The position numbers and the translations under genes are program-made. A DNA stretch of 45,024 bases from Sulfurimonas crateris (GTDB lineage: Bacteria; Campylobacterota; Campylobacteria; Campylobacterales; Sulfurimonadaceae). The DNA lies in NCBI GenBank assembly GCA_945883795.1, contig CAMCYC010000015.1:1-45024 (forward strand), read 5' to 3'. The notes below the pieces were generated by a model that was given only the letters and a program-made list of their open reading frames with translations, made no database searches and was not told where the DNA came from. Shown here in pieces: positions 1-45,024 of the stretch (position 1 is its first letter; each line of letters starts with the position of its first letter).

Positions 1-316
1 AACAATACCTAATTACTCCTTTTGGATTTAATCCAAGTTCTAATAATTTTTTACGACTAAATTGTTCAGATATTGTTTCAGGAAATTCTGAAATCAGTTT
101 TACATCAAATACATTTTCTACTGTATCAATATTAGTTACTTCTGCTAAATATTGATATTTTTGTATATCACCTGAAATGTAAAATATCACTAATTGCCCA
201 ACCTCTTTGATACAGCTAAGTCCACCGCCCCATTTTTCATATTTACCAGTTTTTTCTAGCGTAATCCTTGCATCATTTTTACTTGGATTATTTGGTATAA
301 CAGCTATCTCACTCAT
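1..316 (-). CDS. Partial hypothetical protein, possible PUA/EVE-like domain
   Basis: An open frame starts at the ATG at 314-316 and runs off the left edge of the window, so only about the first 105 residues are visible. It begins MSEIAVIPNNPSKNDARITL. A central hydrophobic stretch (GQLVIFYISGDIQKYQYLAEV) has the look of the beta-barrel core of PUA/EVE-type domains, which bind modified bases and often sit in defence loci. That is a weak resemblance only. The start codon overlaps the stop of the upstream winged-helix gene (ATGA), so the two are probably translated together. The full function cannot be told from this fragment. Confidence 0.55.
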   Translation of the reverse strand, partial: MSEIAVIPNNPSKNDARITLEKTGKYEKWGGGLSCIKEVGQLVIFYISGDIQKYQYLAEVTNIDTVENVFDVKLISEFPETISEQFSRKKLLELGLNPKGVIRYC

Positions 317-543
317 CTCTCACTCTCCTTTATACTTTCTAAAACTTCCCATCTCCCATCTTTCAATCCACCAACCCTTTGCATTCTTTTTTCATCTTTT
401 AGTTTTTTTATCACTTTTTTGATACCAGATTCACTCATCTTTAGTTTTTCCATCAGTTCATAGATTGTAGTTTTTGGATTTACTTTCATAAGTTCCAAAA
501 TTTTTTGGTCACTTTTTTGAGATTCTTGTATATATTCTTCCAT
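313..543 (-). CDS. Small winged-helix DNA-binding protein, or C-terminal remnant
   Basis: A 76-residue protein made almost only of a helix-turn-helix/winged-helix unit: a helical N-terminus, then KTTIYELMEKLKMSESGIKK as helix-turn-recognition helix, and a wing ending GGLKDGRWEVL. This pattern is common at the C-terminus of AlbA_2/RecG-like ATP-binding regulators and Fic proteins, where it follows a catalytic domain that is absent here. It may be a free-standing regulator or the tail of a larger gene that lost its front. No clear Shine-Dalgarno precedes the ATG at 543, and an in-frame stop lies a few codons upstream. It overlaps the next gene by ATGA. It lies just downstream of a truncated ATPase, which fits a deletion between them. 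Confidence 0.5.
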   Translation of the reverse strand: MEEYIQESQKSDQKILELMKVNPKTTIYELMEKLKMSESGIKKVIKKLKDEKRMQRVGGLKDGRWEVLESIKESER

Positions 544-550
544 AGTATTT

Positions 551-835
551 TTAAGTATTTATTTGTTTCTGATAATTTTCTATATTTTTATAAGCTCGTT
601 TGATAGCTTCTTGAAAATTCTTAATATCCCTTTTGTGTTGACTGATTTGTGCAAATTGATTTTGAATCAACTTATTGAGTAAAGTATCAATTTCATTGAG
701 TGTACTTGTTTTTCCGCACCCATTTTTCCCAGTGATGATGAGATGTTTTCTTTGATTGTCATCAAGTGGGATTTCAAAGTCTTGTATATCTCTAACATCT
801 TTTATAGTTAATTTTTGTAAAAAATATTCGTTCAC
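551..835 (-). pseudogene. Truncated AAA (SMC/RecF-like) ATPase, N-terminal stub
   Basis: About 94 residues remain. A beta-strand start (FLQKLTIKDVRDIQDFEIPL) is followed by a clear Walker A (ITGKNGCGKTS) and the beginning of a coiled coil (QISQHKRDIKNFQEAIKRAY), then a stop. AAA_23-type ATPases of this kind are normally several hundred residues long and need the C-terminal ABC signature and Walker B, which are missing. I chose the GTG at 833-835 because AAGGA lies about 7 bases upstream; a TTG at 853 in the same frame lacks such a site. Such ATPases often belong to anti-phage or restriction systems. The stub with its winged-helix neighbour looks like a decayed accessory locus. Confidence 0.55.
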
Positions 836-932
836 TGGTTTTCCTTTTAACAAATCTCTTAAAATATTATGTTTTAGATTCTCTATATAAAATAAAAATG
901 AATATTAAATTATATTCACAAAATAAGAGTAA

Positions 933-2594
933 TCATTTATTCAAAAATCCCATAGATTTTTCACTGTCAAAATTTGCATCTTTTTCTCTGTTAATCTCTT
1001 CTATAAAATCTTTTAACGAAAAAAGTGGATTTTCTCTGACTGCTACTTTGTATGCTGTATTTTTTACGATAAGATTAATTTGTCCACCTGTTAGAGAGTA
1101 TTTTGACAAAGGTACATGGTCAAAACCTATTTCATACGGTGCATCTTTTGGGAGCATCTTTTTCCAAAGCTCTATTCTTTGGGCTTCATCAGGTTTTTTA
1201 AATTCTATTTTATAATTAAATCTTCTTGAAAATGCTTTATCTATATTTTCAAGTAAATTGGTAGTTGCAATAAGCATCCCTTTAAAATTTTCAATTTGCT
1301 CCAAAAAAATATTTTGCATCTGATTGTGCATCTGGTCAGCACTTGAGCCAATACCACTTGAGCGGGAACTCAAAAACTGGTCGGCTTCATTTAAAAGAAG
1401 AATAGGCTCTGTTTTTGTTTTTTCACTTAAATCATAAAAAGTATCAAAAATTTTACGAACATTTTTTTCACTCTCACCCACATACATGGATAAAATCTTA
1501 GAACAATCAAACGCTAAAACTTGTCTTTTAAGAGATTTTGCAAGTGAATACGCTGTCATGGTTTTGCCTGTTCCTGCAGCTCCATAAAAGATAATTCTTG
1601 CATCTATGCCACTTTTTTTATCTTTAATTCCCCATGCAACAAGCCTATTAATCACTTCCTTATCCACTTGACGCATCAAGTTTTCAAGAGTTTCTTGTGT
1701 TTTTTTATTGAGAACTACATCTGCAAGAGAAGTTTCAGGCTCAACCAACTCAAAAATATCTTGTTCACTCATGAGAGCATTGAGTTTTAATCGGCGAACT
1801 TTTTTATTTTTTTGGGGATGAATGATACTTTGAAGCACCTCATCCACAATATAAAATGCACGAGAGATACCACCAAAAGGGTTGAGCATCTCTTCATAAT
1901 CTATAATCCCTTCACCAATAAGATTTGAACCCTCTTCTAGGAGTGAACGGTTTTTAATCCGCTCATATTCATCAAAGGAGATTAAATCTATCAGTGCATT
2001 CATCTCTCGAAGAGAAGAATCTGTTGCACTATACTCTTCACGAAGCAAGGCAATAAATAAAACTTGCTCATTTTTACTCATCTTTTTTTGCTTAAAAAAT
2101 TTATCCAAAACAAGACTTTCGGAAGTTTGTACCACTCGCTCCTCTATCCGTTTTTCTAAAAGACGGAGTTTATGATGGACTCTGTCTATTGCCAAAGAGT
2201 GTTCATGCACATTTTGGCGAATTGTGGTCATTTTTTGATACAACTCAATTCTAAAAAACTGGTCTTGAAGATATTCCAAATGGTCAGCATAAGGTTTAAT
2301 ATCTGGCAATTCTGTGTCAAGTGTTCCCTCATGTAAAAGCTTCAAAAATGAAGGAGACAAACCAACTGCTGTATTTAAAAGCTCTAGTGGAGTTACTTCG
2401 GATATTTTCATAGGAGTAAAACTTTGTTGGTGCAACCAACCGAGTTCTAACAATATTTTTATCTCGCTTAAATGGCTTAAATACTCGTAATCTTTAGCAT
2501 TATATAACTCTTGCAAAAGTTCTAATACTAGGACATCATCTTGCCCCTCTGTATATTTTTTTGCTAAATTTTGAAGCACAATTGCCTCTGCCAC
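933..2594 (-). CDS. AAA+ ATPase (AAA_core, COG0464-like)
   Basis: A 553-residue protein. The N-terminal 290 residues are mostly helical, with no family I recognise. The C-terminal AAA+ module has Walker A GAAGTGKT at about 338-345, Walker B LLLNEAD at 399-405, sensor-1 in IATTN (442-446) and an arginine finger in FSRRF (455-459). The Walker B aspartate is asparagine while the catalytic glutamate is kept; the NEAD form recurs in a group of bacterial AAA ATPases. Substrate unknown; a remodelling or protein-unfolding role is an inference. The start is GTG at 2592-2594: the frame stays open upstream but offers no ATG, and no strong Shine-Dalgarno is visible. It lies downstream of the FadL-type gene with an 84-bp gap. 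Confidence 0.8.
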   Translation of the reverse strand: MAEAIVLQNLAKKYTEGQDDVLVLELLQELYNAKDYEYLSHLSEIKILLELGWLHQQSFTPMKISEVTPLELLNTAVGLSPSFLKLLHEGTLDTELPDIKPYADHLEYLQDQFFRIELYQKMTTIRQNVHEHSLAIDRVHHKLRLLEKRIEERVVQTSESLVLDKFFKQKKMSKNEQVLFIALLREEYSATDSSLREMNALIDLISFDEYERIKNRSLLEEGSNLIGEGIIDYEEMLNPFGGISRAFYIVDEVLQSIIHPQKNKKVRRLKLNALMSEQDIFELVEPETSLADVVLNKKTQETLENLMRQVDKEVINRLVAWGIKDKKSGIDARIIFYGAAGTGKTMTAYSLAKSLKRQVLAFDCSKILSMYVGESEKNVRKIFDTFYDLSEKTKTEPILLLNEADQFLSSRSSGIGSSADQMHNQMQNIFLEQIENFKGMLIATTNLLENIDKAFSRRFNYKIEFKKPDEAQRIELWKKMLPKDAPYEIGFDHVPLSKYSLTGGQINLIVKNTAYKVAVRENPLFSLKDFIEEINREKDANFDSEKSMGFLNK

Positions 2595-2678
2595 ACTACA
2601 TTTTAAATGGGTAAAAATTGTAGTTGTTTCTATATCTTTTGCTTGTAAAAAATTTATTAATGTTTTCGTGATAATTCC

Positions 2679-3878
2679 TTAAAATTTATAACCAATTCCA
2701 GCTGATACTAAAAGTATATTTCCATTTGAAAATTCCCCAGACAAAGAGTTATTTGTTACACTACGAGTTTCTCTCATAGAATAAAGTGCAGCCAATCCAA
2801 TATCAACTTTTTCGCTTATTTGATACCGACCACCTAAAGAAAGTGAAAGAGAGTTTGTCTCAGGAAGTTCAAAACTAAAAGTTTCCTCTGGAATTGCTGA
2901 TTCACTATACACCATCCCCGCCATCAAACTCAATTTATCCAACTCTTGAGTAATCCCTAAGCGAAAAATATTAATATCATTCCAATCTTTTGCAATTGGA
3001 GTATCAAAATAGGGAGTAAGTCCGCCTATGCTTGTTGCATAATCAAAATCTAATTCATGATAGGCTGACCAAAAGTCCCTTTCATATACAAATTCTAGTG
3101 TTGTTTTAAAAGGCAAAGTATAGGCAAAAGCAATTGAGGCTGTAGCAGGAAGAGGAACTCCAACACTTACATCATTATCATAAGCCAAAGTGATTCCTGA
3201 ATATAATTTTGCATCTCCTTGAAGTGTTAAATTTACTTTTGAACGGTAAGTGAGTGCAATATCTAAATCTGTTAGAGGCTTATAAGAAAGAGCCAAATTA
3301 TATCCATAGTCAATCGAATTACCTTTTAAATCACGAGATACCAAACCGCTACTTTTAACTATCCCCTCAGATTGAAGAATTCTAAAACCAAAAGCAAGGG
3401 CTACTTTGTCATGAAGCGTAAAAGCAACACTTGGATTGATTTCAACCACTTGAAGTGTAAACTCCTCAGCAAAACTTTTGGCGGGTTGAATATCCCACCT
3501 TTTGGATAAACCAGCAGGAACAACAATACTCAAACCTACACGAGCTTCATTTGCTTTAGAAGAGACATAATGAAACGATGGAACAAGAAATTTTTCACTC
3601 TTTGAATCAATGTCATGGCGAATTTCTCCCGTTGCAGAATGTGTCCCTTTATAGTTATTTGAGCCTAAGCCAACATACATCATGTCAACTTCTAAGCTAT
3701 TTTCATCTTTCATAAAAGCCATATTTGCTGGATTATAATAAGCTGTATCTGCACTATGATTATGCGCTATATTTGCAGCACTCAGAGCAACAGAGTTAAG
3801 CGAAGTCTCAGGAATTGTATAACCTCCTGCAACCAATACTGATAGAGTGCCAAAAGAGAATAACGCTATTTTTATCAT
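2679..3878 (-). CDS. OMPP1/FadL/TodX-family outer membrane transport protein
   Basis: 399 residues with a signal peptide ending near VLVAGGY. The mature N-terminus GYTIPETSLNSVALSAANIA followed by a DTAYYNPANMAF segment is the typical hatch region of the FadL/TodX family. Those proteins are 14-strand barrels that carry hydrophobic compounds (long-chain fatty acids, aromatic or alkane substrates) across the outer membrane. Alternating amphipathic strands run through the rest, and the protein ends with GIGYKF, a typical barrel C-terminus with terminal phenylalanine. The start has a good AAGGAAGG site upstream. The substrate cannot be told from sequence. Family call is secure; specificity is open. 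Confidence 0.85.
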   Translation of the reverse strand: MIKIALFSFGTLSVLVAGGYTIPETSLNSVALSAANIAHNHSADTAYYNPANMAFMKDENSLEVDMMYVGLGSNNYKGTHSATGEIRHDIDSKSEKFLVPSFHYVSSKANEARVGLSIVVPAGLSKRWDIQPAKSFAEEFTLQVVEINPSVAFTLHDKVALAFGFRILQSEGIVKSSGLVSRDLKGNSIDYGYNLALSYKPLTDLDIALTYRSKVNLTLQGDAKLYSGITLAYDNDVSVGVPLPATASIAFAYTLPFKTTLEFVYERDFWSAYHELDFDYATSIGGLTPYFDTPIAKDWNDINIFRLGITQELDKLSLMAGMVYSESAIPEETFSFELPETNSLSLSLGGRYQISEKVDIGLAALYSMRETRSVTNNSLSGEFSNGNILLVSAGIGYKF

Positions 3879-3928
3879 ATTTAAAAAACCTTCCTTTATT
3901 GTATTTGATTATATTACAGAATCTAAGC

Positions 3929-4777
3929 TTAATCTACAAAAGAATACAAAAGTTCAATCTCTTCTTTCCAAATAGTTTCATCAATTGTTTCAAGAATAAG
4001 CGGAATATCATCCATTCGCTTATCATTCATGATAAATCTAAAAGCATCTAACCCAATTTTTCCAAGTCCAAGAGAATGGTGTCTATCTACATGAGAGCCT
4101 AAATCAGGCTTTGAATCATTAATATGCATCCCCATCAAATACTTAAATCCTATAATTTTTTCAAACTCTGCCCATGAAGCATCATAAGCCTCTTTTGTTC
4201 TTATATCGTATCCCGCTGTAAACATATGACAAGTATCAATACAAACCCCTACTCGTGATTTATCCTCTACTTTATCAATTATATATGCTAAATGCTCAAA
4301 CTTCCAACCAAGGTTACTTCCCTGCCCTGCCGTATTTTCAAGCACTAAAGAAACCCCTTTTGTTTTTTCAAGTGTTCTGTTCATGGCATCGGCTATTTTA
4401 TCCAAACACTCATCTTCACTTATTTGTTTGAGATGCGAACCAGGATGAAAATTGAGTTTATCAAGCCCTAAAAGCTCACATCTTTGCACCTCATCCAAAA
4501 AAGCTTCCATTGATTTTAGCCTTTTATCATCTTCGGGATTTCCTAGATTTATGAGATACGAATCATGAGGTAAAACATGCTTTGGTAAAATACCACTTGC
4601 ATGTAAGGCTTTTTGAAACTTATCTATCGTAATAGTATCAAGTGGTTTTGCATCCCACCGTTTCTGATTTTTGGTAAAAAGTGCAAACGCTTTTGCACCT
4701 ATTTGCTCGGCATGTTTTACAGCATTAAAAACACCACCTGAGGCTGAAGTGTGTGCACCTACAAACTTAGTTATCAT
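3929..4777 (-). CDS. nfo: Endonuclease IV (AP endonuclease)
   Basis: 282 residues, the normal length for the family. Endonuclease IV is a TIM-barrel enzyme with three metal ions that cuts 5' of abasic sites and removes 3' blocking groups in base-excision repair. Motifs seen: the N-terminal [19 protein letters not shown] in the middle, [35 protein letters not shown] and the C-terminal PLILET. All zinc-binding His/Asp/Glu positions expected for Nfo appear present. GGAG lies upstream of the ATG. The gene follows a small lipoprotein gene with a 2-bp gap, so the two are likely co-transcribed. Confidence 0.96.
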
Positions 4778-4779
4778 CT

Positions 4780-5247
4780 TTACTCCGTATTTTTTATTAT
4801 AAAAATTATTCTATTTTGTTTATCTTTAAACTCTATGCTGTTTTGCGTTACCTTATAGATAATCTGCACATGTGAATTTGTTATCTTTTGCTCAAATCCA
4901 TCAAGAGTTTTTATCATCCCTTTAGCATCATAAATCGACTTACCTAAAAGTATATTTTGAAGTATATCATGAGGATAATTTTCATTTAAATACTCTTTAT
5001 TAAATCCACCCTTACTCATGCAACCATCATCTACACAAATAAGATGATTTATACTAATTTTTTGTATAGACTTTCCTGCAATAAAAAGCTCAAGTTCTAT
5101 ATTTTTATCACTATTACGCACAAATCCAAGGTCTGCAAATTTGAGTTTAGGTGATTTTATCATAATGATTTTTGTTTGGGTATGCGTATAATTTTTAATA
5201 CTACAAGCAGTAAAAAACAGTGTAAAAAGGAATAATATATTTTTCAT
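4780..5247 (-). CDS. Small lipoprotein of unknown function
   Basis: 155 residues. The N-terminus [20 protein letters not shown] is a short signal peptide with a lipobox (FTAC), so the mature protein should be a lipid-anchored periplasmic or outer-membrane protein starting at Cys15. The rest is a mixed alpha/beta domain with two further cysteines close together (LICVDDGC) and no family I can name. There is no Shine-Dalgarno. Instead a perfect TATAAT lies on the minus strand at 5260-5255, only 7 bases before the ATG, which would put the transcription start at or next to the start codon. The upstream phytase-like gene ends 31 bp away, so read-through transcription is also possible. Confidence 0.75.
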
Positions 5248-5278
5248 GTATGAGATTATAGCAATAATTTAAAATCCC

Positions 5279-6214
5279 TTAGTCCAAATTTGTTTTCAAA
5301 ATCTCAAAAAATACTAATAATGTTTTTTGAGAACTACTATCTTGAGAATCGCTAATCATTAAAAATTTATTTTTTTCTATCTTTGTTAAACCCTCAAAAT
5401 TATCTATATTCCACCCTTTTTTGGTGTCCAATTTTGCCAATATTTCACTTTTGCAAATACCTGATTTACATTTATCTAAAAAAACTTGCGTCAGTGTCGT
5501 AATTCTCCTATTAGTTTTAGAATTAAAATTTCTCTCTAAAACTACTATTGCATCATCTTCTATAAATTCCAATCCTGTAATACTTCCAGTTGCAGGGAAC
5601 TTCCAAGTTTTATCTTCTGCATAAAGGATGTGAAATTTTTTATCTTCATTTTTCAATGCTACTTCAGGTGCTGTAACTATCCCATATTTTTGATTATATG
5701 CAACTCCTTCGAGAGCTTTATTTTCATTTTTGTACTTTGAAATATCTTTTAAATCTTTATGTATCTTCTGATTTTTTATCTCTTTTGCTTTGAGTGAAAA
5801 CAATGCAATTCGTGGCTCTTTTTCAAATGATATAACTAAATTATCATCAACAAAAACTAATCCTTCGGAATCTCTTTGCAATTTTTTCAACTCTTTACCT
5901 TTTTCATCTACTAACGCATACCCATTTTTCAGTTTTAGTTTTTCAATTTTATCACCGCTAAAAGCTATACTAAAATGGTATAAATATCCTTTATCACTCA
6001 GGGCATATAATTTGCTTTTATGATGAGCAAGAGCCGATAACTCGGTCACTTTTATCCCATCAATAGCATCAAATTTCAACTCTTTTGAATCTAAAATTTT
6101 GATATTCATAAATTGAGATGTTTTTAGCGAAGAGGGTTTTATATCATATTCTAAAAGTTGTGCCTGAGCCAAAATGTATAAACTCAAAAGAACGAATAGT
6201 AATTTTATCATCAT
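5279..6214 (-). CDS. Esterase-like activity of phytase family protein (secreted)
   Basis: 311 residues with an N-terminal signal peptide (MMIKLLFVLLSLYILAQAQ). The body matches the phytase-like/esterase-like beta-propeller domain family: ELSALAHHKSKLYALSDKGY, RDSEGLVFVDDNLVISFEKE, NKALEGVAYN and NIDNFEGLTKIEKNKFLMISDSQ are the repeated E-G-(L/V) blade motifs. These proteins are periplasmic or secreted and are thought to act on phosphate or ester substrates, but the true substrate is unknown. An AAGGA site precedes two adjacent ATG codons. It lies upstream of the lipoprotein and nfo genes on the same strand. Confidence 0.75.
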   Translation of the reverse strand: MMIKLLFVLLSLYILAQAQLLEYDIKPSSLKTSQFMNIKILDSKELKFDAIDGIKVTELSALAHHKSKLYALSDKGYLYHFSIAFSGDKIEKLKLKNGYALVDEKGKELKKLQRDSEGLVFVDDNLVISFEKEPRIALFSLKAKEIKNQKIHKDLKDISKYKNENKALEGVAYNQKYGIVTAPEVALKNEDKKFHILYAEDKTWKFPATGSITGLEFIEDDAIVVLERNFNSKTNRRITTLTQVFLDKCKSGICKSEILAKLDTKKGWNIDNFEGLTKIEKNKFLMISDSQDSSSQKTLLVFFEILKTNLD

Positions 6215-6253
6215 AGTTTTCCTTTAAATTTTATTCCTAAATCTTTAAATTTT

Positions 6254-6748
6254 TTAGAGTCCATTACCCCACATATGCATCTTCTTTGCCATCACCAAAT
6301 CGTATTCTTCTAAAACATCAATTGAATTTGGAGCGCGAAATTCATATTTTTCAAGACGATTTATTATATCTTCTATATTCATGCTCCCTTTCTTTTCCAT
6401 AATAATTATGTTCGCAGCATTGGCAAGAGTTGTATATCCTATTTTTAACATCATCTCTGGATTACTGTGTAATTGAAAGATGTCTTTGAATATTACAATA
6501 TCATGGTCTCTTGGAGTTGCACGAAAAGGTTGCTTTAAATTTTGGATTTGTTGTATTTTTGCTTGGGGAAATTGCATGGTATATTCTTGCAGTTCTTGAT
6601 TATAAACAACCAAATCAAGTTGACCACCAACACTTTGAAGTAAAGTGCATAAGGATGTTGTTGTTTCATCAGGTAAAGTTGTAACCTGAAGATAATGATT
6701 CCCTGGCTTAGGATTAAAAAGCTCTAAGAACTGTTTTAAATTAGCCAT
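6254..6748 (-). CDS. Conserved-looking hypothetical protein, possible Rossmann-like fold
   Basis: 164 residues, no signal peptide or membrane segment. The pattern of strands and helices (HYLQVTTLPD, GGQLDLVVYN, HDIVIFKDIF, ANIIIMEKKG, YDLVMAKKMHMWGNGL) recalls a class I SAM-dependent methyltransferase core, but the glycine-rich SAM motif is not clear. It could be a degenerate or non-catalytic relative. It lies 12 bp downstream of another small gene and luxS, in the order luxS, 100-aa gene, this gene. No good Shine-Dalgarno is seen, so translation may be coupled. Function unknown. Confidence 0.7.
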   Translation of the reverse strand: MANLKQFLELFNPKPGNHYLQVTTLPDETTTSLCTLLQSVGGQLDLVVYNQELQEYTMQFPQAKIQQIQNLKQPFRATPRDHDIVIFKDIFQLHSNPEMMLKIGYTTLANAANIIIMEKKGSMNIEDIINRLEKYEFRAPNSIDVLEEYDLVMAKKMHMWGNGL

Positions 6749-6760
6749 GAAATGCCATTT

Positions 6761-7063
6761 TTAATAGGGAAAATCGTGAAGTTCTCTAAAAAGATATGCT
6801 TCTACAATATCATCTATGCTTCTTTGAGTGTTGGCAACAAGAACCGTCATGGAAAGTTCCATAAAATCCCCCACCTGTTCTTTATCGTTTACAACAACAA
6901 TGGCTTCAGAAAAATTCTCAAAACCATCGCTCTCACTACTGTGAAATATCTCACTAACTTTACCATGTTCAATAAATACTTGTGCCCAAACTTTTACTTC
7001 ATCAATTTTTGTTAATAATGCTTCTTGAACATCCGCACTATCCATTGGGAGTAAAACATACAT
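6761..7063 (-). CDS. Small conserved-type protein, possible NifX/NifB-like fold
   Basis: 100 residues, acidic and cytoplasmic. The layout MYVLLPMDSADVQEALLTKI then VKVWAQVFIEHGKVSE, EAIVVVNDKE and a C-terminal helix (RSIDDIVEAYLFRELHDFPY) resembles the dinitrogenase iron-molybdenum cofactor (NifX-like) ribonuclease-H-type fold. This is a weak impression from the pattern, not a motif match. The start lies 2 bp after the luxS stop, so the two are surely co-transcribed. Possible roles linked to methyl-cycle metabolism or to metal binding are guesses. Confidence 0.7.
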   Translation of the reverse strand: MYVLLPMDSADVQEALLTKIDEVKVWAQVFIEHGKVSEIFHSSESDGFENFSEAIVVVNDKEQVGDFMELSMTVLVANTQRSIDDIVEAYLFRELHDFPY

Positions 7064-7065
7064 GA

Positions 7066-7569
7066 TTATTCTACTTTTGATAAATCTAAAGTAAGAGCGT
7101 CATTATCCATAATGCCAATATCTTTACGAAGCACTTCGGAAGCTATATATTTTGCATCTTCTAACGAGTGCATTTTATATGTTCCACACTGATATATATT
7201 GAGTTCTGGAATATCATTTTGGCTTTTAACCTCAAGCACATCTTTCATAGAAGCTTCCCAAGCACCTGCAACAAGCTCTTCACTCGGACTACCAATAACA
7301 CTCATATAAAATCCTGTTCGACAACCCATCGGAGATAAATCAATAATCTCAGTTGTATCAGAATTTAAATGGTCTCTCATAAATCCAGCAAAAAGGTGTT
7401 CTAAAGTATGAATTCCCTCCTGAGAAAGAATTTCTTCATTTGGCTTCACAAATCGTAAGTCAAATACTGTAATCTCGTCTCCACTTGGAGTTTTCATCCC
7501 CTTTGCTTTACGCACTGCCGGTGCTGGCATAATTGTATGGTCAACTTTAAATGAGTCTAATAATGGCAT
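7066..7569 (-). CDS. luxS: S-ribosylhomocysteine lyase (autoinducer-2 synthesis)
   Basis: 167 residues, normal length. LuxS cleaves S-ribosylhomocysteine to homocysteine and DPD, the precursor of AI-2, as part of the activated methyl cycle. The metal-binding HTLEH motif is at about 54-58, the catalytic cysteine lies in [10 protein letters not shown] (C83), and the third metal ligand is the cysteine of YQCGTYK (C128). All three key sites are intact. The gene leads a short minus-strand run with two small genes. Upstream, the stretch to the por operon (7570-7808) holds no gene but has strong inverted repeats. Confidence 0.97.
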
Positions 7570-7697
7570 GTGAAATTCCTTTTAAATAGTTGAGGGTATT
7601 TTATCCTCTTTTGATTTATATTTCTTGAAGTAGTAAAGTTAAGTGGAAAAATAATTATAAGAGGAAAGAAAGTGAACTTCAGAATGTTATGAAAAAC

Positions 7698-7793
7698 CAA
7701 AAAATTTTTAAACTTGGTGTAGATTGTGCAAAAACTAGACCAACTGCGTACCAAAGTACGCCGAATGTCTAAGTTTAGTGCAAAAAATGCACC
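7698..7793. other. Gene-free, hairpin-rich spacer between porB and luxS
   Basis: No credible gene lies in 7570-7808. Nested inverted repeats are clear. GCGTAC (7746-7751) pairs with GTACGC (7756-7761) around CAAA. Outside it TAGAC (7736-7740) pairs with GTCTA (7767-7771), leaving 5-base internal loops on both sides. GTGCA (7778-7782) pairs with TGCAC (7788-7792), or alternatively GTGCA at 7726-7730 pairs with the same arm. GGTG (7716-7719) can close on CACC (7790-7793). ACCAA/TTGGT arms flank 7697-7718. Position fits an end-of-operon structure for porCDAB, but no normal U-run follows. A small RNA or repeat relic is also possible. Confidence 0.4.
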
Positions 7794-7808
7794 AAAGCAA
7801 AAATCTTT

Positions 7809-8765
7809 TTAAACTCGAGCTTCTTCTCGACGGTTTAGATACGCCCATTTTGCATCTACTCTTTCTTGCCACTCTTTAATCAAATATTTATATTCATCTT
7901 TAAAAAGGTGTTTGAAACGACCTTGAGCTGCCATATATTCTTCTACTGGAACTATATCTTTTGGTCTGTAAGTGATATTTAATTCATGTCCATCAATAAT
8001 TTCGTATAATGGAAATACTAAAGAGTCTGTTGCTAAATCAGTGATATGCATAGTATCTTTAGGGTCAAATTTCCACTCAGTTGTACATGGAGAGATTGCA
8101 TTAATAAATACAGGTCCTTCAACTTCCATACCGTGTTGGATTTTTTTCACCATATCCTTCCATTTATTTGGAGCAACTTGTGCAGAATATGGGATTCCAT
8201 GAGCTGCCATAATGGCTACCATATCTTTTTTATTTTTCTGTTCACCATAACTTACACGACCAGCTGGAGCAGTAGTTGTACTTGAACCAATTGGTGTAGA
8301 AGATGAACGCTGTCCACCAGTATTTGCATATACTTCATTATCAAGTACAACATGCATCATATTGTGTCCCCGTTCCATACAACCAGAAATCCACTGAAAA
8401 CCAATATCATAAGAAGCACCATCACCTGCAAAAGATACAAATTTAGGATTACGGTCAGGTTGCTTTAGGCGACCTTTTGTTTTAAGTGCTTTGTACATTG
8501 ACTCAGCACCTGCGACTGCAGTTGAACCATTTTCAAAACCGATATGAATCCAAGAAGCATCCCATGAAGTATAAGGATAAACGGCAGTACAAACTTCAAG
8601 ACAACCAGTTGATGCCGAGAGAATTAAATCATCATTCGTAGCATTTAATACTTCACGAACAATGATAGAGTGTGCACAACCAGGGCAAAGAAGATTTGCA
8701 CCCTCAAAACGGTCAGCCGATGTTGAAAACTCTTTTAAGTTTTTAATTTTTTTAATTTCACTCAT
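7809..8765 (-). CDS. porB: Pyruvate:ferredoxin oxidoreductase, beta subunit
   Basis: 318 residues. This subunit binds thiamine diphosphate and the proximal [4Fe-4S] cluster of the four-subunit enzyme that converts pyruvate and CoA to acetyl-CoA, CO2 and reduced ferredoxin/flavodoxin (reversibly in reductive-TCA organisms). The TPP motif GDGASYDIGFQW is at about 114-125 with the NEVYANTGGQ segment after it. Cluster cysteines are seen at CPGC (27, 30), STGC (55) and ISPC (227). It is the last gene of the porC-D-A-B run, 10 bp after porA. Confidence 0.95.
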   Translation of the reverse strand: MSEIKKIKNLKEFSTSADRFEGANLLCPGCAHSIIVREVLNATNDDLILSASTGCLEVCTAVYPYTSWDASWIHIGFENGSTAVAGAESMYKALKTKGRLKQPDRNPKFVSFAGDGASYDIGFQWISGCMERGHNMMHVVLDNEVYANTGGQRSSSTPIGSSTTTAPAGRVSYGEQKNKKDMVAIMAAHGIPYSAQVAPNKWKDMVKKIQHGMEVEGPVFINAISPCTTEWKFDPKDTMHITDLATDSLVFPLYEIIDGHELNITYRPKDIVPVEEYMAAQGRFKHLFKDEYKYLIKEWQERVDAKWAYLNRREEARV

Positions 8766-8775
8766 GGTTTTCTCC

Positions 8776-9999
8776 TTATAAAAATGCTAGTTTCGGTCCA
8801 CGAACACCGATAAACTGCTGTAATTGTGTTGTTACTTTACCAGCATCAACATTTGCCTGAAGCTCTTTATAAATATTAACTAAGTGTGCTTTTGTTAAAT
8901 CACGACCACCTAATCCATAGATAAAACCACTAAGCATTGGTCTTGCTTGAGTATTAAATAATGCCCCTGCAGTTTCATTAAATAACATACCTGGTGCGCC
9001 ATTTGGAGATGAACGGTCTAGTGTAGCTATCGCTTTTACATTTTTAAGAGCTTCTGCAATTTCAAAGAATGGGAATGGACGGATAACACGAAGTCCAACT
9101 ACACCAGCTTTAATCCCTTTTGCTCTCATTTCAGTTGCAACTTCTCTAGATGTTTCAACAGAAGTTCCCATACAAATAACACACACATCTGCATCATCCA
9201 TATCGTATGATTCAACTATATTATATTTACGGCCTGAAAGTTTTTCAAAATCATCAAAAGCAGTTTGAATTTTTGGTAGAACTTTTGTCATAAGGTCATT
9301 ATGTTGACGAGCTTTATGCTCAAAGTGCCAATCTTCTTCAGTTTGTACACCATGTGTTACAGGATGTTCAAAATCCAACATGTCATTCATTGGTTTAAAA
9401 TCGCCAACAAAACCATAAGCAACATCATCGCTTAAAGTATGTACACCTTGAGCAGTATGAGAAGTCATGAATCCATCCTGATGAACCATACATGGAAGTC
9501 TAACACCATGGTCTTCAGAAACTTTAAATGCTATAAAGTTTAGGTCATAAGCATCTTGAGGGCAATAAGCATCAAGTTGAATCCAACCGCTATCACGACC
9601 TAAATACATGTCAGAGTGGTCACCATTTACATTTAATGGAGCAGCTAATGCACGGTTAACAACATTTAAAACAATTGGTAATCTCATACCAGAAGCTTGG
9701 TAAAGTGTCTCAACCATCAGTGCATAACCTTGAGAAGATGTCGCAGTAGCAACACGACCACCCGCAGCAGCAGCACCGATACATCCGCTCATAGCAGCAT
9801 GCTCAGATTCAACCATTACAAATTCACCCTCGACATAATTGTCTGCTTTGAACTTCCCATACCCTTCAACAATTGGAGTTGACGGTGTAATTGGATAAGC
9901 AGCAACAACATCTATCTGACATTGTCTTAAAGCTTGTGCTGCTGCAAAGTTTCCATCCCAAACTTCAATATCTTTTAATTCCATTTTATCAAATGCCAT
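8776..9999 (-). CDS. porA: Pyruvate:ferredoxin oxidoreductase, alpha subunit
   Basis: 407 residues from the chosen start. It supplies the pyrimidine-binding and substrate-side domains: YPITPSTPIVEG near the N-terminus and FVMVESEHAAMSGCIGAAAA with the conserved glutamate that activates TPP. The ATG at 9997-9999 has AAGGA about 8 bases upstream and overlaps the porD stop in TAATG; a frame extension to 10029 has no site and would overlap porD. Acts with PorB, PorC and PorD in the cytoplasm. The gene order C-D-A-B matches the Helicobacter-type enzyme, which is known there to use flavodoxin. Confidence 0.95.
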   Translation of the reverse strand: MAFDKMELKDIEVWDGNFAAAQALRQCQIDVVAAYPITPSTPIVEGYGKFKADNYVEGEFVMVESEHAAMSGCIGAAAAGGRVATATSSQGYALMVETLYQASGMRLPIVLNVVNRALAAPLNVNGDHSDMYLGRDSGWIQLDAYCPQDAYDLNFIAFKVSEDHGVRLPCMVHQDGFMTSHTAQGVHTLSDDVAYGFVGDFKPMNDMLDFEHPVTHGVQTEEDWHFEHKARQHNDLMTKVLPKIQTAFDDFEKLSGRKYNIVESYDMDDADVCVICMGTSVETSREVATEMRAKGIKAGVVGLRVIRPFPFFEIAEALKNVKAIATLDRSSPNGAPGMLFNETAGALFNTQARPMLSGFIYGLGGRDLTKAHLVNIYKELQANVDAGKVTTQLQQFIGVRGPKLAFL

Positions 10000-10394
10000 T
10001 ATTTTTCCTTCGCTTGTTTTGCAGGCCATTTTGCTAACTCTGCTTCTTCATCTGCTTGTTCTGGGAACATCAGTAACGATTTAGGATTTGTAGGACAAAC
10101 CTCAACACAAATACCACAACCTTTACAGTGGTCCATATCTATACCTATCATTTTTTTATCTCTTGATATAATCGAAATATCTGGACAATATATCCAACAA
10201 AATTGACAATCAATACAAAAATCTTTACTAAATATTGGCTTCTCAATTCTCCAATCAGATACACTCGCTGAAAAAGAACTATTTTGCGAATATGCACGAT
10301 TTTCTTGAATTGTTCCTGCTATATCATCTATTTTGCCATCAAATGTACGAAGCATAGCTCCGATTTCAAATTCGTCCCAACCTGTTTTTGCCAT
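9999..10394 (-). CDS. porD: Pyruvate:ferredoxin oxidoreductase, delta (ferredoxin) subunit
   Basis: 131 residues. Two [4Fe-4S] ferredoxin motifs are complete: CIDCQFCWIYCP (cysteines about 60, 63, 66, 70) and CKGCGICVEVCP (90, 93, 96, 100). A 50-residue N-terminal extension and a lysine-rich tail flank the 8-iron domain. It passes electrons from the PorB cluster to soluble ferredoxin or flavodoxin. The stop codon overlaps the porA start by one base, and porC lies 10 bp upstream, so the operon is tightly coupled. Confidence 0.95.
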   Translation of the reverse strand: MAKTGWDEFEIGAMLRTFDGKIDDIAGTIQENRAYSQNSSFSASVSDWRIEKPIFSKDFCIDCQFCWIYCPDISIISRDKKMIGIDMDHCKGCGICVEVCPTNPKSLLMFPEQADEEAELAKWPAKQAKEK

Positions 10395-10404
10395 AATCAG
10401 TTCC

Positions 10405-10962
10405 TTATTTTACTTCATCATATGCGCGCTGAATAGCGATCATGTTTGCATCAATGATTTTTTGTGGTAATTTACCAAGAATTCTCACCATACTTTCTTT
10501 GAAGAACTCTATGTCATACATACCAGAAATCTTCATAAACGCACCAAGCATTGGCGTATTTGGAATAGGTTTACCTATTGTCTCTTGCGCAATTTTGATA
10601 CAATCAACTGTGTATACTTCTTTACCCTCAAGTTTTGGTTGAGAAGCAATAAGCTCATCAGTAGTCATATGAGTAGTAATAATATACTTTGTATTCTCTT
10701 TAGCATTCACAGTAACATCTGATGTATACACTAATGCAGGGTCAATAACAAACACAAAATCCGGTTGCATATATTTTTCGTGGTTCATAATGACTTTATC
10801 ATCAACACGGTTATAAGCTGTCATAGCAGCTCCACGCTTTGCAGACCCGTAAAATGCAAATGCTTGCACATGTTTACCGGTTGTAGAAATTACATCAGCC
10901 AAACCTTTTGCACCTGTTACAGCACCTTGTCCAGCACGACTATGCCATCTGAGTTCTAGCAT
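10405..10962 (-). CDS. porC: Pyruvate:ferredoxin oxidoreductase, gamma subunit
   Basis: 185 residues with the family start LRWHSRAGQGAVTGAKGLAD, then AFAFYGSAKRGAAMTAYNRV. The gamma domain helps CoA binding in these enzymes. It is first in the porCDAB run and has a strong AAGGAG site just upstream of the ATG. The 130-bp spacer to the HAD gene (10963-11092) is very AT-rich and carries a TATACAAAAT-like stretch upstream of the Shine-Dalgarno that could be the operon -10 box. The H. pylori literature calls this subunit PorC; other schemes call it PorG. Confidence 0.94.
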   Translation of the reverse strand: MLELRWHSRAGQGAVTGAKGLADVISTTGKHVQAFAFYGSAKRGAAMTAYNRVDDKVIMNHEKYMQPDFVFVIDPALVYTSDVTVNAKENTKYIITTHMTTDELIASQPKLEGKEVYTVDCIKIAQETIGKPIPNTPMLGAFMKISGMYDIEFFKESMVRILGKLPQKIIDANMIAIQRAYDEVK

Positions 10963-11092
10963 AAATTCTCCTTAAGTTTTTTCAAGAAATTTTGTATATT
11001 TTCTATAAATTGTAATATTCTGTATTTTAGGCAACTTGCTCTTAAATATAGCTTCATAGATTAATTCTTGCATATTAACTAAGCACATTGTG

Positions 11093-11731
11093 TTATATTT
11101 TCCTATTTTTTAAAAAATTCACTGCTTCAAGAACATCATTAAAAATCATATTTGTATGTTTTTTGAGAGTTTCATAATCATCATATCCACTCAAAACACC
11201 AATCGAATTAACGCCTGCATTCTCTGCACAAATAATATCAAGTTTTGTATCGCCAATCATCCAAATATCTTTTGTTGTATCTCCCAAAATTTCTATTGCT
11301 TTTAATATTGGCTCTGCATGTGGTTTTGGATTCACAACATCTTCACGACCTATCAATACTTTAAAATAATGCATCAACTCAAAATATTCCATCAAAATTG
11401 TAGAATACTCTGCTGTTTTTGTTGTAACTATCCCTAAAATTGCAAATTCACTTGCTTTTTCAATCGCCTCTCGTGCATAATCAAGTAAAAGCGTTTTTTG
11501 TGTAGATATTTTTCTATAATGTTCTTTATAAGTTGCTACAAAATCCCATTTTTGAGATTCACTCACTCCCAACCTCTCAAACATAACATCAAGTGGATAT
11601 CCTATAAGTGCCTTAATATTTTCATCACTTGCATGGATAACTTGATGTATATCAAAAGTGTGATGAAAAGATTCTAAAATAGCCTCAGTTGAATCTATAA
11701 TTGTTCCGTCTAAATCAAATAAAATAATCAT
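11093..11731 (-). CDS. HAD-superfamily hydrolase, phosphoglycolate phosphatase-like
   Basis: 212 residues from the ATG at 11729-11731. Motif I is FDLDGTIIDST at the N-terminus, motif II is the threonine of GIVTTK, motif III is the lysine in VNPKPHAEP, and motif IV is WMIGDTKLDIICAENAG, so all catalytic groups are present. A helical cap follows motif I. This is a Gph/pyrophosphatase PpaX-type HAD enzyme, probably acting on a small phosphate ester such as 2-phosphoglycolate; exact substrate unknown. The start overlaps the stop of the upstream binding-protein gene as TAATG. A longer frame to 11764 would begin inside that gene without a ribosome site. Confidence 0.85.
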   Translation of the reverse strand: MIILFDLDGTIIDSTEAILESFHHTFDIHQVIHASDENIKALIGYPLDVMFERLGVSESQKWDFVATYKEHYRKISTQKTLLLDYAREAIEKASEFAILGIVTTKTAEYSTILMEYFELMHYFKVLIGREDVVNPKPHAEPILKAIEILGDTTKDIWMIGDTKLDIICAENAGVNSIGVLSGYDDYETLKKHTNMIFNDVLEAVNFLKNRKI

Positions 11732-13230
11732 TACTCTTTTTCCCATTTTGTATAGTTGTGCCAAATTCCACTCAAACTTGGTTCGATATTTTTAATATTT
11801 TTATTGACCACTGTAATAGAATTTGGAATATATAAAAATAGATACGGGTTATCATCTGTTATCGTTTTGAACATACTTTGCCACATGACAGATAATTTTT
11901 CTCTATCTATAATACTTTGAGATTCCTCTATCTCTTTATTTATTTGAGGATTGTTATATCCTATAAGATTAAAACTTCCCTGTTTATCACTATCTGTGTG
12001 CCAAAATTGGTATGGGTCTGGAGTGGATGAAAGACCCCAACCAAGAAGTACACTATCAAACTTATGGGGAAAAACTACCATATTTAAAAATGCTTGCCAC
12101 TCCATCACTCGGAGTTTCACAATCACTCCAGCTTTTTGAAGTTGATGTTGTAAAATTTGAGCTGCGTAAGGTCGTACAGGACTAGAGTTTGAGGTCACTA
12201 TCTCAAATGAAAAAGGGTTCTTTTCATCGTATCCCGCATCTTTTAAAAGCTTTTTTGCTTCTTGAATATTTTGCATTGGAGCTTTGACATCAGAATTAAA
12301 TGCTTTTGTACGAGGCAAAAATGGACCTGTGCAAACTTTGGCATGTTTGAAAAATAAAATTTTTACAAGTTCATCTCTATCAATTGCTAACGAAAGAGCT
12401 TCTCTTATTTTTCGATTTTTAAATTTTTCTAAGCGTAAATTAAAGCCTAAATAGGTGTAAGAGTGTGTAATATCTTCATATATATTAAACTTATCAAAAA
12501 AATCTTGATTTAATTGCCTTTCATACTGAATTGGTTCAATTGAATCAATATCCAACTCTCCAGATTTAAGCATCAAAAACCGTGTCATGGGGTCTGCTAT
12601 CACATGAAAAGAGATTTTGTCTATTTTTGGTCTGCCATCAAAATAATCGTCATTTGCGACTAAGACGATATTTTTCGAGTATTCGAGTTGAAAAAGCTTA
12701 TACGCACCTGTTCCTATTGGATTTGTATTAAAAGAGGAGTTCATTAAATTGGATTCATCTTTTAAAATATGCTCAGGTAAAATCCCCATCATCCAATTCT
12801 CTAACGCTAAAAAATAAGGCTTTTTATAAATCACTTTGAGTGTCAAATTATCAATTATTTCAACACTTTTGACAAACCGAAAATTTGCACTGTATGGCGA
12901 AGATACTTTATCTGATATTAAAACTTGATAAGTGAATAAAACATCTTTTGCACTCAACTCTTCTCCATCATGCCATTTCACATGAGGATGAAGTTTAAAT
13001 ACCAGAGTTGTGTTATTTTCAAAATAAAAATCCTGTGCCAAATCCCCTATAATTGTAGATGAATCTTTATCATATTTTACAAGTCCATTAAATAAAAAAC
13101 CTGCTATTTCAGAGGAACTCGAATCGGTTGCAAGTAATGGGTTCAGTCTTGATGGATTGGCAGAAGTTGCCAAATGCAAAGTGGAGGCGTAAAGTTGAAA
13201 AGAGAAAATTAAAAAAAATATATAACGCAT
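11731..13230 (-). CDS. Family 5 extracellular solute-binding protein (peptide/nickel type)
   Basis: 499 residues, typical for DppA/OppA-type binding proteins. A signal peptide (MRYIFFLIFSFQLYAS) leads into LHLATSANPSRLNPLLATDS, the family N-terminus. Typical blocks follow: DLAQDFYFENNTTLVFKLHP, VKWHDGEELSAKDVLFTYQ, NPIGTGAYKL and REALSLAIDRDELVK. It should bind a peptide or another small ligand in the periplasm for an ABC importer, but no permease or ATPase gene lies next to it, so partners must be elsewhere. AAGGA lies 9 bases before the ATG. It is coupled to the HAD gene by TAATG. Confidence 0.88.
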   Translation of the reverse strand: MRYIFFLIFSFQLYASTLHLATSANPSRLNPLLATDSSSSEIAGFLFNGLVKYDKDSSTIIGDLAQDFYFENNTTLVFKLHPHVKWHDGEELSAKDVLFTYQVLISDKVSSPYSANFRFVKSVEIIDNLTLKVIYKKPYFLALENWMMGILPEHILKDESNLMNSSFNTNPIGTGAYKLFQLEYSKNIVLVANDDYFDGRPKIDKISFHVIADPMTRFLMLKSGELDIDSIEPIQYERQLNQDFFDKFNIYEDITHSYTYLGFNLRLEKFKNRKIREALSLAIDRDELVKILFFKHAKVCTGPFLPRTKAFNSDVKAPMQNIQEAKKLLKDAGYDEKNPFSFEIVTSNSSPVRPYAAQILQHQLQKAGVIVKLRVMEWQAFLNMVVFPHKFDSVLLGWGLSSTPDPYQFWHTDSDKQGSFNLIGYNNPQINKEIEESQSIIDREKLSVMWQSMFKTITDDNPYLFLYIPNSITVVNKNIKNIEPSLSGIWHNYTKWEKE

Positions 13231-13307
13231 GAAGTGTGTATCCTTTAAAGTAAAGGAAATTATATAAAAATAGACTGTTTTTTATTTGAAAGTAAAAAAA
13301 GAGATTT

Positions 13308-13332
13308 TACCAATGCTGTAAAAGCATTGATA
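13308..13332 (-). terminator. Terminator after rplM-rpsI
   Basis: CAATGCT (13311-13317) and AGCATTG (13323-13329) form a perfect stem with a 5-base loop. On the minus strand the stem extends to 11 pairs through a G-U pair and three A-U pairs. A run of seven T lies about 10 bases after it on that strand. It stands 25 bp past the rpsI stop. Confidence 0.65.
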
Positions 13333-13356
13333 AAAAGAGAGAAGAGAAAAAAAAGA

Positions 13357-13746
13357 TTAACGCTTAGAGAATTGGCGAGAACGACGAGCTTTTCTCTTAC
13401 CTGGTTTCTTACGCTCAACAGTACGAGAATCACGAGTCATCATCCCTTCTGGTTTGAGGATAGCTTTTAAATCTTTGTTAAATTTTACTAATGCACGAGA
13501 AATACCATGACGAAGTGCATCAGCTTGACCACCAAAACCACCACCAGTAGTTACTGCAACGATATTTACAGAAGTTTCTTGTTTTGTAAGAGCAAGTGGT
13601 TGTTTAACACGAAGTTTTTTCGCTTCTAGTCCACCTAACCATGCATCTAAAGAAAGACCATTTACACTCATTTCCCCATTTCCTGGAGTTAACCACACTT
13701 TTGCTATTGAAGCTTTACGACGACCTGTTGCGTATATTTTTGCCAT
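13357..13746 (-). CDS. rpsI: 30S ribosomal protein S9
   Basis: 129 residues. It starts [18 protein letters not shown] and ends [18 protein letters not shown], the conserved basic tail whose terminal arginine reaches the P-site tRNA. Length and motifs are normal. It follows rplM by 10 bp, the universal rplM-rpsI pair, and is followed by a hairpin terminator. Confidence 0.98.
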
Positions 13747-13756
13747 ATGTCAATCC

Positions 13757-14179
13757 TTACTTAGCAAGTTGTGCAGTGTGAGGATGCTCTGCACCTGCAT
13801 AAATTTTTAATTTTTTAATCATTTTAGCACCAAGCTTAGTTTTAGGAAGCATACCACGAGCTGCTAATCTAAAAAGTTTTTCAGGGTTTTTCGCTAAAAG
13901 TTCAGTCATTTTGATACTTTTTGTACTACCAAAGTAACCAGAATATGAAAAATACTCTTTACCTGCTATTTTACCAAGACCATTTAATTTTGCCTTAGTT
14001 GCATTAACGATAACAACATAGTCACCACAGTCAATGTTTGGAGTGTAACACACTTTGTTTTTACCACGAAGAATAGTTGCTACTTCTGTAATAATACGAC
14101 CAAATGTTTTACCCTCAGCGTCAATCAAAACCCATTTTTGATCAATTTGTTCAGAAGTTGCAATTTTAGTAAATTTCAT
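13757..14179 (-). CDS. rplM: 50S ribosomal protein L13
   Basis: 140 residues. Recognisable segments are QKWVLIDAEGKTFGRIITEV, LRGKNKVCYTPNIDCGDYVV, RAARGMLPKTKLG and YAGAEHPHTAQ. L13 is an early 23S rRNA-binding assembly protein. Its leader (14180-14250) contains an 8-bp hairpin and a possible -10 TATACT on the minus strand, a usual place for autoregulation of this operon. Confidence 0.98.
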   Translation of the reverse strand: MKFTKIATSEQIDQKWVLIDAEGKTFGRIITEVATILRGKNKVCYTPNIDCGDYVVIVNATKAKLNGLGKIAGKEYFSYSGYFGSTKSIKMTELLAKNPEKLFRLAARGMLPKTKLGAKMIKKLKIYAGAEHPHTAQLAK

Positions 14180-14202
14180 TCTTGAACCTTTATCTTGAGA
14201 TG

Positions 14203-14231
14203 AAACAAAGTAGTTCTAACCTGCTTTGTTT
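14203..14231 (-). promoter_or_regulatory. Leader hairpin of rplM-rpsI
   Basis: AAACAAAG (14203-14210) pairs perfectly with CTTTGTTT (14224-14231) around a 13-base loop, about 24 bp before the rplM start. A minus-strand TATACT-like -10 box lies just upstream, so the hairpin would be in the 5' leader. Control by L13 is an inference from what is known of this operon in other bacteria. Confidence 0.4.
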
Positions 14232-14314
14232 GAGTGGCGAAAGTATATCGGTACAACCTTATAAAGAACTGAATTTATGTTTTATTTAAGGTTTATCCCT
14301 CACAATTATTTCGA

Positions 14315-14351
14315 TATAATTGCACACAAATTTGCAATAGTTTTTATTGCA
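14315..14351 (+). promoter_or_regulatory. der promoter (-10) and leader hairpin
   Basis: TATAAT stands at 14315-14320. Just past the likely transcription start, TGCAATA (14333-14339) and TATTGCA (14345-14351) form a perfect 7-bp stem with a 5-base loop. ATTGCACAC occurs both before and after the hairpin as a direct repeat. The der start codon is at 14386. Confidence 0.5.
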
Positions 14352-14385
14352 CACTTATCTGCATTCAAATACAAGGTTCTACAAT

Positions 14386-15870
14386 ATGAAAAAAATCGCC
14401 ATAATAGGTCGCCCAAATGTTGGTAAAAGTTCTCTCTTTAACCGTTTAGTCAAAAAAAGAGATGCTATCACATCTGATGTGGCAGGAACAACAAGAGATA
14501 TAAAAAGGAGAAATGTTCTCATTAGAGATAAACGAGCAGAACTTCTTGATACAGGTGGGCTTGACCAAGGCTCAGAACTCTTTGACAAAATCAAAGAAAT
14601 GTCACTCAAAACTGCACATAAAGCGGACATTGTACTTTTCATGGTAGATGGAAAAGGTCTTCCAGAAGATGAGGATAAAAAACTTTTTTACGAACTTCAA
14701 TCACTTGGAAAAGATATTGCGCTTGTAGTCAATAAAATTGATAATGATAAAATGAATGAACAACTTTGGGAATTTTATGAATTTGGGACAGATGCTATTT
14801 TTGGAATTTCAGTTTCTCACAATAGAAATACAGTAGAACTTTTGGATTGGCTCTACAGTAAAATTCCTGAGAGTGATATCGTTAAAGAGGAAGAGGAAAA
14901 TTCAGAAGATGAAATGGAATCTCATGAAGAAGATATGAATGATGATGAGTTCTTTTCACAATATGAACATGACGAAGAGGATGATGGTTTTATCTACACA
15001 GATGAAGATGAAGAAGAGATAGAAGACAACTCCATATTTTCTCAAAATGACATGATGAAAGAGTTTGATGAAAATGATGCAAACCATATTAAAATTGCAA
15101 TTATTGGAAGAACAAATGTTGGAAAAAGTTCACTTTTAAATGCACTTTTAGGCGAAGAACGCTCTGTTGTAAGTAGTGTTGCAGGAACAACAATTGACCC
15201 AATTGATGAAACTATCGAGTACAAAGGCAAACAACTCACTTTTGTTGATACTGCTGGTCTTCGTCGTCGTGGTAAAATTGTGGGGATTGAAAAATTTGCT
15301 CTCATGAGAACAACAGAGATGCTTGAAAATGCAAATATGGCACTTGTTGTTTTGGATGCTAGTGAACCATTTTTGGATTTGGATGAAAAAATAGCAGGAC
15401 TTGTAGATAGTAATAGACTTGCATGTATTATAGTTTTGAATAAATGGGATATATCAAACAGAGAAGAGTATGATAAAACTGTTAGAGAGATTCGTGATAG
15501 ATTTAAATTTTTAGCATATGCACCTATTATTACGCTTTCGGCAAAATCACACCAAAGAGTAGATAAACTCCATGACATGATTTTAGAGATAAATGAAAAC
15601 TATTCTCAAAGAATCACAACATCTCAGCTCAATGAAGTTCTCGGTCAAGCATTAAGAAGACATCAGCTTCCAAGTATGCATGGACAAGTTATCCGTATTT
15701 ACTATGCAACACAATATGAAACAAGACCACCAAAAATAGCAATTATCATGAATAAACCAAAAGGTCTTCACTTTACTTATAGAAGATATTTGACAAATAA
15801 ACTCAGAGAAGCTTTTAATTTTACAGGAACACCAGTTTTATTTAAAGCGAAGAAAAAAGGGGAAAAGTAA
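14386..15870 (+). CDS. der: Ribosome biogenesis GTPase Der (EngA)
   Basis: 494 residues with two tandem G domains and a C-terminal KH-like domain. G1 motifs are GRPNVGKS (8-15) and GRTNVGKS (241-248); NKID (116-119) and NKWD give the base-specific motifs; DTGGL and DTAGL are the G3 motifs. Der helps mature the 50S subunit. Between the G domains, residues 167-230 are a strongly acidic linker, far longer than in E. coli. I chose the ATG at 14386 because the protein then starts MKKIAIIGRPNVGKSS; a TTG at 14347 in frame lies inside a leader hairpin. The stop codon is inside a bidirectional terminator shared with hemJ. Confidence 0.97.
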   Translation: MKKIAIIGRPNVGKSSLFNRLVKKRDAITSDVAGTTRDIKRRNVLIRDKRAELLDTGGLDQGSELFDKIKEMSLKTAHKADIVLFMVDGKGLPEDEDKKLFYELQSLGKDIALVVNKIDNDKMNEQLWEFYEFGTDAIFGISVSHNRNTVELLDWLYSKIPESDIVKEEEENSEDEMESHEEDMNDDEFFSQYEHDEEDDGFIYTDEDEEEIEDNSIFSQNDMMKEFDENDANHIKIAIIGRTNVGKSSLLNALLGEERSVVSSVAGTTIDPIDETIEYKGKQLTFVDTAGLRRRGKIVGIEKFALMRTTEMLENANMALVVLDASEPFLDLDEKIAGLVDSNRLACIIVLNKWDISNREEYDKTVREIRDRFKFLAYAPIITLSAKSHQRVDKLHDMILEINENYSQRITTSQLNEVLGQALRRHQLPSMHGQVIRIYYATQYETRPPKIAIIMNKPKGLHFTYRRYLTNKLREAFNFTGTPVLFKAKKKGEK

Positions 15871-15891
15871 AGGGAAATTTCCCTTTTACTT
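15865..15891. terminator. Bidirectional terminator between der and hemJ
   Basis: GGGAAATTTCCC (15872-15883) is a perfect palindrome. The flanks AAGTAAA (15865-15871) and TTTTACTT (15884-15891) extend the stem with a single bulged T. A-runs on one side and T-runs on the other make it work in both directions. It overlaps the stop codons of both convergent genes. Confidence 0.75.
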
Positions 15892-16336
15892 AAAATGGTC
15901 GAATAATAACCATGCCAACAATAATTAAGAGTAAAATGGTTGGAACTTCATTATAAAAACGGAAAAACTTTCCACTTTTGTTACATTTATCTTCTAACAA
16001 TTTTTTTCTTATCATGCCAAGTGAGAAAAAATATCCCATGAGAATTACTACAAAGAAGATTTTTGCATGAAGCCATCCACCAGTTTTAAGAAGATTTACT
16101 CCCCCATAATAAGAAGTTGATAAAAAAATCAATGTCACACCGCTAATCACTGTAGCCCACATCGCAGGAACACCGATATATTGGAAGAGTTTAAACTCCA
16201 TCACTTTTACAACATCAACGAACCCTTTATTTTGAGCATTTTCAGCATGATATACATAAAGTCGTGGCAAATAAAATAGCACTGCAAACCATGAAATAAA
16301 CGAGAGAACATGAAACCAAACAAGCCAATTATACAT
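15890..16336 (-). CDS. hemJ: Protoporphyrinogen IX oxidase HemJ
   Basis: 148 residues with four membrane helices. It begins MYNWLVWFHVLSFISWFAVL and continues FYLPRLYVYH, the HemJ (UPF0093) signature with the conserved histidine in the first helix. KLFQYIGVPAMW and GGWLHAKIFFVVILMGYFF hold the other conserved positions, including a histidine and lysine. HemJ oxidises protoporphyrinogen IX in haem synthesis in bacteria that lack HemG and HemY. hemB, another haem gene, is in the same window. It lies 12 bp downstream of an outer-membrane protein gene on the same strand. Confidence 0.92.
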   Translation of the reverse strand: MYNWLVWFHVLSFISWFAVLFYLPRLYVYHAENAQNKGFVDVVKVMEFKLFQYIGVPAMWATVISGVTLIFLSTSYYGGVNLLKTGGWLHAKIFFVVILMGYFFSLGMIRKKLLEDKCNKSGKFFRFYNEVPTILLLIIVGMVIIRPF

Positions 16337-16348
16337 TATTACTTTCCT

Positions 16349-16948
16349 TTAGAATTTTGTTTCTATATAAACGGTATTGTAATTTGAACCGCCATGTCTT
16401 ACATTGTTAATCAACCCATAGATTCCTGAACGGTGCTTAAGTGCCCATCCCAACGAAGTTCCATCAAGTGGTTTAAAACGCACTAATTTACCTAAATCAA
16501 TATCCAAACTTAAATCTATATAATTTAAATAGTGAGAATTTGTATCATTTTTTTCAGTCGCTTCAAGCGTTTCAGCGTACAAAAGACTCTCAGTATAAGC
16601 AACACCCTCGCCAAAACCAAAGCGAACTCTATTGTCCCAAAAATCAATGTTATAATAGAGTTTTAAATACAATGTAAATTCATAAACATTATCATGTGTA
16701 CCAGCTTCATCAAAACGGCTTACACCAGCTTTTACATAACTATCAATCGGTAAATCAAATGTATATTCTTGTAACAAATAACCTCCATCAAGAGATAAAA
16801 CAGTTAAATCCTTTGGATGCGAATGGATATCGCCTATAAGGATTTCTCCAAAATCACTACTTGTAACTTGTCCATAAGCAACTCTCAAAGAGTAATCATC
16901 TTGTGCAAATAAATTTACAAATACAAAAAGTAAGATAAAAAATTTCAA
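16349..16948 (-). CDS. Outer-membrane beta-barrel-like protein
   Basis: 199 residues with a signal peptide ending LFVFVNLFAQ and a C-terminal strand ending in phenylalanine (TVYIETKF). The alternating-residue strands (YSLRVAYGQV, YEFTLYLKLYYNID, RVRFGFGEGVAY, YIDLSLDIDLG) suggest a small 8-strand barrel. Near the end, LKHRSGIYGL carries an H-x-S pair that recalls the catalytic H-x-S of PagL lipid A deacylases. The expected glutamate at the right spacing is not evident, so the link is weak. AGGAA lies before the ATG. It is followed by hemJ. Confidence 0.65.
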   Translation of the reverse strand: MKFFILLFVFVNLFAQDDYSLRVAYGQVTSSDFGEILIGDIHSHPKDLTVLSLDGGYLLQEYTFDLPIDSYVKAGVSRFDEAGTHDNVYEFTLYLKLYYNIDFWDNRVRFGFGEGVAYTESLLYAETLEATEKNDTNSHYLNYIDLSLDIDLGKLVRFKPLDGTSLGWALKHRSGIYGLINNVRHGGSNYNTVYIETKF

Positions 16949-16974
16949 ATAAATTCCTAAGTGAAGGGGTAATG

Positions 16975-16993
16975 TCGGGCATAAAAAGCCCGA
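16975..16993 (-). terminator. Hairpin after hpf
   Basis: TCGGGC (16975-16980) pairs perfectly with GCCCGA (16988-16993) around a 7-base loop, 14 bp past the hpf stop. It is far richer in G and C than its surroundings. No U-run follows the stem on the minus strand, so it may stabilise the 3' end rather than terminate by itself. Confidence 0.5.
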
Positions 16994-17006
16994 TAAGTGG
17001 AGAGTT

Positions 17007-17336
17007 TTATTCTTCTACAGCTTCTAAATCTCTAAGTGAAGTTGCTTGTTTTTCAATAACTTTATCATGTAAACGGCGAAGTGCTTTAGAAGCTCTATCT
17101 ATTGCCAAATCAATCGCAGCATCCAAAGATTCATCTGTCTGATTAATCACAACAGGAGTTGCATGCGCTACATGAATATCAAACTCAACTGACGCTCCAT
17201 TTTTTGCCGTAGCAATATTCACATTTACAGTTGTGATTTCCAACTGAAATTTTTTAAACTCTTCAATCGCTTGCTCAATGTGAGCTTTCAAGTTAGCATT
17301 AAGCGCAATATCTTTTGAACGAATTTTTACATTCAT
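17007..17336 (-). CDS. hpf: Ribosome hibernation-promoting factor, short form
   Basis: 109 residues from the ATG at 17334-17336, which has AAGGA upstream. A 16-residue extension to 17384 has no support. The fold pattern of HPF/RaiA (S30AE) is clear: MNVKIRSKDIALNANLKAHI, then an E/K-rich helix, strands VNVNIATAKNGASVEFDIHV, and the helix ESLDAAIDLAIDRASKALRR with the conserved LRRLHDK basic patch. Short HPF or YfiA proteins bind the 30S decoding centre in stationary phase. It lacks the C-terminal dimerisation domain of long HPF. Confidence 0.9.
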   Translation of the reverse strand: MNVKIRSKDIALNANLKAHIEQAIEEFKKFQLEITTVNVNIATAKNGASVEFDIHVAHATPVVINQTDESLDAAIDLAIDRASKALRRLHDKVIEKQATSLRDLEAVEE

Positions 17337-17432
17337 CGTGAATCCTTTTTTTGTAACGAGTCGCCCCGCTCTTAAGTAATCCAAATCTTAGCACACTCAA
17401 ACTGAAAATGTAATTTATTAAGTCCTAGTTGC

Positions 17433-17438
17433 TATAAT
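17433..17438 (+). promoter_or_regulatory. Extended -10 box of trpS
   Basis: TGCTATAAT, with TATAAT at 17433-17438, lies 24 bp before the trpS ATG. AGGA at 17452-17455 is the ribosome site. No clear -35 is visible, which is common for this phylum's housekeeping promoters. Confidence 0.6.
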
Positions 17439-17461
17439 GCCGAAAAAATCTAGGATATAAC

Positions 17462-18427
17462 ATGAGACTTTTAACTGGTATTCAACCATCTGGTGATTTA
17501 CATATTGGAAACTATTTTGGTTCTATCAAACAAATGGTTGATGCTCAAAAAGAGAATGAATCGTTTGCTTTTATAGCAAACTACCATGCTATGACAAGTG
17601 TCAATAACGGAAAAAGATTAGCCGAGCTTACGATGCAATCTGCAACCGACTTTTTAGCACTAGGAATCAATCCAGAAAAATCAGTTTTTTGGGTGCAATC
17701 AGATGTAAAAGAGGTTTTGGAACTTTATTGGACATTATCTTCATTTACCCCTATGGGACTTCTTGAGAGAGCCCACAGCTACAAAGATAAAACAGCTCGT
17801 GGATTTGCTACAAATCACTCACTTTTTTCTTATCCCGTCCTCATGGCGGCAGATATTTTACTTTTTGCTCCAGATATTGTTCCCGTAGGAAAAGACCAAA
17901 TCCAACATGTAGAAATTGCCAGAGATATCGCAATAAAATTTAATAACCACTATGGCGATATTTTAAAAATTCCAGAGTTTAAAGTAGAAGAACATGTCGC
18001 AACAGTTCCTGGAACAGATGGGCAAAAAATGTCAAAAAGTTATGGAAATACAGTAAATATTTTTGGTGAAGAAAAAGCACAACTCAAAACAATCAAAAAA
18101 ATTGTCACAGAAAATGTCGCCTTAGAAGAGCCAAAGCAGTATGAAAACTGTAATGTTTACAATATGGCAAAACTATTTTTAGATAAAAAAGAACTCAATA
18201 TGCTAGAAGACAGATACACGCAAGGTGGCGAAGGTCATGGACATTTTAAACTCTATCTTGCAGATGTCATGTGGGAATATTTTAGAGATTTTCGAGAAAA
18301 AAGAGCTTATTATCATCATAATCAAAATGAAGTCAGAGATATTTTAAAACTAGGTGCAAACAAAGCAAGAGAACAAGCACTTCCAATGATAGAAATCATT
18401 AGAAGTATTACGGGGATAAAATACTAA
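17462..18427 (+). CDS. trpS: Tryptophanyl-tRNA synthetase
   Basis: 321 residues. Class I synthetase motifs are present: HIGN at 14-17 (after MRLLTGIQPSGDL) and KMSKS in GQKMSKSYGN. MAADILLFAPDIVPVGKDQ with HVEIARDIA are the TrpS-specific tryptophan-binding segments. It charges tRNA-Trp. An extended -10 promoter and AGGA precede it. It converges with argF, and their 3' ends share a terminator hairpin. Confidence 0.97.
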   Translation: MRLLTGIQPSGDLHIGNYFGSIKQMVDAQKENESFAFIANYHAMTSVNNGKRLAELTMQSATDFLALGINPEKSVFWVQSDVKEVLELYWTLSSFTPMGLLERAHSYKDKTARGFATNHSLFSYPVLMAADILLFAPDIVPVGKDQIQHVEIARDIAIKFNNHYGDILKIPEFKVEEHVATVPGTDGQKMSKSYGNTVNIFGEEKAQLKTIKKIVTENVALEEPKQYENCNVYNMAKLFLDKKELNMLEDRYTQGGEGHGHFKLYLADVMWEYFRDFREKRAYYHHNQNEVRDILKLGANKAREQALPMIEIIRSITGIKY

Positions 18428-18436
18428 TTTTATCTC
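18413..18436. terminator. Bidirectional terminator between trpS and argF
   Basis: GATAAAAT (18415-18422) pairs with ATTTTATC (18427-18434) around ACTA; G-U and G-C pairs extend it to 10 bp. The stem contains the trpS stop at 18425-18427 and the argF stop at 18430-18432. Confidence 0.6.
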
Positions 18437-19350
18437 TGTCTATCAAGCCAAACCATCAAGCCTTTTTGAGCATGTAGTCTATTTTCTGCTTCATCAAAAA
18501 CAATTCCAGAATGTTTTTCAAAAACCTCTTCACTCACTTCAAGCCCTCTGTAAGCTGGAAGACAGTGTAAAAATTTAGCATCTTTATCAGCCAAAGACAT
18601 CATTGCATCATCTACCATGAAACCTTTGAAGATTTTAATCCGTTCATTTTTTTGGGCTTCTTGTCCCATTGATGTCCATGTATCCGTTGTAACAACTGTT
18701 GCATCTTTTATAGCTTCTTTTGGGTCGTGAGTCGTTATAATTATCGCACCACTTATTTTTGCAAGTTCAAGAGCTTTTTTTAAAACTTCAGCATCTACTT
18801 CATACCCTTTTGGTGTTGCTATTCTTAGCTCAAAGCCCAATTTTGCTGCTAATATCATCCATGAATGGGTCATATTATTGCCATCACCAACATAAGCAAC
18901 TTTTAAATTTTCACTCATATTATGCTCAACCAAAGTCATGTAATCTGCCAAAAGTTGTACTGGATGAAAAGAGTCTGTGAGTCCATTGATTACGGGGACT
19001 TTTGAAAACTGTGCAAACTCTTCTATCATGGATTGTGCGAAAGTTCGTATCATTACCATGTCACACATGCTCGAAACTACTCGTGCAGTATCTTTTATAG
19101 GTTCACCTCGCCCTAAATGAATATCACGATTCGATAAAAAGAGTGCATGTCCACCCAACTGAAACATGCCAGTTTCAAAACTCACTCTTGTTCTTGTTGA
19201 ACTTTTTTCAAATATCATAGCTAATGTTTGATTTTTCAACTGTCCTTTATAAATCCCAACTTTTAAATCTTTTTTTATTTCAAGACCAACTGCGATAATC
19301 TCTAAAATTTCATCTTTAGTAAAGTCTTTAAGTGTTAAAAAATGTCTCAA
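18430..19350 (-). CDS. argF: Ornithine carbamoyltransferase
   Basis: Makes citrulline from ornithine and carbamoyl phosphate in arginine synthesis. Carbamoyl-phosphate site [13 protein letters not shown], then [11 protein letters not shown], the SMG-type loop [10 protein letters not shown] and HCLPAYRG for ornithine binding are all present. Start choice: TTTAGGA lies 6 bases before a TTG at 19348-19350, giving a protein that starts at RHFLTLKDF, as many relatives do. An ATG two codons upstream (19356) directly abuts AGGA, and a GTG at 19377 sits at the predicted transcription start. A start at 19356 remains possible. The length is 306 residues, normal for the family. Confidence 0.93.
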
Positions 19351-19383
19351 TTGCATTCCTAAATGTAGTAATTGCACTATTCT

Positions 19384-19405
19384 ATTATAGTTTTCTTTAA
19401 AGAAA
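19384..19405 (-). promoter_or_regulatory. argF promoter with palindromic spacer
   Basis: TATAAT reads on the minus strand at 19389-19384. Just upstream is a perfect 14-bp palindrome, TTTCTTTAAAGAAA (19392-19405), placed in the -10/-35 spacer where an operator would act. It does not look like a classic ArgR box. A regulator is not known. Confidence 0.45.
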
Positions 19406-19411
19406 CAAAAA

Positions 19412-20386
19412 TTACTTAGAGTTCAGTAATTTTGCAACCTCTTTTGCGTGATATGAGATAATTATATCCGCACCAGCTCTCTTAAAACTTATCATTGTTT
19501 CCATCACAACTCTATCATAATCAATCAGATTATTGAGACCAGCAAACTTTATCATGGCATATTCCCCACTTACATTATAAACAGCCAGAGGAAGATGTGT
19601 ATTATTTTTGATTTCACGCACAATATCCAAATACGCAAGTGCAGGTTTTACCATCAAAATATCTGCTCCTTGCATCTCATCTGAAATACTCTCTGCAATC
19701 GCTTCTCGGCGATTTGCTGGGTCCATTTGATATGACGCTCTATCTCCAAAACTAGGTGCTGATTCTGCAACATCTCGAAATGGTCCATAATACCCTGAAG
19801 CAAATTTAGTGGAATAGCTCATAATTGGCAGATTTTCATATCCCGCTCCATCGAGTGCTTTTCGCAAAGCTTCAATAATCCCATCCATCATGCCAGAAGG
19901 TGCAATCATGTCCGCTCCAGCTTTTGCATGAACAATCGCTTGTTGTGCTGAAATCTCAAGAGTTGCATCATTATTGACTGTTTCATGTGCCATATCCAAA
20001 ATACCGCAATGTCCATGGTCTGTGTATTCACAAAAACATAAATCTGTCACAACGAACATATCAGGATGTGCTTTTTTAATTGCACGAACACCAGAAGCAA
20101 TAATCCCATTTTCGCATAAAGCATCACTCCCGATAGAGTCCTTAACATCAGGGATACCAAAAAGAATAATTGCATAAATCCCCAAAGATTTAAGCTCTTC
20201 GCACTCTTTTAAAATTTCGTCTATACTCATTTGAAAAACACCTGGCATGGAACTCACTTCTTTTTTTATACCCTCTCCACTTCTTAAAAAAAGTGGGTAA
20301 ATAAAATCATTGACACTGACATGTGTTTCTCTTACTAAAGAACGCAAGTGCTTATTTAAACGGGTACGGCGGAATCTTTGAAACAT
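19412..20386 (-). CDS. hemB: Porphobilinogen synthase (delta-aminolevulinate dehydratase)
   Basis: 324 residues from the ATG at 20384-20386 (AAGG upstream; a 9-codon extension to 20413 lacks support). HemB joins two 5-aminolevulinates to porphobilinogen. The zinc-type metal site [14 protein letters not shown] is present with cysteines near 117, 119 and 127. Active-site lysines are K194 in [15 protein letters not shown] and the Schiff-base K247 in [12 protein letters not shown]. The gene is divergent from ribA across a 67-bp spacer that must hold both promoters. Confidence 0.96.
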
Positions 20387-20404
20387 TCTAAAACCTTTTT
20401 TTGC

Positions 20405-20410
20405 TATAAT
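20405..20410 (+). promoter_or_regulatory. Extended -10 box of ribA
   Basis: TGCTATAAT, with TATAAT at 20405-20410, lies 43 bp before the ribA start, inside the short hemB-ribA divergent spacer. It is the same extended form seen before trpS. Confidence 0.55.
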
Positions 20411-20453
20411 CAAATTTTTAAAAAAAAGATTTTACACTTTTAAAGATTAACCA

Positions 20454-21017
20454 ATGAATATAACAATTTCCGAAGTAGCGAATTTACCCTCAAAGTTTGG
20501 TAATTTCAAAGTAAAAGCATTTAAACAAGGGCATAAAGAGCATCTTGTTATTTATACACAAAATCTCCAAGAGATTCCCATAGTAAGAGTCCATTCCGAA
20601 TGTTTAACGGGAGATGCGCTTGGAAGTTTAAAATGTGATTGTGGTGAACAACTAGAGTATGCTCTTAATTTAGCAACACAAACAGATGGAATGGTCATTT
20701 ACCTCAGACAAGAGGGGCGAAATATTGGTCTTTTAAATAAAATCAATGCGTATGCACTTCAAGATAAAGGGTTCAATACAGTCGAAGCAAACCATCAATT
20801 AGGGTTTGGTGCAGATGAGCGAACTTATGAGATGGTCACTTTTATATTAGAACATTTTGGGATTCAAAAAATTAAACTTTTAACAAATAATCCTGATAAA
20901 ATCAAATCAATTAAAAATATAGAAGTGGTTGAAAGAATCCCTATTATTATACAATCTAACGAATATAATAAAGGGTATCTCGATACAAAAAAAGAGCAGA
21001 TGGGGCATCTACTCTAA
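20454..21017 (+). CDS. ribA: GTP cyclohydrolase II
   Basis: 187 residues, a stand-alone RibA without a RibB domain. The first step of riboflavin synthesis opens GTP to the pyrimidine intermediate. Zinc ligands are C50, C61 and C63 in VHSECLTGD and LKCDCGEQLE. YLRQEGRNIGLLNKI holds the GTP and catalytic residues, and NHQLGFGADERTY and LLTNNPDKI are also family blocks. It converges with the DUF1007-NicO gene across a 12-bp gap that shows no strong hairpin. Confidence 0.95.
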   Translation: MNITISEVANLPSKFGNFKVKAFKQGHKEHLVIYTQNLQEIPIVRVHSECLTGDALGSLKCDCGEQLEYALNLATQTDGMVIYLRQEGRNIGLLNKINAYALQDKGFNTVEANHQLGFGADERTYEMVTFILEHFGIQKIKLLTNNPDKIKSIKNIEVVERIPIIIQSNEYNKGYLDTKKEQMGHLL

Positions 21018-21029
21018 CTTATTTTTCCT

Positions 21030-22436
21030 CTACGCAAAAAATAAAACAAAACCCAATATCAAAATAATTGCCAAACTTCCATACTCTAAATATTTTTTGA
21101 GACGGCTGTTTGTACTCTTTTTTCGTACCGCAACACTGAGTAATGCAGAAAAAAAGATAATTGTACTCATTCCCATGCTCATCACAAGTGCAGACACAAA
21201 TCCTGCATAATACAAACCTAATGAAATTGCAAATATAAAAATAGTGGTAGTTCCAGGACATGGGATTATCCCTGCTGAAATTATCAGTGCCATATCGGTT
21301 GAATTGTTATCCACTTTACATGAGTTACATCCACAAGTCGAAACATGTGGTGTTACACTAAATTTATATACAGGGGTTTTACTCTTTTGCTCTATTGTTT
21401 TGTACGCTTTATATTTTTTATATATTAAATAAATGGCAATAACTATAATGATAAGTGCTGAAATTTTTGTCGTATAAAAAACTGTATCGTTCAAAAACTG
21501 TGCCAAAAATGTATTTACAAAAAAATAAATAGTAACTGTCAATAAAAAAGCTGAAAAAGTATGCACAAATCCAATAGCTACTGATATAAACAAAGCTTTG
21601 GAATAAGACCTTTCATTGGATAAAAAGTAACTCGCTACAAGGGTTTTACCATGTCCTGGACCAAGTGCATGAATTACTCCATAAATATACGCAAAGAAAA
21701 GTAAAAACAGATAAGTCATTGGATTCTTTTCATCTTTTATAGATTCAAAAAGTGACTTAATTTTTATGATACTTTCTTTGAGAATATTAGCTTGAAACGA
21801 TGTTTTTTCCTCTATTTTTTCTACTTGTGTTGTATTTATCTCTTGTTGTATTGGTGTCGTAGGCTCTATCTTTTTCTCAAAAGGTGTTTGGCTAAACAAC
21901 AATGATGCTGTAAAAAGATACAAATTTTGTTCCGAATAAAGCTCACAATCACTCACATGAAGCTCTGAAACCACAAAAGCAAAATAAGCTTCATCATCTT
22001 CAAAACTCAAAGAGAGTGAGGATTTGTCGCTAATATCTAAATTTACAAAAGAATCGTAACTAAAAATTAAAAAATCATCCACCATTTTAAGTTCAAAATT
22101 TTTATATTTTGGTTCTATTCTTGTAGTGTTTTCATCTTTTTTGGCATATTCAACTGTTGTCAGCATATTCTTTTTAATAAGATAATCAAGCAGAGATTTT
22201 AAGAGTGTTTTGAACTCATTTTTATCTAAAACTCCATTTTTATTTTTATCATATTGAACCGTAATTTCAGAGGAATAAAGGTCAGAAAAGTTCCATTGCA
22301 TGTGAATATTTTTGAGTGTTTTTTTATCAATATCGACATTGATTTTCAAATCAGCAGTTGGAATCATAAGCTGGCATGCAGCACAACCAAAAAGGAGATT
22401 TTGTAATAAGAAAAGTGTGATAAGAATTTTTTTCAT
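21030..22436 (-). CDS. DUF1007-NicO fusion, ZevA/ZevB-like metal transporter
   Basis: 468 residues. After a signal peptide (MKKILITLFLLQNLLFGCAA), residues 25-170 match the DUF1007 periplasmic domain: MQWNFSDLYSSE and a canonical EF-hand-like loop at 63-74 (DKNKNGVLDKNE with acidic positions 1, 3, 5, 9, 12). Residues 240-468 are a six-helix NicO/RcnA-type transporter with HALGPGHGKT (256-265), GIIPCPG (389-395) and a cysteine-histidine loop HVSTCGCNSC between them. In Haemophilus, separate ZevA (DUF1007) and ZevB (NicO-like) take part in zinc uptake. Here both are one protein, and its start overlaps the znuB stop by ATGA, tying it to zinc import. Nickel or cobalt transport is the alternative. 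Confidence 0.82.
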   Translation of the reverse strand: MKKILITLFLLQNLLFGCAACQLMIPTADLKINVDIDKKTLKNIHMQWNFSDLYSSEITVQYDKNKNGVLDKNEFKTLLKSLLDYLIKKNMLTTVEYAKKDENTTRIEPKYKNFELKMVDDFLIFSYDSFVNLDISDKSSLSLSFEDDEAYFAFVVSELHVSDCELYSEQNLYLFTASLLFSQTPFEKKIEPTTPIQQEINTTQVEKIEEKTSFQANILKESIIKIKSLFESIKDEKNPMTYLFLLFFAYIYGVIHALGPGHGKTLVASYFLSNERSYSKALFISVAIGFVHTFSAFLLTVTIYFFVNTFLAQFLNDTVFYTTKISALIIIVIAIYLIYKKYKAYKTIEQKSKTPVYKFSVTPHVSTCGCNSCKVDNNSTDMALIISAGIIPCPGTTTIFIFAISLGLYYAGFVSALVMSMGMSTIIFFSALLSVAVRKKSTNSRLKKYLEYGSLAIILILGFVLFFA

Positions 22437-23233
22437 CTGTTTTTTGAAAAAATCATAAAAAGCATCAAGGAGAATGCAGATACTAAAATAATGGAAGCAC
22501 CCGAAGTTAAATCAAAACTATAGGATAACCAAAGCCCAACAGTAGTAAAAAATGAAGCGATAAACCCTGCAATAATCATCATGCTATAAAGTGAAGATGA
22601 TAAATTTTGAGCAATATAAATAGGAATAGTAAGAAGTGCAATTACCAAAATAAGACCAACAACTTTAATAGCAATAACAACAGTTAAAGCCGATAAAATT
22701 AAAATAAGCGTATAAAAGAATTTGACATTAATGCCACTCAGTGAAGCGTATTCACTATCATAAGAAACCGCCAAAATAGAGCGATACCAAAATGTCACAG
22801 CAAATAAAACCACAACAAACAAACCACCCATATAATATAAATCATCTCTACTTACTGCCAAAATAGAACCAAATAAATAACTCATTAAATCTACATTATA
22901 CCCCGGTGTTAAATCAATAAGAATTATCCCTATCGCCATCCCAACAGCCCAAATCAGCCCCACAAAAATATCAACTCTTTCTCTTTGCTTTATCGTTACA
23001 ATTGCCATAAAAAGTGCTGCAACAATAGCAAATAGTGAAGTTCCCAAAAAAATTGGAATCCCTGTAAATATAGCAATTCCAATCCCACCATAAGCAGCAT
23101 GTGCAATCCCACCTGCTAAAAAAACAATTCTATTTGCAACAATCAAAGAACCAATAATTCCAGCAATAAAACTCACTAAAATTCCAGCAATGAGTGCATT
23201 TTGTATAAATTCATACGAGAGTGCGTCTAACAT
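22433..23233 (-). CDS. znuB: Zinc/manganese ABC transporter permease
   Basis: 266 residues from the ATG at 23231-23233, which has AGGA 8 bases upstream; an ATG two codons earlier is too close to that site. Eight or nine membrane helices. Family blocks are FIAGIIGSLIVANRIVFLAG, GIAHAAYGGIGIA, YLFGSILAVSRDDL and VVGLILVIALLTIP. ABC-3 (ZnuB/MntB) permease of the inner membrane. The start lies inside the end of znuC (7-bp overlap), and the end overlaps the DUF1007-NicO gene by 4 bp. Zinc is favoured over manganese because of the neighbours. Confidence 0.9.
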   Translation of the reverse strand: MLDALSYEFIQNALIAGILVSFIAGIIGSLIVANRIVFLAGGIAHAAYGGIGIAIFTGIPIFLGTSLFAIVAALFMAIVTIKQRERVDIFVGLIWAVGMAIGIILIDLTPGYNVDLMSYLFGSILAVSRDDLYYMGGLFVVVLFAVTFWYRSILAVSYDSEYASLSGINVKFFYTLILILSALTVVIAIKVVGLILVIALLTIPIYIAQNLSSSLYSMMIIAGFIASFFTTVGLWLSYSFDLTSGASIILVSAFSLMLFMIFSKNR

Positions 23234-23982
23234 TTGCATTTTCCTAACATCTGTAAAAGTTCAACTTCACAAATATGAGTCCCTTTAATATTCAACTCTT
23301 TTTGCATTGAGCCTAAATCATGAAAGGAGAGTTTTTTATTAATGTGTGCTACTTTTGTTGCATATTCCAAAACAACTGAAAGGTCATGACTTATTACAAT
23401 AATAGTAACTTTTTTATGTAACTCTTTGAGCAGTTCATAAATCTGTTTTTGTCCATCGGCATCAATGCTAGAAGTTGGTTCATCAAGCAATAAAATTTTT
23501 GGATTAGAACATAATGCCCTTGCAATCATCACCCGTTGACGCTGTCCACCAGAGAGTAAACCAATTTTTTTATGTGCAAACTCTTCCATCCCAACTTGTT
23601 TGAGAATATACATGGCATGTGTGATTTCCTCTTTTTTATATCCAAAAAGAGAGCGTTTATGCGAGTGATGCCCCATCATGACAACCTCTATTACTTTAAT
23701 AGGAAAATTGATATTTACATTCGTGTTTTGGGGAACATATCCTATTGAAGAAATACTTTTATTTGAAGAGTAGTTAAAAATTGTTATAGAACCTTTTTGA
23801 ATAGTGTTTATCCCTAAAATAAGTTTTATAAGGGTACTTTTACCACCACCATTTGGTCCAATAATAACCAAAAAATCTTTCTCATCAACACTAAGGTTGA
23901 TGTTTTCTAAAACCAAATCTTTATCATAAGTAAAAGAGAGATTTTCTATTTGAATAACAGGTGAACTTCTATTTGTTTGCAA
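23227..23982 (-). CDS. znuC: Zinc ABC transporter ATP-binding protein
   Basis: 251 residues. Walker A GPNGGGKST (42-50), signature LLSGGQRQRV, Walker B KILLLDEPTSSID and the switch histidine in IVISHDLS are all present. It powers ZnuB. Start: TTG at 23980-23982, the only usable start in frame ahead of the first strand VIQIENLSFTYD; it lies 14 bp inside the end of znuA, so translation is coupled. The C-terminal cysteines (CKC) are an odd feature that arises from the overlap with znuB. Confidence 0.9.
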   Translation of the reverse strand: MQTNRSSPVIQIENLSFTYDKDLVLENINLSVDEKDFLVIIGPNGGGKSTLIKLILGINTIQKGSITIFNYSSNKSISSIGYVPQNTNVNINFPIKVIEVVMMGHHSHKRSLFGYKKEEITHAMYILKQVGMEEFAHKKIGLLSGGQRQRVMIARALCSNPKILLLDEPTSSIDADGQKQIYELLKELHKKVTIIVISHDLSVVLEYATKVAHINKKLSFHDLGSMQKELNIKGTHICEVELLQMLGKCKC

Positions 23983-24832
23983 TTGCTTTTGCCATATTAA
24001 TTAAATTTTGTGACCAATTTATATCGAGTGGAGAAATTTTATGAACACTTGCTTGTGCTTCTTTTGCGATAATTTGAGCACTTTTATCCGAAAACTCAGG
24101 TTGTGCAAAAATTACTTTTACATGTTCTTCTTTCACCTCTTCTATAATTGTAATCATCTCTTTAGGTGTTGGATTTTTACCCTCCACTTCAACTGCTACT
24201 TGCACTAAATCGTAGTCATGAGCAAAATATCCCCAAGATGGATGAAACACCATAAATTTACTTTTTGGAGAAACATCTTTAAGAGCAGATTTTATTTGCA
24301 TGTCAGTTTCTTGAATCTCTTTAAGAAAATCATCCAAATTTGATTTATAAAACTCTTTGTTTTGTGGGTCTAATTCTAATAACGCTTTATAAATTGCCTC
24401 AGCCATAACAGCTACATTTTTAGGTGAAGTCCAAGTATGTGGGTCTAATCCGTTATGGTCGTGATGCTCTTCCTCATGAGATTCATCTTCATGGTGGTGC
24501 TGTTCCTGCATATTCATTTTTGAAATATTTGCACTAATATCTACAAATTTTAAATTTTTATTTTGTGATTTAAATCGCTCTAACCATGCATTTTCAAACT
24601 CAACACCAATACTCAAATAAAGTACAGCCTTTGAAAGTGCTACCATTTGTGATGCTTTTGGCTCATACGAATGTGGCGAACTTCCTGCCTCTGCCATAAC
24701 AATAATCTCAAGGTTTTCTTTTGCAATTTTTTGCACAAAAGTTTTCTCAGGTGGGATACTCACAACAACAATAGGCTTTGCAAAAAGCATTGCATTTAAG
24801 AACACAAAAATCAAAAGCATAAATTTTGCCAT
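23969..24832 (-). CDS. znuA: Zinc-binding periplasmic protein ZnuA
   Basis: 287 residues with a signal peptide (MAKFMLLIFVFLNAMLFA). Metal-site histidines are in SSPHSYEP (H54), GLDPHTWTSP (H132) and FMVFHPSWGYFA, with an aspartate near the C-terminus. A His/Glu/Asp-rich loop at 112-126 is the mark of zinc-specific ZnuA rather than manganese MntC. It delivers Zn to ZnuBC. First gene of the operon; AAGG precedes the ATG. A predicted promoter (TTGCAT, 16 bp, TACAAT) and an overlapping dyad lie upstream. Confidence 0.9.
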   Translation of the reverse strand: MAKFMLLIFVFLNAMLFAKPIVVVSIPPEKTFVQKIAKENLEIIVMAEAGSSPHSYEPKASQMVALSKAVLYLSIGVEFENAWLERFKSQNKNLKFVDISANISKMNMQEQHHHEDESHEEEHHDHNGLDPHTWTSPKNVAVMAEAIYKALLELDPQNKEFYKSNLDDFLKEIQETDMQIKSALKDVSPKSKFMVFHPSWGYFAHDYDLVQVAVEVEGKNPTPKEMITIIEEVKEEHVKVIFAQPEFSDKSAQIIAKEAQASVHKISPLDINWSQNLINMAKAIANK

Positions 24833-24862
24833 GTGATAACCTTTTTTTAATAAAATTGAAGA

Positions 24863-24900
24863 ATTGTACTTAAGAAAAACTTATATGCAACTTAGTCGCA
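24863..24900 (-). promoter_or_regulatory. znuA promoter with overlapping Zur-type dyad
   Basis: On the minus strand, TTGCAT (24890-24885) and TACAAT (24868-24863) are spaced by 16 bp as -35 and -10. Across the -35 lies a 15-bp dyad at 24886-24900: TGCAACT, T, AGTCGCA on the plus strand, with one mismatched pair. It also lies upstream of the divergent Fur-family gene. A Fur-family zinc repressor binding here is an inference. Confidence 0.5.
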
Positions 24901-24945
24901 ATGGCAATAATGTATGTTAAAGATTAAAACCGATAGAATTTTGCT

Positions 24946-25311
24946 ATGCAAACAAAAAACATCATTGAAGAAAAAAACTTAAAATTAACATCAGCGAGAA
25001 AAGAGCTTTTAGAACTTTTTGGTTTTGAAAAAAAACCTATCTCTTTTGAAGATATCAAACATAAAATAAATATGGATAAAGCAACATTTTATAGAAATGT
25101 TTCCAAGTTTGAGAGTGAATCCATCCTCAACAGTTTTGAGTCCAATGACAAAAAAAGATATTACGAAATACAAGATTTTCCCCATGCACATTTTATTTGT
25201 AACAATTGCAATAATATAGAATGCCTAGAAAACATGGAACCCATCAAACTTGAGGGATATAAAATTTTTGATATGATTTTTAAGGGTATTTGTAAGAGTT
25301 GTAACAAGTGA
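24946..25311 (+). CDS. Fur-family metalloregulator, probably Zur
   Basis: 121 residues. The winged helix is KLTSARKELLELF to ATFYRNVSKFESESIL, and the dimerisation part has the structural zinc cysteines CNNC (85, 88) and CKSC (116, 119) plus HAH (80-82) and C93 for the regulatory site. It is a short Fur-type protein. Divergent placement from znuACB with a dyad between them makes zinc uptake regulation likely, but Fur or PerR roles cannot be excluded from sequence alone. Confidence 0.85.
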   Translation: MQTKNIIEEKNLKLTSARKELLELFGFEKKPISFEDIKHKINMDKATFYRNVSKFESESILNSFESNDKKRYYEIQDFPHAHFICNNCNNIECLENMEPIKLEGYKIFDMIFKGICKSCNK

Positions 25312-25461
25312 AAATTTAACAACAACATTAAATTATCTTCATTCATAGCACTATTTTGCCTATTCCATGAATTCGTATGTTACAATTCTGCTCAACTTTA
25401 AATTTACAAAATATGAATATTTTTAATGCGATAAGAAATACCATTAAAGCCTTTTAATATT

Positions 25462-25506
25462 TTGACAATAGTCAAGAGTCAAAAAGTGGTTCACTTAAAA
25501 TATAAT
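25462..25506 (+). promoter_or_regulatory. Promoter region of the Hsp70 cassette with dyad
   Basis: TATAAT is at 25501-25506, 24 bp before the start of the first cassette gene. Upstream, TTGAC (25462-25466) and GTCAA (25471-25475) form a perfect inverted repeat with a 4-bp spacer; TTGACA there is too far (33 bp) from the -10 to be its -35. The dyad could be an operator. The rest of 25312-25461 shows no gene. Confidence 0.45.
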
Positions 25507-25529
25507 ATTTGTATGGAGCAAGGAAAAAA

Positions 25530-27734
25530 ATGGCAAAGAAAAAAGCAAAAACATTTCCCTCAAAAGAATTACTCTCTCTTTATAACAATGGAAATTACCA
25601 AAAGGTTATCTCAAAAACAAAACAGTTTGATGTTGAGGGAATAACTCAAAATGATTTGAATCATATCATCTGTGGTTCCTATCAGAAATTATCCTATGAA
25701 AACTTTCAAAACGGTGATATACAAAGAGCGATTAGAGATGTTGATTCCCTTTTACTAATTAACGATAAGGAAGAATACCGTCTTCTTAAACTAAAATATT
25801 TATTGTATATAGAATATTTTACAGAAGCAATTCAATACGCTATACCATTACTTACAAGTAAGATTGATGCAATTAAAAAAGAGACAGCATTTGTTTATCT
25901 TTTAGCAAAAATTTATAATAAAGAGTATGATTTAGAAGCTGAATATCTTAAGATACTTCCAGTTTCAAGAAAAAATTATGTGTTGGGATTTTTAGAGTTT
26001 TATAAAGATAATATTAAAAAAGCAATAGAATATTTAGATAAAGCTAATCCACGATTAAAACAAGAAAAATTAGCACTCAATACATTAAAATCTATCATTT
26101 TAAATGAAGAGATTTCTGTAGAGATAGATACCAAGCCATTGTACAATTTTCTGGCATGGGGAAATGAAAAGAATCTTCAAAGTACAAAAAATAGTAGAAT
26201 TATTAAAACTGAAATAGTCAAACAGTTTAATGAAAAAAGTAAAAATAAAGGGATAGAAAATCTTTTGGCATTAAAACATTCTACAACTCCAGAAATTATT
26301 CTTGAAGCAGTAGAAGATAAAGTCAAACAAATAAAACTCATTTACAATAACATAATGATTCTCATTGAAAAAAGAAAAAATGTCGATGAAGCTTTATCTC
26401 AGTTTCTAAAATATCAAGACAAACTTGTTACATTAGTTGAATCTGTGAATCTTCTTTATACGCTCTTCCATCAGGAGAACGATTATAGAGTTGAACAAAA
26501 ATTATTGCCTTTTTTTAAAAAATATTTAGAACTTCACCAGAACAAATTATTAGATTTTCAACTTGAGTATCTTTTTTATTTTATCTTGCACACTATTTCA
26601 GTTCCTGACAATATGAAAGTCAATATTGCGTATGTGGAATTAGCAAAGAGTTATAAGATGGAGCATATTATATTTATAACGCAACATATACTTTCTATGC
26701 ACTTACTTGATGTTGATAAACATAAAGAATATTTTGAAAAAATTTTAGGTAGCTCTTCTAAATTTATTGGTTCTATTGTAAAAAATTCATTTGATATTTT
26801 AAATAGGACGGATACTATAATACTCGCTCAAGAAACAAGGTTTATAGAGGACTACAAGAATAAACTTTATGTGATTATAAAAGCATTTGCTCAGATAAAG
26901 AACCCACATAAAAAAAATAAAAAGCTTATACTTGATGTATCTCAAATCCTAGCAAATTTACTTCAAACCTTTAAAATGTCACCACAAAACCAAGTAATTT
27001 ATGCTGAGTTAGTGAACATCATTGAACATTATATAGAGTATTATAAAATTACACCAGCTGAATTAGCCATAGACATTAAAGCTCTCTTTGTTGCTTTTAG
27101 CACCAAGAAAGATATAAAAAATTTAAAAAATCATAATCATTATAATGATTATAAAAGAATGTTTTTTAGTATGTTTGATCAAGAAGAAAGTAAATATGAT
27201 TTTGATGAAAGTGACTATGATTTTATCATCTATAAAAAGAATTTTATTAAGCATTTAGAATCAGGGAAAAATCCTATAGAAGCTTTAATTGGATTTGCTC
27301 TTATGGGTAAGAATTTTTATAAAAATTTTCTAAATATATTTAGACTTTTAACGCTTATGCATGAAAAGAAAACATTAACTTTTAATTTTTTACATGAGCT
27401 ATTTTTATCTATGGATATAAATATCAATAGAGATAAAGAGATATTTACAAAAATTATAGAAGAGTATGCAAAAATTGATTTAGATACAACTGTTTTTGTA
27501 GCACAATATATATTAACTCTCATCAAAGGGATTAATACAGTATGGGCGATGAATCTAATATATGTTTATTTAGAACTTTTTTCAAAGTACCCATTAAACA
27601 AAGATGAAGAATTTCAAAAAAATTTGGAACTTTTTTATGCAATATACTCAAAAGGTAAATTTACTTCGATGAGAATAAAATATAATAATATCAAAAAAAT
27701 GTTTGGTGAAATTGCACCTAAACAAAAAAAATAG
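25530..27734 (+). CDS. 734-aa helical-repeat (TPR-like) protein of Hsp70 cassette
   Basis: I do not recognise a named family. The protein starts with a basic stretch (MAKKKAKTFPSKELLSLYNN) and is then almost wholly alpha-helical. The first 200 residues have TPR-like pairs: YNNGNYQKVISKTKQF, NFQNGDIQRAIRDVDSLLLI, YIEYFTEAIQYAIPLL and EFYKDNIKKAIEYLDKA. No catalytic motif, signal peptide or membrane helix is seen. The ATG at 25530 has AAGGA 6 bases upstream; a TTG at 25509 would lie within the ribosome site. The next gene starts 10 bp past its stop. TPR proteins commonly act as Hsp70 co-chaperones or client adaptors, so it may select the client. That is inference from context. Confidence 0.8.
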   Translation: MAKKKAKTFPSKELLSLYNNGNYQKVISKTKQFDVEGITQNDLNHIICGSYQKLSYENFQNGDIQRAIRDVDSLLLINDKEEYRLLKLKYLLYIEYFTEAIQYAIPLLTSKIDAIKKETAFVYLLAKIYNKEYDLEAEYLKILPVSRKNYVLGFLEFYKDNIKKAIEYLDKANPRLKQEKLALNTLKSIILNEEISVEIDTKPLYNFLAWGNEKNLQSTKNSRIIKTEIVKQFNEKSKNKGIENLLALKHSTTPEIILEAVEDKVKQIKLIYNNIMILIEKRKNVDEALSQFLKYQDKLVTLVESVNLLYTLFHQENDYRVEQKLLPFFKKYLELHQNKLLDFQLEYLFYFILHTISVPDNMKVNIAYVELAKSYKMEHIIFITQHILSMHLLDVDKHKEYFEKILGSSSKFIGSIVKNSFDILNRTDTIILAQETRFIEDYKNKLYVIIKAFAQIKNPHKKNKKLILDVSQILANLLQTFKMSPQNQVIYAELVNIIEHYIEYYKITPAELAIDIKALFVAFSTKKDIKNLKNHNHYNDYKRMFFSMFDQEESKYDFDESDYDFIIYKKNFIKHLESGKNPIEALIGFALMGKNFYKNFLNIFRLLTLMHEKKTLTFNFLHELFLSMDININRDKEIFTKIIEEYAKIDLDTTVFVAQYILTLIKGINTVWAMNLIYVYLELFSKYPLNKDEEFQKNLELFYAIYSKGKFTSMRIKYNNIKKMFGEIAPKQKK

Positions 27735-27744
27735 GAGTTCTAAA

Positions 27745-28053
27745 ATGTTTAAAAAAACACCCTACCAGATACTTGGATTAGAAGGTGATTTCACACAAAA
27801 AGATATAAAATTAGCATATCGAAAAGCTATAAAAGAGAATCCACCTGAAAAAAATCAAGAACAGTTTACGAAAATATCAGATGCTTATGATAGTTTAACT
27901 AATGAGGAATATTTTTTAAATTCCTTGAGAGGAAATCATTTTATTTTTGAAGTTTCTTTGGATTTAGATACAAAAAAAGAAAAAATAAATAATAGTAAAT
28001 ATCTCAAAGAGATGTTTGAAGTTCCATTTGAAATAATAAAAGAGGATAAATAG
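27745..28053 (+). CDS. J-domain protein with degenerate HPD motif
   Basis: 102 residues. Residues 5-55 align by eye with a J domain: TPYQILGLEGDFTQKDIKLA is helices I-II, and EQFTKISDAYDSL is helix III. The loop that should read HPD is NPP followed by E (32-35, in KENPPEKN). HPD is needed for classical J proteins to trigger Hsp70 ATP hydrolysis, so the partner contact must differ. There is no G/F or zinc region, and the 45-residue tail has no known domain. AGGAG lies before the ATG. The TAG stop overlaps the GTG start of the GrpE-like gene by one base. The partner is almost certainly the Hsp70 two genes down. Confidence 0.82.
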   Translation: MFKKTPYQILGLEGDFTQKDIKLAYRKAIKENPPEKNQEQFTKISDAYDSLTNEEYFLNSLRGNHFIFEVSLDLDTKKEKINNSKYLKEMFEVPFEIIKEDK

Positions 28054-28610
28054 TGACAAAAGAGCAACTAAAAGAGTTTATCTGCGACAAAATAGATACT
28101 ATGGATATGCAAGATATTGTAGAATTATCAGATTTTTTAAGTAATCCAAGTGATGATGAAAAAATGCTAGATGAGTTAGTCGCTATTAAAGGAGAGTTTA
28201 AAAAGCTGACCATGGTTGTCCAATCGTTAGAAAAAAAGCAAGAACTTAACATGAGTGAAATTGAACCATATATCACCATGTATAGGTTTTTGGAACATTC
28301 AAAAGATATTTTACATGCTATGCCAAAACTTTCATTTTTTAATATTTTAAGAGTAAGTGAAAGTTATGGAAGCTTTAAAAGTGGGTTTGTATCAATAGAT
28401 ATCATGTTTGAACAAATTACAAAAAAAATATCTTTAATTCATACTGCTTCTATTGGAAAAAAATTTAATCCTGAGTACCATGAAGTGGTTGAAACGGTTG
28501 ATGATAAAAATATAGAGGACGAAATTATTGTTGAAGTTATACAACAAGGTTTTATATATAAAGACGAATTAGTAAATTATGCAAAGGTAAAGGTAAACAA
28601 ATGGAAGTAA
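28053..28610 (+). CDS. Divergent GrpE-like nucleotide exchange factor
   Basis: 185 residues. The C-terminal 50 (FNPEYHEVVETVDDKNIEDE, then IIVEVIQQGFIYKDELVNYA) match the GrpE beta-wing, whose typical form is F-x-P-x-x-H-E-A-V and V-x-x-V-x-Q-x-G-Y. The N-terminal half is helical with a short coiled coil (about 40-70), shorter and less regular than the GrpE dimer stalk. GrpE opens the Hsp70 nucleotide site to release ADP. The start is GTG overlapping the J gene stop, and the end overlaps the Hsp70 start by 10 bp. Such tight overlaps suggest made-to-ratio partners. Confidence 0.8.
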   Translation: MTKEQLKEFICDKIDTMDMQDIVELSDFLSNPSDDEKMLDELVAIKGEFKKLTMVVQSLEKKQELNMSEIEPYITMYRFLEHSKDILHAMPKLSFFNILRVSESYGSFKSGFVSIDIMFEQITKKISLIHTASIGKKFNPEYHEVVETVDDKNIEDEIIVEVIQQGFIYKDELVNYAKVKVNKWK

Positions 28611-30241
28611 TAGGGATAGATTTAGGAACAACAAATTGTGTAGCTACAGTATATGATGAGCAAAAATTAAAACATATCACATTTGATGGAGATTTTTTAT
28701 TACCATCTGTTGTAAATATAGGTGAAAATGGTGTTATTGTTGGTATCAAAGCTAAAAATATGGCAATGATAGCAGTAGAAGATACTGCAATATCTATCAA
28801 ACGAGCTATGGGTACAGACAAAAAAATCACACTCCATGGCAAAGAATATACACCTGCTGAAGTTTCATCTTTTATTATAAAAAAGATATTACAAACAACA
28901 GAACAAGAAATGGGGCAAAAATATACAAAATGTGTTGTGACTGTTCCCGCTTATTTTAATGAAAGACAAAGAGAAGATACCGCAGAAGCTGTAAGACTTG
29001 CAGGTTTAGAGGTTCTTAGAATTTTAAATGAACCAACGGCTGCTGCTATCAGTTATGGTGCAAATAAAGATGAAGATTTAATTTATGCAGTATATGATTT
29101 AGGTGGTGGTACTTTTGATATTTCTATTATTGAAAACTCACAAGGACTTATTGAAGTTTTATCAACTATGGGTGATAACTTTTTGGGTGGAGATGATTTT
29201 GATAAAAAATTATCAAATTTAATTTTAGAAAAAAGTGGTTTAAACATACAATTAACCAAACAACTTGAAGTGAAGTTACTTCAAATCGCACAAGACACAA
29301 AAGTGAAATTAACAGATTCTGAGCAAGTACACATAGATGAAAAGTTTTTTGCTAAAGTAGATAATAAAGCGCTACATTTAGAAGTAGAGATTACAAAAGC
29401 AGAGTTTGAAGCACTTATAGAAGACGATATTAATAAAACAATAGATTTACTTTTAGAAGCTATTGAAGATTCTTCTTACACTCTAAATGAAATTGATTCT
29501 ATCATACTAACTGGTGGTTCATCAAGAATTCCACTTATTTCACGCCTTATACTTGAGAGAACTGATAAACTCCCTATTCTCATAGAAGACCCAGATAAAT
29601 CAGTATCCATAGGTGCTATTTTACAAGCTGCCATGATTGAAGGACTTGATACAGATTCTATTCTAGTAGATATTACACCCTATTCACTTGGAACTGATGT
29701 TTTGGATGAAGATGGAGAACTTGTACTTTCAAGAATTATCTTAAAAAATACTCCTGTTCCTACAAGTAAAACATCCAGATTTTATGCAGCATCTCGATAT
29801 CAAGAAAAATTTAGTATTAGTGTATATCAAGGGGAAATAGAGGAAGATTTGGAGCAAAATGTAAAAATAGGTACTGTCATTCTTGAAGTAAATGAACCCG
29901 TAGAAACTGGTACTATAGATATCACATTCAGTCTCTCAAGTGATGGTATTTTAGATGTACAAGGTATTGAAATACACACAAATGAAAGAATTCAAGGAAA
30001 GTTTAAAACAAAACTCTCAAGAACAACAAATCATTCAAGTGTTAGCAATATGAGTATTTTAAGTGAACATGAAAAATCACTTATGTATAAAATAGATGAA
30101 ATCCTTGCTAAAGATACTATTTTGGATGTAGATAAAGAAGATTTACGAGAATTAAAGAAAAAATATATCTCTGCAAACTCCAGCGATAAACCTCAAATAG
30201 AAGAGGAAATAATAGATTCTATATTCTTTTTAGCACAGTAG
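28601..30241 (+). CDS. Accessory DnaK-like Hsp70 with short lid
   Basis: 546 residues, against about 620-640 for DnaK. The actin-like ATPase is complete: GIDLGTTN (5-12), NEPTAAAISYG (143-153), VYDLGGGTFDIS (164-175), NFLGGDDFD (193-201) and LTGGSSRIP (303-311). The interdomain linker is ILVDITP (354-360) in place of the usual LLLDVTP. The beta substrate domain follows to about 470, but the alpha lid is cut to some 75 residues, and there is no EEVD-like tail. The length is close to HscC-type specialised Hsp70s. Dedicated J-like and GrpE-like genes precede it. It is not the main DnaK, whose usual grpE-dnaK-dnaJ neighbours are absent. The stop is TAG, followed in frame by a zinc-ribbon ORF. Confidence 0.9.
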   Translation: MEVIGIDLGTTNCVATVYDEQKLKHITFDGDFLLPSVVNIGENGVIVGIKAKNMAMIAVEDTAISIKRAMGTDKKITLHGKEYTPAEVSSFIIKKILQTTEQEMGQKYTKCVVTVPAYFNERQREDTAEAVRLAGLEVLRILNEPTAAAISYGANKDEDLIYAVYDLGGGTFDISIIENSQGLIEVLSTMGDNFLGGDDFDKKLSNLILEKSGLNIQLTKQLEVKLLQIAQDTKVKLTDSEQVHIDEKFFAKVDNKALHLEVEITKAEFEALIEDDINKTIDLLLEAIEDSSYTLNEIDSIILTGGSSRIPLISRLILERTDKLPILIEDPDKSVSIGAILQAAMIEGLDTDSILVDITPYSLGTDVLDEDGELVLSRIILKNTPVPTSKTSRFYAASRYQEKFSISVYQGEIEEDLEQNVKIGTVILEVNEPVETGTIDITFSLSSDGILDVQGIEIHTNERIQGKFKTKLSRTTNHSSVSNMSILSEHEKSLMYKIDEILAKDTILDVDKEDLRELKKKYISANSSDKPQIEEEIIDSIFFLAQ

Positions 30242-30247
30242 TTTAGC

Positions 30248-30403
30248 GTGGAATTTGGATATCAATGCCCAATATGTAGGGCAAAAAATGTCATTACGAA
30301 AGACAACTTTCTATGTAGAAGATGTGAAAGTAGTCTTGAACTTGTGTATAAAGTAAAAAAAGAAAAAATATTTTCTGCTATTAAAAAAATTATAAAATCA
30401 TAA
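30248..30403 (+). CDS. 51-aa zinc-ribbon protein after the Hsp70 gene
   Basis: Starting at GTG 30248 the frame reads MEFGYQCPICRAKNV, then FLCRRCESSLELVYK and a lysine-rich tail, ending at TAA 30401-30403. Two C-x2-C pairs 16 residues apart make a small zinc ribbon. It lies in the same frame as the Hsp70, only two codons past its TAG stop, so it may be either a separate gene or a read-through extension. No good Shine-Dalgarno is seen before GTG, which keeps both options open. The cysteine pattern and the absence of another gene there support it being real. Confidence 0.6.
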   Translation: MEFGYQCPICRAKNVITKDNFLCRRCESSLELVYKVKKEKIFSAIKKIIKS

Positions 30404-30460
30404 TTATTTAATAACTGAAGTTCGACAAACAAATCTTCTATTTTTCATAAAAGCTGACAG

Positions 30461-30485
30461 GCTACTTTAACTCTTCAAAAGTAGC
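30461..30485 (+). terminator. Terminator of the Hsp70 cassette
   Basis: GCTACTTT (30461-30468) pairs with AAAGTAGC (30478-30485) around a 9-base loop, and CCCTTTT follows a few bases later. It separates the cassette from the hsp20 gene. Confidence 0.55.
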
Positions 30486-30501
30486 TTGCCCTTTTATCCA
30501 T

Positions 30502-30523
30502 TCTCCATACTTTCTCCATACTT
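30502..30523 (+). repeat. Two tandem 11-bp repeats upstream of hsp20
   Basis: TCTCCATACTT occurs twice back to back (30502-30512 and 30513-30523), 41 bp before the hsp20 start. A shorter related CCATTC lies just before. The place fits a promoter or regulator site for heat control, but no known heat-shock operator (CIRCE, HAIR) is recognised. Confidence 0.45.
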
Positions 30524-30563
30524 TTTTCATAAAATTCTTCACACAAAAAAAAAGGAGTGAGTC

Positions 30564-31028
30564 ATGTTTCTTACAAAATATAATCCGTTACGAGAATTAA
30601 GTGAGTTCGAGAAAAAAGTGGTGGGTGGTTTGCCATCACTCAGATTTCCGTCTTTTAGTAGTGAATTTCCGTCTCTTAATTTTGAAGGTGATTTATTAGG
30701 ATTTGCACCAGTTGTAAATACGAGAGAGGGTGAATTTGCATACCATGTAGAAGCAGACTTGCCTGGTGTAGAAAAAGAAGATATAAAAGTAGATGTTAAA
30801 GATAATATCTTAACAATCTCTGGAGAGCGAAAGCACAAAAAAGAAGTTAAAAGAGATGATTACTATAAACTTGAAAGTAGTTATGGTAAATTTGAGAGAA
30901 GCTTTACTCTTCCAAAAGGTGTTGACGCTGAAAATATTCAAGCTTCATCTGAAAAAGGTGTACTTGAAGTAACTATTCCAAAATTAAAAACTGAAGTTGA
31001 AAAAACTAAAAAAATTGAAGTAAAATAA
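30564..31028 (+). CDS. Hsp20/alpha-crystallin small heat-shock protein
   Basis: 154 residues. A 50-residue N-terminal arm rich in F, P and L is followed by the alpha-crystallin domain: EFAYHVEADLPGVEKEDIKV, DNILTISGERKHKKE, YGKFERSFTLPKGVD and EKGVLEVTIPK, with the A-x-x-x-n-G-V-L block near the end. sHSPs hold unfolded proteins for refolding by Hsp70 and ClpB. AAAAAGGAG is a strong ribosome site. It follows the Hsp70 cassette on the same strand, past a terminator hairpin, and precedes a membrane-anchored relative. Confidence 0.94.
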   Translation: MFLTKYNPLRELSEFEKKVVGGLPSLRFPSFSSEFPSLNFEGDLLGFAPVVNTREGEFAYHVEADLPGVEKEDIKVDVKDNILTISGERKHKKEVKRDDYYKLESSYGKFERSFTLPKGVDAENIQASSEKGVLEVTIPKLKTEVEKTKKIEVK

Positions 31029-31056
31029 TTTCAATTAAAAAATGAGGGAGTAAAGT

Positions 31057-31641
31057 ATGAAAGAAAATCATCTAAAAATTATCCTGTTACTACTTATAGC
31101 AGTGATAATTATTCAAGCATATTATCTATATGATGTAAATCGTTCAAAAAATCTTGAAGGTGTTTTTCTTGTTAGAACGCCATTGGTATTTAGTACGATA
31201 GGTTCTATGAATGATTTTTTTAATGAAAATAAAAATCCATTTATAGAGATGGAGCGTTTGCAACATAGAATGGAAAATAATTTCAAAAATATAGAGAATT
31301 ACTTTCAAGCTATTCCCTCATTTAATAAGTTTACTTCAGAGTTTTATCGTATTCCACGATTTGACATGAAAGAGCAAAAAGGAAAATACATCATCACGAT
31401 GGAAATTCCTGGCTCTCTTGCTGATGCTATCGAAAGCAAAATAGAAAATGGTAAACTGTCAATAAATGCTAAAATTTTACAAGAAAAAGATGATAATACT
31501 ACAAGTTATTATCGCCATGAGCGTCATGCTAGCAGTTACAGACATGAAGTCGATTTACCAACTGATGCAGATGCTAACTCTCTCCAAAAAGAGTATAAAG
31601 ATGGTCTGTTAATCATCAGCATAAATAAGAAAATTCCCTAG
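31057..31641 (+). CDS. Membrane-anchored Hsp20-like protein
   Basis: 194 residues. One N-terminal membrane helix (IILLLLIAVIIIQAYYLYDV, about 8-27) has no cleavage site, so the rest most likely faces the periplasm. A helical section (FIEMERLQHRMENNFKNIEN) follows and then an alpha-crystallin-like domain: KGKYIITMEIPGSLADAIES, NGKLSINAKI, YRHEVDLPTDADANSLQKEY and KDGLLIISINK. GAGGGAG lies before the ATG, 28 bp after hsp20, so both are likely one operon. sHSPs are usually soluble and cytoplasmic; this one could hold proteins at the envelope. Domain call is from pattern and is fairly safe. Confidence 0.8.
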   Translation: MKENHLKIILLLLIAVIIIQAYYLYDVNRSKNLEGVFLVRTPLVFSTIGSMNDFFNENKNPFIEMERLQHRMENNFKNIENYFQAIPSFNKFTSEFYRIPRFDMKEQKGKYIITMEIPGSLADAIESKIENGKLSINAKILQEKDDNTTSYYRHERHASSYRHEVDLPTDADANSLQKEYKDGLLIISINKKIP

Positions 31642-31647
31642 AAAATT

Positions 31648-31716
31648 GGTAAAAATATTACCGATACAACTCTTATTTCTTCAGTTTGTGAACTACCCCT
31701 CCGTAAACAGAGTGGG
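31648..31716 (+). other. Hairpins in spacer; second resembles an IS200/IS605 end
   Basis: GGTAA/TTACC (31648-31662) is a short hairpin just after the stop of the preceding gene, perhaps its terminator. Further on, CTACCCCTC (31693-31701) faces GAGTGGGCTT (31710-31719): CTC pairs with GAG and CCC with GGG around a bulged T. The string recalls the right-end hairpin of IS200/IS605 elements and TnpB-linked RNAs. No tnpA or tnpB gene is present. The rest of 31720-31797 shows no feature. Confidence 0.3.
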
Positions 31717-31797
31717 CTTACGAAACAAGTGCTAAAGTGGTGTATAAATTGTAAATACCCTTTTATTTTTCCCCATGAAAGCTAAGAAGAAAAACTT

Positions 31798-33066
31798 TTA
31801 ATTTCTCCCTCGTGAAGAACTGCGAGGATGTTTTGCACGCACTTGTTGTCCACCACCATTACCGCCTCTTGGCTTGTTTCTTGCACCTCTATTGCCACCC
31901 ATGTTAATTGGTTCTGCTTTTATGGTTGGGTCTGGTTTAAACGCTTTAAGTGCCACTTTTTGAATATCTTTTTTTATCAGTTTTTCTATACTTTGTAAAA
32001 ATTCAAGCTCATCTACACAAACAAGAGAAACTGCCTCACCACCATAACCCGCACGACCTGTTCGCCCAATGCGGTGTACATAATCTTCAGGAACATTAGG
32101 AAGTTCAAAATTGACCACATGAGGAAGTTGGTCGATATCTATACCACGAGCAGCTATATCTGTTGCAACTAAAACACTTACTTTTCCATCTTTAAAATCA
32201 GCCAATGCTTTTGTTCTTGCATTTTGACTTTTATTTCCATGAATAGCAGCTGAGCTAATCCCCTCTTTTTCTAGTTGTTCTGAGAGTCTGTTTGCACCAT
32301 GTTTTGTTCTTGTAAATACGAGTATTTGTTTCCAATTACCCTCTTTTATAAGATGAAGCAGTAACTCTTTTTTTCGCTCTTTATCCACTTGATATACAAC
32401 CTGCTCTACCGTTTCACTTGCAATATTTCTACGAGCTACTTCTATGAGTGTAGGCGAATTTAATAAACGCTCAGAGAGTTGTTTTATCTCCTCTGAATAA
32501 GTTGCTGAAAAGAGTAAATTTTGTCGTTGCTTTGGTAAAATAGCCAATATTTTTTTGATATCATTAATAAATCCCATATCAAGCATTCTATCCGCTTCAT
32601 CTAAAATCAAAAATTCAACTTTTGATAAATCAACTACTTTTTGGTTTATAAGGTCAAGTAGTCTTCCAGGTGTTGCTATAACAATATCTACACCTTTTTG
32701 AAATTGTGCAATTTGAGGGTTTATTTTGACACCGCCAAAAATAATAGCAGATTTAAAAGGAAGATGTTTTCCATAGACTGCAACACTCTCCCCAACTTGA
32801 GCAGCTAACTCTCTTGTAGGTGTTAAAATAAGTGCACGAATATGGTGACTTTTTTGTTTTTCAGGTTTAGCACGGCTGAGAAGTTCTAATAATGGTAATG
32901 TAAATCCTGCTGTTTTTCCTGTGCCTGTTTGAGCACCTGCTAAAATATCTTTTCTTTGTAAAATAACAGGAATAGCCTGTCTTTGTATTGGCGTTGGCTC
33001 TGTATAACCTTGTTCTTGAATAGCTTTTAATAAAGGTGCTGACAAACCTAGTGTGTTAAATGACAT
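31798..33066 (-). CDS. rhlE: DEAD-box ATP-dependent RNA helicase RhlE
   Basis: 422 residues. Motifs in order: Q motif ([13 protein letters not shown]), I AQTGTGKT (45-52), Ia PTRELA, Ib [48 protein letters not shown] and [12 protein letters not shown]. The C-terminal 40 residues are basic and rich in Gly, Arg and Asn ([15 protein letters not shown]), an RNA-binding tail. RhlE-type helicases act in rRNA maturation and cold adaptation. AGGA lies before the ATG. Confidence 0.94.
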
Positions 33067-33234
33067 AAAATTCCTATTGTAAATATACCTTCATCATAGC
33101 ATAATTTATGAAAATCCGCATGACAAAATTATACTAGAAGATTTTTTACAGATTAAAAAATTCAATTTTACTCATCTCAATTAAATGCCTATATTTTATG
33201 CACATATTAATAGCTAATTTTATATTTGCAGTGA

Positions 33235-33240
33235 TATAAT
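33235..33240 (+). promoter_or_regulatory. -10 box of the split ATP-grasp/alpha-E operon
   Basis: GTGATATAATG, with TATAAT at 33235-33240, lies 44 bp before the chosen start of the ATP-grasp gene. The rest of the spacer 33067-33234 is plain AT-rich sequence with no gene. Confidence 0.5.
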
Positions 33241-33283
33241 GAGTTTCTTAGAGAATAACTAAAATACAATGGCGAGGTGCTAT

Positions 33284-34648
33284 ATGCTAGAGAAATCAAC
33301 AGATATTCACGATAAATTTTGGGAAATTTTTTCAAACCAAAATAGACAAAAAATCGATGAATTTAAAAGCTACATGGATAAGTTTGCTGTAAATTTTAAT
33401 CTTTATAAAGATGGAAATTTTATAGAGCAATCTTTACCATTTGATGTAATACCTAGAATCATTTCAAAGCAAGAATTTGAAAAAATTGAAAAGGGATTGA
33501 TACAAAGAGTAACCGCCTTGAATCTTTTTTTAGAAGATTTATATACAGAGGCAAAAATTGTAAAAGATGGTGTAATTCCACAAGAGTTTATAGATAGTGC
33601 AAGTGGTTATTTAAAAGAGTTTGTGGGCTTTTCTCCATCTAAAAAAGTACGCGCACATATTAATGGAATTGATTTAGTAAAAGATTCTAAAACGAATGAA
33701 TGGGTTATTTTAGAGGATAATTTAAGAGTTCCAAGTGGTGCGAGTTATCCACTTTCTATTCGAGATACATACCGAAAAATTTATCCAGATTTTTTTGAAA
33801 ACTTCAAAATTGAACCAATTAAAAACTATCCACAAATGATTGCAGAAGCTATGAATTATGTAAATACTGGTGGTATCAATGTAGTTCTTACTCCAGGGAG
33901 ATTTAATTCTGCATATTATGAGCATAGCTATTTAGCTCAAAAATCTGGAGCACATTTAGTAAGAGCGCATGAGCTTATTGTGATAGATAAAAAAGTGTAT
34001 TTTAAAAATTATAATGGTAAAAACATATTAGTTGGTGCAATTTATAGGCGATTAGATGATGAATTTATAGACCCAAATTTTTTCAATCCTGATAGTCTTA
34101 TTGGTGTTCCAGGTCTTATTGATGCCTATTTAAATGGGAATGTTGCACTTATGAATGCAGTTGGAAATGGTGTTGCTGATGATAAAGGGATTTATTATTT
34201 TGTTCCTAAAATGATTCAATATTATTTGAATGAAGAGCCTATCTTACAAAATGCTCCAACTTATCTCCCATATTTTGAAAAAGATATGGAATATATTATG
34301 AGCAATATGGAAAAACTAGTTATCAAAGATGTTGCAGAAGCTGGTGGTTATGGTGTTTTATTTGGACATTCCATGAGTGCTTTACAAATCGAAGATTTAA
34401 AAATGATGATAAAAGCAAGTCCAAGAAGATTTATTGCTCAAGAATTGATAGAATTTTATGATGAACAATGTTATATCAATAAAGAGTTAGTAAATAGAAA
34501 AGCTGATTTTAGAGCATATGTCGTTGTTGGTGAAGAGGTTAAAGTCTGGAATTGTGGCTTAACAAGATATGCACTTGATGAGGGAAATTACCTTGTAAAC
34601 TCTTCACAAGGTGGTGGTTTTAAAGATACTTGGGTAATGGAGTTATAA
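33284..34648 (+). CDS. Circularly permuted type 2 ATP-grasp protein (stand-alone)
   Basis: 454 residues from the ATG at 33284, which has GAGGTG 5 bases upstream; the ATG at 33269 has none. Blocks of the DUF404/DUF407 family are seen: FDVIPRIISKQEFEKIEKGL, WVILEDNLRVPSGASYPLS, VVLTPGRFNSAYYEHSYLAQ, IYRRLDDEFIDP and the glycine loop IKDVAEAGGYGVLFG. ATP-grasp enzymes join a carboxylate to an amine; this type is predicted (Iyer, Aravind and co-workers) to make or modify peptides with alpha-E and transglutaminase partners. The alpha-E gene follows by 1 bp. Product unknown. Confidence 0.88.
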   Translation: MLEKSTDIHDKFWEIFSNQNRQKIDEFKSYMDKFAVNFNLYKDGNFIEQSLPFDVIPRIISKQEFEKIEKGLIQRVTALNLFLEDLYTEAKIVKDGVIPQEFIDSASGYLKEFVGFSPSKKVRAHINGIDLVKDSKTNEWVILEDNLRVPSGASYPLSIRDTYRKIYPDFFENFKIEPIKNYPQMIAEAMNYVNTGGINVVLTPGRFNSAYYEHSYLAQKSGAHLVRAHELIVIDKKVYFKNYNGKNILVGAIYRRLDDEFIDPNFFNPDSLIGVPGLIDAYLNGNVALMNAVGNGVADDKGIYYFVPKMIQYYLNEEPILQNAPTYLPYFEKDMEYIMSNMEKLVIKDVAEAGGYGVLFGHSMSALQIEDLKMMIKASPRRFIAQELIEFYDEQCYINKELVNRKADFRAYVVVGEEVKVWNCGLTRYALDEGNYLVNSSQGGGFKDTWVMEL

Positions 34649-34649
34649 G

Positions 34650-35300
34650 ATGAAACAAATATTAACAACAAATGTAGCTACAAGTATGTATTGGCTGGGA
34701 AGATATCTTGAGCGTATTGAGTCAACACTGTATGAAATCAATAAGGCTTATGACAAAATTATTGATGTTGATAAAGATGCGGGTGTAAAATTATATAAAA
34801 AATTTTATGTTGATTTAGAATATACAAATGCAAATGATTTTTTGGATAAAGCTATTAAAGGGGAACATAGTGGAAACTTGATTCATCTTCTTAAAAGTGC
34901 TAGAGAAAATGCCATTATTAGTCGAGAATATATTGAACAAGCAGCTTTTGGTGAAATTATTGAACTCAATGAAATCGCTCAAAGAGTATCAAGAGGGAGT
35001 GAAAAAGTAGACTACAACGATATTGATTCTATACTCTCTTTAATTAGTGAGATTTGGGGTGCACAAACGAGAAGAGGGCATAGAAAAGCGAGTGATTACT
35101 TTTTAAAATTAGGAAAACTTATTGAAGAAGTTGATTTTCGTTTACGCTTTGGACGAGATGCAAAGACAACTGAAATTATTCTTGATGAAATTCGTACAAT
35201 TTTCAAACTCCTCAATCCTGAACTTGAGATAAAAATAAGCGAGAATGAGAATATTATGGAATGCCTCTATAAAGAGATGGATAAACTGATAATAGTATAA
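34650..35300 (+). CDS. Alpha-E domain protein (DUF403), short
   Basis: 216 residues, clearly shorter than the common 310 or so. It begins LTTNVATSMYWLGRYLERIE, the alpha-E signature (A-x-x-x-Y-W-x-G-R-Y-x-E-R), and is all helical. A second block, ARENAIISREYIEQAAFGEI, holds the usual R-E-x-x-S-x-E pattern in altered form. Function of alpha-E is not proven; it always goes with the permuted ATP-grasp. GGAG inside the end of that gene serves as ribosome site, and the ATG is 1 bp past its stop. It ends in a strong bidirectional terminator. Confidence 0.86.
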   Translation: MKQILTTNVATSMYWLGRYLERIESTLYEINKAYDKIIDVDKDAGVKLYKKFYVDLEYTNANDFLDKAIKGEHSGNLIHLLKSARENAIISREYIEQAAFGEIIELNEIAQRVSRGSEKVDYNDIDSILSLISEIWGAQTRRGHRKASDYFLKLGKLIEEVDFRLRFGRDAKTTEIILDEIRTIFKLLNPELEIKISENENIMECLYKEMDKLIIV

Positions 35301-35330
35301 AAAGTAAGTAGGTTTTCCTACTGACTTTTT
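35299..35330. terminator. Bidirectional terminator between alpha-E and transglutaminase genes
   Basis: AAAAAGT, one mismatch, AGTAGG (35299-35312) pairs with CCTACT, mismatch, ACTTTTT (35317-35330) around TTTT. It is an ideal two-way intrinsic terminator with A-run and T-run flanks. The minus-strand transglutaminase stop (35318-35320) lies inside it. Confidence 0.85.
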
Positions 35331-36286
35331 GTCTGCGTCTGGAGCAAGGGTGGCTGGATGTAATTTTCTACTTCACTTCTAGATTGTATAGTTTGAGTTT
35401 CCTCTTTTCTTACATCTACCATGACAAAAAGATTACTGTTTCCACTACTAAAAACGACTCCTTTTAAGGGGGAAATATCATTATAATCTCTCCCTGAACC
35501 TAAAAGTATATGTTGCTCTCTAGGGATAATATTATTTGTTGGGTCAAAATCTATCCAACCAGCATTTGGAATGTACACGCTAAACCAAGCATGAGAAGCA
35601 TCTGTGCCGAAAAGTTTTGTTTGCCCATCAAGTGGCAGGGTTTCTATATATCCACTCATATATTTTGCAGGTAAACCTATTGTTCGAAGAGCTGAAATTG
35701 CAAACTGTGCGAAATCTTGACATACCCCTTTTTTAGCTTCAAAAATATCTTCAACTGCAGTTGTAATATCACTAAAACCTGATAAAAACTGAAAATCATT
35801 AAAAATGCGTTGCATAAACTCTTGAGTTGCTTCAAAGAGGTCTCTATTTTCTGCAAATGATTCAAGTACATATTGCTTAATTTTTGCTGAACCATACGGA
35901 ATAAGGTCCGATTCAAAAAGGTATTGTTTTGCCGCTAAATCATCACTATTAAATCGGGATAATCTTTTTAATGCACTTGCATAAGTGATGCTATTTGCTT
36001 TGATTCTATTGATATTTGCATCAATAATTTCTGGCAAAATTTCTACTCTTGACTTGCCTACAACCGAAAATAGTTGATGTGGTTCTCTAATTAGCATGTG
36101 AGTATTTGTATTTCCAAACATATCAATGTATTCATGGGATTCATAAGGAAGTGGAGAAACTTCTAGCGTAAAATTTAATAATTTTTGGGATAAAGTAGAT
36201 TTTGGTTTTAATCTTGTTAAATTGTGACTAAAAGTTACAGGACTTTGATACTCAAATGCAGTTTTATGGTAAACATCATATATCAT
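35318..36286 (-). CDS. Transglutaminase-like protein (short)
   Basis: 322 residues. The N-terminal 80 form the bacterial transglutaminase beta domain (YDVYHKTAFEYQSPVTFSHN). The papain-like domain has a full triad: C189 in GVCQDFAQFAISALRTIGLP, H232 in DASHAWFSVYIP and D248 in GWIDFDPTNN. Such enzymes cut or form isopeptide bonds; proteins next to ATP-grasp genes are predicted proteases or ligases for small peptides. It follows the fused ATP-grasp/alpha-E gene by 2 bp in a three-gene minus-strand operon. No signal peptide, so cytoplasmic. Confidence 0.88.
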   Translation of the reverse strand: MIYDVYHKTAFEYQSPVTFSHNLTRLKPKSTLSQKLLNFTLEVSPLPYESHEYIDMFGNTNTHMLIREPHQLFSVVGKSRVEILPEIIDANINRIKANSITYASALKRLSRFNSDDLAAKQYLFESDLIPYGSAKIKQYVLESFAENRDLFEATQEFMQRIFNDFQFLSGFSDITTAVEDIFEAKKGVCQDFAQFAISALRTIGLPAKYMSGYIETLPLDGQTKLFGTDASHAWFSVYIPNAGWIDFDPTNNIIPREQHILLGSGRDYNDISPLKGVVFSSGNSNLFVMVDVRKEETQTIQSRSEVENYIQPPLLQTQTKSQ

Positions 36287-36288
36287 AA

Positions 36289-38781
36289 TTACTCATCATA
36301 ATGGGAAAAATAGGTGTTTGAAAATTCATTTGAACACTCCAAAAATAGGTCTGATAATTGAGATAGAATATTGTCAAGTTCTAAGTATACGCTATCCTCC
36401 TCTTTAATATCTAACAAGGTTTTTAAATCCATAGACTCTAATAATAATTGTGCTTGTATCACAGACTTTTCATAAGATGTCAACTCTTTTTTTATTTTTG
36501 GTAATAATTTAAATTCTTTTAGAAGATTATCTGCTATATATGCAATAGATTTTGGAAACTGGTTGTTAAGAATTAAAAACTCTAAAACTGTGTCTAAAGC
36601 TAAAGAGGTTCGATAATGGGCTCTATAAGCATTAAAACTCTCAAGTGAGTTGAGCATCCCTTCTAAAACATCATGTCCAATAGATTTGTCCAATTTTATA
36701 CAAAGCATAGATTTTGCTTTTGAAATAAATAAAAGTGCATCTTCAATCTGAAGCCCTATTTCATACAAAATAAAACCTTGTTCTCTAAAAATACTCTCAT
36801 AAACAAGTTGTTTATATGCCATCAAGTAGATAAGAAATTTATCTAGTTCACTTGCTACAACAATCGTTGAATCCAATTTTCTACTTGTAAATTCATACCA
36901 CTCTTTTTGCACTTTTTCAAAAAGTTTCCATGATTCAAGTGTCATAAAATCTTTGAGATTAAGATTTGCATTGGAGAGCATAGCAAGAGTCAAAGACAAA
37001 GAGCCTGACCTATCAATATCTTTTATAACTGAGGTAATCTCAACCATAGGAAAAACATCAAGATTTTTTTGATTTGTTCTGTCCATAAATCCTGGATAAG
37101 TCATCGTCATGTGAGTAAGTGCATTTTGAATAATGCGTTGAGATTCTCTGGATGTTACCACTTCATATCTATAAAAGTTTGTTATTTTTTTAATAACATG
37201 TAAGATAAGTCGTGTTGTTGCAATTGCACGGGAGAGATACCTACCAAGCCAAAATAAATTTTCAGCTTTGAGTGTTGATACTTTATCAATGGATGTTTCA
37301 GCATATGGTGTATATTTAAGTGTATGAGTCGGGTTGATATTTGAAGAATCATCTCCAAGTATCCACAAATCTTTACTAATGCCACCATTGGAAGAAACAA
37401 GAAGATTATCTTTACCTGAAGACATACGAACAAGTCCACCGTTCATAACAGTATATTCCCCATTTTTGCGTAAACTAAATGTCCTAATTACAGCATTTCT
37501 GGGTTCAATTTTATTATTTTCATAATAAGGTACAGTAGAAAAACTCACCTCTTCTTGTGCAACATATTGATGTGGATGTGATTTGAGTAAAGTTATCAAA
37601 TTTTCTTTTTCTAGGGGAGATAATTTTTTGCCAAAATAGATATCTATATGTTCTGTTCTATCAATTTTTTTGACAATAAGTGTATTAAGATTTGCTATAA
37701 CGAAATCAAGTTCTTTTTTTTGACCACACCACCAAGTTGCGATTTGTGGCAAAATCAAATCCTCTTTAAGAAAATATTGGGCTATTTTATTCATAAAAGG
37801 ATTCAGACCAATATTTTCCATGATAGCACTCCCAATGGGATTTACCATGTTGAGGTTATTTTCTCGCATCGCTTCAGTAAGACCAGCAACTCCCAATCTT
37901 GAATCATTTTTAAGCTCAAGTGGGTCACAAAATCTATCATCAACTCTACGCAAAATTGTATTTATTTTTTTAAGTCCACTTAAACTTTTCAGCCAAAGAG
38001 AGCCATTTTTTGTAAGTAAATCTTGCCCTTGAACCATATTTATCTCTAAAAATGAGCTTAAATAGGCATGTTCAAAATAAGTTTGATTATAAGGTCCAGG
38101 TGTTAAAAGTGCTGCGGTTGACATATCTCCGCCACAAAGTTGTTTTAACATCTCTTTGTAATCTTCTACAAAAGAGGAGAGTCTTTTAATAGAAATATCT
38201 GGATATAAATCATTTGCAATCACATTCATGGTAAGTCTATTTTCAATTGTGTAAGCAAGACCTGAGGGTGCTTGTGTTTTATCACTAATCACCCACATTT
38301 TTCCATCAGGTCCTCTTGCAATATCTACAGCGTAGAGATGAAGATTGAAATCTTCTTTGTATCCAAAATTAAACACTTCAGTAGCAAACCCTTTATGTCC
38401 AAAAATCACTTCAGCAGGGAGAATATTTTCTTTAATAAGTTTTTGTTCAGAATATAAATCTCTAAATATAAGATTTAAAAGTTTTGCTCGTTGTTGTAAA
38501 CCTTTTGTGATATTTGCCCATTCATCTTCTGCAATCACAAAAGGGATAGGGTCTAAACCCCATCTTCTGCGTGTAGCTTTATCGTTGTCTTTATAAATGT
38601 TATAAGTAACACCATTATCTTCTAAATGCCAATTTATCTCCTCTTGTTTCTCTTCTAAGAGTTCCAAACCTGCATTTTCTATATGATTGACAATTTTTTT
38701 CCAACACTCTCTGACATTATCACCATCATCATACACTTCATCAAAGGACGATTCAGAAACATAACTATCAAAAATTTGCAT
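36289..38781 (-). CDS. Fused circularly permuted ATP-grasp and alpha-E protein
   Basis: 830 residues. ATP-grasp part about 60-490: YNIYKDNDKATRRRWGLDPI, VISDKTQAPSGLAYTIENR, LLTPGPYNQTYFEHAYLSSF and LRRVDDRFCDPLEL. Alpha-E part about 500-830: TLKAENLFWLGRYLSRAIAT and, later, AYRAHYRTSLALD. At the place of the glycine loop of the stand-alone copy (AEAGGYGVLFG), this protein has KKIDRTEHIDIYFG, so that loop is lost; this appears to hold for the large fused subfamily as well. It is a paralogue of the two separate plus-strand genes nearby. The gene sits directly between two transglutaminase genes with 0-2 bp gaps. Confidence 0.88.
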   Translation of the reverse strand: MQIFDSYVSESSFDEVYDDGDNVRECWKKIVNHIENAGLELLEEKQEEINWHLEDNGVTYNIYKDNDKATRRRWGLDPIPFVIAEDEWANITKGLQQRAKLLNLIFRDLYSEQKLIKENILPAEVIFGHKGFATEVFNFGYKEDFNLHLYAVDIARGPDGKMWVISDKTQAPSGLAYTIENRLTMNVIANDLYPDISIKRLSSFVEDYKEMLKQLCGGDMSTAALLTPGPYNQTYFEHAYLSSFLEINMVQGQDLLTKNGSLWLKSLSGLKKINTILRRVDDRFCDPLELKNDSRLGVAGLTEAMRENNLNMVNPIGSAIMENIGLNPFMNKIAQYFLKEDLILPQIATWWCGQKKELDFVIANLNTLIVKKIDRTEHIDIYFGKKLSPLEKENLITLLKSHPHQYVAQEEVSFSTVPYYENNKIEPRNAVIRTFSLRKNGEYTVMNGGLVRMSSGKDNLLVSSNGGISKDLWILGDDSSNINPTHTLKYTPYAETSIDKVSTLKAENLFWLGRYLSRAIATTRLILHVIKKITNFYRYEVVTSRESQRIIQNALTHMTMTYPGFMDRTNQKNLDVFPMVEITSVIKDIDRSGSLSLTLAMLSNANLNLKDFMTLESWKLFEKVQKEWYEFTSRKLDSTIVVASELDKFLIYLMAYKQLVYESIFREQGFILYEIGLQIEDALLFISKAKSMLCIKLDKSIGHDVLEGMLNSLESFNAYRAHYRTSLALDTVLEFLILNNQFPKSIAYIADNLLKEFKLLPKIKKELTSYEKSVIQAQLLLESMDLKTLLDIKEEDSVYLELDNILSQLSDLFLECSNEFSNTYFSHYDE

Positions 38782-41700
38782 CTATTGCTTTGCCCACTTT
38801 CTTCTTAAATCTAGCGTATTTGGATATTCTAAACTTGCTGTTACTTCTTGGAAAAGAAATACTTTCTCTTCTGGTTTACTTTTGAATAAAACCGCTCTTT
38901 TTGCATCTGCCACTTCAATTAAACTTTGTTGTACTAAAGATGTGTTGACATATTCCACTTCACCTTGAGTATGGTTTAACGCCCAAAATCTATTGACTCG
39001 TCTTGATTCTGCTTCACCAGCATTCACAGGGAAAACATCATAAGTTCGCCCGCCTGGATGGGAAACATAATAAGTCATCCCTCCAATTGAGCGTTGGTTC
39101 CATTTATCAACCACATCAAAAACAAGTGGAGTATCTACGCCAATTGTTGGATGTAATGCTGACCATGGTTGCCATGCTTTATATTTAACACCCGCTACAA
39201 ATTCCCCTTCAATCCCTGTTGGGCTTAATGGAATCATGACAGCATTACATGTTAAAAGATATCTCTCAGGAACAAAGTTATTCACTTTGATTTGCACTCT
39301 CTCTAACGAAGAATCAACATATCTTGCAGTTCCTTGAGAACCACTCTCTTCACCCAAAACATGCCATGGTTCAATCGCAGCACGGAGTTCCAAATGGATA
39401 TTTTCAATTGTTGCCATCCCATAAAGTGGAAATCTAAACTCAAAAAATGGGTCAAACCAATCGAGTTTGAAATTATAGCCCTCATTATTTAAAAATTCAA
39501 CAACATCATTAATATCTTGTCTTACATGATGCTCTAACAAAAATTTATCATGGAGTTGTGTTCCCCATCTTACAAGTTTATGTTTATACGGTTTTCTCCA
39601 AAAAAGTGATGTCAGTGTTCTAATCAAAAGATTTTGCATCAACGCCATTTTAGGATGCGGAGGCATATCAAAACCACGAAGTTCCAAAATACCAAGTCTA
39701 CCAGAACTTGAATCTGGTGAATAAAGTTTATCTATACAAAACTCTGAACGGTGTGTATTTCCCGTAATATCTGTGAGCATGTGACGGAAAAGTCTATCTG
39801 TAATCCAAAATGGCACATCTTCATTGAGTGGAATTTGAGCAAATGCAATCTCAAGTTCGTAAAGATTTTCTAATCTTCCCTCATCCACACGAGGCGCTTG
39901 AGAAGTTGGACCAATAAACGCACCTGAAAAAAGATACGATAAGCCAGGATGGTGTTGCCAAAATGTAATTAAACTTCTTAACAACTCTGGTCTTCTTAAA
40001 AGTGGACTATCTGAAGGTTTCATCGCACCAATTGTGACATGGTTTCCGCCACCTGTTCCTGTGTGTTTGCCATCGAGCATAAACTTTTCTGTTCCAAGTC
40101 TTGATTCTTTTGCGTTTTTATAAAGTGTAAAAAGATTGTCTCTTAACTCTTCCCATGAAGAAGTTGGCTGGATATTTACTTCTATCACCCCTGGGTCTGG
40201 TGTTACTTTTATAGTTTCAAGTCTTAAATCATGTGCGGGTTCATACCCTTCTAAAACTACTTTGATATCAAGTTTTCTAGCAACCGCTTCAATTGAAGCA
40301 ATAAGCTCTAAAAACGCTTCTGTATGATTAAGTGGTGGCAAGAAAATATAAAGTTTTCCATTACGAATTTCAATATTCAAACCTGTTCTAATAAACATAT
40401 CATTGGCATTTTTAATAACACGAGAATCTGCTTTATCTGCCCTTTTTCTTGCTTTTTTGATAAACTTTTTAAGCTCTGGAGCTTCGGCAAAAAGGTCAGG
40501 TTCAAAGTGTAAAGGTAACTCATTTTCAGGATTTTCTATTAACGAATCCATAGGAAGTCGAAGCCCAAGTGGAGAATCCCCCGGAATTAAGAAAAGATTT
40601 CCTCGTCTAAATTCCCAAAATGAGGTCATCCAATTATCTTCTGCGTAATTAAGTGGTAAAACAAATCCAATAGGTTTACTAAGTCCTTGACTTAAAATTC
40701 TTGCAATTGTTTGTCGCTCTATAGAACTATCCAAATCATGTTTTAATGGGTCAATATCTATCGGGAGTTGAGCCTCTTTCATAATGTAATGCAAAGGGTC
40801 TTCATAAGCCGTTATAATTGTTTCATCACTTACTTTTAAAGTCAGAGCTAATTGGCTTAGGAACTTTTTCGCATCTTCATTTGTATAAGTGTATGTTTCA
40901 TTCATGTCGGCAAAAAGTGTTGGGTCTTTCCAAATCGATTTTTTGTCTTTACGCCAAATAATAGATGTTTGCCATCTTGGTATTGGCTCACCTGGATACC
41001 ATTTACCCTGCGCATAATGGAGCATGCCACCTTTACCAAAAGAGCTTAAAAGTTTTCTAGAAAGCTTATCTGCCAAAGCTCTTTTTTCTGGTCCATCTGC
41101 TGCTGTATTCCATTGTTCCGATTCCATGTCATCAATAGAAACAAAAGTTGGTTCTCCACCCATAGAAAGACGCACATCATTTGCAATTAACTCTTCATCT
41201 ACTTTGTAACCCAACGCATCAATAGCCTCCCATTGGTCATCACGGTACGGCTTTGTAACACGAGGAGATTCAAAAATTCTCGTTACTGTATTTGAAAATT
41301 CAAACTCTGTTTCACATTTATCACTTAAACCTTCAATAGCATGAGCACTCTCAAAATGAGCAGTACATGCAAGAGGAATATGCCCTTCACCTGCAAAAAG
41401 TCCACTTGTAGAATCAAGCCCAACCCAACCAGCACCTGGAAGATAGACCTCTGTCCATGCATGTAAATCTGTAAAATCTTCTTCAGGACCACTTGGACCA
41501 TCAAGTGATTTTTCATCTGATTTGAGTTGTACAAGATAGCCTGAGACAAATCTTGCTGCTAGACCTAAAGTCCTTAAAACTTGCACAAATAACCATGCAT
41601 AATCTCTACAACTTCCAAGCTTTTTATCAAGTGTATATTCGCATTTTTGAACACCTGCCTCAAGACGAACCGTGTAGTTGAGGTATTTGTAAATTTCCAT

Positions 41701-42147
41701 GTTTAAATAAACAAGAAAATCATTAATTTTTCGCTCTTTTAAATCAAGTGAAGCGATAAATTTTTTGAGTTTTTTTCCACTTTCTGTGATTTCAAAATAG
41801 GGAAGCAACTCTGCTTTGAGTGCAGGTTGATATGCAAAAGGGTAATTTTCAGCATATTGCTCAACGAAAAAATCAAAAGGGTTAATAGAGATTAAATCGG
41901 CAATAACCTCTACATCAATTCCAAACTCTTTGACTTTTTCAGGAAATACAATTCTTGCGAGATAATTTCCATAAGCATCTTGTTGCCAATTAATGAAATG
42001 ATTTTTTGGAGTTATTTTCATAGAATATGCATCAATCGGAGTCCTAGAATGTGGAGCAGGACGCAGTCTAATAGTATGAGGTGAAAGAGAGATATATTTA
42101 TCATACTTATAATGTGTTTTATGTGAGAGTACAACTTTTAATGACAT
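38782..42147 (-). CDS. Large transglutaminase-DUF2126 protein
   Basis: 1121 residues. N-terminal transglutaminase domain with the triad C180 (LGSCRDYAWLFVQV), H229 (DLHAWTEVYLPGAG) and D245 (GLDSTSGL). From about 320 the DUF2126 region follows: NDVRLSMGGEPTFVS, GKWYPGEPIPRWQ, GTGGGNHVTIGAMKPSDSPL and WVGLD-like repeats; this part is related to carboxylate-amine/amidoligase-type folds in published predictions. It is first in the minus-strand operon; AAGGA lies before the ATG. It goes with permuted ATP-grasp genes in many bacteria; chemistry unproven. Confidence 0.88.
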   Translation of the reverse strand: MSLKVVLSHKTHYKYDKYISLSPHTIRLRPAPHSRTPIDAYSMKITPKNHFINWQQDAYGNYLARIVFPEKVKEFGIDVEVIADLISINPFDFFVEQYAENYPFAYQPALKAELLPYFEITESGKKLKKFIASLDLKERKINDFLVYLNMEIYKYLNYTVRLEAGVQKCEYTLDKKLGSCRDYAWLFVQVLRTLGLAARFVSGYLVQLKSDEKSLDGPSGPEEDFTDLHAWTEVYLPGAGWVGLDSTSGLFAGEGHIPLACTAHFESAHAIEGLSDKCETEFEFSNTVTRIFESPRVTKPYRDDQWEAIDALGYKVDEELIANDVRLSMGGEPTFVSIDDMESEQWNTAADGPEKRALADKLSRKLLSSFGKGGMLHYAQGKWYPGEPIPRWQTSIIWRKDKKSIWKDPTLFADMNETYTYTNEDAKKFLSQLALTLKVSDETIITAYEDPLHYIMKEAQLPIDIDPLKHDLDSSIERQTIARILSQGLSKPIGFVLPLNYAEDNWMTSFWEFRRGNLFLIPGDSPLGLRLPMDSLIENPENELPLHFEPDLFAEAPELKKFIKKARKRADKADSRVIKNANDMFIRTGLNIEIRNGKLYIFLPPLNHTEAFLELIASIEAVARKLDIKVVLEGYEPAHDLRLETIKVTPDPGVIEVNIQPTSSWEELRDNLFTLYKNAKESRLGTEKFMLDGKHTGTGGGNHVTIGAMKPSDSPLLRRPELLRSLITFWQHHPGLSYLFSGAFIGPTSQAPRVDEGRLENLYELEIAFAQIPLNEDVPFWITDRLFRHMLTDITGNTHRSEFCIDKLYSPDSSSGRLGILELRGFDMPPHPKMALMQNLLIRTLTSLFWRKPYKHKLVRWGTQLHDKFLLEHHVRQDINDVVEFLNNEGYNFKLDWFDPFFEFRFPLYGMATIENIHLELRAAIEPWHVLGEESGSQGTARYVDSSLERVQIKVNNFVPERYLLTCNAVMIPLSPTGIEGEFVAGVKYKAWQPWSALHPTIGVDTPLVFDVVDKWNQRSIGGMTYYVSHPGGRTYDVFPVNAGEAESRRVNRFWALNHTQGEVEYVNTSLVQQSLIEVADAKRAVLFKSKPEEKVFLFQEVTASLEYPNTLDLRRKWAKQ

Positions 42148-42178
42148 GACTTTCCTTTATTTTTTTGCATGTAAATTA

Positions 42179-42241
42179 CAGTTTATTAGAGAAACTACCA
42201 ATAAACACTGCTTGTTTTGTAAAAATTTCGCTTTTATTATA
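42179..42241 (-). promoter_or_regulatory. Promoter and leader hairpin of the DUF2126 operon
   Basis: TATAAT on the minus strand at 42241-42236 would start a leader of about 80 bases. In it CAGTTTATT (42179-42187) pairs with AATAAACACTG (42200-42210) with two bulged bases. The rest of the spacer 42148-42310 holds no gene. Confidence 0.4.
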
Positions 42242-42310
42242 GCATTTAAAATCCGCTTTGGAATTGTGAGATGCTTAATTTTTGATACATTTTTTTTGAA
42301 ACTTCACCAT

Positions 42311-43165
42311 TTATGGATATAAAGTCACCCATACACCAACATCCATAGTGGAATCTGCATTCCCCACAAAAGAACCAGCAATGGGAGGTACAGCATCTGC
42401 AACTCTTGAAACTGCAACAGCGATATGGTCACCTCCAGCAATATCTCCAATCGTTGGGTCAAAGCCTTTCCAACCACCACCAGGTAAATACACTTCAGCC
42501 CATGCATGTGTAGAACCTATTTGTGCGGACATAAGTGGTGCATAGAGGTATCCACTTACAAAGCGTGAAGCAAATCCTAGACATTTTACAGCTTCCATAA
42601 AAAGCAAAGCAAAATCACGGCATGAACCCGATTTTAATAAAAGTGTTTGCTCCACCGTTTGCACTCCAGGTTCTTCTCTTGATTTATAAGCAAGTGTTGT
42701 ATAAATATAGGCACTGATTCTTTGAAGTAAAGTATAAGTTTGAATCTGTTCACCAATTTTGTATACATTATAAATCCAATTATTTAAAATTGTTCTTGTG
42801 CTTTGCATTGGCAATATCCTATAAGGTGCAAGCAAAAGTTCATCCTGAGGAAGATATTTAAATGGATATTCGATAGCGTAATTAGAAACAATAAAATTTA
42901 AAGGGGATTCATTATATTGTTGAATAATAACTTCACTTTGAATTAAAAGTTGCTGTGTTGGCTTCGTAAATTTAGCTATTGCAACTGAATTATTTTCAAC
43001 ATCTCTATGCCAAAATATTTCAGCCTTTGGTGTAGTATTTAATGCAAATGATTCAATTCTAAGTTCATAGTCTTCTCGTGGACGCAAAAGTAAGAAGTGT
43101 TCACCTAATGTAACAAGTGAGGAGTAATTGTAATATGTACGATGAATAATTTTATAGCGTTTCAT
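42311..43165 (-). CDS. Third transglutaminase-like protein
   Basis: 284 residues. N-terminal beta domain (YKIIHRTYYNYSSLVTLGEH), then C182 in KSGSCRDFALLFMEAVKCLG, H220 in STHAWAEVYLPGGGW and D236 in FDPTIGDIAGGDHI. It has a complete triad and no signal peptide. It resembles the N-terminal third of the DUF2126 protein more than the 322-aa transglutaminase. A 163-bp spacer with its own promoter-like box separates it from that gene. Upstream (43166-43429) I see no gene, only AT-rich sequence. Confidence 0.88.
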   Translation of the reverse strand: MKRYKIIHRTYYNYSSLVTLGEHFLLLRPREDYELRIESFALNTTPKAEIFWHRDVENNSVAIAKFTKPTQQLLIQSEVIIQQYNESPLNFIVSNYAIEYPFKYLPQDELLLAPYRILPMQSTRTILNNWIYNVYKIGEQIQTYTLLQRISAYIYTTLAYKSREEPGVQTVEQTLLLKSGSCRDFALLFMEAVKCLGFASRFVSGYLYAPLMSAQIGSTHAWAEVYLPGGGWKGFDPTIGDIAGGDHIAVAVSRVADAVPPIAGSFVGNADSTMDVGVWVTLYP

Positions 43166-43429
43166 GTGTCTATTCCTTCTAAGTTCTTAATAACTCTTTA
43201 TATCTAAAAGCTACTAAGAATAAACTGTCAACGACATTTTCAGCATCTATATTTAAAAGAAGGTGCAATAATAAAGCAAAATAAGAGAAGAATATAAAAG
43301 AGAGATAGTTTAGGTATCTATTTAAAATGCTATGAAAAAATTTAAATTTATAGCTATATAAAAGGATAATGGAGTAAAAAATATATTTTTGATTTTAATA
43401 AGAAGATTTTCATAGTTTAAAGTATTTGA

Positions 43430-43484
43430 TGGTGCGGATGGGGAGACTCGAACTCCCACACCTTACGGCACCAGATCCTAAGTC
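43430..43484 (-). tRNA. 3' half of tRNA-Leu(UAG), att-site scar
   Basis: Read on the minus strand, the sequence runs from the anticodon arm (GACTTAGGATC, anticodon TAG) through a long class II variable arm to a full T arm (GGGAG, TTCGAGT, CTCCC) and ends CATCCGC, A, CCA. A 5' acceptor GCGGATG and a D arm are absent upstream, so it is not a whole tRNA. A fragment from the anticodon to CCA is exactly what integrases leave when an element enters a tRNA gene. An intact copy is expected elsewhere. Repeats, an orphan gene and integrase remains follow on the side away from the CCA end. Confidence 0.75.
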
Positions 43485-43621
43485 TTTTAATCTTCAATTT
43501 TCATATATTCTTAAATTGATACGAATTCTTTTAAAGTGCTTCATATAAAGGGTTTTGAAGCTCTTTTGCATGAACCATCATTTGCAAATAACAACTTAAC
43601 TTTTCATTCTTTTTCTTATTT

Positions 43622-43645
43622 TGTAGTAAAAACTGTAGTAAAAAA
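43622..43645. repeat. Two tandem 12-bp repeats near the att scar
   Basis: TGTAGTAAAAAC and TGTAGTAAAAAA lie back to back, about 140 bp from the tRNA fragment. Tandem direct repeats at this distance resemble arm-type integrase sites. The stretch 43485-43690 has no gene of clear quality. Confidence 0.45.
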
Positions 43646-43690
43646 TCTTTTCTTTTGTTAAAATTAGCTATTACAAAAAGAGGGTGAAAC

Positions 43691-44092
43691 TTGGGAAGTA
43701 AAAACCGTATACTTTTAGCAATTTTAACAAATTTAATTTTACATAAACTCAGAAATACTTTTCATTCAAAAGAACTGTACATTACAAAAGCTAAATTCAA
43801 AAAAATAGAAATCAAACATATAGATGTATCTTATTATCTCTATGATAATAATTTTCAAATCATAATAAATAATACAATAGGTATCTGCTCTTATAAAAAA
43901 GAAACATCAATGATAAATTTTATATCCATGGTGGATGATAATATTTATTTATATTCTATATCTGTAAATAACTTTTTTATATATCTTGGCACATTTTTTA
44001 AATCAGATAAAAGAAAAATTCTCAAACAATGTAATCACGAAATAGATTTTTTAAATAATGAAGAAGAAAAGAAATTTGAAGATTTTATATAA
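43691..44092 (+). CDS. Orphan hypothetical protein of the integrated element
   Basis: 133 residues, start TTG with GAGGGTG 5 bases upstream. Rich in Ile, Asn, Lys and Phe, as is usual for very AT-rich cargo genes. The first part is basic (GSKNRILLAILTNLILHKLR), the middle is strand-like (KIEIKHIDVSYYLYDNNFQI) and the end is acidic (LNNEEEKKFEDFI). No motif, signal peptide or clear membrane helix; I do not recognise it. It lies between the att scar and a broken integrase, so it is probably element cargo. Its stop directly abuts the hairpin-rich RNA-like element. Confidence 0.5.
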   Translation: MGSKNRILLAILTNLILHKLRNTFHSKELYITKAKFKKIEIKHIDVSYYLYDNNFQIIINNTIGICSYKKETSMINFISMVDDNIYLYSISVNNFFIYLGTFFKSDKRKILKQCNHEIDFLNNEEEKKFEDFI

Positions 44093-44093
44093 A

Positions 44094-44193
44094 ACAAAAG
44101 GAGGGAGGACAACACCCCTCATTTATCCTGCACTGGTAATGCCCCATACTAGAGTGCAAGGCTCGTGGATGCCCTTATTTCCACCTCTTTTGT
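44094..44193. ncRNA. GC-rich multi-hairpin element, possible structured RNA
   Basis: In a very AT-rich setting, this stretch has three stems: GAGGG/CCCTC (44101-44105 with 44116-44120), TGCACT-GGTA with TACT-AG-AGTGCA (44129-44138 with 44147-44158, two bulged bases), and GTGGA/TCCAC (44165-44169 with 44180-44184). The ends ACAAAAG-GAGG (44094-44104) and CCTC-TTTTGT (44184-44193) can close the whole with one bulge. The outer stem competes with the first hairpin, so two folds are possible. I match no known RNA family. Strand is uncertain: on plus it is the 3' tail of the orphan gene. No strong promoter was picked out. Confidence 0.45.
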
Positions 44194-44317
44194 TTCTTAG
44201 CAAAGATTATAGCACAAAAATGAGAATATTTAAAGAGTTGATTTTCCTCTCAAAGAAGAGAGTAAGCCAAAAGATAATTGTAAATGAACTATATCTTAAT
44301 TTATATAAGGGGCGAAA

Positions 44318-44833
44318 ATGGCACTAAAACCAGCTGGTGGCAAATATGAAGGTGTATGGATAAACGAACTTAAAAATGGTGACACTTCTTTTTACCCACA
44401 TTCATCACATGAAATTTTAAAGCCCTATTTTTTGGGCTTTTCTGGGGTTTATCTACACTACATAACTTCATAAAAAGCCCTATTTTATGGACTTTCAAGG
44501 AAGCACATGATGAATGTGGGTTTTTATATTAACTATAGAGACGAATCAGGTAAGCCAGTTAAAGTGTTGGTAGGTAAAAAAACAGCTTCTAGTGATTTTA
44601 CTGCGAGGGATGCTTATTCAAAACTTATAGAAGTCAAATACAAGTTACAGCATAATGAAGACCCAACTATAAGAGGTAGCCGTGTCACTAAAATAAAATT
44701 TGATACACTTTGGCAAGAGTTTTATAAATATGCACTCGCAAATAAAAAGTCTCATCAAATGGATAAATCTTCCTTTCATCACACAATTTCTAAAATCAAA
44801 ATCATTTATTTTATAACTAAAAATAACTCATAA
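44318..44833 (+). pseudogene. Tyrosine integrase N-terminal part, broken by a MITE
   Basis: AAGGGGCG precedes the ATG at 44318, and the protein starts MALKPAGGKYEGVWINELKN and goes to GDTSFY before running into inserted DNA and a stop at 44471-44473. After the insert the same protein resumes: FYINYRDESGKPVKVLVGKK, then FDTLWQEFYKYALANKKSHQ, typical arm-binding and core-binding N-terminal parts of tyrosine recombinases. Removing 132 bp (MITE plus one TTTT copy) restores one frame. The catalytic R-H-R-Y domain is missing: after about SSFHHTISK the frame degenerates and ends at 44833. So it is doubly broken and cannot act. Confidence 0.75.
44394..44521. mobile_element. 128-bp MITE with 14-bp terminal inverted repeats
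   Basis: ACCCACATTCATCA (44394-44407) and its exact complement TGATGAATGTGGGT (44508-44521) bound the element. TTTT flanks both sides (44390-44393 and 44522-44525) as target duplication. It codes for nothing. Inside, AAAGCCC (44419-44425) and GGGCTTT (44434-44440) make a terminator-like hairpin, with a diverged copy of the first arm near 44475. Its right end supplies an ATGATGAATG that opens a 108-aa secondary frame into the integrase remnant. The parent transposase is not in the window. Confidence 0.8.
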
Positions 44834-44930
44834 AAAGCAATTTCTTAACTCCATAAGCGAACGAAATTTACTCATGAGAGTCACTTGCAAATTAGCAAAT
44901 ATAACCACAATTTATGTAGAATTGAATTTT

Positions 44931-45011
44931 AAAAAGCCTTTTCAAACCCTATAAACAGTATAATTCTCTATCAAGAACAAAATAAAATTCACAAAATAGA
45001 AAAGGCTTTTT
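44931..45011. repeat. 13-bp inverted repeat before a gene start at the window edge
   Basis: AAAAAGCCTTTTC (44931-44943) is repeated inverted as GAAAAGGCTTTTT (44999-45011). Between them is TATAAT (44959-44964). The right arm includes AAAAGG, placed as a ribosome site for an ATG at 45012 that opens a frame (M-E-N-I) off the window. It may be an insertion-sequence left end, or a leader hairpin. The spacer 44834-44930 shows no gene. Confidence 0.5.
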
Positions 45012-45024
45012 ATGGAAAACATTG

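Follow-up and report, generated by a model that had tools for sequence, protein, structure and literature searches.

Phages can carry the antidote RNA of a type III toxin-antitoxin system on its own, as pseudo-ToxI (PMC5086642), and in the AbiF/RCd22 system of a Clostridioides difficile prophage, a conserved structured RNA neutralizes the toxin by binding the protein (PMC12373285). For the BECR nucleases of phages, which include fusions to capsid proteins (PMC5512222), and for the MuF polymorphic toxins (PMC5576092), the relevant passages of these two papers look to immunity by a protein or put forward different targets, and an RNA partner goes unmentioned there.

In the literature covered here, skipping-rope RNA (RF02924) comes up twice only, as an illustration of a pseudoknot supported by covariation (PMC7779021) and as a contributor of 1% of the phage noncoding RNAs used by a host-prediction program (PMC8501573). 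Rfam gives neither a partner nor a function for the family, and no function was found in the literature searched, a body of work that stopped short of subscription papers and the original motif report. In the same literature, a toxin-antitoxin reading of this RNA and the three nuclease partners reported below are undescribed, and the original motif report might name a partner. The linkage between the RNA and these nucleases suggests a testable function for an RNA family to which that literature assigns none.

Identity and structure of the RNA

Within the window (the whole 45,024-nucleotide stretch of DNA that was analyzed), the segment from 44093 to 44194 is, judged by its sequence, a member of the skipping-rope family, matching RF02924 with 41.4 bits (gathering cutoff, 36.7) over model positions 1 to 80 of 80. 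The match is confined to the minus strand, which places the RNA opposite to the strand read in the first-pass annotation, where the element had appeared to fit no RNA class that could be named. Our own model, R1, scores the window RNA at 54.9 bits and finds a single copy genome-wide. The Rfam-based whole-genome search overlooked this copy, which the homemade model recovered, so absences from the Rfam-based search are uninformative. The parts of the RNA and its predicted promoter are as follows.

44093-44194, minus strand: skipping-rope RNA, 102 nt, with its 5' end at 44194
44187-44194, minus strand: 5' arm of the closing stem P1, pairing with 44093-44100; 90% of cells paired, two-sided changes in 7 of 8 pairs
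44093-44100, minus strand: 3' arm of the closing stem P1, from the alignment of relatives
44165-44184, minus strand: hairpin 1; 98% of cells paired, two-sided changes in 4 of 5 pairs
44170-44174, minus strand: kissing-loop bases GGGCA of hairpin 1, from the loop-contact tests
44127-44161, minus strand: hairpin 2, from the fold; its length varies among relatives
44101-44120, minus strand: hairpin 3; 92% of cells paired
44107-44111, minus strand: kissing-loop bases TGTCC of hairpin 3, pairing with the loop of hairpin 1
44206-44211, minus strand: predicted promoter -10 box TATAAT of the RNA, read from the sequence; an identical or near-identical box precedes every homologous RNA that was read

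The three stems and the long-range closing stem drawn in the first-pass annotation are all present, with true ends one base farther out on each side. The plus-strand folding energy is -34.2 kcal/mol (z score, -2.45), a value equaled in 1 of 200 shuffles, and the minus-strand fold has a z score of -1.15; folding energy by itself is modest evidence for structure, and it is the comparative evidence that decides. Relatives were gathered from viral contigs by sequence patterns and a structural descriptor, and 38 were aligned. In this alignment, 88.4% of paired cells hold, as opposed to 37 to 49% when the partners are slid by 1 to 3 columns, and there are 263 cells with two-sided changes, as opposed to 82 in shuffles. 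The earlier note had named compensatory changes in homologues as the check on its structure, and their presence upholds its view of a functional structured RNA; the regulatory role that it had suggested comes close to the evidence, which points to an antitoxin for the neighboring gene. Hairpin 2 is the weak part of the structure, with 64% of its cells paired in the alignment.

The loop of hairpin 1 is more complementary to the loop of hairpin 3 in the same RNA than to those of other RNAs (mean score, 9.63 versus 8.20), and none of 2,000 loop swaps was as good. Three loop-loop pairs show two-sided changes in the 38-relative alignment, and among homologues of the window module, the contact varies as a unit (GGGCA/TGTCC, GGAC/GTCC, and GGGAA/TTCCC). 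In the loci L192, L193, and L196, the pair TGACC/GGTCA was read by eye, the script favoring a more extended pairing richer in G-U. These relatives support a kissing contact of hairpin 1 with hairpin 3 through their loops. The bases said to be shared by the closing stem and hairpin 1 are indeed shared in the plus-strand fold, but the switch between two folds that had been built on them found no support among the relatives.

Besides the TATAAT box of the window, 41 of 59 Firmicutes loci have a -35/-10 pair with no more than 3 mismatches ahead of the RNA, compared with 13.3 in shuffles, and a run of five T's lies within 60 nt after the RNA in 41 of the 59. These promoter and T-run sites are predictions.

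The neighboring gene and its predicted fold

The RNA adjoins a protein-coding gene and lies among the remains of a mobile element.

43691-44092, plus strand: gene for a 133-aa protein with a TTG start, a predicted BECR-fold RNase (His43, Thr101) and putative partner of the RNA
43430-43485, minus strand: 56 bases identical to the 3' end of the intact tRNA-Leu(TAG) gene of contig C14; attachment-site copy and element edge
44318-44833, plus strand: truncated N-terminal fragment of a tyrosine integrase with an interruption, from the reading frames

The end of the gene meets the end of the RNA exactly, the two lying on opposite strands and converging. Homologues in L011, L012, and L013 occupy the same position beside the RNA, usually with a TTG start, and a protein-first search added homologues from the same genus and from three more. 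All 13 testable homologues, drawn from four genera, abut a skipping-rope RNA (the window, L011 to L013, L190 to L194, L196, and L332 to L334, with L195 left out because its contig ends there), and the neighbor can no longer be regarded as the unrelated orphan gene of the earlier description. The gene is shortened in L194. L192, L193, and L196 are the most diverged, with weak model scores, yet by eye each shows the closing stem and the two hairpins, with loops that pair perfectly.

The module is patchy and rare: of 135 genomes in the genus, 12 have a protein match, and the one in G044 was judged false. No relatives of the protein were found in phages and plasmids by tblastn, and PADLOC and NCBIfam returned no match. 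A further candidate homologue, L197, was rejected, its similarity being 24% over 72 residues within another gene. Weak RNA model matches at L015:18192-18257 and L016:1255-1320 were attributed to chance, as they lie inside a restriction-modification gene, on the strand opposite to a conserved motif of that gene; model matches near 23 to 25 bits can arise by chance, as these two do. In genome G127, the module has a group II intron (L190:2917-3204; RF02005, 101 bits) at a distance of about 1.4 kb.

The profile of the 133-aa protein aligns with that of PBECR3 (E value of 2e-4 for a single comparison; HHalign probability, 46%), with His43 and Thr101 falling on or beside the PBECR3 His and Ser/Thr, a pair that is described, in the passage bearing on it, as the common BECR active site (PMC5512222). 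His43 is invariant in 11 of 11 sequences, and Thr101, in the fourth predicted strand, is nearly so. The predicted model (pLDDT, 76) consists of a helix, four strands, and a helix, ordered as in RelE and colicin D, and its best eight structural matches are all BECR toxins, with Z scores of at most 7.8 (BrnT, 7.8; colicin D, 6.5; CdiA-CT, 6.1). A model of PBECR3 (pLDDT, 92) has the same order of elements and the same leading structural matches.

With every Z score below 8, the structural matches alone are only suggestive; it is because sequence, order of elements, active site, and linkage all agree that the 133-aa protein is predicted to be a BECR-fold endoribonuclease. Foldseek against the PDB alone returned nothing below an E value of 0.001, and Pfam gave no PBECR match for any homologue, the gathering score of PBECR3 (PF18812) being reached by the Firmicutes partners described below and not by the 133-aa proteins. 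ToxN-fold structures are absent from the list of structural matches, and a ToxN fold is still possible.

The module sits in a decayed integrative element by a tRNA-Leu attachment site, with the RNA about 600 bases from the attachment copy. A similar N-terminal integrase fragment adjoins the RNA in L011, and an intact integrase lies beside the same module in L013. The integrase remnant of the window is itself split by a 128-bp element (44394-44521) bounded by 14-bp terminal inverted repeats (ACCCACATTCATCA). This MITE-like repeat, which has about a dozen full or partial copies in the genome, four of them identical, was recently active.

Linkage of the RNA to other BECR nucleases

Among the neighbors of the RNA in viral loci, the largest cluster comprises small PBECR3 nucleases, encoded on the same strand 26 to 71 nt upstream, and capsid fusions, in which a minor capsid protein has a PBECR2/3 domain at its end. 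When viral contigs were searched for PBECR3 first, 25 loci were recovered, and the RNA lies just downstream in 21 of the 21 that could be tested, the contigs of the other four ending 3 nt past the match; about a dozen of these 21 are new relative to the RNA-first search. The same search of named bacterial genomes (Lachnospiraceae, Blautia, Clostridium, Streptococcus, Gemella, and others) yielded 80 loci, and 74 of the 76 testable ones have the RNA just downstream. Of the six loci lacking it, two run off their contig, a third is a broken gene where a contig stops, a fourth is frameshifted, and two (L383 and L392) are true exceptions, their genomes holding an unlinked RNA. Capsid-fused PBECR2 domains occur at 34 loci, of which one is truncated, and the RNA accompanies the remaining 33, about 30 nt downstream in 32 and 2.3 kb away in one. 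The RNA is thus linked near-obligately to three kinds of BECR nuclease at more than 100 loci.

In Firmicutes, the RNA follows the nuclease gene on the same strand, whereas in the window it converges on the gene. Two RNA copies are present at L313, L323, L330, L340, L422, L430, L441, and L445, and those of L323 (2924-3002 and 3031-3110) are two distinct skipping-rope subtypes in tandem behind one PBECR3 gene. At L145, a minor capsid protein is fused to Ntox50, a further toxin domain (9174-10760), and the RNA (11294-11381) lies 534 nt downstream, with two small genes between.

No recognizable nuclease accompanies the RNA in 27 of the 36 RNA-first viral loci with enough upstream sequence, a tally that considered the PBECR and 133-aa profiles and the Ntox50 fusion of L145, in a sample picked by sequence pattern from which duplicates were removed; such RNA-only loci could hide nucleases that were not recognized. 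The toxin-linked RNA of L027 is 91 to 93% identical to the RNAs of four Enterocloster phages, in which no PBECR3 was found by tblastn. The RNA is often alone and the nuclease hardly ever so, which is the pattern that an antidote predicts.

In three phage contigs (L252:688-790, L257:2744-2844, and L295:8260-8361), the RNA is flanked by an HU-like gene on one side and a downstream reading frame on the other; two of the three proteins encoded downstream resemble each other, and no nuclease lies nearby. In Streptococcus prophages and satellites (L180:4997-5076, L182:5001-5064, L178:5001-5066, and L184:4995-5073), the RNA lies close to the prophage end, by lysin or integrase genes.

Proposed function and comparison with known systems

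The RNA is probably a separately transcribed antitoxin that binds and silences the BECR RNase, the two forming a two-part toxin-antitoxin module. This reading is built on the identity and structure of the RNA, its linkage, its promoter-like sites, and the asymmetry between RNA alone and nuclease alone; toxicity, RNA cutting, RNA binding, and neutralization are what the BECR family and the type III precedents would lead one to expect. In the window, the skipping-rope RNA would be transcribed leftward from its own promoter and form a closed junction with a kissing contact between hairpins 1 and 3, and the converging 133-aa gene, with its weak TTG start, would supply a BECR-fold endoribonuclease. 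The RNA would bind the nuclease directly and block RNA cutting, such that a cell keeping and expressing the element would be protected and a cell losing it would meet free RNase. An infecting phage that upset the module would also release free RNase, and the pair could serve element maintenance or phage exclusion. In phages that carry the RNA and no nuclease, such as those of Enterocloster, it would act as an antidote by which the phage survives these toxins. Against the antitoxin reading stands the gene order, which is convergent in the window and same-strand in Firmicutes, so that a single regulatory logic would have to serve both.

Close linkage would be expected of any partnership between an RNA and a protein, inhibition being one, and the near-obligate association, capsid-fused nucleases included, would suit an RNA that serves the nuclease as cofactor, guide, or cargo, either in an active ribonucleoprotein or carried into the next cell by the capsid-fused domain. 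This alternative is unlikely, since the RNA is commonly alone, with a near copy alone in the Enterocloster phages, where a cofactor would gain nothing, and since no variable guide segment is seen, the loops varying only as matched pairs.

It is improbable that the RNA represses the nuclease mRNA through base pairing, by a type I logic. Because the window RNA is transcribed toward the end of the gene, an mRNA that read through would carry its complement, and an interaction at the mRNA 3' end is possible where the two overlap convergently; but RNA and gene share a strand in Firmicutes. Moreover, across the 59 Firmicutes loci, the RNA pairs with the start region of its own gene no better than with those of others (lower energy with its own gene in 26 of 59; mean difference, -0.59 kcal/mol; standard deviation, 7.5).

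There is very little likelihood that the RNA has a separate phage function, such as packaging or host control, and owes its proximity to the nuclease to shared cargo near prophage ends. Several phage copies do lie by terminase, portal, HU, or lysin genes, and the Streptococcus copies lie near the prophage end, but the position right after the nuclease is fixed at more than 100 loci in three architectures, capsid genes in mid-genome included, and the flanks of the 80 bacterial loci contain no other model match save one tandem second copy of the RNA. A packaging RNA, considered on account of copies near terminase or portal genes (L051, L108, L237, and L260), was dropped as a general reading because the RNA also accompanies the nuclease in bacterial genomes. 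The earlier note had also offered a DNA-level site of the element. Such a site, for instance a hairpin used in recombination and lacking any role as RNA, has the nearby tRNA-Leu attachment copy and the adjacent integrase remnant in its favor, but it is highly improbable, as a single strand scores, unpaired bases are conserved, and the same RNA, preceded by promoter-like sites, recurs in many hosts and phages, with many copies in capsid operons or host chromosomes and often away from attachment sites.

Chances are even that the antitoxin role extends to the family as a whole, skipping-rope RNA being a general antidote to BECR RNases borne by phages and mobile elements and a new class of RNA antitoxin, as well as an immunity to capsid-fused and possibly injected RNases and a counter-defense that phages carry by itself. 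If the antitoxin reading is true, the toxin fold common to RelE and colicin D would join the RNA-controlled RNases, and capsid-fused phage RNases would have an RNA for self-protection where protein immunity was expected.

The window RNA shares with the skipping-rope family (RF02924) a full-length match, the junction, hairpins 1 and 3, and the loop-loop contact, and it differs in hairpin 2, which is longer and otherwise paired. The 133-aa protein resembles PBECR2 and PBECR3 (PF18810 and PF18812) in predicted fold, in active-site positions, and in the adjacent RNA, although, unlike them, it matches no Pfam model. In AbiF/RCd22, too, a toxin gene, there of a prophage, is accompanied by a conserved structured RNA, but that toxin is an Abi_2 protein linked to Cas13, its RNA lies upstream, and both the RNA and the protein families are unrelated to those described here. 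With the type III systems (ToxIN, CptIN, and TenpIN), the module has in common an endoribonuclease-like protein encoded beside a pseudoknotted RNA on mobile elements and phages. In contrast to those systems, the predicted fold is BECR rather than ToxN, the RNA comes after the gene or converges on it and has its own predicted promoter, and it consists of one unit of 80 to 100 nt, sometimes two, in place of upstream repeats that share a promoter with the toxin gene and are separated from it by a terminator. Because the gene order thus lacks the upstream repeats and shared promoter of type III, we do not file the module under that type, despite a manner of working that would be much alike.
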